From contig JARGPR010000003.1 of assembly GCA_029210125.1 (NCBI GenBank), positions 124,001-188,000 of the forward strand: DNA of 64,000 bases, given 5' to 3'. The DNA comes from Pseudomonadales bacterium (GTDB lineage Bacteria; Pseudomonadota; Gammaproteobacteria; Pseudomonadales; JAHRWD01). Position 1 is the first letter of the stretch, and each line of letters opens with the position of its first letter. This document shows positions 1-64,000 of this stretch, in pieces. The notes beneath the pieces were generated by a model that had not been told where the DNA came from, did no database searches, and saw only the letters and a program-made list of their open reading frames with translations. A program made the translations under genes and the position numbers.

Positions 1-1
1 G

Positions 2-322
2 GTTCAACAAACCCGCAGCCTTTATAGTGCTGTGGTCACCGATGTACAGCGCATCAAAGCTCGCAACCAGGCAATCGTATCATCAGAAAGCGCGTTAAAA
101 GCCACCGAGGTCGGCTACGATGTAGGGACACGAAATATCGTTGACGTATTGCAGGCTCAGCGTACCTTGTATCGCTCAAAGCGTGACTACGCAACTGCTC
201 GTTATGACTATATTATCCACATGCTGCAACTTAAACAGGCCACCGGCCAGATCAGCCCAGAGGATATTTTCGCAATCAATGAATGGATTGATTCTTCAGC
301 CAACACTCAAGGGCGCCAATAG
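2..322 (+). CDS. tolC: TolC-family outer-membrane efflux channel, C-terminal part
   Basis: The reading frame is already open at base 2 and stops at 322, so the window holds only about the last 106 residues of a longer protein. They match the end of TolC-type channels: a helical stretch with TRSLYSAVVTDVQRIKARNQ, then the conserved segment GYDVGTRNIVDVLQAQRTLY, followed by a last long helix and a short polar tail. TolC trimers form the outer-membrane and periplasmic tunnel for type I secretion and for RND or MFS efflux. The next gene, waaA, is convergent, so tolC ends its own transcription unit near the hairpin at 343-372. A GTG at 32 is internal and is not the real start. Confidence 0.9.
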   Translation, partial: VQQTRSLYSAVVTDVQRIKARNQAIVSSESALKATEVGYDVGTRNIVDVLQAQRTLYRSKRDYATARYDYIIHMLQLKQATGQISPEDIFAINEWIDSSANTQGRQ

Positions 323-342
323 AGCATCTTAGTATTCCACCA

Positions 343-372
343 CAGCCCGAAGGTATGTATACCTTCGGGCTG
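343..372. terminator. Hairpin between convergent tolC and waaA
   Basis: A 14-bp perfect inverted repeat (arms 343-356 and 359-372, CAGCCCGAAGGTAT and its complement) lies between the stops of tolC and waaA. The U-tract is weak on both strands, so intrinsic termination is an inference from position and stem strength. Confidence 0.6.
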
Positions 373-437
373 TTAAACGATCGCCCTCACCCTGGTATAT
401 TTGATCGATTGACCGGCGGGGTTGCTGCGAGATAGCG

Positions 438-1712
438 CTAAATAAACTGAACCAGTTGCTGGTATAACCGCTCCATTGAACCACGGTTCTGCTCCACTAC
501 CTTAAGGGCCGCCTTGCCTGCTCTGTCACTCAATTCAGGGTCACTGAACAACTCGTCAACCTTGGCAGCCAACTCGTTTTCATCATCTACCTTCATCAGC
601 GCCTCGGCCGCACTCATCAATTGATCCACCTCGGAAAAATTAAACAGATGAGGTCCACTGATGATCGGCAGCCGCCAGACCGCCGGCTCAAGCAAATTGT
701 GCCCGCCGGTTTCAACCAGACTACCGCCGACGAAAGCAATATCCGCAACGCCATAAAGAGTCATCAATTCACCCATGGTATCGCCCACGACTACCTGTAT
801 TTGTGTTGTGCAGGGTTCTTGGCGGCTACGACGCAGCGTATGTAATCCCCGATCTTCACAGAGTTTTACGACTTCGTCGAACCGCTCTGGGTGCCGGGGT
901 ACAATCAACAGCAATAGTGTCGGATGATTCACCAGGATCTGTTGAAATGCCGTCACTATTATCGGCTCTTCTCCTTCATGGGTACTTGCCGCAATCAGTA
1001 CCTTTCGGCCATTTTTACCGTCGATTCCCCAGGCTCTTGCAACCCGTTCGGCCTCAGCTCTAACCTGCTCATTAAGGGATACATCAAACTTAATGTTGCC
1101 GCCCACGACCATTCGCTGCCTATCTACCCCAAGCTCCTGGAAGCGCCGGCTGTCCTGTTCGGTTTGAGCAATTACCAGGGATAACTGCTTTAACATTGGT
1201 CTTACCAGGGCATCCAGTCGACCATAACCCGCCGCTGACCTTTCGGATAAGCGGGCATTTGCGATCACTACGGGTATCGCCCTGCGCTGACATTGATCAA
1301 TAAGATTCGGCCAAAGTTCGGTTTCCATCACCAGCAATACTTTGGGTTTGATCTTATCCAGCAAACGCCGCACTGCACCGGGCAGGTCGTAGGGAATATA
1401 GAGATGGAATACGCTGTCGGAGAAATGTTTTAGAACCTGCTCAGACCCGGTTGGAGTCATCGTGGTAATCGTGATGGGTAAATCGGGGTACTCTGCCTGG
1501 ATGCGCTTTATTAAGGGCACAGCCGCAAGGGTCTCACCGACTGAAACGGCGTGAACCCACAGACCCTTAGGCTTAGGGGTATTCCTAACAAACCCCAGTC
1601 GTTCACCCCACCGCAGGCGGTATTGCGGCGCTTGCCGAGAACGCAAAAACAGCCGTACAAATATGATGGGCAGGCACAGGTAGAAAAACAACGTATAAAA
1701 ACGACGGGCCAT
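438..1712 (-). CDS. waaA: 3-deoxy-D-manno-octulosonic acid (Kdo) transferase
   Basis: WaaA (KdtA) adds Kdo residues from CMP-Kdo to lipid IVA at the cytoplasmic face of the inner membrane, the first step of LPS core assembly. The 424-residue length is normal. Residues about 5-25 form an N-terminal membrane anchor (FYTLFFYLCLPIIFVRLF). The family signature HAVSVGETLAAVPLIKRI follows near residue 55, and the C-terminal GT-B half carries VGGSLVETGGHNLLEP, the sugar-nucleotide site. The ATG at 1712 is followed directly by the hydrophobic anchor, as in homologues. Only 11 bases separate it from ubiI upstream, so it may be the last gene of the ygfB-pepP-ubiH-ubiI run. Confidence 0.95.
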   Translation of the reverse strand: MARRFYTLFFYLCLPIIFVRLFLRSRQAPQYRLRWGERLGFVRNTPKPKGLWVHAVSVGETLAAVPLIKRIQAEYPDLPITITTMTPTGSEQVLKHFSDSVFHLYIPYDLPGAVRRLLDKIKPKVLLVMETELWPNLIDQCQRRAIPVVIANARLSERSAAGYGRLDALVRPMLKQLSLVIAQTEQDSRRFQELGVDRQRMVVGGNIKFDVSLNEQVRAEAERVARAWGIDGKNGRKVLIAASTHEGEEPIIVTAFQQILVNHPTLLLLIVPRHPERFDEVVKLCEDRGLHTLRRSRQEPCTTQIQVVVGDTMGELMTLYGVADIAFVGGSLVETGGHNLLEPAVWRLPIISGPHLFNFSEVDQLMSAAEALMKVDDENELAAKVDELFSDPELSDRAGKAALKVVEQNRGSMERLYQQLVQFI

Positions 1713-1723
1713 TAATGTAAAAC

Positions 1724-2989
1724 CTAGCCTCGAGCAATTTTTGGCAAATTGCTGTTCACGCGCATCGCGTAGGATGCAATCGGGTTTTTCAGCCAGCTGG
1801 TTTTATCAAATAGATCCATCCCACGATTTCTGGCCCAGCGTACCGGTAGCGCGGGTTGTTCAAACAATTTTTTGAACCCCATCATTGAATAGATCATCAT
1901 CCGGTTATTACCACGTCGTCGACGCTGGTAGCGTTTTAGAATATCCAGATTTCCGGGGCAGACCTCTGCAGCAATGGCGCGTTGCAGCTCCTCCGCCAAT
2001 ACCGCCGCATCCAGAAACCCCAAATTCACCCCCTGCCCCGCCAATGGATGAATGGTATGGGCCGCGTCACCAATCAGCGCCAAGCCAGGCAACACATATT
2101 GCTGTGCATGACGTTGGATCAACGGGAAATGGAAACGGGGCTCTGCTTCTAATACCTCGCCGATTCGAAACTCAATAGCAGCACCCAAAGCCAGGCGGAA
2201 CTGTGCTTCATCCAACGCCATCAACTCTGCAGATTTTTCCGGGGTTACCGACCAGACAATAGAACTGTAGTGATTATCACGCTGGTTTGAACCCTCCTGC
2301 TCCTTTGAAAGTGGCAAAAAAGCCAACGGCCCGGTTTCATCAAACCGCTGCCACGCAGTCAAACCGTGTTCCTTTTCCGTTTTTACGGTCGTGACAATCG
2401 CGTTGTGATGGTAGGGTTTTTCCTTAAGCTCAATCTCTGCAAGAGTTCTAACGGTAGAGAGCGCGCCATCCGCTGCGATCACCAGGCTCGCTGATAATAA
2501 TTGGCCGCTCTCCAGCTCAAGGGTTCGGATATTGTTTTTGAAAGGTGACAACTCCGCCACGCCCGAGCCATACAAAAGCTCTATCTGCGGATGCTGCTGC
2601 GCCTGATGAGTCAGGGCACTGACAATCAGGTTGTTTTCAACGATGTGGCCCAATACAGGCTGTTGGATATCTGCCGCGCAGAAATTGACTTTACCAACCC
2701 CATCCGCATCCCAAACATGCATATTTTGATAGGGGGATATACGCGTCTGTTCAATTTCATCCCAGGCACCCAGATGGCTCAATATCTGCCGTGATGCTTC
2801 GGTCAATGCGCTAACCCGATTATCAAATTTGTCGGGCCGCCACTGGGGAGGTGTTGATTGAGATTCGATGACCGCTATTTTTAACGCCTCACTTGAACCC
2901 TCTGAAACACAAGCTAATGCACCGGTAAGGCCCACCATTCCGGCCCCCACCACAATGATGTCGTACTGGTTTTGATCAAGCTCAGTCAT
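1724..2989 (-). CDS. ubiI: FAD-dependent ubiquinone-biosynthesis hydroxylase, UbiI/VisC type
   Basis: This is a flavoprotein monooxygenase of the UbiH/COQ6 family (421 aa). Visible motifs are the N-terminal dinucleotide fold VVGAGMVG (near residue 13), the middle DG motif (VIAADGALS) and the GD motif (LIGDAAHTIHPLAGQGVN) that binds the FAD ribityl and pyrophosphate. It is the second of two paralogues after pepP, the E. coli order pepP-ubiH-ubiI, which points to UbiI, the C5-hydroxylase of the ubiquinone ring. The assignment within the family rests on synteny. The gap to ubiH is 18 bases, so the genes are probably cotranscribed. Confidence 0.85.
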   Translation of the reverse strand: MTELDQNQYDIIVVGAGMVGLTGALACVSEGSSEALKIAVIESQSTPPQWRPDKFDNRVSALTEASRQILSHLGAWDEIEQTRISPYQNMHVWDADGVGKVNFCAADIQQPVLGHIVENNLIVSALTHQAQQHPQIELLYGSGVAELSPFKNNIRTLELESGQLLSASLVIAADGALSTVRTLAEIELKEKPYHHNAIVTTVKTEKEHGLTAWQRFDETGPLAFLPLSKEQEGSNQRDNHYSSIVWSVTPEKSAELMALDEAQFRLALGAAIEFRIGEVLEAEPRFHFPLIQRHAQQYVLPGLALIGDAAHTIHPLAGQGVNLGFLDAAVLAEELQRAIAAEVCPGNLDILKRYQRRRRGNNRMMIYSMMGFKKLFEQPALPVRWARNRGMDLFDKTSWLKNPIASYAMRVNSNLPKIARG

Positions 2990-3007
2990 AGAAAAATAAC
3001 AGCCTCA

Positions 3008-4261
3008 TTAAAACTGTGATAAACGACCAGCTAAGCCACTCGCCTGTCGATTAAACCAACCTTTGACGTGAGGCAAACCCTCCATCGCAACGAGACCCAA
3101 ACCCCGCAGCGTACTGACTGCAGGGTTGGAATGGGAAAATAGCTCAACCAGTGCCTGGCTTGTCGCGATCGTTTTATCCTGATCCCAACGTTGTTGGGCG
3201 ACATAACCATTAAGCACTTCGATTGAACCAATCGACTGGCCATTCTCAACGGCATTTTTAAGTGCTTCGATCAACGCCCCGGTATCCCGCAGCGACAGGT
3301 TAAAACTCTGGCCCGCTACCGGGTGCAGCGCATGGGCAGCGTTACCCAGCAATACCAAATTAGATCTTACCTGCTCCCGTGCCTGCACCCGAATAAACGG
3401 GTAGCTGTGGCGACTACCCACCTTGATAAAATTACCTGCACGGTAGCCAAAGCTACGCTGCAGCTCAGCTAAAAATGCCTGATCATCAAGTTCTAGAATT
3501 TGTTCCGCTTGATCCTCCTCCAGCGTCCAGACCAATGCACTGCGGTTATCATCAAGCGGTAAAAGCGCCATTGGGCCACGTGCGGTGAATCGTTCGTAGG
3601 CGTTATGGCTATGTGGCAAATCACTGCTGACGTTGGCAATAATACCGATCTGGTTGTAGTCGTGACGGTCCTGTTCAATGCCCAATTGGGAAACTAAGTT
3701 TGATCGTCCACCATCTGCGACCACCACCAGTCTGGTCCGCACATCAATGTTTTGGTCCTTTTGAATACATTTGAGGGAAGCCCCGTTTTCGACCATGCCG
3801 ATGCTTTCGACCTTTGCAGGGCAACACCACTCAATCGTGGTGCAATTGCTGACCTGAGCCAACAGCGTATTACCAAGCTGGCGATTTTCCACCATATAAC
3901 CCAACGCCTCGACACCTTGATCACGGTAATTCAACCGCACGTTGCCAAAATGACCACGGTCGGAAACGTGAATATTGTGGATCGGCGTAACTCTTGATTC
4001 GAGTTCTGGCCAAATACCGATACGCTGGTAATAGTTTCGGCTACTCATCGACAACGCTGTCGAACGAGCATCATAACTGGGCTGATAATCTGAGGAGCCC
4101 GCTGGAATAGCAAACGCTTCAAGCACAATCGTACTGAGCTGCGGCAGCGCTTGCGCCAAGCCCAATGCCAAACTGGCTCCCACCAAGCCTCCACCGATAA
4201 TGGCTACATCGTATTGCTCTGTAGTATCGGTATTGTCAGTATTGGGAAGCCCAGAATCCAC
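3008..4261 (-). CDS. ubiH: 2-octaprenyl-6-methoxyphenol hydroxylase, UbiH type
   Basis: A 417-residue flavin monooxygenase related to its downstream neighbour. It shows the FAD fold IIGGGLVGASLALG after an unusually long polar N-terminus (about 18 residues), the DG motif VVADGGRSN, and LLGNAAHALHPVAGQSFN. The GN in place of GD in the last motif is also found in E. coli UbiH and supports this paralogue assignment. UbiH hydroxylates C1 of the ubiquinone ring, probably in the Ubi complex. The start lies 4 bases after the pepP stop, which fits translational coupling. Confidence 0.88.
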   Translation of the reverse strand: MDSGLPNTDNTDTTEQYDVAIIGGGLVGASLALGLAQALPQLSTIVLEAFAIPAGSSDYQPSYDARSTALSMSSRNYYQRIGIWPELESRVTPIHNIHVSDRGHFGNVRLNYRDQGVEALGYMVENRQLGNTLLAQVSNCTTIEWCCPAKVESIGMVENGASLKCIQKDQNIDVRTRLVVVADGGRSNLVSQLGIEQDRHDYNQIGIIANVSSDLPHSHNAYERFTARGPMALLPLDDNRSALVWTLEEDQAEQILELDDQAFLAELQRSFGYRAGNFIKVGSRHSYPFIRVQAREQVRSNLVLLGNAAHALHPVAGQSFNLSLRDTGALIEALKNAVENGQSIGSIEVLNGYVAQQRWDQDKTIATSQALVELFSHSNPAVSTLRGLGLVAMEGLPHVKGWFNRQASGLAGRLSQF

Positions 4262-4265
4262 TGAT

Positions 4266-5591
4266 TCAGCCCGCCATTAATTGTTCGATCTGTTCAATCG
4301 TTTTGGGTACGGCTTCAGTCATCACATCACAACCGGCCCTGGTCACAATCACATCATCCTCGATACGAATACCAATACCGCGCCATTTCTCATCCACATC
4401 GGTATTGTGGGGGCTCACATAAATTCCGGGTTCAACGGTCATCACCATGCCCGGCTCAAGCACGCGCCATTCACCGCCAATTTTATAGTCTCCGACATCA
4501 TGCACATCCATACCCAGCCAGTGTCCCGCTTTGTGCATATAGAAATCCCGATAATGCTCCTGTTCTATCAGTTGCTCCAGCTCACCCTTAAGCAACCCAA
4601 GCTCCAGTAACCCTGCGGTGATGACCCGAACCGTCGCATCGTGGGGTTGATTCCAGTGATTACCGGGGCGAATCGCGTCGAAGGCAGCCTGCTGCGCCTC
4701 GAGCACAATTCCGTACAGCGCTTTTTGCGGGCCACTGAACTGACCATTTACCGGGAACGTTCGAGTAATATCCGCCGCGTATCCATCCAGCTCACATCCA
4801 GCGTCAATCAAGACCAGGTCACCATCCTGCAGTTCGGTATTGTTTTCTATGTAATGCAAAATGCAGCCGTTTGCACCACCACCCACAATCGAGGAATAGG
4901 CCGGTGCCCGTGCGCCATTTCTTACAAATTCGTGTAGCAGTTCGGCTTCAAGTTCATACTCCATCATGCCGGGTTTACAAACCTGCATGGCTCGAACGTG
5001 GCCCTGGGCTGAGATCTGGCCAGCTTTTTTCATGATCTTCTGCTCAGGTTTGCTTTTGAGCAATCGGAGCTCATGCAATACATGATCTATCGATACAAAT
5101 TCATGGGGCGGATGAACACCGCTTCGGGCTTTGCTACGGATCTGGTTGACCCATTCCATCAGCTGGTGATCGAAGGTCTGGTTGCAGCCCATTGCGTAAT
5201 AGACCTTTTCACGACCCTCTAGCAAACCCGGCAATATCTCATCGATATCGCCAATCGGGAATGCATCATCGGCACCATATCTTTTGCATGCACCTTCCGG
5301 CCCTGCGCGATACCCCGTCCACAACTCCATACTAGGGTCACGATCCTGGCAAAACATCACCATTTCACCGTGCTCCCGGCCGGGCATCAAAACCAGAACC
5401 GAATGTGGCTCCAGGAATCCGCTTAGGTAGAGCAGGTCACTGTCCTGCCGATAGGCGTATTCGGTACCACCATTACGAATAGCGACTTCTGCCGAGGGCA
5501 GAATTGCAATGCAATTGTCGCCCATCAACTCCATCAGACGCTGGCGGCGCAGGGCAAATTCAGGGGATATTGGGGATTCTGCGGTAGCCAT
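4266..5591 (-). CDS. pepP: Xaa-Pro aminopeptidase P
   Basis: PepP removes N-terminal residues that precede proline. It is a cytoplasmic dimanganese enzyme with the pita-bread fold. At 441 aa it matches the E. coli enzyme. The metal ligands are recognisable: Asp263 in LIDAGCELDG, Asp274 in AADITRTF, the His of GHWLGMDVHD, the Glu of TVEPGIYV and the Glu of GIRIEDDV. The N-terminal creatinase-like domain covers about residues 10-175. It sits between ygfB (5-base gap) and ubiH (4-base gap) in a conserved operon, although no biochemical link to ubiquinone is known. Confidence 0.95.
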   Translation of the reverse strand: MATAESPISPEFALRRQRLMELMGDNCIAILPSAEVAIRNGGTEYAYRQDSDLLYLSGFLEPHSVLVLMPGREHGEMVMFCQDRDPSMELWTGYRAGPEGACKRYGADDAFPIGDIDEILPGLLEGREKVYYAMGCNQTFDHQLMEWVNQIRSKARSGVHPPHEFVSIDHVLHELRLLKSKPEQKIMKKAGQISAQGHVRAMQVCKPGMMEYELEAELLHEFVRNGARAPAYSSIVGGGANGCILHYIENNTELQDGDLVLIDAGCELDGYAADITRTFPVNGQFSGPQKALYGIVLEAQQAAFDAIRPGNHWNQPHDATVRVITAGLLELGLLKGELEQLIEQEHYRDFYMHKAGHWLGMDVHDVGDYKIGGEWRVLEPGMVMTVEPGIYVSPHNTDVDEKWRGIGIRIEDDVIVTRAGCDVMTEAVPKTIEQIEQLMAG

Positions 5592-5596
5592 AGCGG

Positions 5597-6139
5597 TTAT
5601 TCCGTTTCGTCTAAATAAAGGTGTATCACGGTGACCTTGAGAAATTCAACCAGTTCGAAATAGTCAGCTTCGAGCTCTTCAATATCTTCATCATCGTAGA
5701 CTGAGGAGACCTTGGTGAATTCATAAAAATTACGCAGTATTTCACCGGATTCATTGTCCAATGGGCCTTTATCCGGGTCTGTGCCTAAACCAAAACCGCT
5801 GAGGAAGCCCTGACACCAGCCTCCCAAACATTCGGTACGCCAGGATAGATCTTCATCATCACCAGGCAGCAATGGGTAAAAAATAAAGTCTGTATCGTTC
5901 AGCGCTGCACGAATATCATCGAACAATAATCGCAGAATCCCATCCACTTCGTGCAACTCTACCGGATCAAGATCAAGCTGGGTCCACAGGTCCGCAAGCA
6001 GCCGCTCAGTTTCTAGCTCGGGCCGGCAACAAAGCATACCGCTCACCAAACCATGTAACTCCGAGGGGCTCTGCAGCACCTCGGTATGCATCAGCCGATT
6101 CTGTAAATCGTCAAATTCTATTTTTTCAGAAAAATCCAT
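5597..6139 (-). CDS. ygfB: UPF0149 family protein YgfB
   Basis: A 180-residue acidic, helical protein of the YgfB/YecA (UPF0149) family. Family marks include LHGLVSGMLCC near residue 30 and a central CLGGWCQGFLSGFGLG segment. It lacks the zinc-binding C-terminal tail of the SecA-like YecA group. Its biochemical role is not settled; in Pseudomonas a YgfB protein has been reported to influence antibiotic tolerance, which is family knowledge and not visible here. It is the first gene of the minus-strand operon and is divergent from the coiled-coil gene and zapA across a 145-base gap that must contain both promoters. Confidence 0.88.
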   Translation of the reverse strand: MDFSEKIEFDDLQNRLMHTEVLQSPSELHGLVSGMLCCRPELETERLLADLWTQLDLDPVELHEVDGILRLLFDDIRAALNDTDFIFYPLLPGDDEDLSWRTECLGGWCQGFLSGFGLGTDPDKGPLDNESGEILRNFYEFTKVSSVYDDEDIEELEADYFELVEFLKVTVIHLYLDETE

Positions 6140-6284
6140 TGATGGGTCGTTCTAACCTAGTGTCCGAGCGCTGCTTATCCAATTGAGAAACAGTGCTTAT
6201 TAACGAAAAAACTGCAGTTTAACCTCATTGACCCTCAGCAACCAGAGATCTATAGTAAGTGCCCTAATTTTGGGTGGTAAGTCG

Positions 6285-6494
6285 ATGGAAAATCTTGATA
6301 TTAATATACTGACGAGCAAGGTCGATTCACTGATTAAACTCTGTGATCAGCTCGCGGCTGAGAATCAGGGGTTGAAAGATCAGCAGGAAAACTGGCCCAT
6401 TGAACGCTCGCGATTAATCGAACAAAACAATCAGGCTAAACAGAAAATCGTTCAGATCATTTCTCGATTAAAATCCCTGGAGCAAGCAGGATGA
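6285..6494 (+). CDS. Small coiled-coil protein of the TIGR02449 type upstream of zapA
   Basis: I choose the ATG at 6285 (69 aa, MENLDINILTSKVDSL) over the upstream TTG at 6228, because the extra 19 residues have no family character and small zapA-linked proteins are about this size. The whole product is one predicted coiled coil with leucine heptads (LTSKVDSLIKLCDQLAAEN). The stop overlaps the zapA start (ATGA), so the two are translationally coupled. Its place beside zapA suggests a cell-division or ZapB-like role, which is inference only. Confidence 0.75.
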   Translation: MENLDINILTSKVDSLIKLCDQLAAENQGLKDQQENWPIERSRLIEQNNQAKQKIVQIISRLKSLEQAG

Positions 6495-6784
6495 GCGAAC
6501 CAACCGTCACCCTGTCGGTCAATATCCTCGATCGTGATTACCAGGTCAGTTGCCCGGAATCGCAACAACAGTCACTCATCCAGTCAGCCCGTTATTTGGA
6601 TGGAAAAATGCGCGAAATCCGCTCCAAAGGCAGTGTTGTAGGCACCGACCGTATCGCTGTGATGGCGGCGCTAAATGTTAGCTACGAGCTGCTTGATTCA
6701 ACCAACAGGCTCAAGGGGATTGACGAGGGCGGTGAATCACTGATCAACAAAATCGATGCGGCTTTACTCAAACATAAGGGCTAA
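6491..6784 (+). CDS. zapA: Cell-division protein ZapA
   Basis: ZapA bundles FtsZ protofilaments and recruits ZapB at the Z ring. The 97-residue product has the small N-terminal globular domain (VTLSVNILDRDYQVSCPE) and the DKM-like motif (YLDGKMREIR) leading into a C-terminal helix that forms the tetramerising coiled coil. It overlaps the upstream gene by 4 bases. The 6S RNA gene and ygfA follow, as in most gammaproteobacteria. Confidence 0.93.
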   Translation: MSEPTVTLSVNILDRDYQVSCPESQQQSLIQSARYLDGKMREIRSKGSVVGTDRIAVMAALNVSYELLDSTNRLKGIDEGGESLINKIDAALLKHKG

Positions 6785-6925
6785 GCTCGTTATCCTAACC
6801 TGCGAACAAAACTATAATCAGGTGTCGACTCCTTATACCGATGCCAACTTGTTTGTACACCCATTAGAAAAAAATCGTCTGTACCTTTTAGTCAAAAGCC
6901 TTTACGTAGATCTAGATATCGATGC

Positions 6926-6931
6926 TATACT
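6926..6931 (+). promoter_or_regulatory. Probable -10 element of the 6S RNA promoter
   Basis: TATACT lies 6 bases before the inferred 6S start. The -35 region is poor (TTACGT around 6902-6907), so only the -10 is proposed. Confidence 0.4.
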
Positions 6932-6935
6932 CAAA

Positions 6936-7110
6936 TCGTCCTGGGGTGTTGGCTAGCGGTAAAGTCCTCGAGCCGATTTCAACACCTAGGAGGTCACTAG
7001 TTGCAGACAGTGTGCATACCCGTACTACGGGGAGCCTAAATCTACACAGAGACCCCCACCTTGAACCTTTGGGTTCAAGGACACTACTAGCAGCCGCGCC
7101 TTGGGATACT
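6936..7110 (+). ncRNA. ssrS: 6S RNA
   Basis: 6S RNA mimics an open promoter and sequesters the sigma-70 RNA polymerase holoenzyme in stationary phase. The gene sits in its usual place between zapA and ygfA. The two ends can pair as a long closing stem (TCCTGGGGTG near 6939 with CGCCTTGGGA near 7098-7107). The conserved 3' arm hairpin CCTTGAACC-TTT-GGGTTCAAGG is present at about 7060-7080, and GAGCCGATTT near 6970 matches the conserved 5' strand of the bubble region. Ends are estimated to within about 5 bases; the mature RNA is probably processed from a transcript that continues into ygfA. Confidence 0.88.
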
Positions 7111-7202
7111 TTACTTTTGCTTCATCTCTCCATGTTCCAGCTTTTTCTCCTTCTATTTCTTGTCGTCCCCACTGTTATTTTATTTAGGCAAGATCCGTTC
7201 GT

Positions 7203-7796
7203 TTGAATACCCAACTACGCAAAACTATTCGCCAACAACGGCGGAATATTTCCGATTCGCAGAAAGCCCTTTCGGGAAAGCAGCTTGCACAGGTCTGTAT
7301 GGACCATGAGTGGCTTGAAAAGAGCCAGCATATCGCTTGTTTTTTAGACCATGATGGAGAGATCAGCACTGGCCCGCTGATCAAAAAGCTACATGCCGCA
7401 GGCAAATCGGTATACCTTCCCGTTCTTGACCCAGATAAAACCAACGAGCTGTTATTTTTTCTTTACCAGCCTAATGATCCGTTAATACCTAATCGTTTTG
7501 GCATCCCAGAACCCGATATCACTCGACTCAAACCAATCAGTAGCGAGGACCTTGATCTCGTATTAATGCCTCTGGTTGCCTTTGACGAAAAAGGCAACCG
7601 ATTAGGAATGGGCGGCGGCTACTATGATCGAAGTTTTGCTTTTACCCTCTCTACACAGCAAACCAAACAGGATCGGAAACCCTGTTTGGCGGGAGTTGCG
7701 TATAGTTTCCAACAGGTCGATCAATTGCATTCAGAATCCTGGGATGTCCCTCTGGAAATCGTTTTCACCGAACTCGCTGTAATTAATACCCAGTGA
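7203..7796 (+). CDS. ygfA: 5-formyltetrahydrofolate cyclo-ligase
   Basis: This enzyme (MTHFS) converts 5-formyl-THF to 5,10-methenyl-THF with ATP, returning a folate storage form to one-carbon metabolism. The 197 residues include the N-terminal arginine-rich helix LRKTIRQQRRNI, and near the C-terminus the substrate and ATP motif MPLVAFDEKGNRLGMGGGYYD. The best start is the TTG at 7203; no in-frame ATG lies near it and the ribosome-binding site is weak, so translation may be low. It is immediately downstream of ssrS, the arrangement seen in E. coli, where 6S and ygfA are cotranscribed. Confidence 0.9.
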   Translation: MNTQLRKTIRQQRRNISDSQKALSGKQLAQVCMDHEWLEKSQHIACFLDHDGEISTGPLIKKLHAAGKSVYLPVLDPDKTNELLFFLYQPNDPLIPNRFGIPEPDITRLKPISSEDLDLVLMPLVAFDEKGNRLGMGGGYYDRSFAFTLSTQQTKQDRKPCLAGVAYSFQQVDQLHSESWDVPLEIVFTELAVINTQ

Positions 7797-7882
7797 ATAT
7801 CGACCGCACTACCCGAGATTCCATTTAAGCTGCCTTAATGGCAACATATTCAGCAACATCACTTCTGAGTATCGACTAAACC

Positions 7883-9190
7883 ATGAACTGGCAGAACATC
7901 ACGCAGGGCTTCAATCGCCTGCTTAGATTGAATAGCTCCGAACTCGACCAGCCAAAACGCCTATTCGTTACCATTTTGCAATCCGGATATGCGATCACCC
8001 GCGACCTGCTACACGGCCAAATTCAATTACACGCGATGAGTTTGGTATACACAACATTGTTGTCAATTGTGCCTCTGCTAGCGTTGAGTGTATCGGTATT
8101 AAAGTCCTTCGGTGTACACAATCAGCTTGAGCCGATACTCCAAAATTTCCTTGAACCCATGGGTCCCAAGGGCTTAGAACTAAGCGCGAAAATTATCAGC
8201 TTTGTAGAAAATATGAATGTAGCGGTGTTAGGAAGTGTGGGTATCGGGCTGCTTTTCTATACTGCGATATCACTGATCCAAAAGGTTGAGGACTCGTTTA
8301 ACTATATATGGTGTGTCAAACATCGTCGAACACTGGCTCAACAAGTGAGCCATTACCTTAGCGTATTGATGGTTGGCCCGGTTTTGTTAGTGAGCCTGGT
8401 GGGTGTCGTAGCCTCCACAATGAATACCAGCTGGATGAAATATCTGCTCTCCTTTGATACGTTTGGGTTTGCCGCCTGGTTCAGCACCTATATTTTACCC
8501 ACATTGATCGTAACCGCAGTGATCACCTCTGTTTATATGTTTGTTCCCAATACAAAGGTGCGACTACAAACGGCAGCAATTGGCGCTTTTTTTGCTGCCA
8601 TTTTATGGAAAACCGGCGGTTCGATATTCTCATTTTTTGTGGTCAGCTCCACCAAGTACGACGCCATCTACTCTGGCTTTGCGATCGCAATGATGCTGAT
8701 GATTTGGTTGTTTTTGAGCTGGCTGATCCTGCTGGTGGGTACTAACCTGAGTTTTTATTGGCAAAATCCGTCATCGGTGTTAAAACCCCGGAATCAGAAT
8801 GTCCCGGATGGCTTATCGAAAAGGCAGTTGGGCATGAAAATCATGGTACTAATTGGCCAGCAGTACCAACAGGGTAAGCCCGGATGTACACTGGAAATGT
8901 TAGTCGAACAGCTGGCAACCTCCGCCAGCAATTTAATTCCGTTACTTGAAATATTCGAGCAACGAGGCATGTTAATCAAGGCAAACACCGATCAGGAAAA
9001 CTACTTGCCCGCCAGGGATATTGGCGCCATTCAGTTGCAGGATATTATCGGTGCCATCGATGGTAAAATTTCTCTGAATCCAGAACAATCCAGTGTGGAC
9101 GACCTGTTTCTAAAGCTGGAACAGCAGCGCAGCCAAATTTTAGACAATCAAAGCCTGCGGGATTTTATTATCAATATAGACGCCAAATAA
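7883..9190 (+). CDS. YihY/BrkB-family inner-membrane protein
   Basis: A 435-residue protein of the YihY/UPF0761 family, once misnamed ribonuclease BN. About six hydrophobic helices occupy residues 45-300, including the family segment SLVYTTLLSIVPLLALSVS and, near the end of the membrane part, SGFAIAMMLMIWLFLSWLIL. The last 130 residues are soluble and look like a winged-helix or coiled domain (LEMLVEQLATSASNLIPLLE), typical of the longer form in Pseudomonas-like bacteria. The function is unknown, possibly transport. It is convergent with the SDR gene, with 10 bases between stops. Confidence 0.85.
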   Translation: MNWQNITQGFNRLLRLNSSELDQPKRLFVTILQSGYAITRDLLHGQIQLHAMSLVYTTLLSIVPLLALSVSVLKSFGVHNQLEPILQNFLEPMGPKGLELSAKIISFVENMNVAVLGSVGIGLLFYTAISLIQKVEDSFNYIWCVKHRRTLAQQVSHYLSVLMVGPVLLVSLVGVVASTMNTSWMKYLLSFDTFGFAAWFSTYILPTLIVTAVITSVYMFVPNTKVRLQTAAIGAFFAAILWKTGGSIFSFFVVSSTKYDAIYSGFAIAMMLMIWLFLSWLILLVGTNLSFYWQNPSSVLKPRNQNVPDGLSKRQLGMKIMVLIGQQYQQGKPGCTLEMLVEQLATSASNLIPLLEIFEQRGMLIKANTDQENYLPARDIGAIQLQDIIGAIDGKISLNPEQSSVDDLFLKLEQQRSQILDNQSLRDFIINIDAK

Positions 9191-9200
9191 ATGAAATACC

Positions 9201-9989
9201 CTAAACAATATCAACCGAGCCGCCATCGATCCGAACGTTCTGACCGTTGATAAATCCAGCGCGATCACTGGCCAGAAAAATCACCAGATCAGCCACATCC
9301 TCCCGCGTGGCAATTCTCGCGGATGGATTAGGAAACGACTCCTTAACAATCTCCGCCTCAATCGAAGGCCAATCTTCACCCCAGCCTTTAGCGCGGGCCT
9401 TTTTCCTGAAACTTGCTTCTATTTCGGGAGTACGAATCAAACCCGGCGATACGGTGTTGACGGTAATACCGGTGCCCGCGAGTTCCTTCGCTAAACTCGC
9501 AGTCATATTAGCCAAAGCACCCTTAGAGGCGTAGTAATGCGGCATTTTTGAATTTGGTCGAATAGAGCCTATCGTGCCCAACTGAATAACTCGACCACAA
9601 CCCAGCTCCTTCATCTGCGGAACCACCAGCTGAATCATACGGGCGGCGGACAATACGTTGATCTGATAGATATCGATCCACTGATCACTAGAGGTATTCC
9701 ACCACAACCCCGCATCTGCCTGACCAAAATTATTGATCAAAATATCAATCACACCAAAGGCGTTCATCGCCTGCTGAAAAACCTGTTCCGCTCCTTCATC
9801 GGTCGCCAAATCGCCCCAAACTCGATAGGCCTCAAAACTATCATCACCAGCCTGCTCAAAAGAATCCTGGTCCGGCCCCTGAATGATGACCCGGGCGCCC
9901 TCCGCCGCAAACTGTTTGGCCATCACAGCACCAGTACCTCTGTGGCTACCGGTGACAAGCACTACTTTACCCTGTAGTTTTAGATCCAT
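9201..9989 (-). CDS. Short-chain dehydrogenase/reductase (SDR) family oxidoreductase
   Basis: A classical SDR. From the ATG at 9989 the protein is 262 aa and begins MDLKLQGKVVLVTGSHRGTG, placing the NAD(P) motif TGxxxGxG at about residues 13-20 as in the family. A longer frame from a TTG at 10031 would add 14 unlikely residues. The catalytic YxxxK is present (YYASKGAL), preceded by the active-site Ser region LGTIGS, and the NNAG motif is varied to NNFG. C-terminal FINGQNVRIDGGS is typical of FabG-like SDRs. The substrate cannot be inferred: no pathway partner lies beside it. Confidence 0.85.
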   Translation of the reverse strand: MDLKLQGKVVLVTGSHRGTGAVMAKQFAAEGARVIIQGPDQDSFEQAGDDSFEAYRVWGDLATDEGAEQVFQQAMNAFGVIDILINNFGQADAGLWWNTSSDQWIDIYQINVLSAARMIQLVVPQMKELGCGRVIQLGTIGSIRPNSKMPHYYASKGALANMTASLAKELAGTGITVNTVSPGLIRTPEIEASFRKKARAKGWGEDWPSIEAEIVKESFPNPSARIATREDVADLVIFLASDRAGFINGQNVRIDGGSVDIV

Positions 9990-10088
9990 ATCTCTGTCCG
10001 CTGTTAAGTTTAGAAATTCGCGACCAATCAAAACACGCCGCTAGTAATTTCATTTTCCATAATATTATTAAGGGCATTTACGCAGTGT

Positions 10089-10094
10089 TATAAT
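10089..10094 (+). promoter_or_regulatory. Perfect -10 hexamer upstream of the diguanylate cyclase
   Basis: TATAAT lies 77 bases upstream of the ATG of the GGDEF gene. The -35 region (about TATTAA) is poor, so this is a candidate promoter only. Confidence 0.35.
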
Positions 10095-10171
10095 CTGTCA
10101 CCTATACTCTAATCGTTCGCTCGCCGAAGCATAACGCCTCTACGAATAGCGCTTCAAGGAATCCAACCGCA

Positions 10172-11194
10172 ATGCCGATCTCTTTTCCACATGACATTAA
10201 CAAAGCAGCAGATTATCTCCGCAAAGCCGTACCGATGATGGTCCAGCACCAGATACCGCCAACCCCCGAAAATTATGCCCTTTGGTACAACTATGTCGCC
10301 GCAGGCAATCAGGCCTTGAACCAACAGCTGATGGAAACGATCAAAGATCACGGTACATGCCCGCGATCCGACAGCCAAAAACTGATGCAGCAATTTGTTC
10401 TGGAGGATGCTCTAACCGCCGATCCAGAACTCTATCGTCAGGTAAATTCGGTAGTGAGTCAATTTGAAGATCTCGTCCAGGAAACCAGTTCCGGGACCAG
10501 GAATTACAGCAAATCCCTTGAAGATAGTATCAAAACCCTTACAGGTACCGGCGCCCAATCTGACGAACTCAAGCAGATCAAAACCTCCCTCACGGACAAT
10601 ACCGAAGCTATTTTTGCTTTAACCCAGTCCTTTCAAGCGCATATAAATTCGTCACAAAAAGAGATTGAAAACCTGAAAGCCGAATTAAAAACACAATATC
10701 AAAAAGCGATGACGGATCCGTTAACCCAGATTTTTAATCGACTGGCATTTGATGAAGAAATCGAAGAGTTAATCAGAACCAAAAGTGCCTCCTTTTGTTT
10801 AATCATGTTTGATATCGACCATTTCAAGCAATTTAATGATCAATATGGCCACACCCTTGGCGATACCGTACTGATCGGCGTGGCAAAAACCACACAACAA
10901 ACCATCGCCCCAATAGATAGTGCACATTTTTCACGTTATGGCGGCGAAGAATTCGCCGTGCTGTTACCTGACTGCAAGCTCGAAAACGCCACCACAGCGG
11001 CCGAAACCATTCGAACCAGACTCGAAAAACTTGGCGTTAAAAACAAATCCGGAAACAGTACTAGTAACATCACCGCCTCCTTTGGTGTTGCTCAGCACAA
11101 TTCTGGGGAACTGCTCCGAGACCTGATCGACCGCGCCGATGATGCACTGTATCTGGCAAAAGCAAATGGTCGCAATCAGGTACACGCCGCCTAG
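10172..11194 (+). CDS. Diguanylate cyclase with GGDEF domain
   Basis: The C-terminal half (residues about 180-340) is a GGDEF domain with the active-site signature RYGGEEF (GGEEF at about 257-261) and the Mg/GTP motif FDIDHFKQFNDQYGH, so it should make c-di-GMP from GTP. The usual inhibitory RxxD motif five residues before the signature is missing, suggesting no product feedback at that site. The N-terminal half has no membrane segment. It starts with the module LRKAVPMMVQHQIPPTPENYALWYNYV, recurrent in cytosolic cyclases of this type, followed by a coiled coil (about 130-175). Single-gene unit, with a possible hairpin downstream. Confidence 0.92.
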   Translation: MPISFPHDINKAADYLRKAVPMMVQHQIPPTPENYALWYNYVAAGNQALNQQLMETIKDHGTCPRSDSQKLMQQFVLEDALTADPELYRQVNSVVSQFEDLVQETSSGTRNYSKSLEDSIKTLTGTGAQSDELKQIKTSLTDNTEAIFALTQSFQAHINSSQKEIENLKAELKTQYQKAMTDPLTQIFNRLAFDEEIEELIRTKSASFCLIMFDIDHFKQFNDQYGHTLGDTVLIGVAKTTQQTIAPIDSAHFSRYGGEEFAVLLPDCKLENATTAAETIRTRLEKLGVKNKSGNSTSNITASFGVAQHNSGELLRDLIDRADDALYLAKANGRNQVHAA

Positions 11195-11204
11195 AGCCTA
11201 ATAA

Positions 11205-11239
11205 CCCAGGGCGGTCGTCTTTTTGAACGACTCCTTGGG
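11205..11239 (+). terminator. Possible terminator hairpin after the diguanylate cyclase gene
   Basis: CCCAGGG at 11205 can pair with CCTTGGG ending at 11239, with an inner GTCGT/ACGAC stem. No U-tract follows, so termination is uncertain. The rest of the 292-base gap to 11487 shows no further signal I can identify. Confidence 0.3.
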
Positions 11240-11486
11240 CAACTCCTGTGTGCTATTTTTTACTTCAACACTACATCTCTCAGCCTTCATCACCGAATGC
11301 GGCTCCGGCCTCAATGGCAAGCTATGGCTTTTGCGCGATGGGCGACGTAAGATAACCGCCGTTAAACTCCTGAGACCTTAGTTCTCCACGGCTTCTAGCA
11401 AGCAAAGAGGGACAGCTCCTGGTAAACAACGGTAGATCAACACCGACCGATACAAACAGTGAGATCAGAGAAGTACGTAAAATTTT

Positions 11487-12878
11487 ATGAGCAGCATGGA
11501 AGCAATCGAATTTGAAAGCACCGGTGAAGAGCAAATTAGCTCCACGCCACAGACCAACCAACCTCTTCGCATTGCGCTGCTCGGATACAGAAGCAAACCG
11601 TTCTGCGGCGGTCAGGGAATCTACATACAGTTCCTGAGCACCGCCCTTTGTGACCACGGCCATCAGGTTGATGTGATATCCGGTCCGCCCTATCCAAACC
11701 TTGATCCCAGAGTACGGCTTATCAAACTGCCCAGCCTGGAACTCTTTGAAACGTTCAACTGGATTCCCCGTACCGCTCCACGAAATTTTCTGGATGCAAC
11801 CAATCGTTTTGAATACTTCAGCAAGCTGACTGGCGGCTTCCCCGAACCGGAAACCTTCGGCCGACGCCTGGTACAGCACTTTAAGGAAAATAACTGCCAG
11901 TACGATATCGTCCACGATAACCAGAGCCTCTGCTACGGCCTCCTAGAGCTGCAGGATATGGGCGTTCCATTGGTCACCACTATTCATCACCCTATTACCC
12001 GTGACCGCAGGATTGAGCTGGAAAGCGCACGCGGTCCGTTCTCTCGCCTATTGGTGCGCCGCTGGCATAATTTTTTGACTATGCAGCAAAAAGTGGTCAA
12101 AAAACTCAACCATGTAGTGACGGTTTCTGAACACTCGCGGCAGGATATTGCGGAGGATTTTGGTCGTCCAACCGATCAGATCGAGCTGGTTTACAACGGT
12201 ATTGATACCAACCAGTTCAAACCAATCAAAGGCGTTCAGCGGAAACCCTTTAGATTAATGGCGATGGCCAGTGCCGATGTCCCGTTAAAGGGTCTCGAAT
12301 ACCTGCTCGGCGCACTTGCCATTCTGCAAAAAGATTATCCGGAGTTGGATCTGCTACTAGTCGGCAAACCAAAAGCCGGCGGCCCGACCGAAAAATTGAT
12401 TAACAAGCTTGGAATTGCCGACAAAATCCAGTTCGTCAGTGGCATCAGTACCGAACAACTAGTTCAGTATTACGCCGAGGCCACTGTCGCCGTCACCGCA
12501 TCACTGTACGAGGGTTTCGGTTTGCCAATTGGCGAAGCAATGGCCTGCGGAGTACCGGTAGTATCCTCCGATGGCGGAGCACTGCCAGAAGTCGTTGGTG
12601 ATGCCGGTTTCGTTGTACCATGTGGAGATGAAGTTGCCCTCTCCAAAGCGATTGCACAACTGTTAGATAGCCCCATGTTACGGCAAAAAATGGGCGATGA
12701 AGGGCGGCAACGTATCCTCAAAACCTTCAGCTGGTCGGTCGCCGCCGCTGAAATGACTCGTCTTTATCATCAAGTCCTGAACCCACAAAAGAGCGAAACA
12801 TCGGCTAACGCCGAACTAACGTCCGATCATGAAACAGCCCTTGAATCCGACGAAGCAGCCCTTGCATGCAAACCTTAG
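11487..12878 (+). CDS. GT4-family glycosyltransferase
   Basis: A retaining GT-B glycosyltransferase of family GT4 (463 aa). The N-terminal Rossmann half begins at about residue 28 (RIALLGYRSKPFCGGQGIY) with the glycine loop for the acceptor side. The C-terminal half has VYNGIDTNQFKP and the EX7E signature EGFGLPIGEAMACGVPVV, with the following GALPEVVGDAG binding the sugar nucleotide. A polar 27-residue N-terminal tail and a 35-residue C-terminal tail flank the domain. The stop overlaps the next gene by 13 bases, so this is the first gene of a coupled three-gene operon. The donor and acceptor are unknown. Confidence 0.88.
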   Translation: MSSMEAIEFESTGEEQISSTPQTNQPLRIALLGYRSKPFCGGQGIYIQFLSTALCDHGHQVDVISGPPYPNLDPRVRLIKLPSLELFETFNWIPRTAPRNFLDATNRFEYFSKLTGGFPEPETFGRRLVQHFKENNCQYDIVHDNQSLCYGLLELQDMGVPLVTTIHHPITRDRRIELESARGPFSRLLVRRWHNFLTMQQKVVKKLNHVVTVSEHSRQDIAEDFGRPTDQIELVYNGIDTNQFKPIKGVQRKPFRLMAMASADVPLKGLEYLLGALAILQKDYPELDLLLVGKPKAGGPTEKLINKLGIADKIQFVSGISTEQLVQYYAEATVAVTASLYEGFGLPIGEAMACGVPVVSSDGGALPEVVGDAGFVVPCGDEVALSKAIAQLLDSPMLRQKMGDEGRQRILKTFSWSVAAAEMTRLYHQVLNPQKSETSANAELTSDHETALESDEAALACKP

Positions 12879-13582
12879 ATCTTGATCGAATCTGTTTTGA
12901 AAACACCGACCGGGTACTGGACGTAGGCTGTGGTGAAGGTCGGCTGAGCTTACATACCTATAGCCACGCTGACGTACTGGCAGTGGGTGTTGATATGTGC
13001 CTAAAGGACCTGCAAACAGCGCAGTCCAGATTTTCTGAATTCGAAGAACCTAACAATCCCGATAAGCATTTTGGTCTCAGTCAAACCAATGCCTATCATC
13101 TGCCCTTCGCCGACCATACCTTCGACAAGGTTTTCTGTTCTGAAGTGCTGGAGCATCTGCACGAATATCCAAAAGCACTTGCGGAGATCGAGCGAGTTCT
13201 CAAACCCGGCGGCGTATTTGTAGCCAGCGTACCGCGCTTCTGGCCAGAAAAAATCTGCTGGTGGCTGAGCACCCCATACCACGAAGTTGAGGGTGGCCAC
13301 GTTCGCATATTCAAAGAGCAGGAGCTACAGCAAGCGATTGAAAAATTTGGTTTCAGACGCTTTGATAAACACTGGGCACACTCATTGCACTCACCCTACT
13401 GGTGGCTCAAATGTCTGTTCTGGAACAACCAGGAAAACAATTGGTTGATCAAACAATACCATCGTTTTCTGGTTTGGGATCTTATGCAAAAACCGATGCT
13501 GACCAAAATTCTTGATGTGCTGCTAAACCCGTTGATGGGAAAAAGCGTAGTGCTCTATTTCCGCAAAGGGCTTCAGCCTTGA
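12866..13582 (+). CDS. Class I SAM-dependent methyltransferase
   Basis: A Methyltransf_11-type enzyme (238 aa): motif I VLDVGCGEGRLSLH near residue 17, an acidic residue after beta-2 (VGVDMCLKD), motif III/IV FADHTFDKVFCSEVLEHL and post-motif LKPGGVFVASVPR. The C-terminal 100 residues are rich in Trp, Phe and basic residues (SPYWWLKCLFWNN) and may lie on a membrane or bind a lipid or glycan. It overlaps the upstream glycosyltransferase by 13 bases and the next gene by 4, so the three products are probably made together and act in one pathway. The substrate is not known. Confidence 0.82.
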   Translation: MQTLDLDRICFENTDRVLDVGCGEGRLSLHTYSHADVLAVGVDMCLKDLQTAQSRFSEFEEPNNPDKHFGLSQTNAYHLPFADHTFDKVFCSEVLEHLHEYPKALAEIERVLKPGGVFVASVPRFWPEKICWWLSTPYHEVEGGHVRIFKEQELQQAIEKFGFRRFDKHWAHSLHSPYWWLKCLFWNNQENNWLIKQYHRFLVWDLMQKPMLTKILDVLLNPLMGKSVVLYFRKGLQP

Positions 13583-14613
13583 GCAGGATCTACCTCAGCA
13601 AAGGCGAAAACCCACTCGACCACTTTCAAGCCTCAGTAGATTTCATCCTCAAAACCCAATGTTCAGACGGCTCCATCCCCTGGTTTACCGGTGGTCACCT
13701 GGACCCCTGGGATCATGCAGAAGCTGCAATGGGCTTGAGTATTGCCGGGCGTTACGAGGAAGCCGTCGCGGCCTACAAATGGTCCGCCGACAATCAACTG
13801 AAATCCGGTAGCTGGTGGGCCAAATATGTCGATGGCCAACCCGTCATGGATGATGACAGCCGCTACGAAACCAACTTTATCGCCTATATTGCCACCGGTG
13901 TCTGGCACCATTATTTGATTACAGAGGACCGCGCATTCCTTGAGCAGATGTGGCCCTGCGTTGAATCCGCAATTGATTATGTGCTGTCACACCAGGCCGA
14001 CAGTGGAACCATCACCTGGGCCATTGATCACGCAGGCATCCCCAAGGCAGATGCACTGGTAACCGGCTGCAGCTCGATCTACAAAAGTATCGAATGCGCC
14101 ATCAATATTGCCTTTGTACTCCAGCAATCCAAACCCGAATGGACCTCCGGAAGAGCCGCACTAGGCAACGCCATGCGCCATCACCCCGAACGTTTTGACC
14201 AAAGCAAATCCCGCTACTCAATGGACTGGTTCTACCCCATTCTCACCGGCGTGTACCAGGGGCAACGGGCTCAGGATCATATTCACCAGCACTGGGATAC
14301 ATTCGTAAAGGATGGGATGGGATGCCTTTGTGTATCCGATGAACCATGGGTCACCATTGCAGAATCCTGTGAGCTGACCATGGCCCTGATCGCCGCAGGC
14401 AAACATGACTCAGCTACAGAACTGTTCAGCTGGTTGCACCAATACCGATGTGATGATGGCGTCCACTGGACAGGCTACCAATATCATTTGGATCTACTGT
14501 GGCCCAACGAACAACCCACCTGGACCGCCGGAGCCGTACTGCTAGCAGCGGATGCGCTTTGTGATGCGACACCCGCCTCAAAGATATTTACGCAAGTGAA
14601 TTTATTGGGTTAA
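13579..14613 (+). CDS. Alpha/alpha-barrel protein often annotated as prenyltransferase-like
   Basis: A 344-residue protein with repeated paired-helix units and aromatic and acidic motifs: QCSDGSIPWFTGGHLDPWDH near the N-terminus, DDDSRYETNFIAY, and TWAIDHAG. This looks like an (alpha/alpha)6 barrel, shared by terpene cyclases, prenyltransferase beta subunits and six-hairpin glycosidases. The automatic name prenyltransferase has no direct support. In a glycosyltransferase operon a carbohydrate-acting role is at least as likely (inference). Translation probably starts at the TTG at 13579, overlapping the methyltransferase stop (TTGA); no later Met keeps the N-terminal motif. Its last 63 codons are duplicated about 1 kb downstream. 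Confidence 0.7.
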   Translation: MSRIYLSKGENPLDHFQASVDFILKTQCSDGSIPWFTGGHLDPWDHAEAAMGLSIAGRYEEAVAAYKWSADNQLKSGSWWAKYVDGQPVMDDDSRYETNFIAYIATGVWHHYLITEDRAFLEQMWPCVESAIDYVLSHQADSGTITWAIDHAGIPKADALVTGCSSIYKSIECAINIAFVLQQSKPEWTSGRAALGNAMRHHPERFDQSKSRYSMDWFYPILTGVYQGQRAQDHIHQHWDTFVKDGMGCLCVSDEPWVTIAESCELTMALIAAGKHDSATELFSWLHQYRCDDGVHWTGYQYHLDLLWPNEQPTWTAGAVLLAADALCDATPASKIFTQVNLLG

Positions 14614-14730
14614 CTTTCGGAACAGGCGTGACCTCCATTCCGCTGGTTGTGAAAAGTTAAACCACCCGTCCATGGAAATACCTTAATTATCGGATGCGTC
14701 ACTAAGCTTTCTTTGGAATCGCAAGTGGGC
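14423..14730 (+). repeat. 308-bp direct repeat, copy 1 (gene 3' end plus flank)
   Basis: Covers the last 63 codons and stop of the alpha/alpha-barrel gene plus 117 bases after it. It aligns without gaps to 15486-15793 at a constant offset of 1063 bases. Identity is about 93 percent in the coding part by eye and lower in the flank. The last 44 bases (14687-14730) recur a third time at 15384-15427. Confidence 0.9.
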
Positions 14731-14852
14731 TAAAAGAGCAGCGAAAAGCTCATTATTCGGCATGCTCGAAGGGTTAATCATTAAGTACCAAACTAGGCGT
14801 TGGTTACGTACCTGCAACCTTTCAGCACCCAAACGCAGCTAAAGGTTAATAA

Positions 14853-15149
14853 ATGCAATATAATTTTGAATGGAATCCTCGCAAAGCACTCACCAATATC
14901 CGTAAACATGGTGTAACCTTTGAGGAAGCCACCAAGGTCTTTGACGACCCGATGGCCTTAACGGTTTTTGATGATGAACAATCCGACGACGATGAAGATC
15001 GCTGGGTGACACTCGGCCAAATCAACGGCCAGCACTATTTGGTTGTGGTGCACACCTACCGCAACACCAGTGAAGACAGCATAACCATCCGCTTAATTTC
15101 AGCGCGACCGGCTACTAAACATGAAATTCGACAGTACGAACAAGGGTGA
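14853..15149 (+). CDS. brnT: BrnT-family toxin
   Basis: A 98-residue protein of the BrnT (DUF497) family, RelE-fold ribonuclease toxins of type II systems that stop translation when freed from BrnA. Family motifs are all present: FEWNPRKALTNIRKHGVTF at the start, EEATKVFDDP, a central DRWVTLGQINGQHYLVVVHTYR, and the C-terminal ISARPATKHEIRQYE. The toxin-first order, with the antitoxin 5 bases after the stop, is usual for brnTA. The pair lies between two copies of a duplicated gene end, as expected for a mobile or recently acquired cassette. Confidence 0.9.
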   Translation: MQYNFEWNPRKALTNIRKHGVTFEEATKVFDDPMALTVFDDEQSDDDEDRWVTLGQINGQHYLVVVHTYRNTSEDSITIRLISARPATKHEIRQYEQG

Positions 15150-15154
15150 ACATC

Positions 15155-15355
15155 ATGCGTGAAGAATATGATTTCTCTAAAGGTGAACGCGGAAAATTCT
15201 TTAACCCTAATGCCAAAAAGAATATACCGATTTATCTGGAAGCTGAAGTGCTGGATTATTTTGCAGCTAAAGCTAAAACCAAAGGTGTTGAACTCAACAC
15301 AATGGTTAATGACCTACTCAAAAAGGATATTGCCTTAATTGAAGGCGTCAAATAA
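15155..15355 (+). CDS. brnA: BrnA-family antitoxin
   Basis: A 66-residue partner of BrnT. I choose the ATG at 15155 over the GTG at 15146, because AAGGGTG lies 6 bases before the ATG and family members begin MREEYDFSKGERGKF. The C-terminal half is a ribbon-helix-helix type DNA-binding domain (NIPIYLEAEVLDYFAAKAK, then LNTMVNDLLKKDI). BrnA neutralises BrnT by complex formation and represses the brnTA promoter, so an operator should lie in the 120 bases before brnT. Confidence 0.87.
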   Translation: MREEYDFSKGERGKFFNPNAKKNIPIYLEAEVLDYFAAKAKTKGVELNTMVNDLLKKDIALIEGVK

Positions 15356-15383
15356 ACAAACCTACTTGAGTAAAATGACGTAC

Positions 15384-15476
15384 TTATCGGATGTCCCATG
15401 CTGTCTTCTTTAAAATCGCAAGTGGGCACTTAGGATTTGAGTCCACTTTCCTTTTGTGGCATGGAAAGACCCGACC
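15384..15476 (+). repeat. Repeat of the downstream flank, copy between brnA and the gene fragment
   Basis: The segment beginning TTATCGGATG and containing ATCGCAAGTGGGC matches 14687-14730 (offset 697) over its first 44 bases, at roughly 70 to 75 percent by eye. It matches 15750-15842 (offset 366) over its whole length. With copy 1 it brackets the brnTA cassette (14731-15383) as imperfect direct repeats. Confidence 0.75.
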
Positions 15477-15485
15477 CCAACTTTT

Positions 15486-15676
15486 TGTTCAGCTGGCTGC
15501 ACCAATACCGATGTAATGATGGTGCCTACTGGACAGGCTACCAATATCAGTTGGACCTACTGTGGCCCAACGAACAACCCACCTGGACCGCCGGAGCCGT
15601 ACTGCTAGCAGCGGATGCGCTTTGTGATGCGACACCTGCTTCAAAGATATTTACCGAAGTAAATTTGTTGGGTTAG
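15486..15676 (+). pseudogene. Duplicated 3' fragment of the alpha/alpha-barrel gene
   Basis: These 191 bases encode the same final 62 residues as the intact gene ending at 14613, from FSWLHQYRC to the terminal VNLLG and stop, with 5 amino-acid changes. The frame is open but there is no start, ribosome site or upstream domain, so it is a remnant and not a gene. It could be the displaced original 3' end after an insertion, or the product of a tandem duplication. Confidence 0.85.
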
Positions 15677-15793
15677 CTCTCGAAACAGGCGCAACCGCCA
15701 TTGCGTTGGTTGTGAACAAGTTAAACCACCGACCATCGAAACGCCTTGGTTATCGGATACCCCACCAAGCCTTCTTTGGAATCGCAAGTGGCT
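15486..15793 (+). repeat. 308-bp direct repeat, copy 2
   Basis: Second copy of 14423-14730. It contains the gene fragment and the same 117-base flank, ending in ATCGCAAGTGGC. The flank similarity to the repeat at 15384-15476 continues to about 15842. Confidence 0.88.
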
Positions 15794-16093
15794 CACTTAG
15801 AATCTAAACCCATCTTCCTTTTGTAGCATAGAAAGACTTCGCTCTTTTCTGTTGAGCGATCTCAATTTGTAGCGCACTTTTTTTGTTCGCCCAACAATAA
15901 AAAGCCTCATAATGCAAAAAATACTAAAATAGGACTATAAAAAGACTATTTATTATCTATTATTAATCAATATGTTAAGAGTATATTCAATATAATCAAG
16001 TATATTATTAGTATATTTACTTAAAATTAGTTGCTTGATATGCAAGATAGGGGTAGGATGCGACTAACTGTTAAGAGAGCTAGGTACGGTTAG
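15677..16093. other. Gene-free AT-rich region upstream of the orphan winged-helix gene
   Basis: No reading frame with coding character was found in these 417 bases. The first part is the repeat flank (to about 15842). From about 15900 to 16030 the sequence is far more AT-rich than the rest of the window. It carries three direct copies of AGTATATT (15980-15987, 15999-16006, 16010-16017), which could be operator sites or simply AT-rich sequence. The promoter of the gene at 16094 must lie here. Confidence 0.5.
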
Positions 16094-16798
16094 ATGCCAA
16101 AGAAAATTGATTATCCCAGAGCCTCAGTGGCAAAAAGCATTCAGCTTGCGGAAGCTGTCTATGAACTCGGCGGGTCTTGCGGGCTAGAGATGTGCGCTGA
16201 ACATATGGGCAGAAAGGTGGGTGGAGGCTTTAAGGATATTGTTTCTGCGGCAGTAAAATTCGGGCTGATTACGAATACCAGAGGGCAGCTAGGTACAACT
16301 CAGCTTTTTCAGACATACCACCTAGGCTATTCTCCGGAAGAAAAAGCCCAAGTCCTACAACAGGCCTTTTTACGGGTACCGCTATTCCTAGAAATATATG
16401 AGCGATTCAAAAGCCAAAAGTTGCCTATTGAAATTTTCGACAAACTCTTAATTCGTGAGTTTCAGGTAAATCAACAGGTTGCTAGTAGGGTGGCCAAATA
16501 CTTTATAGATGGGGCAAAAGCCACAAAGTTGTTGAATGGCGACAACACCTTTCATCTTTTATCTGTGACGCCTGAAGAACCTGAAAGCGAGGGTACAGAA
16601 GACAGCCCTATAGATTTAATAGATTACAGCGACACCAACTTGGACGATGAACCTATTGAAATTATTGATGCCAATGAGTTTTCAGTCCGAATTACAGGGC
16701 CAGGTATCAATTCAACAATAGCAATTAGAGAAGAAGAGGATCTTGATATCGTCGAAGTGATGCTTAAAAAGGTAAGGAAAAAGTTATTAGAGGCTTAA
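16094..16798 (+). CDS. Orphan protein with probable winged-helix DNA-binding region
   Basis: I do not recognise a named family for these 234 residues. The first 70 (SVAKSIQLAEAVYELGG, then AEHMGRKVGGGFKDIVSAA, then GLITNTRGQL) read like a winged helix. A second helical block (about 75-145) contains LPIEIFDKLLIREFQVNQQV. An acidic linker (about 150-190) leads to a small module with VRITGPGINSTIAI and a final amphipathic helix. The gene stands alone between an AT-rich upstream region and a strong terminator, inside the accessory patch. A regulator or the DNA-binding subunit of a small mobile or defence island is possible; neither is shown. Confidence 0.65.
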   Translation: MPKKIDYPRASVAKSIQLAEAVYELGGSCGLEMCAEHMGRKVGGGFKDIVSAAVKFGLITNTRGQLGTTQLFQTYHLGYSPEEKAQVLQQAFLRVPLFLEIYERFKSQKLPIEIFDKLLIREFQVNQQVASRVAKYFIDGAKATKLLNGDNTFHLLSVTPEEPESEGTEDSPIDLIDYSDTNLDDEPIEIIDANEFSVRITGPGINSTIAIREEEDLDIVEVMLKKVRKKLLEA

Positions 16799-16806
16799 AA
16801 ATGATA

Positions 16807-16839
16807 AAGGCCAATCAGGCAAAGCCTGATTGGCCTTTT
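16807..16839 (+). terminator. Strong intrinsic terminator after the orphan gene
   Basis: AAGGCCAATCAGGC (16807-16820), an AAA loop and its perfect complement (16824-16837) are followed by a short T run. It begins 8 bases after the stop. Confidence 0.85.
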
Positions 16840-16876
16840 GAAATCTCCTACGGATAAACAAGTCGTCCAACAGGAG

Positions 16877-16892
16877 GCTAGAATCATCTAGC
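16877..16892. repeat. Short inverted repeat upstream of the 44-codon gene
   Basis: GCTAGA-ATCA-TCTAGC is a 6-bp inverted repeat about 80 bases before the small gene at 16974. It could be an operator or a small RNA hairpin; nothing else supports either. Confidence 0.35.
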
Positions 16893-16973
16893 ATCATTCC
16901 AACGTGAGAATTGTAATGATGGGTCTGGATGGAGCTGGTGTCAAGTGGCTTGGTTGTTAATGGAGGACTGCAA

Positions 16974-17108
16974 ATGTCCAAGAAACCACCATTTCCAGCC
17001 CCTGCCGGTAAAAAATGGATTTTCGTTAAATCCTTTAAACACTATCGATCAGGTAAGCAGGTATACCCTAAGAAAGCGGATTGTTTTTGCTTTTTAGTTA
17101 ACGGGTAG
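16974..17108 (+). CDS. Small basic protein of 44 residues, function unknown
   Basis: This frame has an almost ideal ribosome site (GGAGG, 7 bases before the ATG), its own space between two intrinsic terminators and a clear end, so it is probably translated. The product starts MSKKPPFPAPAGKKWIFVKS, is rich in Lys and Pro, and ends with an aromatic segment (KKADCFCFLVNG). The pattern of prolines, GKKW and a terminal FCFLV resembles other short conserved hypothetical proteins of accessory regions, but I cannot name a family. Nucleic-acid binding would suit the charge; that is inference. Confidence 0.65.
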   Translation: MSKKPPFPAPAGKKWIFVKSFKHYRSGKQVYPKKADCFCFLVNG

Positions 17109-17114
17109 TAATCG

Positions 17115-17143
17115 AAGGGGGGAGGAAACTCCCCCCTTTTTTT
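17115..17143 (+). terminator. Intrinsic terminator after the 44-codon gene
   Basis: AAGGGGGGAG (17115-17124), a GAAA tetraloop and CTCCCCCCTT (17129-17138) run into a T7 tract (17137-17143). It follows the stop by 6 bases and also separates this gene from the convergent methyltransferase. Confidence 0.9.
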
Positions 17144-17198
17144 GAACCTAACGTCAGAGGAAAAATTGGATTTGCTATTGCTGGAATTTAACCGCCTA

Positions 17199-17816
17199 TC
17201 AAGCGACACGCTCAAGAACAGCCAATGTATTCACCATAGCCAACTCTTGAAACAACCCCGAAGCTAGCGCCAGTTTATAAATATCGTAGGGTGCCTGACC
17301 ACCTTTGGTGGGGTCGGGGAAAATATCGTGAATGGCCAAAATACCACCGGGCATAATATGCCCTGCCCAGCTGCGGTAGTCGGTCATTGCGGCTTCGATG
17401 CTATGACCGCCATCAATAAATACCATCGCTAATGGAGTGCTCCAGAATTTGGCGGCGATACCTGAACTGGTCACTAATGGAACCACTACATCCTCAAGCC
17501 CTGCTGCTTTCATATTTTTGCGAAATTCCCTGAAGCTATCGAGACATTCGGCGCTAGCATCGTACAGATCAGCATCGTGGTACTCCTCCCCTAACTGATG
17601 TTCCTCTGAGCCACGGTGATGATCCAACGCGTACAATAGAGAACCATTTTCCTGACATCCGGCACCGAAATAGAGTGTGGATTTTCCGCAGTAGCTGCCT
17701 ACTTCCAGGCACGGCCCCAGCACGGAGACTTCTTTGGCGTATTCATACAGGGCTGCGCCTTCGTCATCGGCCAGAAAGCCTTTTACTGTGTTGGGGTCAA
17801 TTTTTAGAGGTTGCAT
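17199..17816 (-). CDS. Class I SAM-dependent methyltransferase (Methyltransf_24-like)
   Basis: A 205-residue Rossmann methyltransferase. Motif I is CLEVGSYCGKSTLYFG (residues about 36-51), followed by LLYALDHHRGS with the SAM-ribose acidic residue, then MVFIDGGHSIEAAMTDYRSW and PGGILAIHDIF. The FIDGGH-type motif is typical of the Methyltransf_24 and cephalosporin-hydroxylase-like group, whose substrates are often sugars or small polar molecules. It begins 33 bases after the bioD stop with AGGA near the ATG, so it may be the last gene of the bio operon, although no biotin role is known for this family. It could instead belong to the glycosyltransferase cluster now separated from it by the accessory patch. 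Confidence 0.8.
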   Translation of the reverse strand: MQPLKIDPNTVKGFLADDEGAALYEYAKEVSVLGPCLEVGSYCGKSTLYFGAGCQENGSLLYALDHHRGSEEHQLGEEYHDADLYDASAECLDSFREFRKNMKAAGLEDVVVPLVTSSGIAAKFWSTPLAMVFIDGGHSIEAAMTDYRSWAGHIMPGGILAIHDIFPDPTKGGQAPYDIYKLALASGLFQELAMVNTLAVLERVA

Positions 17817-17849
17817 AATGTACGTCCTGGTTCACATTAGTTTTTACAA

Positions 17850-18533
17850 TTAGAGTGTTTCTATATTCAAACAACCTGCGATTTCTTTACCTGTGGGGTC
17901 CTCAAGGTGAGGCACGATACCAAGGCAAGGTTCTGGAATTTGACGTTTTAATGTTTCAAGGTTTTCCTGGTAGCAGGACATCTCGGCATCAACACGGTTG
18001 GCTACCCAACCAGCAACTGATAAACCGTCGGCACGGATCGCCTCTAAACTCAGCATTGCGTGATTAATACAGCCTAACCGCATACTTACCACCAAGATCA
18101 CTGGCAAGTTCAACATTTTAGCGACATCGGCAAAGGTTTCTGTACGGTTAATTGGTACCCGCCAGCCCCCTGCGCCCTCGACCAATGTAATACCCGATTC
18201 AAGGTTTAAAATCTTACGGCAATACTCGGTTAACTGTTCCGCACTCACTTCAACCCCGACCTGCTCCGCTGCAATATGGGGTGCAATGGCGGGTTCAAGC
18301 GCAATGGGATTCACCTGCGAATAGGGCAATGACAAAGTCATGGCATCCATCAGTTCAAGGGCGTCTTCGTTTTGAAAACCATCGGCTGTTTGCTCACAAC
18401 CCGCCGCCATCGGTTTGACCGCTGCACTGCTGAGGCCACGTTGGCGAGCATATTCGAGAATACCGCAGGCGATGCGGGTTTTTCCGACATCGGTATCGGT
18501 GCCGGTTACAAAGTAGCTAACAGGTGCTTTCAC
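17850..18533 (-). CDS. bioD: Dethiobiotin synthetase
   Basis: BioD closes the ureido ring: 7,8-diaminopelargonate plus CO2 and ATP gives dethiobiotin. The 227 residues open with the P-loop YFVTGTDTDVGKTRIACG (residues about 7-24), carry the DAPA-binding AVKPMAAGCE and the LVEGAGGWRVP loop, and end with the nucleotide-base region. Length and motifs are normal. It follows bioC by 30 bases. Confidence 0.96.
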   Translation of the reverse strand: MKAPVSYFVTGTDTDVGKTRIACGILEYARQRGLSSAAVKPMAAGCEQTADGFQNEDALELMDAMTLSLPYSQVNPIALEPAIAPHIAAEQVGVEVSAEQLTEYCRKILNLESGITLVEGAGGWRVPINRTETFADVAKMLNLPVILVVSMRLGCINHAMLSLEAIRADGLSVAGWVANRVDAEMSCYQENLETLKRQIPEPCLGIVPHLEDPTGKEIAGCLNIETL

Positions 18534-18563
18534 TTTAAAGTTCCAATCAGGTTCTGGCCTAAA

Positions 18564-19394
18564 TCAGGCAACGGAAATTCCGTAATAAACTTCATAGGTC
18601 GCGGGTAAGACCCCATCTTTACTACGAAACTGCTCATAATTTTCAATCAGTTTTTTGATGCGGTTCTTGCCCGTCAAACCACTGGATTGCTGCTCATTCA
18701 TATTATGAGCACCGAGGCTTTTTAGCTCTTTGGTCAGCTGATTTAGACGCTGATATTCCAGCACAATGTCGTGACTGCTGAGGTCTGCCGAAAAAAACGA
18801 TTGTCCAGCCATTAACTGCTCCACACATTCAAATGGCATAAATTCATTCACATGAACGTGCTGATCAATCGGTCTCCAGGCTTCTTTTAATTCGTACAGG
18901 GTTCTTGGGCCTAGTGTTGAAAATGCCAGTACGCCTCCGGGTTTTAATGCCCGTTTGGCTTCACGAATAAATGCTTCGAGATCACCGCACCACTGGACTA
19001 CCAGACTGGAATAAATCAGATCAAAACTATTGTCAGCAAAGGGAAGGTTTTCGACATCTGCTTGCGCCCAATGGGTGCGCGATTGTTCTGTTTCGGTAGT
19101 TTTATCCACTGCGTAACTCAACATTCCGGCGGCGAGATCAATCGCGTAGATCTGCTCCGGGTTGTGTTGCTTGGTCAATTGACGGGTAAAGTAGCCGGTT
19201 CCGCAACCCGCATCGAGAATGGTCTTTGCTTCGATGCTTTGGGGTATTTTAGCCAGTAACTCATTACCGACCTGCTGCTGCAACTGCGCGACTGAATCAT
19301 AACTGGCGGCGGAGCGACTAAAGGATGCGGCAATGCGGGATTTGTCGACCGGCGCGGGGCTGTATGATTCGTTCATGGGTTGAGTACTGCTCAT
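18564..19394 (-). CDS. bioC: Malonyl-ACP O-methyltransferase
   Basis: BioC methylates malonyl-ACP so that fatty-acid synthesis can build the pimeloyl chain of biotin. At 276 aa it shows the BioC N-terminus (SRIAASFSRSAASYDSVAQLQQ), motif I ILDAGCGTGYFTRQL, IDLAAGMLSYA and the later NSFDLIYSSLVVQWC. Its start overlaps the bioF stop by 4 bases, indicating coupling. BioC needs BioH to free pimeloyl-ACP; no bioH lies between bioF and bioC here, unlike in Pseudomonas. Confidence 0.94.
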   Translation of the reverse strand: MSSTQPMNESYSPAPVDKSRIAASFSRSAASYDSVAQLQQQVGNELLAKIPQSIEAKTILDAGCGTGYFTRQLTKQHNPEQIYAIDLAAGMLSYAVDKTTETEQSRTHWAQADVENLPFADNSFDLIYSSLVVQWCGDLEAFIREAKRALKPGGVLAFSTLGPRTLYELKEAWRPIDQHVHVNEFMPFECVEQLMAGQSFFSADLSSHDIVLEYQRLNQLTKELKSLGAHNMNEQQSSGLTGKNRIKKLIENYEQFRSKDGVLPATYEVYYGISVA

Positions 19395-20575
19395 AAATTC
19401 GCACTCAGATTTCGGTTGCTACAGGCCTTATCGAGAGCCTCTAGCAATGCCGCAATATGTTGATCTGTATGGCCTGCGGTCAGGGTGATACGTAATCGAG
19501 ATGTGCCCTCGGGCACTGTGGGTGGGCGAATCGCGCTGATCAGGAACCCTGCCCGTCGCAGCTCTTCACTGATCTCGATTGCCTGTTTGGCATCCCCCAC
19601 ATGCAGAGGCTGGATAGGGGTCAGGGATGGCATCAGGTTTAAGCCGATCCGCTCTGCCCCACTACGAAAAGTGCTAATTAACTCTGCCAGATGCTGGCGC
19701 CGCCAAGGCTCTGTTTTAATCAACCCAAGGCTGGTTCGAGTAGCAGCGGCCACCGCTGGCGGCAGCGCCGTGGTGTAAATATAGGTACGGGCGTTTTGAA
19801 TCAGGGTTTCTATCAGTTCCTCAGAACCCGCAATAAAAGCCCCAAAAGTGCCTAGCGCCTTACCGAGGGTGCCCATCAAAATAGGCACCTCCTGCTGGGG
19901 CAGATTGAACTGCTCCAGTGTGCCGCTGCCTTTTGCGCCTAAAAAACCGATGCCGTGGGCATCATCCACCATTAGCCAGGCTTGATGCTGTTGGGTGACC
20001 GAGGCCAACTCTGGCACCGGAGCCAAATCACCGTCCATGCTAAAAACGCCATCGGTGACGACCAGTTTCCGATTACCTTTGGTATGCCTTAACGTTTCTT
20101 CGAGGTGAGCACAGTCATTGTGACGGTAGCGTTTAAGAGTTGCTCGGCTAAGCAGAGCCGCATCGATCAGGGATGCGTGGTTGAGGCGATCTTCAAAAAC
20201 CGCATCGTTTCGACCACATAGAGCGGAGATTACCCCAAGATTGGCCATGTATCCGGTTGAAAACAGCAGCGCCCGGTCGCGGCCGGTAAATTCTGCCAGT
20301 TCAAGTTCAAGGTTCTGGTGTGCTGAGGAGTGACCATTGATCAGGTGCGATGCACCGCTGCCAACCCCGTAGCGGTTGGCAGCGTCTTTGAAAGATTGAA
20401 CCAAGTCCGGATGGTTGGCTAACCCAAGGTAATCATTGCTGCAGAAATTCAGATAGTCCCTGCCCTCAACTTTTATTTCAGAACCCTGTGGCGACTGCAC
20501 TTCAAGCCGCTTTCTATACAGGTGCTGCTGCTTTTTTTCAGCAAGGCCTTCGGCTAAATTAAAAGGGTCGGACAT
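19391..20575 (-). CDS. bioF: 8-amino-7-oxononanoate synthase
   Basis: A PLP-dependent alpha-oxoamine synthase that condenses pimeloyl-ACP (or CoA) with alanine. The 394 residues carry the family motifs: NFCSNDYLGLANHP (about 42-55), GSGASHLINGHSSAHQ, MVDDAHGIGFLG, and the PLP lysine in PILMGTLGKALGTFGAFI. Third-last of the operon, with a 45-base gap after bioB and a 4-base overlap with bioC. Confidence 0.96.
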   Translation of the reverse strand: MSDPFNLAEGLAEKKQQHLYRKRLEVQSPQGSEIKVEGRDYLNFCSNDYLGLANHPDLVQSFKDAANRYGVGSGASHLINGHSSAHQNLELELAEFTGRDRALLFSTGYMANLGVISALCGRNDAVFEDRLNHASLIDAALLSRATLKRYRHNDCAHLEETLRHTKGNRKLVVTDGVFSMDGDLAPVPELASVTQQHQAWLMVDDAHGIGFLGAKGSGTLEQFNLPQQEVPILMGTLGKALGTFGAFIAGSEELIETLIQNARTYIYTTALPPAVAAATRTSLGLIKTEPWRRQHLAELISTFRSGAERIGLNLMPSLTPIQPLHVGDAKQAIEISEELRRAGFLISAIRPPTVPEGTSRLRITLTAGHTDQHIAALLEALDKACSNRNLSANL

Positions 20576-20620
20576 GTTTTGGCTAAAAAATCTGGGGGTT
20601 ACAGATACCGACCCACCACT

Positions 20621-21631
20621 CTAGCTAGCCGCATCGTAAAAAAGCGCTGCTTCTTTACGGCGTGGTTTTGCTGCGGTTTCGTCATATTCTTCAGATTGAA
20701 TACCGAGTCGCTCGAACAGCTGCATATCATCGCTTTGCTGCGGAAGAGGACAGGTTAATAGTTTTTCACCACAGAAAATTGAGTTGGCTCCAGCGAAAAA
20801 ACACATTGCCTGCAGTTGGTCGTTCATATCATCACGACCGGCGGAAATTCTGACCTGACTATGGGGCATCAGGATACGGGCAACGGCAATCGTGCGGACA
20901 AAATCAAAGGGATCAAGATCTTCAATATCATCCAGCGGTGTACCTTCCACTTTGATGAGATTGTTGATCGGTACACTTTCAGGGTGTACCGGCAAATTCG
21001 CCAGTTGCATGAGCAAACCGGCGCGATCATTAGCACCTTCACCCATACCAACAATGCCACCACTACAGATCTTCATACCCGCATCACGCACACGACTTAG
21101 GGTATCAAGACGATCCTGATAGTTTCGGGTCGTAATAATGGAGTCGTAAAATTCCGGCGAGGTATCAAGGTTGTGGTTGTAATAATCCAGTCCGGCATCC
21201 GCTAATTCTGCGGTCTGTTCATCACTCAACATGCCGAGGGTCATGCAGGTTTCCATGCCCATCTCTTTAACCTGTTTGACCATATCCAGCACGTAGGGCA
21301 TATCTGCAACAGGCGGCGAACGCCAGGCCGCCCCCATACAAAAACGGGTTGCTCCGGCCTCTTTGGCGCGACGAGCTTCTTCGATAACCTTCTCAACCTC
21401 CATCAACTTCTGTTTCTCAAGGCCGGTGTTATAGTGGGCGCTCTGGGGGCAGTATTTGCAATCCTCGGGGCAGGCTCCGGTTTTGATGGAGAGTAAGGTA
21501 CTCACCTGCACTTCATTCGGATTATGAAATTTGCGATGTACCGTATGAGCCTGAAACAACAGGTCATTCATCGGTTGATCAAATAGTTGTGTAACTTCCT
21601 GGAGACTCCAGTTGTGGCGTATCTCATTCAT
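20621..21631 (-). CDS. bioB: Biotin synthase
   Basis: A radical-SAM enzyme that inserts sulfur into dethiobiotin. The CxxxCxxC cluster motif is in [19 protein letters not shown] (about residues 50-68), and [10 protein letters not shown] and the [11 protein letters not shown] segment hold the SAM and substrate residues. At 336 aa it has normal length. It is the first gene of bioBFCD, and its promoter overlaps a BirA-type operator at 21713-21745. Confidence 0.97.
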
Positions 21632-21691
21632 ATTTGTCAGCCCGTGATGACAGTGCCGAAACGGCGGTTATTACCAAAATTTGAAGACGCA

Positions 21692-21719
21692 ATGATAATG
21701 ATGCCTGACCCGCTGTCAA
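21692..21719 (-). promoter_or_regulatory. Sigma-70 promoter of the bio operon
   Basis: On the minus strand TTGACA (21714-21719) is separated by 16 bases from TATCAT (21692-21697). The -35 hexamer lies inside the left arm of the BirA-type operator, so bound repressor would block it. The bioB start codon is 61 bases downstream of the -10. Confidence 0.7.
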
Positions 21720-21745
21720 CCAGAAGAGCACTACGTGGTTAACAA
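21713..21745. promoter_or_regulatory. BirA (biotin repressor) operator between bioB and comF
   Basis: CTGTCAACC, 15 bases, then GGTTAACAA form an interrupted palindrome that closely resembles the gammaproteobacterial BirA box (TTGTAAACC-N14/16-GGTTTACAA). One arm covers the bioB -35 and the other covers codons 1 to 4 of comF. Biotinoyl-AMP-bound BirA should therefore repress bioBFCD and may hinder comF expression. Confidence 0.72.
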
Positions 21746-22442
21746 CTGGCTGAATAAAATACCGTCCTGGTTATTTCCCCACCGCTGCGTACTTTGCAAC
21801 GCGGCGGGACAATCAACATTAGATCTGTGCATTCACTGCCAACGGGATTTACCGTGGCTGGATTCTACCTGCCAGCGCTGTGGCTGGCCGATTGAGTCCT
21901 CTCAAAGCTATCGTCAATGTGGCCGCTGCCTTAATCAGACTTTAGCTTACGACCGTGCGATTTCACTGCTGGAGTACCGTTGGCCTATCGATCAGATGGT
22001 GATTGAACTCAAATTCCAGAAGAATCGTGCCCACGCGAGGGTGCTTGCGACGTTGATGGCAGAGTTTCTGCCTCATCATTACGATAATCAATCACTCCCG
22101 CAGCTCATTACCAGTGTACCGATGCACCCCCAACGACTGTGGGAACGGGGTTTTAATCAGGCGGATCTGATCGCTAAGCGGATCGCGGGGCTACTGGGTA
22201 TTCCTTACGCTCCGAACCTGGCCCGCAGAACCCGTTATTCAAAACCCCAAACCGGATTAAACGCCCAACAGCGGGCCGCCAATATCGCTGGCTGTTTTGA
22301 ATGTGACTTACCCAATTGCGAATCGATTGCTATCGTTGATGATGTGCTCACCACCGGTAGTACCACCCATGAATTAAGTAAGCAGTTTCGAAAAACCGGT
22401 GTAGAGCAGATACATATCTGGACCTTGGCACGAACGCTCTAA
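21735..22442 (+). CDS. comF: ComF-family amidophosphoribosyltransferase-like protein
   Basis: A 235-residue protein with an N-terminal zinc-ribbon region (CVLCNAAGQSTLDLCIHC, then CQRCGWPIES and CGRC) and a C-terminal phosphoribosyltransferase fold with the PRPP loop IAIVDDVLTTGSTTHE. ComF proteins are needed for DNA uptake in naturally competent bacteria, and the type IV pilus motor genes nearby would fit, but the biochemical role is unclear. Translation starts at GTG 21735, with AGAAGAG at suitable spacing; its first codons lie within the BirA operator. It is convergent with proC. Confidence 0.87.
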   Translation: MVNNWLNKIPSWLFPHRCVLCNAAGQSTLDLCIHCQRDLPWLDSTCQRCGWPIESSQSYRQCGRCLNQTLAYDRAISLLEYRWPIDQMVIELKFQKNRAHARVLATLMAEFLPHHYDNQSLPQLITSVPMHPQRLWERGFNQADLIAKRIAGLLGIPYAPNLARRTRYSKPQTGLNAQQRAANIAGCFECDLPNCESIAIVDDVLTTGSTTHELSKQFRKTGVEQIHIWTLARTL

Positions 22443-22475
22443 CGAGCCAGGAGCACCAGGGAAAGGTTTCTAAAA

Positions 22476-23300
22476 TCAGTCGTCCATTTTTGCCAGCTCA
22501 ACAGAACGCTGTCTGGCATCCTCCATGGCGGTTGCAAATAATGCCCTCAATCCACCTTTTTCAAAGGCCTGTAGTGCGCGTTCTGTTGTGCCGCCAGGAG
22601 AGGTCACATTAACACGCAATTGAGCGGGATCCTGATTCCCTTCGGATGCAAGTGCTGCGGCACCCAGTGCCGTTTTTTGAGTTAAGCGACGAGCAGTATC
22701 GGGTTTCAGGCCCATCTCTATCGCCGCTGCTTCCATCGCTTCCATCACTAAAAAGAAATAGGCGGGGCCGCTGCCGGATACGGCGGTCACCGCATCAATT
22801 TCAGCTTCATCCTCAAGCCACAGACTAATACCCACCGCATCCATAACCGATTGAGCCTGTTGCCGCTGGGATTCGCTGACCTGGTCATTCGCGAACATAC
22901 CGGTAGCGCCGTGCTGAACCAGCGCAGGCGTATTGGGCATACATCGAACAATAGCTGCTGGCTGTTGCAACCACTCCAGCATCGCAGCGATGGTAATACC
23001 GGCGGCAATTGAAATCAGCAATGGTTTGCGCTGCGCCACCGCATCACGCAGATCCTCCAGTACAGGCCGGAAAATCTGGGGTTTGATCGCAAAAACCACC
23101 AGATCCGCTTCACCTACCGCCGCAGCATTATCGGTAGTAATCCGCACACCCAACTGTTGCTGTAATGAATCCAACTGGGGTTGTTCTGGGCCAGCGACAA
23201 TAATGTTGTTAGCAGGAAAGCCCTGTTTAACGATGCCGCCAATTAAAGCGGCTGCCATATTGCCGGAGCCTATAAAGGTAATAACCGTGTTCTGTTGCAT
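22476..23300 (-). CDS. proC: Pyrroline-5-carboxylate reductase
   Basis: ProC catalyses the last step of proline synthesis, the NAD(P)H reduction of pyrroline-5-carboxylate. The 274 residues begin with the dinucleotide fold ITFIGSGNMAAALIGGIV, and the C-terminal signature (VTSPGGTTERALQAFEKGG) holds the substrate-binding region. VSGSGPAYFFLVMEAM is also typical. It lies 80 bases after yggS on the same strand, a very common pairing. Confidence 0.96.
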   Translation of the reverse strand: MQQNTVITFIGSGNMAAALIGGIVKQGFPANNIIVAGPEQPQLDSLQQQLGVRITTDNAAAVGEADLVVFAIKPQIFRPVLEDLRDAVAQRKPLLISIAAGITIAAMLEWLQQPAAIVRCMPNTPALVQHGATGMFANDQVSESQRQQAQSVMDAVGISLWLEDEAEIDAVTAVSGSGPAYFFLVMEAMEAAAIEMGLKPDTARRLTQKTALGAAALASEGNQDPAQLRVNVTSPGGTTERALQAFEKGGLRALFATAMEDARQRSVELAKMDD

Positions 23301-23380
23301 AGTAGCTTCTCAAGTCATCATGTATTGGAGATTGATACGGACTGCCTGTCCGCTGAAACGTCGGCCTGCAAAGATCTCAA

Positions 23381-24085
23381 TTAGTTCGTTTTCGAACTAT
23401 TCGGCTCGCGAGCACCAAAGATTGCGGTGCCGACTCGTACAAAGGTCGCGCCTTCCGCGACCGCGGCTTCCAAATCCTGTGACATACCCATAGACAGTGA
23501 GTCCATCTGCGGCAGGTCTGTTTGTAAATCCTTCAGCAACCGTCTAAGTTCCCTGAAAACAGTGCGCTGTTTCGATAGCTCCTGCTCGGCCCTTGGCAGG
23601 GTCATCAGACCGCGAAGTTGAAGTCCCGGCAGGCTCATAATTTGCTGTGCTAACTCCGCGGTTTGCTTAACAGAAACACCGGATTTATTCGGATCATTAC
23701 TGATGTTTACCTGAATGAATACCTTCAAAGGTGGCTTTCCTACTGGTCGGTTTCGACTCAGCTTTTCGGCAACCACCAAACGATCTACGCTATGAACCCA
23801 GTCGAAATGAAGAGCAATATCCCGTGCCTTGCGGGATTGTATCGGCCCAATAAAGTGCCAGATAATATCTTCCTGTGGGAGCGCGCTACGTTTATTGATA
23901 GCCTCCTGAAGATAATTTTCGCCAAAATTGCGGATTCCGGCTTTGTATGCCTCAATAATGCGCTCCGCAGTTTGGGTTTTGCTAGCTGCGATTAGGGTTA
24001 CCGAATCTTGAGGCCGAGCATACAGTTGCTCAAAACCCTTGATATCATTTACGACGGTTTGAATATTTTCAGCTATGCTTTTCAT
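23381..24085 (-). CDS. yggS: PLP homeostasis protein YggS
   Basis: A single-domain alanine-racemase-like barrel (234 aa) that binds pyridoxal phosphate and keeps B6 and amino-acid pools balanced. The PLP lysine is in LIAASKTQ (near residue 34), with NFGENYLQEA, WHFIGPIQSRK and the phosphate-binding SMGMSQDLEAAVAEGATFVRVG. Divergent from pilT, with proC downstream, exactly as in Pseudomonas. Confidence 0.93.
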   Translation of the reverse strand: MKSIAENIQTVVNDIKGFEQLYARPQDSVTLIAASKTQTAERIIEAYKAGIRNFGENYLQEAINKRSALPQEDIIWHFIGPIQSRKARDIALHFDWVHSVDRLVVAEKLSRNRPVGKPPLKVFIQVNISNDPNKSGVSVKQTAELAQQIMSLPGLQLRGLMTLPRAEQELSKQRTVFRELRRLLKDLQTDLPQMDSLSMGMSQDLEAAVAEGATFVRVGTAIFGAREPNSSKTN

Positions 24086-24194
24086 GTTAGATATTCAAAT
24101 GGTTACGGCTATCTATCAACATCATTTTATTTCCGTCGCTGAGCCCTGAAATAAAGGCTTGGCGCACTATTATAAACCGATCTCGAGTGCAAAT

Positions 24195-25229
24195 ATGGAT
24201 ATCACTGAAATGTTGGCATTCTGCGTAAAGCAGAACGCATCTGACTTACACCTTTCATCGGGATTACCTCCGATGATTCGCGTTGATGGCGATGTCCGCC
24301 GCATCAATTTACCTGCGCTTACTCAAACTGAAGTCCATGGTCTTGTTTATGAGATCATGAATGACAAGCAGCGTAAGGATTTTGAAGAACAGCTGGAAAC
24401 CGATTTTTCCTTCGAGGTTCCCGGTATCGCTCGATTCAGGGTCAATGCATTCAACCAGAACCGTGGATCTGCTGCGGTATTCAGAACCATTCCTTCGAAG
24501 GTGCTAACCATGGAGGAACTTGGTCAGGGCGCTGTTTTTAAGGAGATTGCCGCTACCCCAAGGGGGCTGGTTTTGGTGACAGGCCCAACCGGTTCGGGTA
24601 AGAGTACCACCCTGGCAGCGATGATTGATTACATCAATGACAATCGTTATGAACACATACTGACGATCGAAGACCCGATCGAATTTGTTCATGAGAGCAA
24701 AAAGTGCCTGGTCAATCAGCGTGAGGTTCATAAGGACACCCACGGTTTCAACGAAGCGTTGAGGTCTGCGCTGCGGGAGGATCCCGATGTAATTCTAGTG
24801 GGTGAGCTTCGTGACCTTGAAACTATACGGTTGGCACTTACCGCCGCGGAAACGGGCCACGTCGTGTTTGGCACGCTGCACACCTCATCCGCCGCCAAGA
24901 CTATCGACAGAATTATCGATGTTTTTCCTTCCGAGGAAAAAACCATGGTCCGTTCAATGCTGTCAGAATCTCTCAGAGCGGTTATCTCTCAAACCCTACT
25001 GAAGAAAAATGGCGGTGGCCGGGTCGCTGCCCATGAAATCATGATCGCAACACCCGCAATCAGAAACCTTATTCGAGAAGACAAAATTGCCCAGATGTAT
25101 TCTGCGATCCAAACCGGCGGATCATTGGGCATGCAAACCCTGGATCAATGCCTGTCTAATCTATTAAGTAGTGGCTTGATTACCCGGCAGGCAGCGCAGG
25201 AAAAAGCAAAAACCCCTGAATCGTTCTAG
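24195..25229 (+). CDS. pilT: Type IV pilus retraction ATPase PilT
   Basis: PilT powers pilus retraction and twitching motility from the cytoplasmic base of the pilus. I place the start at ATG 24195 rather than the earlier TTG at 24159: it gives 344 residues and begins MDITEMLAFC as in Pseudomonas PilT, with the Walker A lysine at K136 (GPTGSGKST, 130-138). The Asp box (ILTIEDPIEFVH), Walker B region (DPDVILVGELRD) and His box (TAAETGHVVFGTLHTSSA) are intact, as is the C-terminal AIRNLIRE motif needed for retraction. Confidence 0.96.
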   Translation: MDITEMLAFCVKQNASDLHLSSGLPPMIRVDGDVRRINLPALTQTEVHGLVYEIMNDKQRKDFEEQLETDFSFEVPGIARFRVNAFNQNRGSAAVFRTIPSKVLTMEELGQGAVFKEIAATPRGLVLVTGPTGSGKSTTLAAMIDYINDNRYEHILTIEDPIEFVHESKKCLVNQREVHKDTHGFNEALRSALREDPDVILVGELRDLETIRLALTAAETGHVVFGTLHTSSAAKTIDRIIDVFPSEEKTMVRSMLSESLRAVISQTLLKKNGGGRVAAHEIMIATPAIRNLIREDKIAQMYSAIQTGGSLGMQTLDQCLSNLLSSGLITRQAAQEKAKTPESF

Positions 25230-25297
25230 CACGGCTGACGATTCAGCCACCAACAATTATACCGTTTCAATAACCTGTCTTAATCAATAGAGCGCTT

Positions 25298-26431
25298 ATG
25301 AGATTCGAAGAATTGTTACGCATGATGGTCGAGAAAGAAGCCTCCGACCTTTTCATTAGCGCGGGCATACCACCCACGATGAAGTTATTGGGGAAAACAA
25401 TCCCCATTACCAAACAATCGTTAACCGCCGAACAAGCCCAAAAAACTGTGTTATCGGTCATGAACGAGGGCCAGCGCAACGAATTTCAGGAGACCCACGA
25501 GTGCAATTTTGCAATCAGCGCCAGCGGCATTGGTCGCTTCAGAGTAAGTGCCTTCTATCAACGTAATCTTGCCGGCATGGTGCTACGCCGAATCCAAACT
25601 GAAATACCGCGCCTTGATGACATCGGCCTACCGGATACGGTTAAGGAACTATCGATGGTTAAACGTGGGCTGGTTTTTATCGTGGGGGCGACGGGCAGCG
25701 GCAAATCAACATCACTAGCCGCGATGATTGGTCACCGCAACCAGAATAGCAACGGCCATATCATCAGCATTGAAGACCCCATTGAATTTTTACACCAGCA
25801 TCAAAACTGCATCATCACCCAGCGTGAAGTCGGTATCGACACCGAATCCTTTGAGGTTGGATTACAAAATACGCTACGCCAGGCTCCCGATGTCATTATG
25901 ATCGGCGAGATACGTACCCGCGAAGCAATGGCGCATGCTATAGCGTTCGCGGAGACCGGACATCTGTGCCTGGCAACCCTGCACGCAAACAATGCCAATC
26001 AGGCAATGGACCGAATCATCAACTTTTTCCCGCAAGATACTCATCACCAAATACTGATGGATCTGTCGTTGAACCTGAAAGCTATTGTCGCTCAGCAACT
26101 GATTCCAACGGTAGATGGGCAAGGTCGCCAGCCTGTTATCGAAGTGTTACTCAACACGCCTTTGATGGCAGACCAGATCCGTTCAGGAGAATTTCACGAG
26201 CTCAAAGCACTGATGACAAAATCCCGTGAAGTAGGTATGCAGACCTTTGATCAGGCTCTTTTCGATCTTTACACGGCCAACCGGATCAGCTATCAGGATG
26301 CACTTTCCTATGCGGATTCAGCCAACGACCTGCGCTTGATGATCAAACTCGATAAAAATATGGACCCAGACATGGCCGGCCGCAACCCGGGATTGAAACT
26401 TGAGGCTTATGACAGCGGGACGACTATGTAA
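25298..26431 (+). CDS. pilU: PilT-dependent retraction ATPase PilU
   Basis: A PilT paralogue (377 aa) that works with PilT to strengthen pilus retraction. The Walker A lysine is K136 (GATGSGKSTS), with SIEDPIEFLH, APDVIMIGEIRT and AFAETGHLCLATLHANNAN following. The C-terminus is longer than in PilT and lacks its AIRNLIRE motif, as in known PilU proteins. It follows pilT by 68 bases and is probably cotranscribed. It is convergent with pyrC', with 14 bases between stops. Confidence 0.95.
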   Translation: MRFEELLRMMVEKEASDLFISAGIPPTMKLLGKTIPITKQSLTAEQAQKTVLSVMNEGQRNEFQETHECNFAISASGIGRFRVSAFYQRNLAGMVLRRIQTEIPRLDDIGLPDTVKELSMVKRGLVFIVGATGSGKSTSLAAMIGHRNQNSNGHIISIEDPIEFLHQHQNCIITQREVGIDTESFEVGLQNTLRQAPDVIMIGEIRTREAMAHAIAFAETGHLCLATLHANNANQAMDRIINFFPQDTHHQILMDLSLNLKAIVAQQLIPTVDGQGRQPVIEVLLNTPLMADQIRSGEFHELKALMTKSREVGMQTFDQALFDLYTANRISYQDALSYADSANDLRLMIKLDKNMDPDMAGRNPGLKLEAYDSGTTM

Positions 26432-26445
26432 CCTTTAGTTCGTGT

Positions 26446-27741
26446 TTAAGCGTCCGGTTCTGATTCATATACCTTTCGCCCACCCACAAAGGTTGCCGCA
26501 ACTTTTCCGGTCAATATTTTACCCATGTAAGGATTATTGAGGCCACCGGAAAACCAATGATCAGGGTTCACGGTTTGCCTGGCATTGGGATCAAAAATAG
26601 TGATGTCAGCGGTACTTCCAACCGTTAATCCTACCCCCTCCAAACCAATAATAGCGGATGGACCATGGGTTAATCGCTCAACAATCGCTGGCGCCGATAG
26701 CGAATATTCCTGCAGCAACTGTACTGCCAATGGCAACAAAGTTTGCAAGCCCGATATACCCGACTCGGTCGCCGCAAATGGCGCCATCTTTGCTGATGCA
26801 CTTACCGGCTGATGATCCGAGCAGATCGCTCCGATCGTACCGTCAATTACACCCTCAATCAGTGCAGCCCTGTCATCCTCAGTGCGCAGGGGTGGCTGCA
26901 GATGAAAGGCACTGTTATAGCCCTCAATGGAGGCTTCGGTGAACAGTAATTGATGGATAGCCACCCCAGCAGTCACCGGCAAACCTTGCTGTTGGGCATG
27001 ACGGATTAACTCGACAGAATGAGCGGATGACAGTTGAGAATAGTGTGTCTGAACACCCGTTTCCTCTACCAGTAGCAGGCTGGTCGCAATCGCTGAGGTT
27101 TCAGCGATCTCAGGAATACCCGCCAGCCCAAGCCGAACGCTGATCGCTCCTTCGTGACAACAGCCGCCATCTTCAAGGGAATGATCAACTGGCGACAAAA
27201 ATACCTTGGTTTGATGAGTAGCGGCATACGCCAGGCTGTGCAGTAGCACACGATTGCTGGCAAAAGGGCGACGCAAATTGGTTAGCGCAACACAACCAGC
27301 CTGTTTTAGGGCGTGCATTTCGCTAGGGTAGATACCTTCTAAACCCTGGGTTAATGCCCCAATGCACTTAACCCTGGCGGATGCGGCCTGATTAGCTTTT
27401 TCAGCAATCAATTTGACCACCGCAGCTGAATCGATCACCGGGCGGCTATCAGGCGTACAGCACAGAGTGGTCACGCCACCCGCCACTGCCGCCGCCAATT
27501 CTGAGTCAATAGAACCTCTGGATTCATAACCCGGCTCTGGTAAGCGCACAGCCAGATCGACCACACCAGGCATCACCCACATGCCGGCAGCATCTACTTC
27601 TTGATCCGCAACAAAACCATCTGGAGCCGCACCAATAGCGATAATTTGGCCGTCATGAATAAACAGGTCTGCAGCTTGTTCGGTCCCGCCTTTCGGATCA
27701 ACCAGCCAGCCGTTGATGATTTTCAAACTTGAGCCGCTCAT
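26446..27741 (-). CDS. pyrC': Inactive dihydroorotase homologue (ATCase subunit PyrC')
   Basis: A 431-residue amidohydrolase-fold protein encoded right after pyrB. The start is taken as ATG 27741 (MSGSSLKIINGWLVDPKGG), 8 bases after the pyrB stop. The frame open to 27792 overlaps pyrB and adds residues without family character. Active dihydroorotases have a metal-binding HxH in PGLIDxHVHLREPG; here the segment reads PGVVDLAVRLPEPG with no histidine. This matches the catalytically dead PyrC' of Pseudomonas, which has a structural role in the dodecameric aspartate carbamoyltransferase. A functional pyrC should exist elsewhere. Confidence 0.9.
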   Translation of the reverse strand: MSGSSLKIINGWLVDPKGGTEQAADLFIHDGQIIAIGAAPDGFVADQEVDAAGMWVMPGVVDLAVRLPEPGYESRGSIDSELAAAVAGGVTTLCCTPDSRPVIDSAAVVKLIAEKANQAASARVKCIGALTQGLEGIYPSEMHALKQAGCVALTNLRRPFASNRVLLHSLAYAATHQTKVFLSPVDHSLEDGGCCHEGAISVRLGLAGIPEIAETSAIATSLLLVEETGVQTHYSQLSSAHSVELIRHAQQQGLPVTAGVAIHQLLFTEASIEGYNSAFHLQPPLRTEDDRAALIEGVIDGTIGAICSDHQPVSASAKMAPFAATESGISGLQTLLPLAVQLLQEYSLSAPAIVERLTHGPSAIIGLEGVGLTVGSTADITIFDPNARQTVNPDHWFSGGLNNPYMGKILTGKVAATFVGGRKVYESEPDA

Positions 27742-27749
27742 AGGCCTCG

Positions 27750-28736
27750 TTACTCCTGTGACCCGGCAGTCCGAGTCTGGCCGCTTGCGCACATTGACAA
27801 TATTGCCATGCGCACCGCTATACCGTAACTGACCTGATTCAAGATCAATGACTGGGATCCATCCGCTACTGAAGATGCAATTTCAACGCCTCGATTAATC
27901 GGTCCCGGATGCATCACAATGGCATCAGGTTTGGCATAGGCAACGGTTTCGCTGGTGAGTCCGTAGGTTTGATAGAACTCTCTTTCGCTTGGAATTAAGG
28001 CTCCTTTCATCCGCTCGCGCTGAAGCCGCAACATAATCACGACATCAACATCCTTCAGACCCTCTGATAACCGATTGTGAATTTTGACATCGAAAGCATC
28101 GAGGTTACTGGGCAGTAGAGTACCGGGTGCAATAACACGTACTTCACCAGCGCCGAGCATGTTCAACGCGGTAAGTTGCGAACGCGCTACCCGGGAATGG
28201 AGGATGTCACCCACAATGGCGATACGCAGATTTTCAAATTCACCGCGGTGACGTCGGATGGTGAGCATATCCAGCATTGCCTGGGTGGGGTGGGCATGAC
28301 GGCCATCTCCAGCGTTCACGACCGCGACATTCGGTGTGACTTGTTCGGCAATGAAGTGGGCGGCACCACTATCTGCGTGGCGTACTACAAAAAGGTCGCT
28401 GCCCATCGCCTCCAGGTTTCGCAGTGTATCCAGCAGGCTTTCGCCCTTGGAGGTTGCGGATGTATTGATATCCAGATTAAGCACATCCGCTGAAAGACGC
28501 TTTGCTGCTAACTCAAAGGTGGTGCGAGTGCGGGTGCTAGGCTCAAAGAAAAGGTTGGTTACAGTACGGCCACGTAACAGTGGTACATTTTTTACTGAAC
28601 GTTCGCCGACCTTGATGAAAGAATCGGCGGTATCAAGAATTTCCGTAAGCATTTCACGGTCTAGTCCATCAATCGACAGAAAATGGCAAAGCTGCCCGTG
28701 AGAATTTAGCTGTATGTTTTTTTGCTCATTTTCCAT
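27750..28736 (-). CDS. pyrB: Aspartate carbamoyltransferase catalytic subunit
   Basis: PyrB joins carbamoyl phosphate and aspartate, the committed step of pyrimidine synthesis. The 328 residues show the carbamoyl-phosphate motif [18 protein letters not shown], then [12 protein letters not shown], and the aspartate loop LRLQRERM. An N-terminal extension of about 15 residues before the first helix is typical of the Pseudomonas-type enzyme, where it binds nucleotide effectors. Second gene of pyrR-pyrB-pyrC'. Confidence 0.95.
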
Positions 28737-28782
28737 TGGCCGCTAGTTTAACCGGATGCGCCGCTAACTAACAGGGATTAGC

Positions 28783-29292
28783 TCATCTACTGGGTTGTTT
28801 GCTAATCAGTTGCAAGGGCTCTGGTCCTTCCAGTTTAATTCGCATGCCATCTGTGCGCGGAAGATGCACGCCGCTGAGATCAGGCTGGACCGGAAGTTCT
28901 CGACCTTCGAGGGAAACCAGCACCACCAGCGTGACAGAAGCTGGTCGCCCATAATCAAACAGTTCATTCAGGGCCGCACGAATAGTACGGCCACTCATGA
29001 TCACGTCGTCCACTAGTACGATGTGCTGCCCTTCAATCTCAAAGGGTAGTTCCGACGGTGTAACGCGGGGGTGCAGGCCGATTCGGGTAAAATCATCCCG
29101 GTAAAATGAGATATTGAGAGAACCCAGTGGCATCTGCGTATTCAATTTTTGATGCAGGCGCTCTGCTACCCAAACACCCCCTGTGTGAATGCCAACGATA
29201 CCGGGGTTACTGATCCCTTTGTCGTTGAGGTAGCGCTCAAGATCCGTGCTTAACTCTTCAACAACCTCGTCCACTGATATATCAATATTCAA
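28783..29292 (-). CDS. pyrR: PyrR regulator / uracil phosphoribosyltransferase
   Basis: A 169-residue type I phosphoribosyltransferase with the PRPP loop [21 protein letters not shown] and an N-terminal [13 protein letters not shown] loop. PyrR proteins bind pyr RNA or act as UPRTase. In Pseudomonas the pyrR-pyrB-pyrC' order is kept and PyrR regulates pyrimidine genes, though by a mechanism different from Bacillus attenuation. No attenuator hairpin was recognised in the 46-base pyrR-pyrB gap. Confidence 0.92.
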
Positions 29293-29345
29293 ACAAAAGC
29301 CCTCTAGTTAACCCATGACTACAATATGAGCATACCTGTAACGAT

Positions 29346-29813
29346 TCATACCGGCAGTCTATCCTCAGCTCGATACCAACTCTGTAAAATAAGCTGCGCA
29401 GCCACCGCATCTACAGTAGGCCCTTTGCGGCTTTTTTTTGCGGATTTCCCGGGCCGACCTCTGACTTCATCCACTACACTCAAATGGTCTCTGGCCTCGA
29501 AACTGGTCAACCTTTCATCCATTAAAAAGCAAGGGACGCCATAACGTTCCTTGAGCTGTCGGGAGAATTTTTTGGCTCGCTCTGATATCGCGGAATTACT
29601 GCCGTCCATGTTATCAGGCAGTCCAATTACCATCCCATCAGGTTGCCACTCGGCCACAATTCCAGTGATCTGATCCCAATTGGGCACGCCGTTTCGAGCG
29701 TTAACCAAATCTAGTGGTGAGCTGGTCTGCATCTGCATATTGCCCACTGCACAGCCGATTTTTTGAGTCCCATAATCGAACGCTAACAGCGTTTCCAGAC
29801 TGGTCTTATCCAT
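29346..29813 (-). CDS. ruvX: Holliday junction resolvase-like protein RuvX (YqgF)
   Basis: An RNase H-fold protein needed for 16S rRNA 5'-end processing in E. coli. The first acidic residue is in LAFDYGTQKIGCAVG, then GMVIGLPDNMDGSNS, and the last acidic pair is in FLMDERLTSFEA. The C-terminal VDAVAAQLILQSW is conserved. I use ATG 29813 (155 aa, MDKTSLETLLAFDYG). A TTG at 29834, close to a GAGAGA sequence, is an alternative that would add seven residues. Confidence 0.92.
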   Translation of the reverse strand: MDKTSLETLLAFDYGTQKIGCAVGNMQMQTSSPLDLVNARNGVPNWDQITGIVAEWQPDGMVIGLPDNMDGSNSAISERAKKFSRQLKERYGVPCFLMDERLTSFEARDHLSVVDEVRGRPGKSAKKSRKGPTVDAVAAQLILQSWYRAEDRLPV

Positions 29814-29902
29814 TATTGTGCTCAATGACAACAATCTCTCTCAGGCAATCTATCGTAACCCCTCATCGGGCCTTGCTGCAGAAATCATATTAAGACAGCA
29901 TG

Positions 29903-30475
29903 TTATGCGTGACCAACGTCGGGGGAGAGCAAGTTCAAATCAATACCTATGGTTTCTGCGGCGGCATGGGCTCTGGCGTCGTGGGGCAAGTGGAATAGTA
30001 TCTCACCAGACACATGACTGGTTAACCAGGAGTTCGCGGCCATCTCTTCCTCTAGCTGCCCGGCACTCCAACTGGCGCAACCGAGGGTTACCAAAAACTC
30101 CTTCGGCCCCTCGCCATTGGCTATCGCTTCAAGCACATCTAATGAGGTGGTTAAGTACAATTGTTCGGAAACAGCTGTCGAACTACTCCAGTCGCCCTTC
30201 TCTTTGTGAAGAATAAAACCCTGATCGACATGCACCGGGCCACCGGCAAGTATAGGCTGATCAATAAACTCTGAGCCCGGAGTAATATTCAGTTGAACAA
30301 AAATTTGTGACAAGTTAACCCCAAGGGGTTTATTGATCACTAGCCCAAAGGCTCCATCATCATCGTGCTCACAGAGGTAGGTAACAGACTGGGAAAACGT
30401 CAGATCCTGCAACTGTGGCATTGCAACCAGGAGCTGGTCATTTAAACGTGTGAACTCTGATATCTGACTTTTCAT
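29903..30475 (-). CDS. yqgE: UPF0301 protein YqgE (AlgH)
   Basis: A 190-residue member of the AlgH/YqgE family. The start is taken at ATG 30475 (MKSQISEFTRLNDQLLVAMP); a GTG at 30499 would add eight residues. Conserved features are LLVAMPQLQDLTFSQSVTYLCEH near the start, AFGLVINKPLG, ILAGGPVHVDQGFILH and the late LGCASWSAGQLEEE. The family is always close to ruvX, but its molecular function is unknown; it was linked to alginate control in Pseudomonas. Confidence 0.92.
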   Translation of the reverse strand: MKSQISEFTRLNDQLLVAMPQLQDLTFSQSVTYLCEHDDDGAFGLVINKPLGVNLSQIFVQLNITPGSEFIDQPILAGGPVHVDQGFILHKEKGDWSSSTAVSEQLYLTTSLDVLEAIANGEGPKEFLVTLGCASWSAGQLEEEMAANSWLTSHVSGEILFHLPHDARAHAAAETIGIDLNLLSPDVGHA

Positions 30476-30552
30476 AATTGGAGTATTGGGTTTATCCACT
30501 GCATTTACAAGGCCGGACGCTTGATATCGAGCTCAACTGAGCTAAGCAGGCT

Positions 30553-31443
30553 CTATGATTCAGATGAATAGTGGTTTTGCTGGAATTTCCAGGTGCGGAT
30601 AATTTGCAAAACACCCACCTCTTTTCGCAGCTCATCAGGAAATGGCGCAAACGGTGCAGCCAACCGTACAATACGTATAGCCGCATCATCAAGCAGTTTT
30701 TTGCCCGACGATTTCAGAATACGCACCTCCTTTATCGAGCCATCGGGCAACACCGCCACCAACATTCTCAGGTTACCGAAAAGATTCATACGACGGGCTT
30801 CTTTTGGGTAATTGAGATTGCCTATCAGCTCAACCTTTCGGCGCCAGCCATCCATGTAATATGCGTCAATCGAATACTTGGTTGAGGCTGCGCTGACGGT
30901 CCGAACTTTAGGTCTGTTTGCCTCAAATTGTATCTGCGTCGCAAGCTGAGCTTCGAGACTCGCGATCTCCAAGCTTTTCTCAAGCAAACTTATTTTTCGT
31001 TCAAGGGGTGTTTCAACAGGGATGCTTTTTGTCGCTACTTTAGTTTTTTTTTGGGACTGGGTAGCGGTCAGCAGTGCCTTGGTGCTACTTTCCTGTGGTC
31101 GCGCCTGAGGTTCAGCTTGCCTTTGTGCCGGCCTGACCTGGTTTTGTGGTCGCTGCGCTTCTAGAGGGGTAGTCTGTCGTTTTTTTTGTTCGGCTTCGCC
31201 ACTACCTTGCTGATTAGCCTGGGCTAGAAAATCGGCTTTGTCCGGTTCTTTTTCTGAGCGATATTGAGCAAGTGCAATCTCCAAAGAGGCCGCTGGCCTC
31301 TGTCGATCTGCAAGTTCAAAACCCACCCCGAGAATAATCACAAGATGTACAAGCAACGCCATGAACAGGGTAAAGCCCATCCGATCGGGCGCACTCGCTA
31401 CCTGAACCTGTGGAGACGAAAAAATTTGCGGCTGTGTCGACAT
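30553..31443 (-). CDS. tonB3: TonB-family energy transducer, TonB3-like
   Basis: A 296-residue protein with a cytoplasmic N-terminus, one membrane helix (about residues 22-42, FTLFMALLVHLVIILGVGF), a Gln- and Arg-rich periplasmic linker, a short coiled coil (about 145-175) and a C-terminal TonB domain (YPKEARRMNLFGNLRMLVAV). Its position beside gshB and divergent from pilG equals that of tonB3 in P. aeruginosa, which is needed for twitching and pilus assembly and not for iron uptake. No exbB or exbD is near. The twitching role here is an inference from synteny. Confidence 0.82.
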   Translation of the reverse strand: MSTQPQIFSSPQVQVASAPDRMGFTLFMALLVHLVIILGVGFELADRQRPAASLEIALAQYRSEKEPDKADFLAQANQQGSGEAEQKKRQTTPLEAQRPQNQVRPAQRQAEPQARPQESSTKALLTATQSQKKTKVATKSIPVETPLERKISLLEKSLEIASLEAQLATQIQFEANRPKVRTVSAASTKYSIDAYYMDGWRRKVELIGNLNYPKEARRMNLFGNLRMLVAVLPDGSIKEVRILKSSGKKLLDDAAIRIVRLAAPFAPFPDELRKEVGVLQIIRTWKFQQNHYSSES

Positions 31444-31547
31444 GGTTGATATCAGGAATTATCCGGAAAATCTCACTCAGCTGTTTTGCCTAGACTGGCA
31501 TCACTGGTTAGAACTCGGGCCGTCTATTTCTCCAGTTATTTTCGGTT

Positions 31548-32501
31548 TCATTTCGCACTCAAGTGCCGCTCAATTGCATCCATCAATAGGTCAGCTATCC
31601 CGGTGGAAAACTGTCTATCCAGCTCGCGAATACAGGTCGGGCTTGTAACATTAATCTCGGTCAAATAATCACCAATCACATCAATACCAACAAACAACAA
31701 ACCTCGCTCCTTAAGTGTAGGTGCTACCTGCTGACAGATCCAACGATCTCGATCAGTAAGTTCACGGCCCTCCCCTGTACCGCCTGCCGCCAGGTTGCCG
31801 CGGGTTTCACCCTTTGCCGGTATACGGGCCAGCGCATAGGGAATGGGCTCCCCATCCACCAATAAAATGCGTTTATCACCATCCACTATTTCAGGAATAT
31901 ATTTTTGCGCCATGGTTTGGGTCGTGCCGTGCTCAGTCAGGGTTTCAATAATGACACTGAGGTTCGGATCATTTTCCTGAATCCGAAAAATTGAACTGCC
32001 ACCCATTCCATCAAGTGGTTTGAAAATAACATCGCCATGGCTGGCGGCAAATTTCTTTAATAGGTCCGCACGGCGGGTGACCAGCAACGGCGGACAGCAC
32101 TGAGGGAACTCAGCCGCAAATAATTTTTCATTGTTATCACGTAATGCCTGTGGCCGGTTAACCACCATCGCGCCCTGCCGTTCCGCCATTTCAAGAATGT
32201 AGGTGCTATAAAGAAACTCATTATCAAAGGGTGGATCCTTGCGCATCAGGATCACATCCAGGTCAGACAATGTTATTGGGCACTGCTCACCGGTTTCGTA
32301 CCAGCGGCTAGAGTCATCAAAAACCTTCAGGTCCGAGCTTAGCGCTTTAGCAACACCATCTTCGACATAAAGATCTTGTTGCTCCATGTAGACCAACGAC
32401 CAACCACGCCCCTGGGCCGCTAACAGCATCGCCAAACTACTGTCTTTCTTGAAGTTGATGTCGTGAATAGGGTCCATCACAATGCCAAGACGAATACTCA
32501 T
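31548..32501 (-). CDS. gshB: Glutathione synthetase
   Basis: GshB joins gamma-glutamylcysteine and glycine with ATP. The start is taken at ATG 32501 (MSIRLGIVMDPIHDINFKKD), giving 317 residues, the usual length; the frame open to 32522 adds seven residues not seen in the family. ATP-grasp motifs are clear: VIFKPLDGMGGSSIFRI, KYIPEIVDGDKRILLVDGE and the metal region LLFVGIDVIGDYLTEINVTSPT. The first enzyme of the pathway, gshA, is 21 kb away in this window. Confidence 0.95.
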   Translation of the reverse strand: MSIRLGIVMDPIHDINFKKDSSLAMLLAAQGRGWSLVYMEQQDLYVEDGVAKALSSDLKVFDDSSRWYETGEQCPITLSDLDVILMRKDPPFDNEFLYSTYILEMAERQGAMVVNRPQALRDNNEKLFAAEFPQCCPPLLVTRRADLLKKFAASHGDVIFKPLDGMGGSSIFRIQENDPNLSVIIETLTEHGTTQTMAQKYIPEIVDGDKRILLVDGEPIPYALARIPAKGETRGNLAAGGTGEGRELTDRDRWICQQVAPTLKERGLLFVGIDVIGDYLTEINVTSPTCIRELDRQFSTGIADLLMDAIERHLSAK

Positions 32502-32679
32502 TTTAGAAAGTCCAATAAACAAAAATTAAGCTGGAGGTTCGTCGCCATGCAACGACCGTTTAATCTAGCTACGCAAAAATACACCTAATTATTCTGGCAG
32601 GAATGTGAAATGCTACTAAAATCTAATGCAAAGTATCTACACAGGCCAAAAGCCCATTGTATAGTAAGAGTTCATCAAT

Positions 32680-33075
32680 ATGGGTTTTCAAACTATGGAA
32701 AAAACTTATCAAGATCTGAAAGTCATGATCATCGACGACAGTAAGACGATTCGTCGAACGGCGGAAACCTTACTGTCCAATATCGGTTGTGACGTTATAA
32801 CTGCTACCGACGGGTTTGAAGCGTTGGCGAAAATTGTCGACAACCACCCTGATATCATTTTTGTAGATATCATGATGCCTCGACTTGATGGTTATCAGAC
32901 CTGCGCATTGGTCAAAAACAACGATGAGTTCAAATCAACTCCAATCGTGATGTTATCCAGTAAAGATGGGCTGTTTGATAAGGCCAAAGGCCGCATTGTT
33001 GGATCTGACGACTATCTAACTAAACCATTCAGCAAGGATGAGTTACTGGAAGTCATTGAACGTTTTGCTCATTAA
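32680..33075 (+). CDS. pilG: Twitching-motility response regulator PilG
   Basis: A stand-alone receiver (131 aa) of the Chp system. Phospho-PilG promotes pilus extension and cAMP production in Pseudomonas. The acidic pocket (MIIDDSKTIRR), phospho-acceptor Asp in IIFVDIMMPRLDGYQ, VMLSSKDG and the lysine of LTKPFSKDEL are all intact. The start at ATG 32680 has TAAGAG upstream; a second ATG at 32695 (MEKTYQDLKVM) gives the length of the Pseudomonas N-terminus and is an alternative. It is divergent from gshB and first in the pil-chp operon. Confidence 0.93.
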   Translation: MGFQTMEKTYQDLKVMIIDDSKTIRRTAETLLSNIGCDVITATDGFEALAKIVDNHPDIIFVDIMMPRLDGYQTCALVKNNDEFKSTPIVMLSSKDGLFDKAKGRIVGSDDYLTKPFSKDELLEVIERFAH

Positions 33076-33179
33076 ACTTACGGCTATTTAGACACAAGCT
33101 TATATAGCGTTACTCACTCAGTACTCAGCCGATATTGTAACCGTGCTCAAATTCAACCCAGGAATGCCTACAAACCGAA

Positions 33180-33545
33180 ATGGTAAGAGTTCTAATCATC
33201 GATGATTCCCCAACAGAAACCCGCCGAACAAGCGAATTCCTGAGACTAGCCGGCTACCAGGTGCTCAGTGCTCCCAATGGGAAAGAGGGCATTAGTATGG
33301 CAAAGTCAGCCAGTCCCGACCTGATCCTGATGGATGTAGTCATGCCTGATTTGAACGGTTTTCAGGCAACCCGCCAGCTTCAGCGCGACCCAAAAACACA
33401 GCATATTCCTGTCATTATCGTCAGCACCAAGAACCAGCAAACGGATAAAATTTGGGGCCTTCGCCAGGGTGCCATCGATTATCTAATTAAACCGGTACAG
33501 GAATCTGAACTCATCCAATCGATCGAAACCGTTCTTGATGGCTAA
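33180..33545 (+). CDS. pilH: Twitching-motility response regulator PilH
   Basis: A second single-domain receiver (121 aa, the same length as Pseudomonas PilH). It acts with or against PilG in setting pilus retraction and the phosphate flow from ChpA. Key residues are in LIIDDSPTETRR, the acceptor Asp in LILMDVVMPDLNGFQ, the VSTK segment and the lysine of YLIKPVQE. It overlaps pilI by 8 bases. Confidence 0.93.
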   Translation: MVRVLIIDDSPTETRRTSEFLRLAGYQVLSAPNGKEGISMAKSASPDLILMDVVMPDLNGFQATRQLQRDPKTQHIPVIIVSTKNQQTDKIWGLRQGAIDYLIKPVQESELIQSIETVLDG

Positions 33546-34089
33546 TTCCAACAACAGTGCTATTCATCCGTTTGATACGCTTCAAAGTTATCAAACTCGC
33601 TGCCTGAAAATTGCTCGAAATCATCCAGTACAAAGCCAGACAAATACTGAATGGAGTGGGCTGGGCTACGAGCTAGGAAACCACAAAATCGTAACCCCTT
33701 TAAACGAAGTTTCAGAATACCTGAACATACCAAATTTTACTCGAATCCCCAGGGTGAAAAACTGGCTTACCGGTATTTCGAATGTTAGGGGTCGATTAGT
33801 TCCAATACTGGACCTAAATGGTTTTTTAGGCTTTGAGCAAAAAACAACCTCATCAAAAAAGCGACTTTTAGTAGTTGAGAACTCAGAGCTAGTTTGCGGT
33901 TTTTCAGTAAATTCAATTTTTGGTTTACAAACATTTTCGGCGGATTCCTTTCACAGTGGCGCACCCACTGATCACGAAAAACTCCGGCCTTTTATCTCAG
34001 GTTATTTTGAAAAAAATAATCAGATATGGTTTGTACTAAACTTAAAACAAGTACTTGAACACGATTACTTTTTTGACGTTGCGATATAA
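33538..34089 (+). CDS. pilI: CheW-like coupling protein PilI
   Basis: A 183-residue CheW domain that links the receptor PilJ to the kinase ChpA. The start at ATG 33538 overlaps the end of pilH. CheW features are NHKIVTPLNEVSEYLN, the core IPRVKNWLTGISNVRGRLVPILDL and a late FVLNLKQVLEH. The first 40 residues form a tail before the domain. Base composition is slightly more AT-rich than in the neighbours. Confidence 0.88.
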   Translation: MANSNNSAIHPFDTLQSYQTRCLKIARNHPVQSQTNTEWSGLGYELGNHKIVTPLNEVSEYLNIPNFTRIPRVKNWLTGISNVRGRLVPILDLNGFLGFEQKTTSSKKRLLVVENSELVCGFSVNSIFGLQTFSADSFHSGAPTDHEKLRPFISGYFEKNNQIWFVLNLKQVLEHDYFFDVAI

Positions 34090-34162
34090 ATATTGTCGAC
34101 AACTTGAAATAACCAATGGGATGAGCATCTCCCAAATATTTTACTAACCATGGCTACTTGAA

Positions 34163-36220
34163 ATGAACATCCATGAAAATATCAAACTGAAACCAGGCAA
34201 TAGATCAATTCTAGCGCCCATTGTACTATTGGTACTATCACTTGTTTTGCTGGCGGCAAATACTGTTGTTGTACGACAACAAGACAGTAGCTATCAAACC
34301 ATACTTCGATCAGCCTCAAATCTGGAGTCCCTGTCGCAAAAATTGGCAAGTAGCTCATTTCAGGCAGTGTCTGGCACCTCTCGAAATTTTGATCTTGTCC
34401 GCAAGCATCGAGATGACATCGATTCAAAAGTTACCTATTTAACCAACAACGATACTTTTCCAATTTTTTCAAGTAAGTCACCGGCTGTAGATGAACTTGC
34501 CATCGTCTGGGAACAAATAAGAGCTAATACTGAAACCGTTTTAGGCAATGAAAAAACCATAACTTCATATGGCGAATCAACCGCACAGCTTCAAGCTTTG
34601 TTCGAACAACTTCGATCCATGTCAATCGATATCGCAGAAAAGTTAATTGACGTTGGCGGAAGCCCTCGGCAGATCATGGTCGCCCATCAACAAACCTTGC
34701 TCACGGAACGCACTCTAAACGTAATTTCTGAGCTCACAGGTAACCATCAGCGCAGCACCGATGGTATTGAAGCATCCATCAAGCAACTATCACTAAATCA
34801 TCAGGCGATGCAGGCAGGTGATATCACGCGCGGCATAAGAGCTATCAAAAGTTCTAGCATCGTAAAAATTCTGGCAAAAATATCAGATCTGCAGAACGAG
34901 ATCGAACAAGTTATTCCCTCTTTAAAACAGTCCACGCCTCTCATGAACAGCGTGACGAGCGCAAACAACAACATCAGTAGCGGTTCCGAGCTACTGCTAG
35001 CCCATTCATCCTCTATCGTGAAATATATCGATGAGCATAAGGAAGAAAGCTTGATCCTGCCTGGAATTGGCTATCTGCTTGCATTTCTTAGCCTGGCTTC
35101 AATTGTCTGGATAGCCTTAGTAGTTTACCGCGAAACCAACCATCAACTGGTGCACACAGAGGAAGAAAATTTACACAATCAAAATGCCATACTCACGCTT
35201 CTAGACGAATTAGGAAATCTTGCGGATGGGGATCTCACTACATACGTTACCGTAACCGAAGATTTTACCGGTGCTATTGCAGACTCTATTAATTACACGA
35301 TTGACCAATTACGAATCCTGGTTTCTTCTATTAATGAAACTTCCGTGCGGGTTTCTGCTTCAGCTGAGAGTACTCAGGATACCGCTGCGGTATTAGCAAA
35401 AGCTTCATTACAACAAGCCAAGGAAATCGCCGACGCTAGCAGTGCCGTACACGAGATGGTAAGCAGTATTGAGCAGGTTTCCCGGAACGCTTCGGAGTCC
35501 AGTACTACCGCTGAACAATTTCTAAATATTGCCAACACCGGTGCAGATGTAGTCGACAATACACTTCGTGGCATGGATACAATTCGGGAACAGATTCAGG
35601 ACACCTCGAAACGAATCAAACGGCTAAGCGAAAGTTCTCAGGAAATTGGTGATATTGTTTCTTTGATTGATGATATTGCCGACCAGACCAATATTTTGGC
35701 GTTGAACGCGGCTATTCAAGCTTCTATGGCCGGTGATGCTGGACGTGGTTTTGCTGTTGTAGCGGACGAAGTACAGCGACTCGCGGAGCGCTCAAGTGCT
35801 GCAACCAAGCAGATCGAGGCATTGGTGAAAACCATTCAATCCGACACTAATGAAGCCGGCATATCCATGGAGAAGACCACGACAGAAGTGGTTCACGGTG
35901 CGCGTCTGGCTAAGGATGCGGCATCCGCACTCGGCGATATCGAAAAAGTTTCCAATAGCCTCGCTACACTCATTGATAATATTTCGGGCGAATCCCAGCA
36001 GCAGCTCGGCTCTGCCGAAAATATTGCTCAAACCATGAACGTCATTCAAGAAATCACAACCCAAACATTAGACGGTAGTCAGGCAACTTCAAAATCAATC
36101 GGCAACCTAACATCAATATCTGCGGAGCTGCGAAAAACCGTTGCCGGTTTTCGTCTACCCGCCAACACTCAAAATAGTTCGCCTAAAAACCAATCAAGCG
36201 AATCAAAAGAGATCCAATAG
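34163..36220 (+). CDS. pilJ: Methyl-accepting chemotaxis protein PilJ
   Basis: The membrane receptor of the Chp system (685 aa, close to the 682 of P. aeruginosa). Membrane helices lie at about 15-35 ([20 protein letters not shown]) and 303-325 ([20 protein letters not shown]), enclosing a periplasmic sensing region of about 265 residues. A HAMP-like segment and the signalling hairpin follow, with [17 protein letters not shown] and [18 protein letters not shown] at the tip. PilJ is thought to sense pilus retraction or PilA. No pilK (CheR methyltransferase) gene follows, so adaptation by methylation may be absent or encoded elsewhere. Confidence 0.94.
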
Positions 36221-36259
36221 TTCTACCGCACCTAAAGCGTAGTAGAACTAAAATCGGAA

Positions 36260-39200
36260 ATGAGCACATTTTCTAACAGCGTCCGCTGGGACTGGGTCAA
36301 ATTCGAAATCGAATCTGCCCTCAGCCTTACCGTCAAAAGCCTGCATCGATTGTCGGAAATACCCACCGATGCCAGTGTGTTGGACGAATGCATAGAACCC
36401 TTGATTCAAGCCAGCGGAGCATTGCAGTTTGTAGGGCTTACAATTGCTGCTAACCTGAGTTTGGAAACTGCGAAACTGTTAAATTTCGCTAAAACAGATG
36501 ACACGGAGCTTCCTGCCGAACTGCTCAAACCTATCCTTGAATCGACCCTTAGACTTGAAGCTTTTATTGATGGCTATAGCCCGCAAGAGCCTTCAAAAGA
36601 GATCATTCTTCTACCCTGCCTGCACGACATTTTGGCACTTGGGCGCCAATCTCCAATTACCGCCCATGGTTACCATCTACCCGTCACTTTAGATGCTGAG
36701 GAGCAGAGCAAAAACCTGCCTGATGAATATTATCCATCACCCAAATCGATCAATGAGATTAAAGATTTACGTGATCTTTATCGATTTAATCTACTGATAC
36801 TGATACGCAATCTACCTGCTGAACAACAACTTAGCGAACAATCACTCCAAAGCCTGGATACTATTCGTAAGGTTTTTATCCAACTTTCTAATAACCTTGG
36901 TAGTGCACCCAGTGCAGATCTTTTCGATATCGCTAGCTCCTTTATCGAAGTACTGAAGGACAAACGGATTCTGTTAAGAACAGGCGTATTTGCACTCCTC
37001 AAATTGGTCGATGCCTATATCACTCATCTTTTCAAACCAGGCCAACCAGCTTACTCGGTAGAATCGTATGAATTGTTAAAAAATCAGATTCTTTTTTACC
37101 TGATCCCCTGCACCGATGTATCGCCAGAAACTCAGACAATTCGTGACCAGTATTCTCTTGAGTCCATATTACAGACCCATCCTTTTTTACTGGAAATAGT
37201 GTCGCCGAAAAGCTATTCAGACAAAAAGACCATACAGGCCGCATTAACAAATTTTCTGGATGAAGTTAGTTCGACACGATCACAATTAGAACAACTGGGT
37301 ACCTCTTCAGAGGTCGAATTATCACTCAGTGAAGATCCTTTAAATCAACGATTTCGTAGATTTTCCAACATGGCATCCATTCTTAACTATCAGGAATGGA
37401 GCAAAAAGTTTTCGGCTGCGTCAGTAGGCGAAGTTGAGGATAGCATCGAATTGCTGCGAGAGTTTGAAGCAACTGAAAACAATTTAGCCACTGACCGGGT
37501 ACAAATTACGGTTCAAAAAACCCTTGCAGAGCTCAGTAAGGTCGCTCTCTGTATCGAGCAATACTTTGCTGATCAGGCAGAGCTGGACAAACTCGAACAA
37601 GCTACCGATCTACTTATCTCAATCGCAGCAGATTTTGAAACCATCGGGTTTTCAACCCTCGCGAAATCCGTCGCAGAACTCATCGGTTACCTCCGTGACT
37701 GCTCTAAAAAACAGAGCAGTGAACAATATGAAAATGCGCGCTACTCATTAGTAAATTTTTTGGTCAACATACAATTCCATCTCGAAACCGGCGAATTTGA
37801 AGTTGTTCCATCGCAGTTAGAGCATTCAAATACCACGTTCCTTAATTCGGCACTGGAGTGCTTGCAGCAGTTGGCACAGATTCAGCTGCCAATTGCACCG
37901 GTTGACGCTGACATATCACCACAACCGCCACCCGCCGAGTTCCAGCTACCGGACGCAGACCTGATTGACGATGAAATTCTTGAGATATTCTCCGAGGAAG
38001 CGGAGGAAGTACTGGAGGTTTTACAACTCCATACACCGCTGTGGATGGATGATCAGAATAGTACATCACTAGCCGAAATCCGTCGCGGCTTTCATACCCT
38101 CAAAGGTAGCGGTCGAATGGTGAATGCAACACAGATCGCTGACCTCGCCTGGTCGGTTGAGAACATGCTGAATCGACTGATCGATAGCTCGATCACTGTT
38201 TCCGGTGATCTGCTAGAGATCATCCGTTCAGTGACCGATTTTTTACCTACCCTAACGGATGCGTTTAGTCGACGTTTGTTCGTTGATGATCCAAGAATCG
38301 AGCAATGGAGCTCTAATGCTGAACGGCTCTCCTGCGGTGAGCAAATTGAGTCAAGCGCGACTTCCGAACCCGAGGCGTTGCAACCGCCGCAGACTATTCC
38401 AGAAGCTGAGGCCGTCACAGATACCATTATTCCGATAACTGAACCTGAACCTGAACCTGAACCTGAACCTGAACCTGAACCTGAAGATGATGAACTCCAG
38501 GAACAGGAGAGTGAAGCGGAAACAATTGAAGAGCCTTCGCTATTTGAAGTCTTCCTCCAGGAGTGTACGAGCCATTTACAGGAAATTTCACGGTATATTT
38601 CTAACCCTGACGCAACCAATGAATCCGTATCCCGTACGCTCCACACGATCAAGGGCAGCGCAAACGCTGCGGAGTCATTCAACATTGCGCGAATCGCTGG
38701 TGCGCTTGAGCCATTTTTCCTAACCCAGGATTTAAGCGCCAGCGAATGTGACCCAAGGTTACTGGCCCTATTGGGCGAAAGTGTCAGGCTGATAACCGGA
38801 CTACTTGAGCAGCCCTCCGAGCGGTTCGAAGAACAAATTTCGGGTTTCTTTATTCAGCTTGATGAACTGTACGAAATCACTGCTGCCGAGGATCAGGCAG
38901 GCACCGAGAAAGATACCCCCTTCAGTGTCGATCTGGGTATTGATGAACAGCCCTCCGTTGCGATCCGTGATCTGTTACTTGAAGGAATGGACTGCCTTTC
39001 TAATTGCAACCAGGCTCTGGAACAATGGCACCTCGTCGGAATCGACAAAATTCAGCGGGCACAGCTTATTGGACAATGTGAAACCCTGGTTTCATTGGCC
39101 AACAATGCCGAAAACACTGCTGTCATTGAAATCGCCAACTTGCTTCCAAAGGTCTTTGTCGCCCTTGAGCTGGAAACAACCCTTGATCACGAGACCTATC

Positions 39201-41794
39201 AACAAATCACCGTTGCTCAGGATGCGCTTTTCAATATCCTGGACCGGGTTGCAATGGGGCAGGATGAACTCTCCACTGATCCCGTCATTGAACAGCTCGG
39301 AGAACTTTTGGAGTCTCTCCAGCAGCCTGAAGTTGCTGAGCCTGAACAGGAACAAATTGAACAACCAATTATTGAAGCACCCATTGCTGAAACGCCCAGG
39401 CTGGAGGTTGTCAGTGAAACTGATACTGAAACCCTGGATATTTTCTTCGAAGAAGCACGGGAGCTTTCACAAAGCATCGAGCAAGCGATAGAGGATTGGT
39501 TAATTGAGCCGGGCAACGCTCAACTCCCTCAGGAATTGCTGAGGCACCTTCATACACTCAAGGGCGGTGCCCGAATTGTCGGCCTCGAGCAACTTGCTTC
39601 GTTAAGCCATGATTTTGAGTCATTCCTGACCAAAATCATTCCCATTTCAGGTGATTTCGATACCGCTCTACGGACTACGCTACTTTCTTGGCTCGCGCAG
39701 CTGATCGAGTGTGTAGACAACCTGTCAGATACATCCATATCAACTGGTATCGATGTGCCTTCGCCCGTTCAAATCGATCGTAGAGGCCCTAACAGAGTCG
39801 AAACAAGATCACCTCAACCTGAGGAGATCTATACCGAACCAGTTGATGATCTACCCAGCGAAGCTACTACATCGATACGATCTGTAGAGCCAGAACCTGG
39901 TCTGAGCACAACAAAAACCTCAGAACCACCAGCGAAAAAGGCCGCCAAATCATTTACTAGGGTTTCAACCGACTTGCTAGAGTCACTGGTAAATTTAGCT
40001 GGCGAAAGCAGTATCTCCCGAGCTCGCACAGAGCAACAGGTTGGTGGCTTCAGCAACACGCTTGAAGAGATGGAAATCACCCTCGAACGGCTCCGCAATC
40101 AGATTCGGCAAATCGATATTGAAACCCAGGTCCAACCAAAACATCGGAAATCCGATGATGGTGAGATTTTCCACGAAGATTTCGACCCGCTTGAAATGGA
40201 CCGCTACTCGGGCATTCAGCAGCTCGCCCGAAGCCTGATGGAAAGCACCTCCGACCTGATTGACCTGAAGGGAAGTCTTGTCGACAAGACTCGTGATGCG
40301 GAAACAACTCTGCTTCAGCAATCTCGAATACATTCGGAGCTGCAAGCTGGTTTAATGCAAACTCGCATGGTTCCTTTCTCGAAGGCCGTTCCACGCATAC
40401 GTCGAGTAATTCGCCAAACCGCTGAGGAACTCAACAAACCAATTCAGATCGCCATTAAAAACGCTGAGGTAGAAGTCGATCGAACTATCCTCGATCGTAT
40501 GGTCCCTGCGCTTGAACATATGCTACGTAACGCCGTTGATCATGGCCTTGAAACACCAGAACGACGAATCCAGCAGGGTAAGCCGGAGGCGGGCACCATC
40601 ACACTGGTAATTAGTCGTGATGGCGGTGATATGTTGATTGAAGTCAACGACGATGGCGCAGGCGTTGACATCGATGCACTGAAAAACAAAGCAATTGATC
40701 AAGGTTTAATGAACGCTAATGATCCGTTGCCTGATCGCGAAATACTCCAATTTATACTTCAGTCTGGTGTTTCGACTGCTGAATCAGTCACTCAAATATC
40801 AGGTCGTGGTGTCGGGCTCAATGTTGTAAACAGCGAGATTAAACAACTAAGTGGCTCAATCCAGATCGACTCCACGCCAGGCATCGGGACCTGCTTTGTC
40901 ATTCGTTTGCCATTTACAGTATCGGTTACTCGCGCTTTGATGACTCGCACCGCTGGGGAACAGTTTGCAATTCCATTAAATGCCATTGAAGGGATTGTTC
41001 GAGTCAGCCCCTACGAACTACAAAATTATTATCAGTCCGATGCACCAGCTTTTGAATATGCGGGACAGTCCTATCAGATGTGCTATATGGGCTCGCTGCT
41101 GGATACAAAACTAGTCCCTAACCTCGAGGGATTATCCTCCCCTATACCGGTCATTTTAGCTCGAAGTGGCAACTCAGCCCTGGCCATTCAGGTCGATACC
41201 ATTCTCGGTAGCCACGAGATAGTGGTGAAACCACTGGGCCCCCAATTTATCGACGTACATGGTTATAGCGGGGCGACAATTCTTGGCGACGGCAGCGTCG
41301 TGGTTATTCTCGATCTATCCGCTCTTATTCGCGGTTATCACTCGGAGCAAAAATACACTCAAACCCAGGTTAGCGATACTTTTCAGTCCGACGAAATACA
41401 GGTTATGGTAGTCGATGATTCCGTCACCGTTCGAAAGGTAACATCCAGACTGCTGGCGCGTAACGGCATGCAAGTTACGCTGGCAAAAGATGGTGCCGAT
41501 GCAATCGAGCAACTATATGACCAGCTCCCCGATATCATATTACTAGATATTGAAATGCCAAAGATGGATGGCTTTGAAGTTGCCCGAGTCATTCGCCACA
41601 CGGATAACTGGAAACATATCCCGATTATCATGATCTCATCAAGAACCGGCTCGAAACACCGGGAAAAAGCCAAAGAAATTGGGGTAAATCAATTTCTTGG
41701 CAAACCGTTTCAGGAAACTGATCTGCTTAATAACATTCAGGAACTCACCAGTAGCCAGCCGTTGCCAGTGGCCGGGGGTACCAACCCACAATGA
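36260..41794 (+). CDS. chpA: Chemotaxis histidine kinase ChpA (PilL) with multiple HPt domains
   Basis: An 1844-residue hybrid CheA. The N-terminal 500 or so residues are FimL-like helices without clear HPt motifs. Three Hpt sites follow: H612 (FHTLKGSG), H795 (LHTIKGSA) and H1098 (LHTLKGGA). Then come dimerisation, the HATPase (N box HMLRNAVDHGLE near 1420, DDGAG near 1470), a CheW-like domain (about 1550-1690) and a receiver with acceptor D1763 (LLDIEMPKMDGF). The P. aeruginosa homologue is about 2470 residues with more phosphotransfer sites, so this is a shorter version. A Glu-Pro tract from a hexamer repeat (38441-38482) separates the first two Hpt domains. The stop overlaps chpC by 4 bases. 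Confidence 0.94.
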   Translation: MSTFSNSVRWDWVKFEIESALSLTVKSLHRLSEIPTDASVLDECIEPLIQASGALQFVGLTIAANLSLETAKLLNFAKTDDTELPAELLKPILESTLRLEAFIDGYSPQEPSKEIILLPCLHDILALGRQSPITAHGYHLPVTLDAEEQSKNLPDEYYPSPKSINEIKDLRDLYRFNLLILIRNLPAEQQLSEQSLQSLDTIRKVFIQLSNNLGSAPSADLFDIASSFIEVLKDKRILLRTGVFALLKLVDAYITHLFKPGQPAYSVESYELLKNQILFYLIPCTDVSPETQTIRDQYSLESILQTHPFLLEIVSPKSYSDKKTIQAALTNFLDEVSSTRSQLEQLGTSSEVELSLSEDPLNQRFRRFSNMASILNYQEWSKKFSAASVGEVEDSIELLREFEATENNLATDRVQITVQKTLAELSKVALCIEQYFADQAELDKLEQATDLLISIAADFETIGFSTLAKSVAELIGYLRDCSKKQSSEQYENARYSLVNFLVNIQFHLETGEFEVVPSQLEHSNTTFLNSALECLQQLAQIQLPIAPVDADISPQPPPAEFQLPDADLIDDEILEIFSEEAEEVLEVLQLHTPLWMDDQNSTSLAEIRRGFHTLKGSGRMVNATQIADLAWSVENMLNRLIDSSITVSGDLLEIIRSVTDFLPTLTDAFSRRLFVDDPRIEQWSSNAERLSCGEQIESSATSEPEALQPPQTIPEAEAVTDTIIPITEPEPEPEPEPEPEPEDDELQEQESEAETIEEPSLFEVFLQECTSHLQEISRYISNPDATNESVSRTLHTIKGSANAAESFNIARIAGALEPFFLTQDLSASECDPRLLALLGESVRLITGLLEQPSERFEEQISGFFIQLDELYEITAAEDQAGTEKDTPFSVDLGIDEQPSVAIRDLLLEGMDCLSNCNQALEQWHLVGIDKIQRAQLIGQCETLVSLANNAENTAVIEIANLLPKVFVALELETTLDHETYQQITVAQDALFNILDRVAMGQDELSTDPVIEQLGELLESLQQPEVAEPEQEQIEQPIIEAPIAETPRLEVVSETDTETLDIFFEEARELSQSIEQAIEDWLIEPGNAQLPQELLRHLHTLKGGARIVGLEQLASLSHDFESFLTKIIPISGDFDTALRTTLLSWLAQLIECVDNLSDTSISTGIDVPSPVQIDRRGPNRVETRSPQPEEIYTEPVDDLPSEATTSIRSVEPEPGLSTTKTSEPPAKKAAKSFTRVSTDLLESLVNLAGESSISRARTEQQVGGFSNTLEEMEITLERLRNQIRQIDIETQVQPKHRKSDDGEIFHEDFDPLEMDRYSGIQQLARSLMESTSDLIDLKGSLVDKTRDAETTLLQQSRIHSELQAGLMQTRMVPFSKAVPRIRRVIRQTAEELNKPIQIAIKNAEVEVDRTILDRMVPALEHMLRNAVDHGLETPERRIQQGKPEAGTITLVISRDGGDMLIEVNDDGAGVDIDALKNKAIDQGLMNANDPLPDREILQFILQSGVSTAESVTQISGRGVGLNVVNSEIKQLSGSIQIDSTPGIGTCFVIRLPFTVSVTRALMTRTAGEQFAIPLNAIEGIVRVSPYELQNYYQSDAPAFEYAGQSYQMCYMGSLLDTKLVPNLEGLSSPIPVILARSGNSALAIQVDTILGSHEIVVKPLGPQFIDVHGYSGATILGDGSVVVILDLSALIRGYHSEQKYTQTQVSDTFQSDEIQVMVVDDSVTVRKVTSRLLARNGMQVTLAKDGADAIEQLYDQLPDIILLDIEMPKMDGFEVARVIRHTDNWKHIPIIMISSRTGSKHREKAKEIGVNQFLGKPFQETDLLNNIQELTSSQPLPVAGGTNPQ
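38441..38482 (+). repeat. Seven tandem GAACCT hexamers inside chpA
   Basis: Seven perfect copies of GAACCT encode (Glu-Pro)7 in the linker between the first and second Hpt domains. Copy-number change would lengthen or shorten the linker without shifting the frame. Confidence 0.97.
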
Positions 41795-42291
41795 ACTCCC
41801 CACCACCGATAGATGACCTACAAATTCCGTGTCTACTGATGCCTAATCGCGGATTTAGATTAATGTTGCCTAACACTTCCGTTGCGGAAATTGTCACCTG
41901 GCAGCAACCGCAACCTCAGCACACGACAAATAGCGACTGGTTACTTGGTTTTTTTGAATGGCGTGAACAGCGATTGCCTTTGTTATCAATTCATATTGCA
42001 GACCAAATACCTGCTGAGGGCCAGCAGACCTTTAGTAAAATTGCTGTGCTGAATACCGTTTCAGAAAATCTCGGCTTTACGTACTATGGTATTGCCCTTT
42101 GCGGCATACCAAAACTGGTCAGAGTCGATCGCGAGGAAATTTCAATTTGTAACGTGCAACCAGATCCATCGATTATTCCAGCTGCCCTGACACTGCGGGC
42201 ACCAGGGACTAAGGTTACACTCGATGGTGAAGAGGCCTGGGTGCCTGACCTTGATTATATCGAACAGCAGATCACTCGACTATTTCGTTAA
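41791..42291 (+). CDS. chpC: CheW-like protein ChpC
   Basis: A 166-residue divergent CheW domain: LPNTSVAEIVTWQQPQ and WLLGFFEWREQRLPLLSI match the CheW beta-barrel core. Its start overlaps the chpA stop (ATGA). In Pseudomonas chpC follows chpB (a CheB methylesterase), and ChpC may couple other receptors to ChpA. Here chpB is missing and chpC directly follows chpA. It is convergent with rsmE. Confidence 0.82.
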   Translation: MNSPPPIDDLQIPCLLMPNRGFRLMLPNTSVAEIVTWQQPQPQHTTNSDWLLGFFEWREQRLPLLSIHIADQIPAEGQQTFSKIAVLNTVSENLGFTYYGIALCGIPKLVRVDREEISICNVQPDPSIIPAALTLRAPGTKVTLDGEEAWVPDLDYIEQQITRLFR

Positions 42292-42309
42292 TCCCGCCTG
42301 TTAAATCAC

Positions 42310-43038
42310 TTAACCGAAATCACCCCATAAATGCTGCAATACACTGATGGCAGCCAAGGGTGCGGTTTCGGTGCGCAGTATCCGGGGGCCCAATCCGATG
42401 CAATCGAAACCTGCTTGCTGAGCAAATTCAACTTCGTCGTCGTCAAAGCCACCCTCGGGGCCCACTAACAACGCAACACTTTCTGGCACGGGCCGATCCG
42501 CAAGGCTGACACTACCGCCGGGCTGGAAGATTAAACGCGCTTGCTCGTCAACAGCACTCAACCATTGCTCCAGTGGTAGCGCTTCATGTAGTTCTGGAAT
42601 GCGATTACGACCACACTGCTCACATGCGCTGATCACAATAGCCTGCCAATGTTTCAGCCGTTTTTCCATGCGCTCCTTCGATAAACGCACTTCGCAGCGC
42701 CGGGTTATCAACGGGGTGATTTGGTTGCCACCGAGCTCGACAATTTTTCGAATACCATAATCCATCCGATCTCCTTTGGAGATCGCCAGACCAATATGAA
42801 TGGCAAGGGGGGATTCTTTACAAACTTGATCTTCGGACTCTATCCGAACGATAACTGCAGATTTGCTACCATTCACAATGGTAGCGGCGTATTGAGCACC
42901 ATTACCGTTAAAAAGCTCTATCAATGCGCCTTCTGCTTTTCGTAAAGATTGCATCAAGTAACGGCTGACCTGAGCTTCCAGGGTGACCGTAGTGCCAATT
43001 TCAAGGGCGTAAGCCGTGTAGACTCGAGGGATTCGCAT
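42310..43038 (-). CDS. rsmE: 16S rRNA m3U1498 methyltransferase
   Basis: A SPOUT-class (knotted) RNA methyltransferase, 242 aa, that methylates U1498 of 16S rRNA. The N-terminal PUA-like domain starts MRIPRVYTAYALEIG. The knot motifs are LLVGPEGGFDDDEVEFAQQ and LGPRILRTETAPLAA near the C-terminus. The middle KGDRMDYGIRKIVELGGNQI is also conserved. Confidence 0.95.
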   Translation of the reverse strand: MRIPRVYTAYALEIGTTVTLEAQVSRYLMQSLRKAEGALIELFNGNGAQYAATIVNGSKSAVIVRIESEDQVCKESPLAIHIGLAISKGDRMDYGIRKIVELGGNQITPLITRRCEVRLSKERMEKRLKHWQAIVISACEQCGRNRIPELHEALPLEQWLSAVDEQARLIFQPGGSVSLADRPVPESVALLVGPEGGFDDDEVEFAQQAGFDCIGLGPRILRTETAPLAAISVLQHLWGDFG

Positions 43039-43104
43039 GTTTTACAAAAGTAGTGCGCTGACGTCCAAACAATGTCTCTGTATGCCGTTATTCAACCTAC
43101 AGAT

Positions 43105-43938
43105 TCAGCCACGTGAAAACCCAAGGTTGTCGCAAATTTTCTGAATAGCGGCGGATTGGTTAAGGGTATAAAAATGAATTCCTGGTGCGCCGCCATCCAG
43201 TAATCGTTGGCACAAATCACTGACCAGTTCCTCTCCATAGTCCAATAAAGCCTGCTGATCTCTCGTCAGAGACTCAAGACGTTTTTTAACCCAGCGGGGG
43301 ATTTCTGCCCCACAGGTGCTGGAAAAACGGATCAGGCTTTCATAGTTGGTTACCGGCATGATGCCGGGGTATATCGGTGCCTCGATACCCTGCTTCTGGC
43401 ACTGATCCACGTAATAAAAATAGGCATCAACATTGAAAAAATATTGCGTAATCGCGCTATTGGCGCCCGCATCAATCTTAGCTTTGAAGTAATTCAGGTC
43501 GGTTGTGAAACTATCGGACTCCGGATGTATTTCCGGATAGGCAGCCACTTCAATATGAAAATGGTCGCCGGTAGTTTTGCGAATAAATTCCACAAGTTCA
43601 TTCGCATACACCAGCTTTACCGCGCCGGAGCCAGAGGGTACATCACCACGAAGTGCAACGATTCGTTTAACGCCCGCATTTTTATAGTCGTTCAACATCT
43701 GTTCCATCGCCGCTTCATCATCACCCCCAAAGGAAAGGTGAGGAGCAGCCTGATAACCAGCCTTGAGCACTTCAGTAATGGTGTTTTGGGTGCCATCGCG
43801 GGTTGAACCGCCAGCACCGTAGGTTACTGAAAAAAACTCGGGATTATAGGCACCCAGATCGGAAATGACATGTTGGAGTTTGTCCCGACCTTTATCGGTC
43901 TTTGGAGGAAAAAACTCAAAACTTAATCGGCAATTCAT
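43105..43938 (-). CDS. metF: 5,10-methylenetetrahydrofolate reductase
   Basis: MetF makes 5-methyl-THF, the methyl donor for methionine synthesis, using FAD. The 277-residue barrel starts with LSFEFFPPKTDKG, whose Glu is the catalytic acid, and has SVTYGAGGSTRDGT, VALRGDVP and ITQYFFNVDAYF for the flavin and folate sites. It follows ahcY by 169 bases, completing a SAM-cycle set metK-ahcY-metF. A palindrome at 44013-44069 lies in that gap. Confidence 0.95.
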   Translation of the reverse strand: MNCRLSFEFFPPKTDKGRDKLQHVISDLGAYNPEFFSVTYGAGGSTRDGTQNTITEVLKAGYQAAPHLSFGGDDEAAMEQMLNDYKNAGVKRIVALRGDVPSGSGAVKLVYANELVEFIRKTTGDHFHIEVAAYPEIHPESDSFTTDLNYFKAKIDAGANSAITQYFFNVDAYFYYVDQCQKQGIEAPIYPGIMPVTNYESLIRFSSTCGAEIPRWVKKRLESLTRDQQALLDYGEELVSDLCQRLLDGGAPGIHFYTLNQSAAIQKICDNLGFSRG

Positions 43939-44012
43939 GGTGATTTTCTAGCTCACTTTATCAATATGAGATCTTTTCACGAAAACAAATTTTGAATTTT
44001 GGTGGGGTCAAG

Positions 44013-44069
44013 AAATGAGTTCAAAGAGGGGCATTACAACTGTAAATGACCATTTGAACTCATTTTTTA
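44013..44069. terminator. Long palindrome between ahcY and metF
   Basis: A 13-bp perfect inverted repeat (AAATGAGTTCAAA at 44013-44025 and its complement at 44053-44065) encloses 27 bases that can form a smaller inner hairpin. A T6 tract follows on the plus strand, whereas the neighbouring genes are on the minus strand. GGGGTCA just before it (44004-44010) resembles the edge of REP-type elements. It could act as an attenuator of metF, an RNA-stability hairpin or a remnant repeat element. Confidence 0.5.
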
Positions 44070-44107
44070 ATCCGCTACAGGGGCAAAATAGTTTCTGTGT
44101 AAGGGGC

Positions 44108-45508
44108 TCAGTATTTATAGTCGACGGGCTTGTATGGCCCTTCAGCTGGGACATTGATGTACTTGGCCTGTTCGTCGGTTAAACCAGTGATGACGCCACC
44201 AAATCCTTCCACCATAGCCCGCGCCACCTCTTCATCCAGTTTCTTGGGTAGCACTTCAACCCGGATACCAGCTTTCTTAGCAGCCGCATCGCCATCGGCA
44301 AATTTCTCTTCGTAGAGATACATTTGTGCCAGAACCTGGTTAGCAAATGAACCGTCCATAATACGTGACGGATGTCCGGTTGCATTACCAAGATTCACCA
44401 ATCGACCCTCAGACAGCAGGATCAGGTAATCGCCACTACGGGGGTCAAGCTTTTCGCCCGGTTTGCAGCTTCGGTAGACCTTGTGAACCTGTGGCTTAAC
44501 TTCTTCCCAGGCCCAGTTTTCGCGCATGAAGGGGGTATCGATCTCATTATCAAAATGGCCGATATTACAAACCACTGCTTTATCCTTCAGCGCTTGAAGA
44601 ATATTTTTGTCGCAGACGTTAACGTTACCGGTAGTGGTAACCACCAGATCAGTTGTGCTTAACAAAGCGGTATTGATGGAGGCTGCGTCGCCGCCATTTT
44701 TACCATCAATAAAGGGCGAAACCACTTCGTATCCATCCATGCAGGCCTGCATCGCACAGATTGGATCAATTTCTGAAACCCGTACGATCATACCTTCCTG
44801 ACTCAAACTCTGGGCAGAGCCTTTACCGACATCACCGTAGCCTACAACCAACGCGCGTTTACCCGCCATTAACATGTCGGTACCACGTTTGATCGCGTCG
44901 TTGAGACTATGGCGACAGCCGTAACGGTTATCATTTTTCGATTTGGTCACCGCGTCATTGACGTTCACCGCAGGCACCTTAAGGCTGCCCTCTTCCATCA
45001 TTTCATAGAGACGATGTACCCCGGTGGTGGTTTCTTCGGTAACACCATGAATTGCATCCAGCATCTTGGGGAATTTTTCATGGATGTGAGCGGTAAGATC
45101 ACCACCGTCATCGAGAATCATATTGGCATCCCAGGGCTCACCATCTTTGTAGATAGTTTGCTCAAGGCACCACATGTACTCCTCTTCTGTTTCACCTTTC
45201 CAGGCAAATACCGGTACACCACTGGCAGCAATGGCTGCGGCAGCGTGATCCTGGGTTGAGAAGATGTTGCAGGATGACCAGCGTACGTCAGCACCAAGTT
45301 CAACCAATGTTTCAATCAACACGGCGGTTTGAATGGTCATATGAATACAACCAATAATTTTAGCGCCGGCCAATGGTTTGGTTGCTGCGTATCGGCTTCG
45401 AAGTGCCATCAAAGCGGGCATTTCGGACTCAGCCAGAATAATCTCTTTACGGCCGTAATCAGCCAGGCTGATATCTGCTACTTTATAGTCAGTGTTATCC
45501 TGCGGCAT
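44108..45508 (-). CDS. ahcY: S-adenosylhomocysteine hydrolase
   Basis: AhcY splits SAH into homocysteine and adenosine with tightly bound NAD. The 466 residues include the NAD fold [16 protein letters not shown], the substrate segment [28 protein letters not shown] with the catalytic Lys and Asp, and the C-terminal PYKPVDYKY that reaches the neighbouring NAD site. The start overlaps the metK stop by 14 bases, so the two are translated in a coupled manner. This route replaces the Pfs/LuxS path of enterics. Confidence 0.97.
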
Positions 45509-46658
45509 TTCTTAGCACCTCTGCTTTGTCGGTTTTTTCCCAGCTGAAATCTTCATGTTCACGGCCGAAATGGCCATAACTAGCGGTTGGGCGGTAGATT
45601 GGTCGTTTAAGGTCGAGCATCTCTATCAAACCTTTCGGTCGCAATTCGAAATGCTCCCGCACCAGCTCAACAATACGCGCATCGGGAATTGTGCCGGTGT
45701 TGAAGGTATCAATGCTTATAGATGTCGGTTCGGCAACACCAATCGCATAGGAAACCTGAAGCTCACAGCGCTCCGCGAGGCCAGCCGCAACGATATTCTT
45801 TGCTACATATCGCGCCGCGTACGCTGCAGAACGATCCACTTTAGAGGGGTCTTTTCCGGAAAATGCACCGCCACCATGGCGAGCCATGCCACCGTAGGTA
45901 TCTACGATTATTTTACGCCCGGTTAAGCCTGCGTCACCGAGAGGTCCGCCAATGATAAACTGGCCGGTTGGATTGATATAAATCTTGGTATTGCTGGTAA
46001 GCCATTCAGCTGGAATCACCGGCTTGATGATCTCGTCCATCACCGCTTCTTTTAGCGCTTCCTGAGTAATATCCGGGTCATGCTGAGTAGACAGCACAAT
46101 AGCGTCTACACCAACGGGTTTGCCGCTCTCATCATAGTGAAAGCTCAACTGGCTTTTGGCATCGGGACGTAGCCAGGGCAAAATGCCTGTCTTTCGAACC
46201 TCGGCCTGCCGTGCCACCAAACGGTGGGAGTATGTGATTGGAGCAGGCATTAATACTTCAGTTTCATTGGTCGCATAACCAAACATCAAACCCTGATCAC
46301 CTGCGCCCTGTTCGTGATCACCGGTTTCATCAACACCCATTGCGATATCAGGCGATTGCTTGCCAAGCGCATTGAGCACTGCGCAGCTGTCTGCATCGAA
46401 ACCCATCTCTGAACTGGTAAAACCAATGTCACGCACTACTTCTCGAACAATACCTTCTATTTCAACATGCGCGTCAGCAGTAATTTCACCTGCTACTACG
46501 ACCATGCCGGTTTTAATCAGGGTTTCGCACGCTACCCGTGCATTGGGATCCTGAGTCAAGTATGCATCGAGAATGGCATCTGATATCTGATCGCACATTT
46601 TATCTGGGTGACCTTCCGAGACGGACTCAGAGGTAAATAAAGTGTATTCGGGTTTCAT
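45495..46658 (-). CDS. metK: S-adenosylmethionine synthetase
   Basis: MetK makes SAM from methionine and ATP. At 387 aa it shows [20 protein letters not shown], the signature [12 protein letters not shown], the flexible loop and the [16 protein letters not shown] motif that binds phosphates and Mg. It is the first gene of the metK-ahcY(-metF) unit. The 197 bases between it and the tRNA gene hold its leader; I found no match to SAM-I or SAH riboswitch cores there. Confidence 0.97.
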
Positions 46659-46855
46659 GGAAACAGCTTCCTAATAATGAGATAGCCAAATTTACCGGCT
46701 GTTAAAAATGTCATTGGAGTGTGCATGTAAAAAGTAACATCAACCAGCAGCAATACGGCGGGCATTTTATGTTAACGCACAGAGATATTCCAGTTAACGG
46801 CACCCCTAATTTGAGCCGTTAGACAATAAAGCCCAGCAGTGGTATCCGAAACGGT

Positions 46856-46932
46856 TGGTGCCGGAAAGAGGAATCGAACCTCCAACCATCTCATTACGAA
46901 TGAGCTGCTCTACCGATTGGAGCTATTCCGGC
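46856..46932 (-). tRNA. tRNA-Thr (anticodon CGT)
   Basis: The minus strand folds as a full cloverleaf: acceptor GCCGGAA/TTCCGGC, D stem GCTC/GAGC, anticodon stem around the loop TTCGTAA, T arm GGAGG-TTCGATT-CCTCT. The anticodon is CGT, which reads ACG. The CCA end is encoded (TGG on the plus strand at 46856-46858). Confidence 0.95.
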
Positions 46933-47024
46933 TTGCTGGCGTTGCGACAAGAATTATAGCTTATACAAAATAACTGGAGCTAACTACGGTCTTTTCATAC
47001 TGCGCTTTTAACACCACCCATAAA

Positions 47025-47056
47025 AAAACCCGCTAGCTTTTGGCTAGCGGGTTTTT
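47025..47056 (-). terminator. Intrinsic terminator after the thiolase/DUF35 pair
   Basis: AAAACCCGCTAGC and its complement form a 13-bp stem with a 6-base loop; on the minus strand it is followed by a T-rich run. It begins 55 bases after the DUF35 stop and could also work on the plus strand (TTTTT after the stem). Confidence 0.85.
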
Positions 47057-47110
47057 GCATCGAATACTATTTCGGTATGCCCTGTAGGGCGAGGAAAATA
47101 TCGATAGGCT

Positions 47111-47497
47111 CTATACGGTGGTGAAATAAGGCAATGCGTTACCTTCTCCGGTATCCGCAAAGGAAACCTCAACCTTTTGACCAATCTCTAGCGAATCAAA
47201 ATCGACATCAACCAGATTGGTCATCATCGTAGTACCTTCATCCAGGGTCACATAAGCCAAACAGTAAGGAACCGGAGCCCGGCGCATTGTACTGTGGCTA
47301 TAAATAACACCTTTACCTGCAGACTCCACCCATACGGTATCCATGCTATGGCAAAAAGGGCACATAGCCCGAGGATACCAATGGAATTCACCGCAAGAAT
47401 TACACTTTTTAAGCAGCAACTTGCCTTCAGCGGTTGCATCCCAAAATGGCTTGCTCTCAACATTTACGATTGGAGCCGGGGCTTTTCTCTCACTCAT
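47111..47497 (-). CDS. DUF35 OB-fold protein with zinc ribbon
   Basis: A 128-residue acyl-CoA-associated OB-fold protein. I place the start at ATG 47497 (MSERKAPAPIVNVESKPFWD), where it overlaps the thiolase stop as ATGA and has GGGAGGGA upstream; the frame open further is inside the thiolase gene. The N-terminal rubredoxin-like ribbon has C-X2-C-X11-C-X2-C (CNSCGE and CPFCHS), followed by an OB fold (GKGVIYSHSTM, CLAYVTLDEGTTMMTNL). DUF35 proteins are obligate partners of SCP-type thiolases, hydratases and Ltp2-like aldolases and give them CoA-substrate binding. Confidence 0.9.
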   Translation of the reverse strand: MSERKAPAPIVNVESKPFWDATAEGKLLLKKCNSCGEFHWYPRAMCPFCHSMDTVWVESAGKGVIYSHSTMRRAPVPYCLAYVTLDEGTTMMTNLVDVDFDSLEIGQKVEVSFADTGEGNALPYFTTV

Positions 47498-48681
47498 GCG
47501 TCTTCCCTCCCTAAGATTACAGTTGCGCTTCCCATACGTGTGCCAATGGAACCACCGGTTCCGTGAGCCAGTACGATATCGCAATCAGGTACCTGAACTT
47601 TTTCATGTGCTTCGCCACGAAGCTGACGAACTGCCTCAAGTACTTTAGTCATACCACCACGGTTGGCGGGGTGGTTGCTACAGAGCCCACCGCCATCTGT
47701 GTTGAATGGTAATTTACCTACACCTGAAATCAGGTTGCCGTCCATTACAAACTCACCGCCTTTACCTTTTTCGCAGAAGCCCAGATCTTCCAGGGTTTCA
47801 ACAACAGTAATGGTGAATGAATCATAAATAGATGCATATTTGATGTCTGCCTGAGTTACACCCGCTTCCGAGAATGCACGAGGGCCAGACCAAACAGCGC
47901 CTGTGTAGGTCAGATCAACCTTGCCACCATTGAGGTGTTTCGGCGATTCACCATGCCCCATAACGGAAACACAGTGGCGATCCAGGGATTTGGCAATTTC
48001 TGGACTGACAAGAATCATTGCGCCGCCACCATCAGAAACTACACAGCAATCCAAACGGTGCAGTGGATTACTGATCATGGGTGAATTAATCACATCTTCA
48101 ACAGTAACCACTTTCTTCAGCATCGCATGCTCGTTGTACTGAGCGTGGTGTGAAGCGGCTACTTTAACCCAGGCCAATTGCTCGCTGGTTGTTCCAAACT
48201 CGTGCATATGACGCATTGCAGCCATGCCATACATGTTTGCGGTTGCGGGGCCATATACAGCCTCAAAACCAAGCTCAGGCGCATTTGGATCAAACATTGG
48301 GCCTTTACCACCACCGCCTGTACCCACTTTCTGAGCTTCAGCTTTTGGTCGACCCGCCAGGGTGATCAGCGCAACGTTACATTTCCCAGCCGCAATCGCT
48401 GCCGCCGCATGACCAATGTGAGCTACGTAGGAAGAACCACCAATTTCGGTAGTGTCCGTGTGCTGGATATGGATACCCATATACTCAGCCATTGATAGGC
48501 CACCAAAGCCCGGCGCATCGCCGGCACAGAAGTAAGCATCTACGTCATCAAACGTTAAACCCGCATCTTCCAGTGCGCCTTTAGCCACCTCAGCGTGTAG
48601 CTGGGGTAGAGATTTATCCGAAGCATCACGGGTTGGATGCTCGTAAATCCCTGCGATAAAAGCTTTTCCCTTTATACTCAT
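47494..48681 (-). CDS. Thiolase-superfamily protein of the SCP-x/Ltp type
   Basis: A 395-residue thiolase-fold protein, paired with a DUF35 partner by a 4-base overlap. The start is ATG 48681 (MSIKGKAFIAGIYEHPTRD), 9 bases after GAGGAG. The thiolase nucleophile cysteine is expected near residue 90, but the segment reads TEIGGSSYVAHIGHAAAAI with no Cys. The C-terminal cysteine loop reads LAHGTGGSIGTRMGS, and the His loop is SNHPANRGG. It may therefore be a degenerate thiolase acting as an aldolase or lipid-transfer enzyme, as in the Ltp2-DUF35 complex of steroid degradation, rather than an acetyl-CoA acetyltransferase. The exact reaction is unknown. Confidence 0.82.
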   Translation of the reverse strand: MSIKGKAFIAGIYEHPTRDASDKSLPQLHAEVAKGALEDAGLTFDDVDAYFCAGDAPGFGGLSMAEYMGIHIQHTDTTEIGGSSYVAHIGHAAAAIAAGKCNVALITLAGRPKAEAQKVGTGGGGKGPMFDPNAPELGFEAVYGPATANMYGMAAMRHMHEFGTTSEQLAWVKVAASHHAQYNEHAMLKKVVTVEDVINSPMISNPLHRLDCCVVSDGGGAMILVSPEIAKSLDRHCVSVMGHGESPKHLNGGKVDLTYTGAVWSGPRAFSEAGVTQADIKYASIYDSFTITVVETLEDLGFCEKGKGGEFVMDGNLISGVGKLPFNTDGGGLCSNHPANRGGMTKVLEAVRQLRGEAHEKVQVPDCDIVLAHGTGGSIGTRMGSATVILGREDA

Positions 48682-49379
48682 AAAGATCAACTCCTCTTGT
48701 TGTTATCGTACATTTCTGCCCCAATCACGCCAGTCGCAATCGAAGGAAAAATCCATTTCATATTTAATTGAGGGCAAGCAATCTGCCGAAATACCATCGC
48801 CTCTACGGAACGTATATCGATCCTAATGGATGGCTTCATTCAATAGCGCTGTTCAACATTCCCAATGTTCGTCCACCTACGCAACCTTACACACACGCAA
48901 GAGACCAACACATGGCGACCAATCTCTGTTCAGCTTATGTAGGCTTTCAAGAAAACATACCAAAGCACTCGTTTGATCATCTGTAATCAGGTCGCATACT
49001 TAGCGACAACCACAGGCAGATTACCTAGAAATAGTACCGCATATTATTATCTGAAATCGGTTTCTAAGCTGCTGAATCCCTCGTCTCCAGCAATATACTG
49101 ACCTAAGTAGCCGTTATGTTATATCACAAAGGCTCCTGACACATGGCGGAGCAGTATAAACCAAGCTAAAAAATAAGAGCAACTCTAATCAGTAGCACGC
49201 TAACTAAACTAGCTTTCTGAACCGTTTACTTTCAAAAATAACCCACTCTGGAAATCAGCCATATCTTCAGCTGAGGATTTGCGCCAAAACAGATAAGATA
49301 TTTACGACCCACTCTTTGGTCAGCTTCGTTATTTTAGATTTGAGCATACCAAAGACTCACCAACACAGGAGCATTTTTT
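48682..49379. other. Gene-free region of about 700 bases between thiolase and hslR
   Basis: No convincing reading frame, tRNA or repeat is visible on either strand. The region must hold the promoters of the divergent thiolase and hslR genes. Short open frames (for example 48768-48986) have no ribosome site or coding character. It may contain a small RNA or decayed sequence. Confidence 0.5.
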
Positions 49380-49790
49380 GTGGCGCCCGCAACGACCGAT
49401 AAACCAGTGCGACTAGATAAGTGGTTATGGGCCGCGCGCTTTTTTAAGACCCGCGCTTTGGCCAAGGTCGCGATTGAAAATGGCAGGGTGTTTTACGACG
49501 GCGTTAAACCGAAACCCAGCCGCAATCTTGAAGCAGGTGCAGAGCTAACTATCACGCAAGGTTTTGAGCAAAAAACGGTGATTGTATCTGAGCTCAGCGA
49601 CCAGCGCCGCGGAGCAAAAGACGCAGCTTTACTCTATTGTGAGACCGAACAAAGCATCCAGCAAAGAGAGCAGCGAGCCATTGATCGAAAACAGATCAAC
49701 GCGGGGCTACCCATCTTTGATGGGCGGCCTACGAAAAAACAACGTCGCCAAATCCATAAATTCAAGGAGAGCAACCCGGGCGATAACTAA
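49380..49790 (+). CDS. hslR: Heat-shock ribosome-associated protein Hsp15
   Basis: Hsp15 is an S4-domain RNA-binding protein that rescues stalled 50S subunits still carrying peptidyl-tRNA. The start is GTG 49380, 7 bases after AGGAG. The S4 motif VRLDKWLWAARFFKTRALA occupies the first 30 residues, followed by GRVFYDGVKPKPSR. The C-terminal tail is basic and Gln-rich, ending KKQRRQIHKFKE. At 136 aa it is normal. It is a single gene in this context. Confidence 0.93.
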   Translation: MAPATTDKPVRLDKWLWAARFFKTRALAKVAIENGRVFYDGVKPKPSRNLEAGAELTITQGFEQKTVIVSELSDQRRGAKDAALLYCETEQSIQQREQRAIDRKQINAGLPIFDGRPTKKQRRQIHKFKESNPGDN

Positions 49791-50123
49791 ACGTCCAGGT
49801 TACGTCGATATCATCAGGTTCACATTTTCAACACACTGAAGCTGGAAACCCACGGGGGTTTCGTGAGATAATTCGTCGTTTAGAGTGATCGATTTATACA
49901 GCACTTAACGAAATCAACGCCGGCCTTAACTTCAACTATAATTGCCGTCAGTCGGATCTACCGAAACCGACGATATTGCTGAACACGAACAACCTTAGCG
50001 TAGGACAAACCAACCCGGTTTATTGGTTATCCGTCACAAATCAAAAAGAGCTTTTATGTTCATTGATCTGGTTATATATGACGAGTACCTCTATGCGATC
50101 CAATCAACGTAAAACTTAAGCGA
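49791..50123. other. Intergenic region between hslR and pckA
   Basis: No gene is visible in 333 bases. A 7-bp inverted repeat GAAACCC/GGGTTTC (49845-49862) may terminate hslR, although no T run follows. The pckA promoter should lie in the second half, but I could not assign it with confidence. Confidence 0.45.
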
Positions 50124-51689
50124 ATGACCCATATGCCCAAAATATCTGATCAAAATACTGTGTACAAAAACCTGAATAGCGCCCAACTGACTGAATTTGC
50201 AATAAAAAATGACGAAGGCGTGCTTTCTCACAATGGCGCACTGGTCGTGACTACGGGTGAGCGCACAGGCCGATCGCCAATGGATCGTTTTATTGTTGAA
50301 GAACCCAGCACATCAGATGCTATTGAGTGGGGCAACGTAAACCGGCCCTTCGATTCTGACAAGTTTGACGCACTGTGGAAAAGAGTAAACACCTATATCC
50401 AGGAACGCAGCCATTACGTTTCCGATCTTCATGTTGGCGCTGATATTGAGCACTACCTGCCTATCCAGGTGGTTACGGAAACTGCCTGGCAAAACCTGTT
50501 CGGCCGCAACCTGTTTATCCGCCCTGAAAAGTTCAACCCAAAGGGTAAAGAACAGTGGGATATTCTTAACTGCGCCAACTTTGTTTGTGAGCCAGAACGC
50601 GACGGCACCAACAGCGAAGGCTGTGTGATCATCAACTTCGCAAAAAGGCGAATTCTGTTGGCGGGTATGCGTTATGCGGGAGAGATGAAAAAAGCCCTGT
50701 TTTCAGTGCAGAACTTCTTACTGCCGGAAAAAGATGTACTACCCATGCACTGTGCAGCCAATGCCGACGCTAATGGCGAAGTGTGCCTGTTCTTTGGTTT
50801 ATCCGGGACCGGTAAAACAACCCTATCTGCGGACCCTGATCGCTTCTTAATTGGCGATGACGAGCACGGCTGGGGCAAGGGTGTGGTCTTTAATATTGAA
50901 GGTGGTTGTTACGCCAAATGTATCGACCTCAGCCAGAAAAATGAACCGGTTATCTGGGATGCAATTCGCTTTGGCACCATCGTTGAAAATGTTGTGCTAG
51001 ATGAAAATGCAGTGCCGGATTACAGCGATGTATCACTGACTCAAAACAGCCGTGCCGGCTACCCAAGGGACTTTATTGAGGCCCGTGTTGATGAAAACCT
51101 TGGCGGCGAACCCAAGGCTATTATCTTTCTAACATGTGACCTAACCGCTGTACTTCCACCGGTTTCAATCCTGACAAAAGAGGCTGCAGCCTATCACTTT
51201 TTAAGTGGTTACACTGCTCTGGTTGGCTCTACGGAAATGGGCTCAGGGTCGGAGATCAAATCAACGTTCTCCACCTGCTTTGGTGCGCCGTTTTTCCCAC
51301 GTCCTGCGTCGGTATATGCCGAGTTACTGATGAAGCGTATCGAAGAGTTCGATAGCCAGGTATATCTTGTCAATACTGGCTGGTCTGGTGGAGCACACGG
51401 CAAGGGTGGAAAGCGATTCAGTATCCCCACTACCCGAGCGGTGATCAGTGCGATTCAGTCTGGGGCACTCAAAGACGCTGAAACCACACATTTAGAAAAT
51501 TTGAATCTTGATATACCAATGCATATTGATGGCGTTGATAGCACGCTGTTAAACCCTGTTGATACCTGGGATGACAAAGATGCCTACCAGAGTCAAGAGG
51601 CAGATCTCATCAAACAGTTCACCAATAACTTTAAGAGATTCGATGTTTCTGAGGCCATTCTTGCCGCTGGCCCCAGTAGTAAGGCTTAG
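50124..51689 (+). CDS. pckA: Phosphoenolpyruvate carboxykinase (ATP)
   Basis: PckA decarboxylates oxaloacetate to PEP with ATP, the entry to gluconeogenesis. The 521 residues include the substrate arginine motif [15 protein letters not shown], the specific P-loop [13 protein letters not shown] (about 226-238), the kinase-2 motif IGDDEHGWG and the late [17 protein letters not shown]. The ATP-type assignment follows from the P-loop and length. It is convergent with the HDOD-GGDEF gene. Confidence 0.97.
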
Positions 51690-51703
51690 CTCTTAAATCG
51701 ATA

Positions 51704-51732
51704 GCTAGCTGCAGCACTGGACTGCAGCTAGC
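51704..51732. terminator. Hairpin between convergent pckA and the HDOD-GGDEF gene
   Basis: An 11-bp perfect inverted repeat (GCTAGCTGCAG at 51704-51714 and its complement at 51722-51732) lies midway between the two stops. It has no clear T run on either strand and may act as a bidirectional transcript end. Confidence 0.6.
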
Positions 51733-51745
51733 CCATTCGTTTCAA

Positions 51746-53251
51746 CTACATCTGATTATAGATTTCTACTCTATTCCTGCCATTCTGTTTCGCGCTGTAT
51801 AGTGCTTTGTCCGCCGCAGACACCATTGCTTGTACCGATTCAAATAGATGCTCAGAATCAAAGGTTACCAAACCCGCAGATGCCGTTACTCCAAACTGGA
51901 TTTTTTCTTCAGATTGATGAACACAGTTCGACCACTGTTCAAGCAAGCGTTTCGCAATAGCTAGGGCCATTGGCTGCTCTATTCCCGGTAGCACCATTAC
52001 AAATTCTTCACCCCCATAGCGTGCCGCAATATCACCTTTACGGGTATTCTTGTTTAACAGCACGCCAAAGGATACTAGTACATCATCACCAGTAAGGTGC
52101 CCGTAGGTGTCGTTAACTTTTTTGAAGAAATCGAGATCTATCAGCACCACACTAAGCGGCCAATTTTCCAGCTTAGCCACCTCATATTCTGACTGCAAAT
52201 ATAGATCCAGATAACCCCTGTTGTACAAACCGGTGAGCGGATCCCGACGAACTCTCTCCTCAAGATTTTGCGCTCGTTTTTCCATACTTCTTAGTTGCGC
52301 TTCATCAACATCAATTTTTTGATTGTCGCGCATACTGCGGACAAGCTGCATCTCTTTAGCCTGCTCAAGGATCATCTCTGATTGGCCCGGCCACGCTAAC
52401 TGGGTATCAAAAAGGGCGGCAGAGTCAGGGAGCAAGTCGGCCAGTTTGCTCAAATAGCCAACAAACTCATCCTTATCAAACCCAAACCGCTGCTGCACTT
52501 GCTGAAATGCTCTTTGGTACTGCTCGCTGTTCTCTTCATTCATCCACAAATCAGCGACTAGACCGGATACCATCACACAGTCATTAAATTGATCACCATC
52601 ATCCGGGTCTACACGAGAACTACCCCCATGGCTTGCCCGGATCGCTACTACCAGTTTTTTCGGCAAACTCCATTCATTCAGCAACCAGGCTCCAACCTCG
52701 GCATGGTTCGCATTGATTTGCGTGCGCTCATCTGCGGAGATTGAAAACATATCCACCGCGCCATTAAAAATGCCGGAATATTGATTGGGGAAAACTCGAT
52801 CCAGTGCAAGCACACCAATATCCTGAAGCAATCCCGCCAGAAACAGCTCTTCCAAAGAGCCTGATTTTAAGGTTTCACCCAGTAAACGACAGGCAACCGC
52901 AGAAAGAAATGCGCGTCGCCACACCACATCATAATCAAGAACCGAATCCTGCGACTGTTGTTGCAGACCACTAACCAAAGAGAAACTCAATGCCAGATTA
53001 AGGGAGGCATCCACTCCCAGTAGCGTCAGCGCCTGCTGAACCGTGCCAATCTTACTGATTCTCGAATAGATAGGAGAGTTGGCGATACGTAAAATTTTTG
53101 ATGACAAGGCTGGATCTAGCGTTACTACCGACGAAACATCCTCTGGGCACACTTGGGGATCCTTGCTTAAATCAAGAATCTTAATCGCAACGCTGGGGAT
53201 GCTCGGCAACGAAGTACAATGTTTTAAACGTATCTCTAATTCGGGTGTCAT
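51746..53251 (-). CDS. HDOD domain protein with C-terminal diguanylate cyclase
   Basis: A 501-residue cytosolic signalling protein. Residues about 10-270 form an HDOD domain, starting with SLPSIPSVAIKILDLSKD and SSKILRIANSPIYS. A coiled coil (about 310-345) leads to a GGDEF domain with IDLDFFKKVNDTYGHLTGD and the active site RYGGEEF (GGEEF about 413-417). RKGD five residues upstream is an intact inhibitory RxxD site, so product feedback is likely, unlike in the cyclase at 10172. HDOD proteins bind nucleotides or protein partners; the input signal is unknown. Confidence 0.9.
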   Translation of the reverse strand: MTPELEIRLKHCTSLPSIPSVAIKILDLSKDPQVCPEDVSSVVTLDPALSSKILRIANSPIYSRISKIGTVQQALTLLGVDASLNLALSFSLVSGLQQQSQDSVLDYDVVWRRAFLSAVACRLLGETLKSGSLEELFLAGLLQDIGVLALDRVFPNQYSGIFNGAVDMFSISADERTQINANHAEVGAWLLNEWSLPKKLVVAIRASHGGSSRVDPDDGDQFNDCVMVSGLVADLWMNEENSEQYQRAFQQVQQRFGFDKDEFVGYLSKLADLLPDSAALFDTQLAWPGQSEMILEQAKEMQLVRSMRDNQKIDVDEAQLRSMEKRAQNLEERVRRDPLTGLYNRGYLDLYLQSEYEVAKLENWPLSVVLIDLDFFKKVNDTYGHLTGDDVLVSFGVLLNKNTRKGDIAARYGGEEFVMVLPGIEQPMALAIAKRLLEQWSNCVHQSEEKIQFGVTASAGLVTFDSEHLFESVQAMVSAADKALYSAKQNGRNRVEIYNQM

Positions 53252-53413
53252 ACTTGTTCCAGTAAATACCAGTCCTTAAATGCATATGGTTTGAAATCCT
53301 TCTCGATAAATATAGCTCATTTCGAAAAACAAGCCTGATTTACTCACCCAAACCCAACGCCCACACACGATTTCTATGATAAGATTTGACGTATATCAAA
53401 GTCCCCTTATTGG

Positions 53414-55003
53414 ATGAACGCCGCTCTGCATACCCTATTGTCAATTTCAAAAAAACTCGACTATTTACAAGGAAAGCAGCTTCTCCATGAACTGAAAAAC
53501 CTACGTCGAGGCATTGAAAAAGAAAGCTTACGCATCCAAAGAGATGGCGAGCTTGCTCAAACGCCCCACCCCGCCGCCCTAGGTTCGGCCTTGACCCATC
53601 CCTATATCACCACCGATTTCTCGGAAGCTTTGCTGGAATTTATCACACCGGTTTCGACCAGCATCGAAGACAGCCTCAAATTTCTGGAACGGATCCACCG
53701 CTACGTGTACAGCCAGCTTCAAGATGAGTTATTGTGGGTAACCAGTATGCCCTGCATTCTTGGAGACGATGATCAGATCCCCGTCGCACAGTTCGGCAGC
53801 TCTAATATCGGCAAAATGAAAGAGGTATATCGCATCGGTCTGGGCAATCGTTATGGCCGCGTTATGCAGACCATTGCCGGTATTCATTACAACTTTTCGA
53901 TTCCAGATGAAATCTGGATTGCACTGCAGCAACGGGAAAATAACCAGGAATCTTTTCAGGATTACAAAACTCGCGGCTATTTTAGTCTGATCAGAAATTT
54001 TCGACGCTATTCCTGGTTGTTGATTTACCTGTTCGGCGCGTCACCCGTCGTCTGTAAAAGTTTTTTATCCGGTCGGCAGCATCCATTAAAGGAGTTCGAC
54101 CAAACCTCACTGTATGCACCCTACGCTACCTCTTTGCGGATGGGAGATCTGGGCTACCAAAGTGCGGCACAGGATTCGCTCAGGGTGAGTTACAACGACT
54201 TAGAATCCTATAGTGAAACACTCAACCGTGCGATGAGCCAAACCTATCCACCCTATTCTAATATAGGGATACAGCAGGACGGTGAATACCGGCAACTAAA
54301 CGATTCACTGTTGCAGATAGAAAACGAGTTCTACAGCTCTGTTCGCCCTAAGCGAGTGACCCAAAGTGGTGAAAAACCACTGCATGCTTTACGCCAACGA
54401 GGTGTCGAGTATGTCGAGCTGCGCTGCATCGACATCAACCCTTTCACCCCCCTTGGTATTGATGCGGAGCAGATTCGGTTTCTTGATATTTTCTTGCTCC
54501 ATTGTCTACTTGTCGACAGCCCGCTCTCCTGTGACAAAGAGCTCACCTGTATCCAGGAAAATCAAAAAAGAGTAGTTAACCGAGGTCGCGACCCACAATT
54601 AAAGCTTAAAACCCTCGATGGTGAACAACCGCTAGCTGCCGTCGCGAAACCCCTGATCCAGTCCATTGCCCCCATTGCAGAGATACTTGATTCACTGCAC
54701 CAGACTGATCTTTATCGGCAATCATTGAATAATCAGGTCGATAAAATTGAGGACTCGGAAAAAACACCGTCGGCTCAGATATTAAATATTATGCGTAGTA
54801 ACCAGCAATCATTCTCACAGTTTGCTCGGCACTGCTCCGAACAGATATCAGAATCGATGGCCGCTAACCCTCTTGATGAGTCCTGTCAGCAGCACTTTGA
54901 TCAGCTAAGTCAGCAATCGTTACTGGATCAACAACAACTCGAAAATAACTGTGACGGTGACTTTACCCAATACCTGAAAGAGTACTTCGCTCAGCCCATC
55001 TAA
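53414..55003 (+). CDS. gshA: Glutamate-cysteine ligase
   Basis: GshA makes gamma-glutamylcysteine, the first and rate-limiting step of glutathione synthesis. At 529 aa it is the proteobacterial type 1 enzyme. It shows LRRGIEKESLRIQRDGELAQT, TTDFSEALLEFITP with the metal-binding Glu residues, GIHYNFSIPD, and YVELRCIDINPFTPLG. The ATG at 53414 begins MNAALHTLLSIS. The gene after it, acpH, starts 11 bases after the stop. Confidence 0.96.
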   Translation: MNAALHTLLSISKKLDYLQGKQLLHELKNLRRGIEKESLRIQRDGELAQTPHPAALGSALTHPYITTDFSEALLEFITPVSTSIEDSLKFLERIHRYVYSQLQDELLWVTSMPCILGDDDQIPVAQFGSSNIGKMKEVYRIGLGNRYGRVMQTIAGIHYNFSIPDEIWIALQQRENNQESFQDYKTRGYFSLIRNFRRYSWLLIYLFGASPVVCKSFLSGRQHPLKEFDQTSLYAPYATSLRMGDLGYQSAAQDSLRVSYNDLESYSETLNRAMSQTYPPYSNIGIQQDGEYRQLNDSLLQIENEFYSSVRPKRVTQSGEKPLHALRQRGVEYVELRCIDINPFTPLGIDAEQIRFLDIFLLHCLLVDSPLSCDKELTCIQENQKRVVNRGRDPQLKLKTLDGEQPLAAVAKPLIQSIAPIAEILDSLHQTDLYRQSLNNQVDKIEDSEKTPSAQILNIMRSNQQSFSQFARHCSEQISESMAANPLDESCQQHFDQLSQQSLLDQQQLENNCDGDFTQYLKEYFAQPI

Positions 55004-55014
55004 AACTCAGCTGC

Positions 55015-55608
55015 GTGAATTTTCTTGCCCACCTTTTACTTTCAGGCGACCATCCCGAGTGGATAGTAGGCGGTTTTTTGGGTGATTTTGTAAAAGGTCG
55101 TTTGAAAGGCCACTACCCCCCTGATGTCGAAGCTGGCATTCAACTGCACCGAAAAATTGATCAGTTTACTGATCAACACCCTCTTCTAAAAGAATGCCAC
55201 CTGCTTTTCACCCCGGAACTACGACGCTACAGTTCCATCATCACAGATATCAGTTTTGATCATTTCTTGGCTCGACATTGGGCTCGGTATAATAATCGGG
55301 AACTCACTGAATTCAACACCCTGGTGTTAGCGGTTTTAAAAAACCCCTCCGTCACGTTGCCTGACAATGCGCAGTTATTTTTGGAACGAATGGTAAGTCG
55401 TGACCTCTTGCTGCAATATCGCCTGCCAGAAGTTATCCCGAGGGTACTGCAAAGAACCGCCCAAAGGTTGAGTCGGCCTAACCCACTTGCCCAGTCCGGT
55501 GAACAATTTATAGAACAATACGACTTGATAGAGGCTATCTTTTTTGATTTTTTCCCTGAGCTCGAAGAGTTCGCACAGATCCAGCGCATCCAGCTAGCGG
55601 CGCCTTAA
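55015..55608 (+). CDS. acpH: Acyl carrier protein phosphodiesterase
   Basis: AcpH removes the 4'-phosphopantetheine arm from ACP. It is a 197-residue member of the DUF479 family, an HD-like fold. Family marks are the very N-terminal MNFLAHLLLSGDHPEW, GGFLGDFVKGRLKGHYPPDV with metal-site Asp residues, GIQLHRKIDQFTDQHP and DISFDHFLARHW. It starts at GTG 55015 just after gshA and is probably cotranscribed, although no functional link is known. Confidence 0.9.
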   Translation: MNFLAHLLLSGDHPEWIVGGFLGDFVKGRLKGHYPPDVEAGIQLHRKIDQFTDQHPLLKECHLLFTPELRRYSSIITDISFDHFLARHWARYNNRELTEFNTLVLAVLKNPSVTLPDNAQLFLERMVSRDLLLQYRLPEVIPRVLQRTAQRLSRPNPLAQSGEQFIEQYDLIEAIFFDFFPELEEFAQIQRIQLAAP

Positions 55609-55738
55609 TACGCAAAGGTCACTGGCATAAAGAGAACTGAAGTTATTTCCTGGGCGGGGAATGCGGGAACGAAAAGCAGTACGAGCCGCCTTTTTGAAAA
55701 GAACCGGTATCGAATTATAAAAAATGGCTCAAAGAAAT

Positions 55739-55815
55739 TGGTCGGGACGACAGGATTTGAACCTGTGACCACCACACCCCCAGCGTGGTGCGCTACCAAA
55801 CTGCGCTACGCCCCG
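55739..55815 (-). tRNA. tRNA-Pro (anticodon GGG)
   Basis: Cloverleaf on the minus strand: acceptor CGGGGCG/CGTCCCG, D stem GCGC/GCGC, anticodon loop CTGGGGG flanked by CCACG/TGTGG, T arm ACAGG-TTCAAAT-CCTGT. The anticodon GGG reads CCC and CCU. CCA is encoded at the 3' end. Confidence 0.95.
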
Positions 55816-55902
55816 AATTCGAACTTATATGGAGGTATGTAAAGCGGCGGGAATCATACAACAGTTGGGGTTAAATTGGAAAGCAATCCAGCCCCAATAA
55901 GA

Positions 55903-56256
55903 TTATTTCAGGACCTCGATAACCTCTTCGAGCTCAGTCACCATCTGACGGATCAGTTGCCGATATTGGGTGGTATCTTCCTTCGCACCCTCACCAGATA
56001 ATTGCTGCCGAGCTCCGCCAATAGTAAAGCCTTGCTCATAGAGCAAGCTGCGGATTTGCCGAATGGTCAGCACATCCTGGCGCTGATAGTAACGGCGATT
56101 GCCTCGCCTTTTATCGGGGGTCAGTTGACTGAACTCTTGCTCCCAGTAACGCAACACGTGGGCTTTTACATCACAGAGTTCGCTGACTTCACCTATCGTA
56201 AAATAGCGTTTACCAGGAATTGCTGGCAGCTCATCGTTATGGCCTGGTTCCAGCAT
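55903..56256 (-). CDS. MerR-family transcriptional regulator next to ihfA
   Basis: A 117-residue MerR protein. Winged-helix motif: [27 protein letters not shown], then [19 protein letters not shown]; a short dimerisation helix ends the protein, with no metal-binding cysteines. I choose ATG 56256 ([11 protein letters not shown]), which overlaps ihfA by 20 bases; a TTG at 56265 would add three residues. This gene is conserved downstream of pheT-ihfA in many gammaproteobacteria. Its target is unknown. Confidence 0.88.
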
Positions 56257-56545
56257 AGGTTTCAACTCTTGTTTTTAGTTTCTGACCTGGTCGGAAGGTC
56301 ACTACTCGCCGTGCAGAAATTGGAATATCTTCCCCTGTCTTCGGGTTTCGACCCGGGCGCTCACTTTTATCCAGCAGATCAAAATTACCAAAACCAGAAA
56401 GCTTAACCGATTCATTCTGCTCCAATGAGGAGCGAATCTCTTCAAAAAAAAGCTCAACCACTTCCTTTGCTTCTCTTTTATTCAACCCTAATTCGTCGAA
56501 TAAATGTTCAGCCATTGTAGCTTTTGTCAGGGCTTTCGCATCCAT
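56237..56545 (-). CDS. ihfA: Integration host factor alpha subunit
   Basis: IhfA pairs with IhfB to bend DNA sharply at specific sites. The 102 residues match the family: [22 protein letters not shown], the beta-arm base [14 protein letters not shown], the intercalating-proline tip [16 protein letters not shown] and [12 protein letters not shown]. It begins 3 bases after the pheT stop, as in E. coli pheMST-ihfA. Confidence 0.97.
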
Positions 56546-56548
56546 CTT

Positions 56549-58924
56549 TCAGGCTCTCAGTACGACATTAAACTCTGTGTTTAGAGAAGCGAGAATCCGA
56601 TCGATACTTTGGTTCACTTCATCCTCGTTAAGGGTGCGTGAATGGTGCTGAAACGTCAAGCCCAGAGCAATACTTTTTCGACCTGCTTCTACGCCATCCC
56701 CTTCATACAGGTCAAATACCAGCACATCCTGGAAAGTATCATCCACCGAGGAACGAATACCAGAAATTAGTTCACCAACAGGCAGTTCCGATGGAACAGA
56801 GAGCGAAAGATCACGCCTGGACCCAGGGAATTTCGATAGCTCAGCAAATTCAGTAATCGCTCGCTGGCTCACAAAATCAAGCTCAATCTCAAACAGAAAG
56901 ACCGGATCAGGTAGATCCAGTTGACCCTGTAGCTCCGGATGCAGCGCACCCATAATGCCGACTTTTTCACCCTCGAAAATAATCTGTGCGGTTTGGCCCG
57001 GATGAAGAGACGGGTATTGCGCGGCAACAAAGGAGTAATTTTGAGGCTGTGCGCCCATCTTTAACAGTGATTCAATATCGCCCTTCAGATCAAAAAAATC
57101 GACCTTGTTGTCGGGGTCACTCCAGCCTTCGGCACTACGGTTCCCATAGACTAAGCCAGCCATCACTGATTTTTGCTCGAGCTTACCATCTACTTCGACA
57201 AATTGAAGGCCTGTTTCAAACAAGCTCATCTGTAGCTGACGTCGTTTAACGTTGTGGGCCAGCGTATCAAGTAATCCACTCCAAAGACCAGTGCGCATTA
57301 CGGACATATCCTGCGACATTGGGTTGAGCAATGGCTTGGCAACCCGATCAGGATAGATTTTGTTTTGTAGTTTAGGCTCAACGAAGCTGTAGGTGATCAC
57401 CTCCTGATAACCCCGATGTACAAGACATTGCTTGAGCAGGTCGGTGTTCATTACTCCTTCTGGATCTGCCCTGAAATCCAGTCGGACTAGACTGGTGCTG
57501 GTCGGCATACGGTTGTAGCCATATAGCCGCGCCACCTCTTCAATCAGATCGGCTTCAATCTCTATGTCGAATCGATGAGGAGGCGGCGTTACCTGCCAGT
57601 CTGATCCAGTTTGCTCGATGGACATACCAAGTCGCGCAAACATGCCGGTCAGCTCTAGATCGCTAATATCCACACCAAGAATTCTATCGAGTTGCTTTCG
57701 AGTTAAATCAACCCGATCAGAGCTAGGCAAACATCCGCTTCCAACTTTTTCAATTAGCGGTCCGGGCTGGCCACCGGCTATTTCGATAATCAACGCAGTG
57801 GCACGCTCAATTGCATCACGCTGAATACAATAATCAACACCGCGCTCAAAACGATGGGATGCATCGGTTTGCATATTGTAAGAACGAGCCCGCCCGACAA
57901 TCGCGAGGGGCGCAAAAAATGCGCTTTCAAGAAAAATATCTCGGGTTTCGGCACAAACGGCGGTTGATTCCCCACCCATGATACCTGCTACAGCAATAGC
58001 TCCACTATCATCGGCGATCACTAAAGTATCGTCGTTTAGTTCAATCAAACGACTGTCGAGTAATGTGATTTTCTCAGCGGAAGCAGCTAAACGTACATCA
58101 ATATTACCTTCAAGACGGTTTGCATCGAAGGCGTGAAGTGGTTGGCCCAGTTCAAGCAATACGTAATTCGTGACATCAACAACTGGATCAATGCTACGAA
58201 TACCGGAACGGCGCAGCTTCTCTTTCATCCACAGAGGTGTAACCGCGTCCATATCAAGGTTACGAATCACGCGACCAATATAACGCGGGCATTCATTCGT
58301 AGCACTAATAGTGACTTCCAGTTGATCTTCAATCTGGGGTTCCACTGGGAGAATTTTTTCGGGACTAAAATCCAGCTGGTTTAGTGCGGCTGTTTCCCGG
58401 GCCAAACCCAGAATAGATAAACAATCACCCCGGTTAGGGGTCAAGTCCACTTCAATCTGCTGATCATTTAGTTTCAGATATTCTCGGATATCCTGGCCCA
58501 GCGGTGCACCTACGGGCAGTTCCATCAAACCGGGGGATTTTTCTTCCAAACCTAATTCCGAAGCACCGGTTAACATGCCAAAGGACTCTACCCCTCGCAG
58601 TTTTGCTTTTTTGATCTTGAAATCACCGGGGAGTACCGCACCGACGGTTGCGAAGGGTACTTTCAAACCTGGGCGTGCGTTGGGCGCACCGCAGACTACC
58701 TGTACTAAACCCTGATTGGTGTTTACCTGGCAAATTTGCAACTTATCCGCGTCGGGGTGAGGTTCTGTGGATACAATTTCTGCGATCACAACGCCGGTAA
58801 ACGATACTGCAACCGGCGCCACTGCATCGACTTCGAGACCAGCCATAGTGAGCTGTTCAACGAGCTGCTCGGTGGATAACGCGGGTGCGACCCACTCTCT
58901 TAACCAATTTTCACTGAATTTCAT
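56549..58924 (-). CDS. pheT: Phenylalanyl-tRNA synthetase beta subunit
   Basis: The 791-residue beta chain of the heterotetrameric enzyme. Domains in order: EMAP-like tRNA-binding OB fold (about 39-150, ADKLQICQVNTNQGLVQVVCG), the B3/B4 editing region (about 205-385), B5, the catalytic-like core, and the C-terminal anticodon-binding FDX-ACB fold (about 698-791, SKFPGSRRDLSLSVPSEL). It follows pheS by 15 bases. Confidence 0.97.
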   Translation of the reverse strand: MKFSENWLREWVAPALSTEQLVEQLTMAGLEVDAVAPVAVSFTGVVIAEIVSTEPHPDADKLQICQVNTNQGLVQVVCGAPNARPGLKVPFATVGAVLPGDFKIKKAKLRGVESFGMLTGASELGLEEKSPGLMELPVGAPLGQDIREYLKLNDQQIEVDLTPNRGDCLSILGLARETAALNQLDFSPEKILPVEPQIEDQLEVTISATNECPRYIGRVIRNLDMDAVTPLWMKEKLRRSGIRSIDPVVDVTNYVLLELGQPLHAFDANRLEGNIDVRLAASAEKITLLDSRLIELNDDTLVIADDSGAIAVAGIMGGESTAVCAETRDIFLESAFFAPLAIVGRARSYNMQTDASHRFERGVDYCIQRDAIERATALIIEIAGGQPGPLIEKVGSGCLPSSDRVDLTRKQLDRILGVDISDLELTGMFARLGMSIEQTGSDWQVTPPPHRFDIEIEADLIEEVARLYGYNRMPTSTSLVRLDFRADPEGVMNTDLLKQCLVHRGYQEVITYSFVEPKLQNKIYPDRVAKPLLNPMSQDMSVMRTGLWSGLLDTLAHNVKRRQLQMSLFETGLQFVEVDGKLEQKSVMAGLVYGNRSAEGWSDPDNKVDFFDLKGDIESLLKMGAQPQNYSFVAAQYPSLHPGQTAQIIFEGEKVGIMGALHPELQGQLDLPDPVFLFEIELDFVSQRAITEFAELSKFPGSRRDLSLSVPSELPVGELISGIRSSVDDTFQDVLVFDLYEGDGVEAGRKSIALGLTFQHHSRTLNEDEVNQSIDRILASLNTEFNVVLRA

Positions 58925-58939
58925 GGTACGGAGGCCAGA

Positions 58940-60036
<1,097 letters not shown>

Positions 60037-60073
60037 TCAGAAGCTTCTCACACGTAACGGTATCCAATACCGT

Positions 60074-60104
60074 AAAAACACACCGATAACTGCATATCGG
60101 TGTG
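60074..60104 (-). terminator. Intrinsic terminator between rplT and pheS
   Basis: On the minus strand CACACCGATA and TATCGGTGTG form a 10-bp stem followed directly by TTTTT. It begins 29 bases after the rplT stop. It should end the thrS-rplT transcript at least in part, or serve as a pheST attenuator. Confidence 0.75.
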
Positions 60105-60132
60105 CTTTGTACAATATCTCAGACAATTCGCT

Positions 60133-60495
60133 TTAGGAAGCTGCTAATGCAGTCTTAGCCTTACCGACGATAGCGGCAAAGGTATCTTTATCATGCACCG
60201 CAAGGTCTGCCAACATCTTTCGATCAATCTCGATTTCAGCTTTTTTTAGTCCGTTAATCATCTGGCTATATGAAATACCATTGATACGAGCTGCTGCGTT
60301 GATACGCGCGATCCAAAGGGATCTAAATTGACGTTTGCGTTGACGTCTATCACGGTATGCATACTGGCCAGATTTAGTTACGGCCTGTTTAGCAACGCGA
60401 TAAACCCGGCTTCGAGCGCCGTAGTAACCTTTAGCTTGCTTTAATACTTTCTTGTGACGGCGTCGAGCCACCACACCACGTTTTACACGGGGCAT
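60133..60495 (-). CDS. rplT: 50S ribosomal protein L20
   Basis: L20 (120 aa) is an early-assembly 23S rRNA-binding protein and in E. coli represses translation of its own operon. The sequence has the basic N-terminal arm [25 protein letters not shown] split by conserved glycines, and the globular half [20 protein letters not shown]. It follows rpmI by 52 bases. Confidence 0.98.
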
Positions 60496-60547
60496 CGTTA
60501 AGTCCTCTCAAATTCTATTTTAAAAAGCCTGACTCTGAAAATTCAGA

Positions 60548-60742
60548 TTACAGCTTAGGAAGCATACGTTTGACCAATTTGACATCCGCATCCGCTACTT
60601 CCAGCATTGGTCGCAGATGACGCTTACGCTTGGTACTCTTTTTGGTCAAAATATGACTACGATAGGACTGTTTACGCTTAATGCCACTTCCGGTTTTTTT
60701 AAACCGTTTGGCAGCCCCGCGGTTGGTTTTCATTTTAGACAT
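60548..60742 (-). CDS. rpmI: 50S ribosomal protein L35
   Basis: L35 (64 aa), beginning [20 protein letters not shown] with [19 protein letters not shown] following, highly basic as in the family. It lies between infC and rplT, with a 116-base gap after infC that may hold the L20-responsive control region. Confidence 0.98.
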
Positions 60743-60858
60743 GCAATATCACTCCGCATTTGACCCGCTAAATATATAATTCCGGGCAAATAGTTAAAAT
60801 TTAATAGTTCTCAAAACAACAAAAAACACGCCTATAAACACCGTGTTTTTAGAAAGAT

Positions 60859-61398
60859 CTATTTCGTCTTTTTGGGGGCAATCACCATTGCCATCTGCCG
60901 ACCTTCCATTTTCGGGAACTGTTCAACGGTTCCGTACTCAGCCAGGTCTGCTTCAACGCGCTTGAGCAATTCCAAGCCCAAATGCTGATGCGCCATTTCA
61001 CGTCCGCGATACCGCAGGGTTACTTTGGCCTTATCCCCATTTTCCAGGAAACGTATCAGGTTGCGCAGTTTTACCTGATAATCCCCTGTTTCGGTCCCAG
61101 GTCGGAACTTAATCTCTTTGACCTGAGTTTTCTTCTGCTTCTTCCGTGATGCAGCTTTCTGCTTTTTAATATCAAAGACATGCTTTCCGTAGTCCATGAT
61201 TTTACACACTGGAGGTTCAGCATCCGGTGCAATTTCGACCAGATCTTGCTGAACGGCAGCAGCAGCCTGCATTGCCTCATCTAATGAAACGAGCCCAACC
61301 TGTTCTCCGTCGGCACCAATCAATCGAACTTCAGACGCAGTGATTTGCCCGTTTACCCGATTCTTTTTGCTGGCGCTTCCGCCTCTTTGCTGGCTAAT
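60859..61398 (-). CDS. infC: Translation initiation factor IF-3 with AUU start
   Basis: IF-3 (179 aa) prevents subunit joining and checks start-codon choice. Searches for ATG, GTG or TTG give a start inside the N-terminal domain (TTG at 61323), which would remove the conserved [15 protein letters not shown]. The frame continues upstream to an ATT at 61398 ([18 protein letters not shown]), 2 bases after the thrS stop, with GGGGAAT upstream. An AUU start is the well-known basis of infC autoregulation in E. coli. N- and C-terminal domains ([16 protein letters not shown] and [16 protein letters not shown]) are complete. Confidence 0.93.
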
Positions 61399-61400
61399 AC

Positions 61401-63326
61401 CTAATTCCCCATAGAAAAACGACCGCGAGACGCAACGCTACTGTCAAGAAGATCCACGATTTGATCCATGTTCATGGACCCAAGATCATCCCCGTTGCGT
61501 GCTCGCACGGCCATTGTGTTCGTTTCCAGCTCCCTGTCACCTACAACGAGTATGTAGGGAACCTTCTGAATTGTATGCTCGCGTATTTTAAATCCAATCT
61601 TCTCATTTCTCAAGTCCGAAGAAACACGAAAACCCCTATCAGTTAGCTTTTCTGCTGTTTTTTTACAAAAATCCGCCTGATTGTCGGTAATATTAATAAC
61701 GACTGCCTGAACCGGTGCCAACCAAGGTGGCAGTGCGCCGGCAAAATTCTCAATTAATATGCCAATAAAGCGCTCAAACGACCCCAATATTGCACGATGC
61801 AGCATTACTGGCGTTTTCCGTGACCCATCCTCCGCAACGTATTGCGCGTCGAGCCGGCCCGGCATCGAAAAATCGACCTGAATAGTGCCGCACTGCCAAA
61901 CCCGACCCAAGCAATCCTTCAAAGAAAACTCAATTTTCGGCCCGTAAAATGCTCCCTCGCCCGGCAATAAGTCCCAGGCCAAGTCCTTAGCATCAAGTGC
62001 CGCTGCGAGCGCCGCTTCAGCTCTGTCCCAATCTTCATCGGAACCAACCCGCTTTACTGGCCGAGTGGAGAGCTTCAGCAATACCTCATCAAAACCAAAA
62101 TCGGAATAAACGCTGTAGAGCAGGTCAATAAAGGTTGCGACCTCTTCTTGAATGGCCTCTTCCTCACAAAAGATGTGCGCATCATCCTGAGTAAAGGAGC
62201 GCACTCTCATCAATCCATGCAGGGTACCGGAAGGTTCATTCCGATGGCACGAACCAAATTCAGCTAGTCGCAAGGGCAAATCCCGGTAGCTTTTTAAGCC
62301 CTGATTAAATACCTGTACGTGGCAGGGGCAGTTCATCGGCTTCACGGCATAGTGACGATTTTCTGATTCGGTGCTGAACATTTCGTCACCAAACTTATCC
62401 GCATGGCCTGACTTTTCCCAAAGACTGAAATCAACCAGCTGAGGAGTTTTTATCTCCTGGTAGCCATTTTCACGCTGAACATCACGCATATATTGTTCAA
62501 CTACCTGATAAATCGCCCAACCTTTCGGATGCCAAAAGACCATTCCCGGCGCTTCTTCCTGGCTATGGAACAACCCAAGCTGCTTACCGAGTTTGCGGTG
62601 ATCTCGCTTGCCGGCTTCTTCTATACGGCGGACATATTGCTTCAGTGCTTTTTTGTCGCCCCAGGCGGTTCCATATATGCGCTGTAGCATTTCGTTATTG
62701 GCATCACCACGCCAATAGGCTCCCGCCACTTTTGTCAGCTTAAATGCTTTGATATGTCCCGTCGCAGGTACGTGCGGGCCTCGGCACAGGTCAATAAAAC
62801 CACCCATTTCGTAGAAAGAGAGATCTTCTGCGCCGGGAATACTGTCGATAATTTCAACTTTGTATTTTTCACCCTTCTCTTCGAATAGTGCTATCGCATC
62901 GGGACGGGACAGCACAGATCGCTGTACGGGGATATTTTGGGCAGATAACTCCACCATTTTCTTTTCAATCTGCTCGAGGTCCTCGGGAGTAAAGGTACGC
63001 TCAAAGGCAAAATCGTAATAAAAACCGTCTTCGATAACAGGACCGATTGTGACCTGCGCACTGGGAAACAACTCCTGTACCGCCATCGCCATCAAATGCG
63101 CACAGGAATGCCTGATAATTTCCAGCCCATCCTCGTCACGGCCAGTGATAATCGCCAGGTCAACATCCTGATCGATCAGATAGCTGGTATCGAGCAGCTC
63201 GCCGTTTACTTTTCCCGCTAGCGCAGCCTTGGCCAAGCCCGGACCGATATCGGTGGCAACCTCTAGAATAGTGACGGGGTTTTCAAACTGGCGCTGGCTT
63301 TGATCTGGCAATGTAATGGTAGGCAT
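61401..63326 (-). CDS. thrS: Threonyl-tRNA synthetase
   Basis: A class II synthetase of 641 residues. Domains in order: TGS (1-60), the editing domain with [16 protein letters not shown] and the later Cys-containing [11 protein letters not shown], the catalytic core with the zinc ligand Cys in [36 protein letters not shown] and the motif 3 [16 protein letters not shown], then the anticodon-binding domain (about 535-640). It is the first gene of thrS-infC-rpmI-rplT; its last codons include the ribosome site of infC. Confidence 0.98.
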
Positions 63327-63441
63327 ATTAGGCTCTCTTCAGTGGTGACCCCTACTAAAAGCCACTTGGGGTTTGTAAAAAATAAGTTTAGCAACCTCCG
63401 CCTGCGCTCTTGCAAGCGAATTGCGTCAATCGAACCACGGG

Positions 63442-63447
63442 ATTATA
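63442..63447 (-). promoter_or_regulatory. Candidate -10 element for thrS
   Basis: TATAAT on the minus strand, 115 bases before the thrS ATG. No good -35 is seen at 16 to 18 bases, so confidence is low. The long leader that follows could hold an operator for ThrS autoregulation as in E. coli. Confidence 0.4.
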
Positions 63448-63473
63448 TCAGAGGGTTGTTTCGAGGGTGATAT

Positions 63474-64000
63474 TCAGTCGGATTTTTGCAGAAGCTTATT
63501 TAACACACTCTCAAGATTTTTTTTATAAAACAAGAAATGAAAGCTGCTTAATGGCTCCGCCGTTACCTGAGTAGATAGATCAAGATCTGTAATATAGCAG
63601 GGGTATCGCTCGCCACTTTTTCGTAACGAAAGTATATATTCGACAATATGGCTATAGAGTTGGGGCCCGTGCTCTATGCTGGAGAACTCCTTACCGCCAC
63701 AAAACAGACTGTAATGGGGCGCGATACCAGAATTTATCTCCACCATCGCTTGAATATGGAAGTTAGAACCCAGCACACCACCGCTTGAGACACTTCTATT
63801 TTCAATAACCGGTGGCCGCTGCCCAGTCTGGGGAATAATCTCATAATAGCGCACCCTGTCCTCCGGCAAGCTGGTGGGGGTTGATGCACTATCCAGCCGC
63901 ACCAAAACCGATTCCATAAAGCGCTGAAAAGGTACCAGTAAACTTTCTTGATCATAAAAAGCGGTCTGGTACTGGATCAGCGCGCCATTTTCATCCACAA
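63474..64000 (-). CDS. cyaA: Probable class I adenylate cyclase, C-terminal part
   Basis: The frame is open from the window edge to the stop at 63474, giving about 175 residues of a longer protein. A GTG at 63998 is not taken as the start. The sequence has DENGALIQYQTAFYDQESLL, FQRFMESVL, the segment FCGGKEFSSIEHGPQLYS, and GERYPCYITDLDLS near the end. I recall this arrangement from the C-terminal region of class I adenylate cyclases of Pseudomonas-like bacteria. The catalytic N-terminal half would lie outside the window, so the call is provisional. If right, it could supply cAMP downstream of the Chp system. Confidence 0.55.
   Translation of the reverse strand, partial: VDENGALIQYQTAFYDQESLLVPFQRFMESVLVRLDSASTPTSLPEDRVRYYEIIPQTGQRPPVIENRSVSSGGVLGSNFHIQAMVEINSGIAPHYSLFCGGKEFSSIEHGPQLYSHIVEYILSLRKSGERYPCYITDLDLSTQVTAEPLSSFHFLFYKKNLESVLNKLLQKSD

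Follow-up and report, generated by a model that had tools for sequence, protein, structure and literature searches.

The window analyzed here is a 64,000-nucleotide stretch of DNA located on contig C14 of an assembly totaling 3.13 Mb. It contains four biotin genes that run leftward on the minus strand from position 21631: bioB, encoding biotin synthase (20621-21631; TIGR00433, 410 bits), bioF (19391-20575; TIGR00858), bioC (18564-19394; TIGR02072), and bioD (17850-18533; TIGR00347), each matching its model above cut-off. Divergent from bioB, on the plus strand, lies a comF/gntX-like gene (21735-22442) for a protein of 235 amino acids with a double zinc ribbon (PF18912, above cut-off) and a phosphoribosyltransferase-like region (PF00156, below cut-off). 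The NCBIfam models for GntX (NF008616) and ComF (TIGR00201) cover most of this protein, scoring 167 and 116 bits, respectively, both under the curated cut-offs.

Between the two transcription units, and reaching into comF, is an inverted repeat of 33 bp, CTGTCAACC-N15-GGTTAACAA (21713-21745), assigned as a BirA operator by motif match, rarity, and conservation. It has one mismatch to TTGTMAACC-N15-GGTTWACAA, and the general BirA consensus is the inverted repeat TTGTNAACC-N14-16-GGTTNACAA. Read on the minus strand, the left arm CTGTCAACC (21713-21721) holds the predicted bioB -35 element, TTGACA (21719-21714), placing the operator at the promoter of the biotin genes. With the -10 element TATCAT (21697-21692), this forms the promoter TTGACA-16-TATCAT (21692-21719, minus strand; 11/12 consensus). 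The E. coli operator arm reads GTAAAC; the left arm here contains GTCAAC instead, which fits a -35. The 15-base spacer (21722-21736) presumably provides the comF ribosome-binding region on the plus strand, and it includes bases 1 and 2 of the GTG start codon. The right arm GGTTAACAA (21737-21745, plus strand) completes codon 1 with its first base, holds codons 2 and 3 in full, and contributes two bases to codon 4. The whole arrangement, bounded by the bioB -10 and the right arm, spans 21692-21745.

Motif scans support the assignment. With up to two mismatches allowed, the 64 kb window contains no match besides the operator; the expectation from shuffled sequence is 0.02 sites. Across the 3.13 Mb genome, scanned with the N15 spacer only, it is the single site with 0-1 mismatches, followed by two sites with 2 mismatches each; raising the limit to 3 mismatches yields 18 rows, in which some palindromes count once per strand, versus 8 for a reversed control pattern. 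The first-pass annotation had described a near-consensus biotin-repressor site whose arms coincide with the bioB -35 and with comF codons 1 to 4, and both the scan, in which this is the best N15 site genome-wide, and the positions given above bear it out. The idea that BirA controls further genes in this genome was considered and rejected: the two 2-mismatch sites lie in regions that we read as DUF1820/miaB-like and mfd-like, and bioA is without a site.

The comF gene opens at GTG 21735-21737 (GTG GTT AAC AAC; peptide MVNNWL); no other in-frame ATG, GTG, or TTG occurs between the preceding stop and a point 75 bases beyond the GTG. Within the window's spacer there is only a weak AGAAGAG, which falls outside our definition of a Shine-Dalgarno-like 4-mer; the spacer of a genus mate (L033) contains such a 4-mer. 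A weak candidate comF promoter, TTACCA-17-GATAAT (21671-21699, plus strand; 9/12), has a -10 element overlapping that of bioB and would place the mRNA start approximately 7 bases before the operator. No conserved comF promoter emerged from operator-anchored base frequencies across genera (62-genus alignment), and since the position of the candidate is not conserved, its role as the comF promoter is uncertain. In the same alignment, a -10-like ATNNTA block is kept at the matching operator distance on the bioB side.

Conservation was assessed in relatives of the window's genome. Counting the window's own, 53 of 56 genomes gave a comF match; at 28 of 31 comF loci, bioB is adjacent and divergent. 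The three loci without nearby bioB (L040, L045, and L053) were excluded from the operator count, and L001 was dropped as an apparent copy of L033. Sixty further bioB-upstream regions, a sample that leans toward bioB like the window's, were hand-picked at about one per genus from listed places among 230 matching genomes. The combined set comprises 87 regions, each from a different genome, and represents 76 genera and 36 families of the order. With a motif tuned on some of the loci scored, 82/87 regions reach an operator score of at least 13/18, versus 43/1740 dinucleotide shuffles (2.5%), and five fall below 13. With the E. coli consensus, the corresponding figures are 71/87 regions and 36/1740 mononucleotide shuffles. 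TGTCAA is present in the left arm of 64 of the 82 operator-bearing regions, and comF was found divergent in 78 of the 87. The first-pass annotation had made its proposal depend on the site being conserved upstream of bioB in relatives, and it is.

Thirteen further bioB regions were recovered by tblastn (one genome, G008, is in both sets), seven of which score at least 13. The six misses belong to G004, G047, G038, G005, G018, and G013. For the last three, all below 13, no explanation was found; G004 and G047, from one genus, encode a BirA lacking the DNA-binding domain. G038 is operator-less at bioB and has a 15/18 site at its bioA instead (L145; see also L131), as though the operator had been relocated from one gene to the other. 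Otherwise, bioA is devoid of the site: one of 30 upstream regions, with 5′ ends set by tblastn, reaches 13, and 29 lack it. Five of the seven regions of family f37 (L042, L077, L081, L118, and L127) show a comF start within the spacer and a right arm that is degenerate in part, with scores of 11-13, whereas the remaining two (L099 and L104) score 16 and 17; the BirA of one member, G037 (L016), retains its DNA-binding domain. Because the operator persists where no comF was found within 900 bases (e.g., L103, L112, and L113), and where the right arm is not read in frame, selection on it is explained by bioB alone. Control of bioB by BirA is near certain.

At L143 (2817-3350, minus strand), a 177-residue ORF that we read as alpha/beta-hydrolase-like stops 41 bases short of the bioA ORF, and it is a candidate for the pimeloyl-ACP methyl ester esterase. 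When searched with the strict curated BioH cut-off, which only 1 of 14 control genomes passes, the genome gave no match.

The identity of the regulator deserves comment, given that birA was not found in the window's assembly. This is the one point in favor of assigning the site to a regulator other than BirA. In the domain scan, which covers 20 of 30 birA loci, HTH_11 is present in 17 of the 20 BirA proteins and absent from those of G010, G047, and G004. G010 has no bioB match, and in the genus of G004 and G047 the bioB site is missing along with the DNA-binding domain, as would be expected of a BirA operator. The site also matches the BirA consensus and stands at a biotin operon. The missing gene is probably an assembly gap: birA is absent in 13 of 56 genomes, coaX is also absent in 11 of these 13, and birA lies on contigs of only 3.2-4.3 kb in five relatives. 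In the window's genome (G000), both birA and coaX are missing, and the SecE match starts at base 485 of contig C10 (L184). The usual place of birA is between an rRNA operon and tuf/secE, and the pattern suggests that a small contig between repeats was lost from the assembly. On the same grounds, true loss of birA was rejected as the simplest reading, and a different regulator is very improbable.

The overlap with comF is not confined to the window. Phase and codon tests were carried out on the 74 of 78 comF-bearing regions with an operator score of at least 13 (L077, L086, L106, and L127 were dropped). The right arm falls inside the open comF frame in 59/74, and in 51 of those 59 it is read as G-GTT-WAC-AA, a frame found by majority in 25 of 29 families; the arm lies outside this frame in 23/74. 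One reading frame is thus seen directly to predominate. A Val at codon 2 is encoded by GTT in 45/46 cases, against 21% elsewhere in these genes, and an Asn or Tyr at codon 3 has a codon ending in C in 49/50, against 52%; as regions were chosen by operator score, part of this codon bias is built in, yet only 4 of 78 were dropped. The related genomes are non-independent, and p values for codons and frame are descriptive.

As in the window, the first base of the right arm doubles as the last base of a start codon in 25/74 regions from 22 genera and 16 families. This fused start is the most upstream in-frame start in 15 of the 25; in the other 10, another start lies upstream and the true comF start is not certain. 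A Shine-Dalgarno-like 4-mer occurs inside the spacer in 15/25 fused relatives versus 5/49 of the others. A comF tree built from 73 of the 74 rows, with bootstrap values that had not settled, requires 15 changes of the fused state, compared with a mean of 21.0 after shuffling; six of the 15 are forced by well supported branches. The comF start has therefore moved repeatedly around a fixed operator. The three comF genes without adjacent bioB start differently and lack Met-Val-Tyr/Asn.

Two alternative accounts of the overlap itself can be weighed against these data. The first-pass annotation had raised the possibility that the comF start is set wrongly, the true protein beginning downstream of the operator. 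The GTG codon and the weak ribosome-binding sequence in the window's genome would fit such an error, but there is no other in-frame start between the upstream stop and 75 bases past the GTG, a start in equal register recurs in 25/74 relatives, in other orders too, and is the most upstream one in 15, and the Trp-Leu that follows the right arm is common to several families. A wrong annotation is accordingly most unlikely, and that suspicion was not upheld. The inverted repeat could also act as a hairpin in comF mRNA that hides the start codon, the arms being partly complementary with the ribosome-binding region between them. Folding of the leader, however, is no better than in shuffles (z of 0.21 for the window, 0.03 for L173, and -1.05 for L176), and position 5 of the arms, C on the left in 97% and T or A on the right in 92%, does not pair in most of the 62 genera; this account is barely credible.

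The element extends beyond the order. The exact fused pattern is present in 20 of 369 genomes of the class, the window's own included, and a reversed control in 0/369. In 8 of 11 loci examined, from the 19 other than the window's, comF opens in frame with a bioB-like gene divergent; at two of the 11 loci, L172 and L180, the bioB-like neighbor has only 33-36% identity to the window's bioB. At L172 the GTG is out of the comF frame, and in L178 and L179, from one family, bioB is present and no comF was found. L178 ends approximately 100 bases past the site, and thus the case rests on L179, where a perfect fused operator (at about position 1522 in site orientation) is followed by letters that still read MVYKWL before running into stops. 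It is possible that these letters, in L179 and L178, are the relic of a comF start kept by the operator. The operator and its overlap with both the bioB promoter and comF are real and widely conserved.

From these observations we infer binding by BirA, repression of bioB, and an effect on comF. Our preferred reading, with a probability of roughly 0.6, is that the operator is a BirA site serving both the bioB -35 and the comF start, so that the bound dimer would repress bioBFCD and should hinder comF. The same 33 bp would then combine a BirA binding site, the bioB -35, and three parts of comF: its ribosome-binding region, its start codon, and codons 2-4. With plentiful biotin, a dimer of BirA-biotinyl-AMP would cover the bioB -35, turning bioBFCD off, and should hinder comF transcription, either at initiation or as a roadblock; under biotin starvation, bioBFCD and comF would both be freed. 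Since comF translation starts within the operator, comF mRNA must start to the left of or inside it, and a bound dimer should therefore stand in the way of its transcription. BirA control of comF is plausible on this geometry, from which it follows only if bound BirA impedes the polymerase.

The main competing explanation is that the operator regulates bioB only, the overlap with comF being a product of compaction in a short divergent intergenic region and biotin having no real effect on comF. On this view, BirA is a weak roadblock or comF is driven from further upstream. Retention of the operator where no comF was found nearby favors this explanation, as do the 23/74 regions in which the right arm is not read in the comF frame seen here, a comF start that shifts position against the operator (on the best comF tree the fused label changes 15 times, six of these changes being forced by well supported branches), and the lack of a conserved comF promoter. 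It accounts less readily for a start codon within the operator in many genera, where comF transcription cannot begin past the bound repressor, or for an overlap that spans wide distances, other orders included. In two genomes, moreover, G044 (L165) and G026 (L162), comF is followed immediately on its own strand by bioA, no terminator-like site separating the two, so that a transcript from the comF side probably includes a biotin gene downstream of the operator. This order, found by our reading of the match positions in only 2 of 48 genomes with a bioA match above cut-off, recalls the E. coli arrangement and mildly supports control of the comF side. Regulation of bioB alone is thus a substantial minority possibility, and we retain joint control of bioBFCD and comF as the working interpretation. 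A broader proposal, which we hold tentatively and at somewhat under even odds, is that this is an old element of the Gammaproteobacteria, in which a single 33-bp operator, bioB -35, and comF start lets biotin jointly gate biotin synthesis and a DNA-uptake or recycling gene, and in which the operator has dictated the Met-Val-Tyr/Asn N-terminus of ComF.

Joint control of this kind has a well-known precedent. In E. coli, as described in PMC5438404, a BirA dimer on an operator between divergent genes represses both in response to biotin. The locus described here resembles that bioA/bioBFCD system, as depicted there, in placing one BirA site between two divergent genes. It differs in that the divergent partner is comF/GntX-like and not a biotin gene, in that the site extends into the coding sequence of the partner, and in that bioA, which has no site, is found on a separate contig. 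A comFC/gntX-bioH pair is known in Serratia and other bacteria (Akatsuka and co-workers, cited in PMC5438404), and similarly sets a divergent ComF-family gene beside a biotin gene; the neighbor there, in contrast, is bioH, which that paper describes as not BirA-regulated in E. coli. The figure legend of PMC9302846 names ComF in a panel of bioH neighborhoods with BirA/BioQ sites marked by dots, and that figure, as far as its legend indicates, may already draw a site beside comF. In a RegPrecise-type reconstruction of BirA regulons in Proteobacteria (PMC5343134), comF occurs 0 times in the main text. Searches of open-access papers showed no report of a link or overlap between BirA and comF, and a prior listing of comF is possible in subscription papers, supplements, or RegPrecise.

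The overlap is common to many related bacteria and not peculiar to the window's genome. It represents a natural case in which a repressor site constrains the N-terminus of a protein, leaving the synonymous positions of codons 2 and 3 nearly fixed. The supply of biotin may also influence the neighbor from the ComF (DNA-uptake) family, and the preferred reading predicts that comF mRNA falls when biotin is added. If comF is indeed controlled by BirA, a gene outside biotin metabolism would join a textbook vitamin regulon in a large bacterial group, and cofactor supply would be linked to a competence-family protein.
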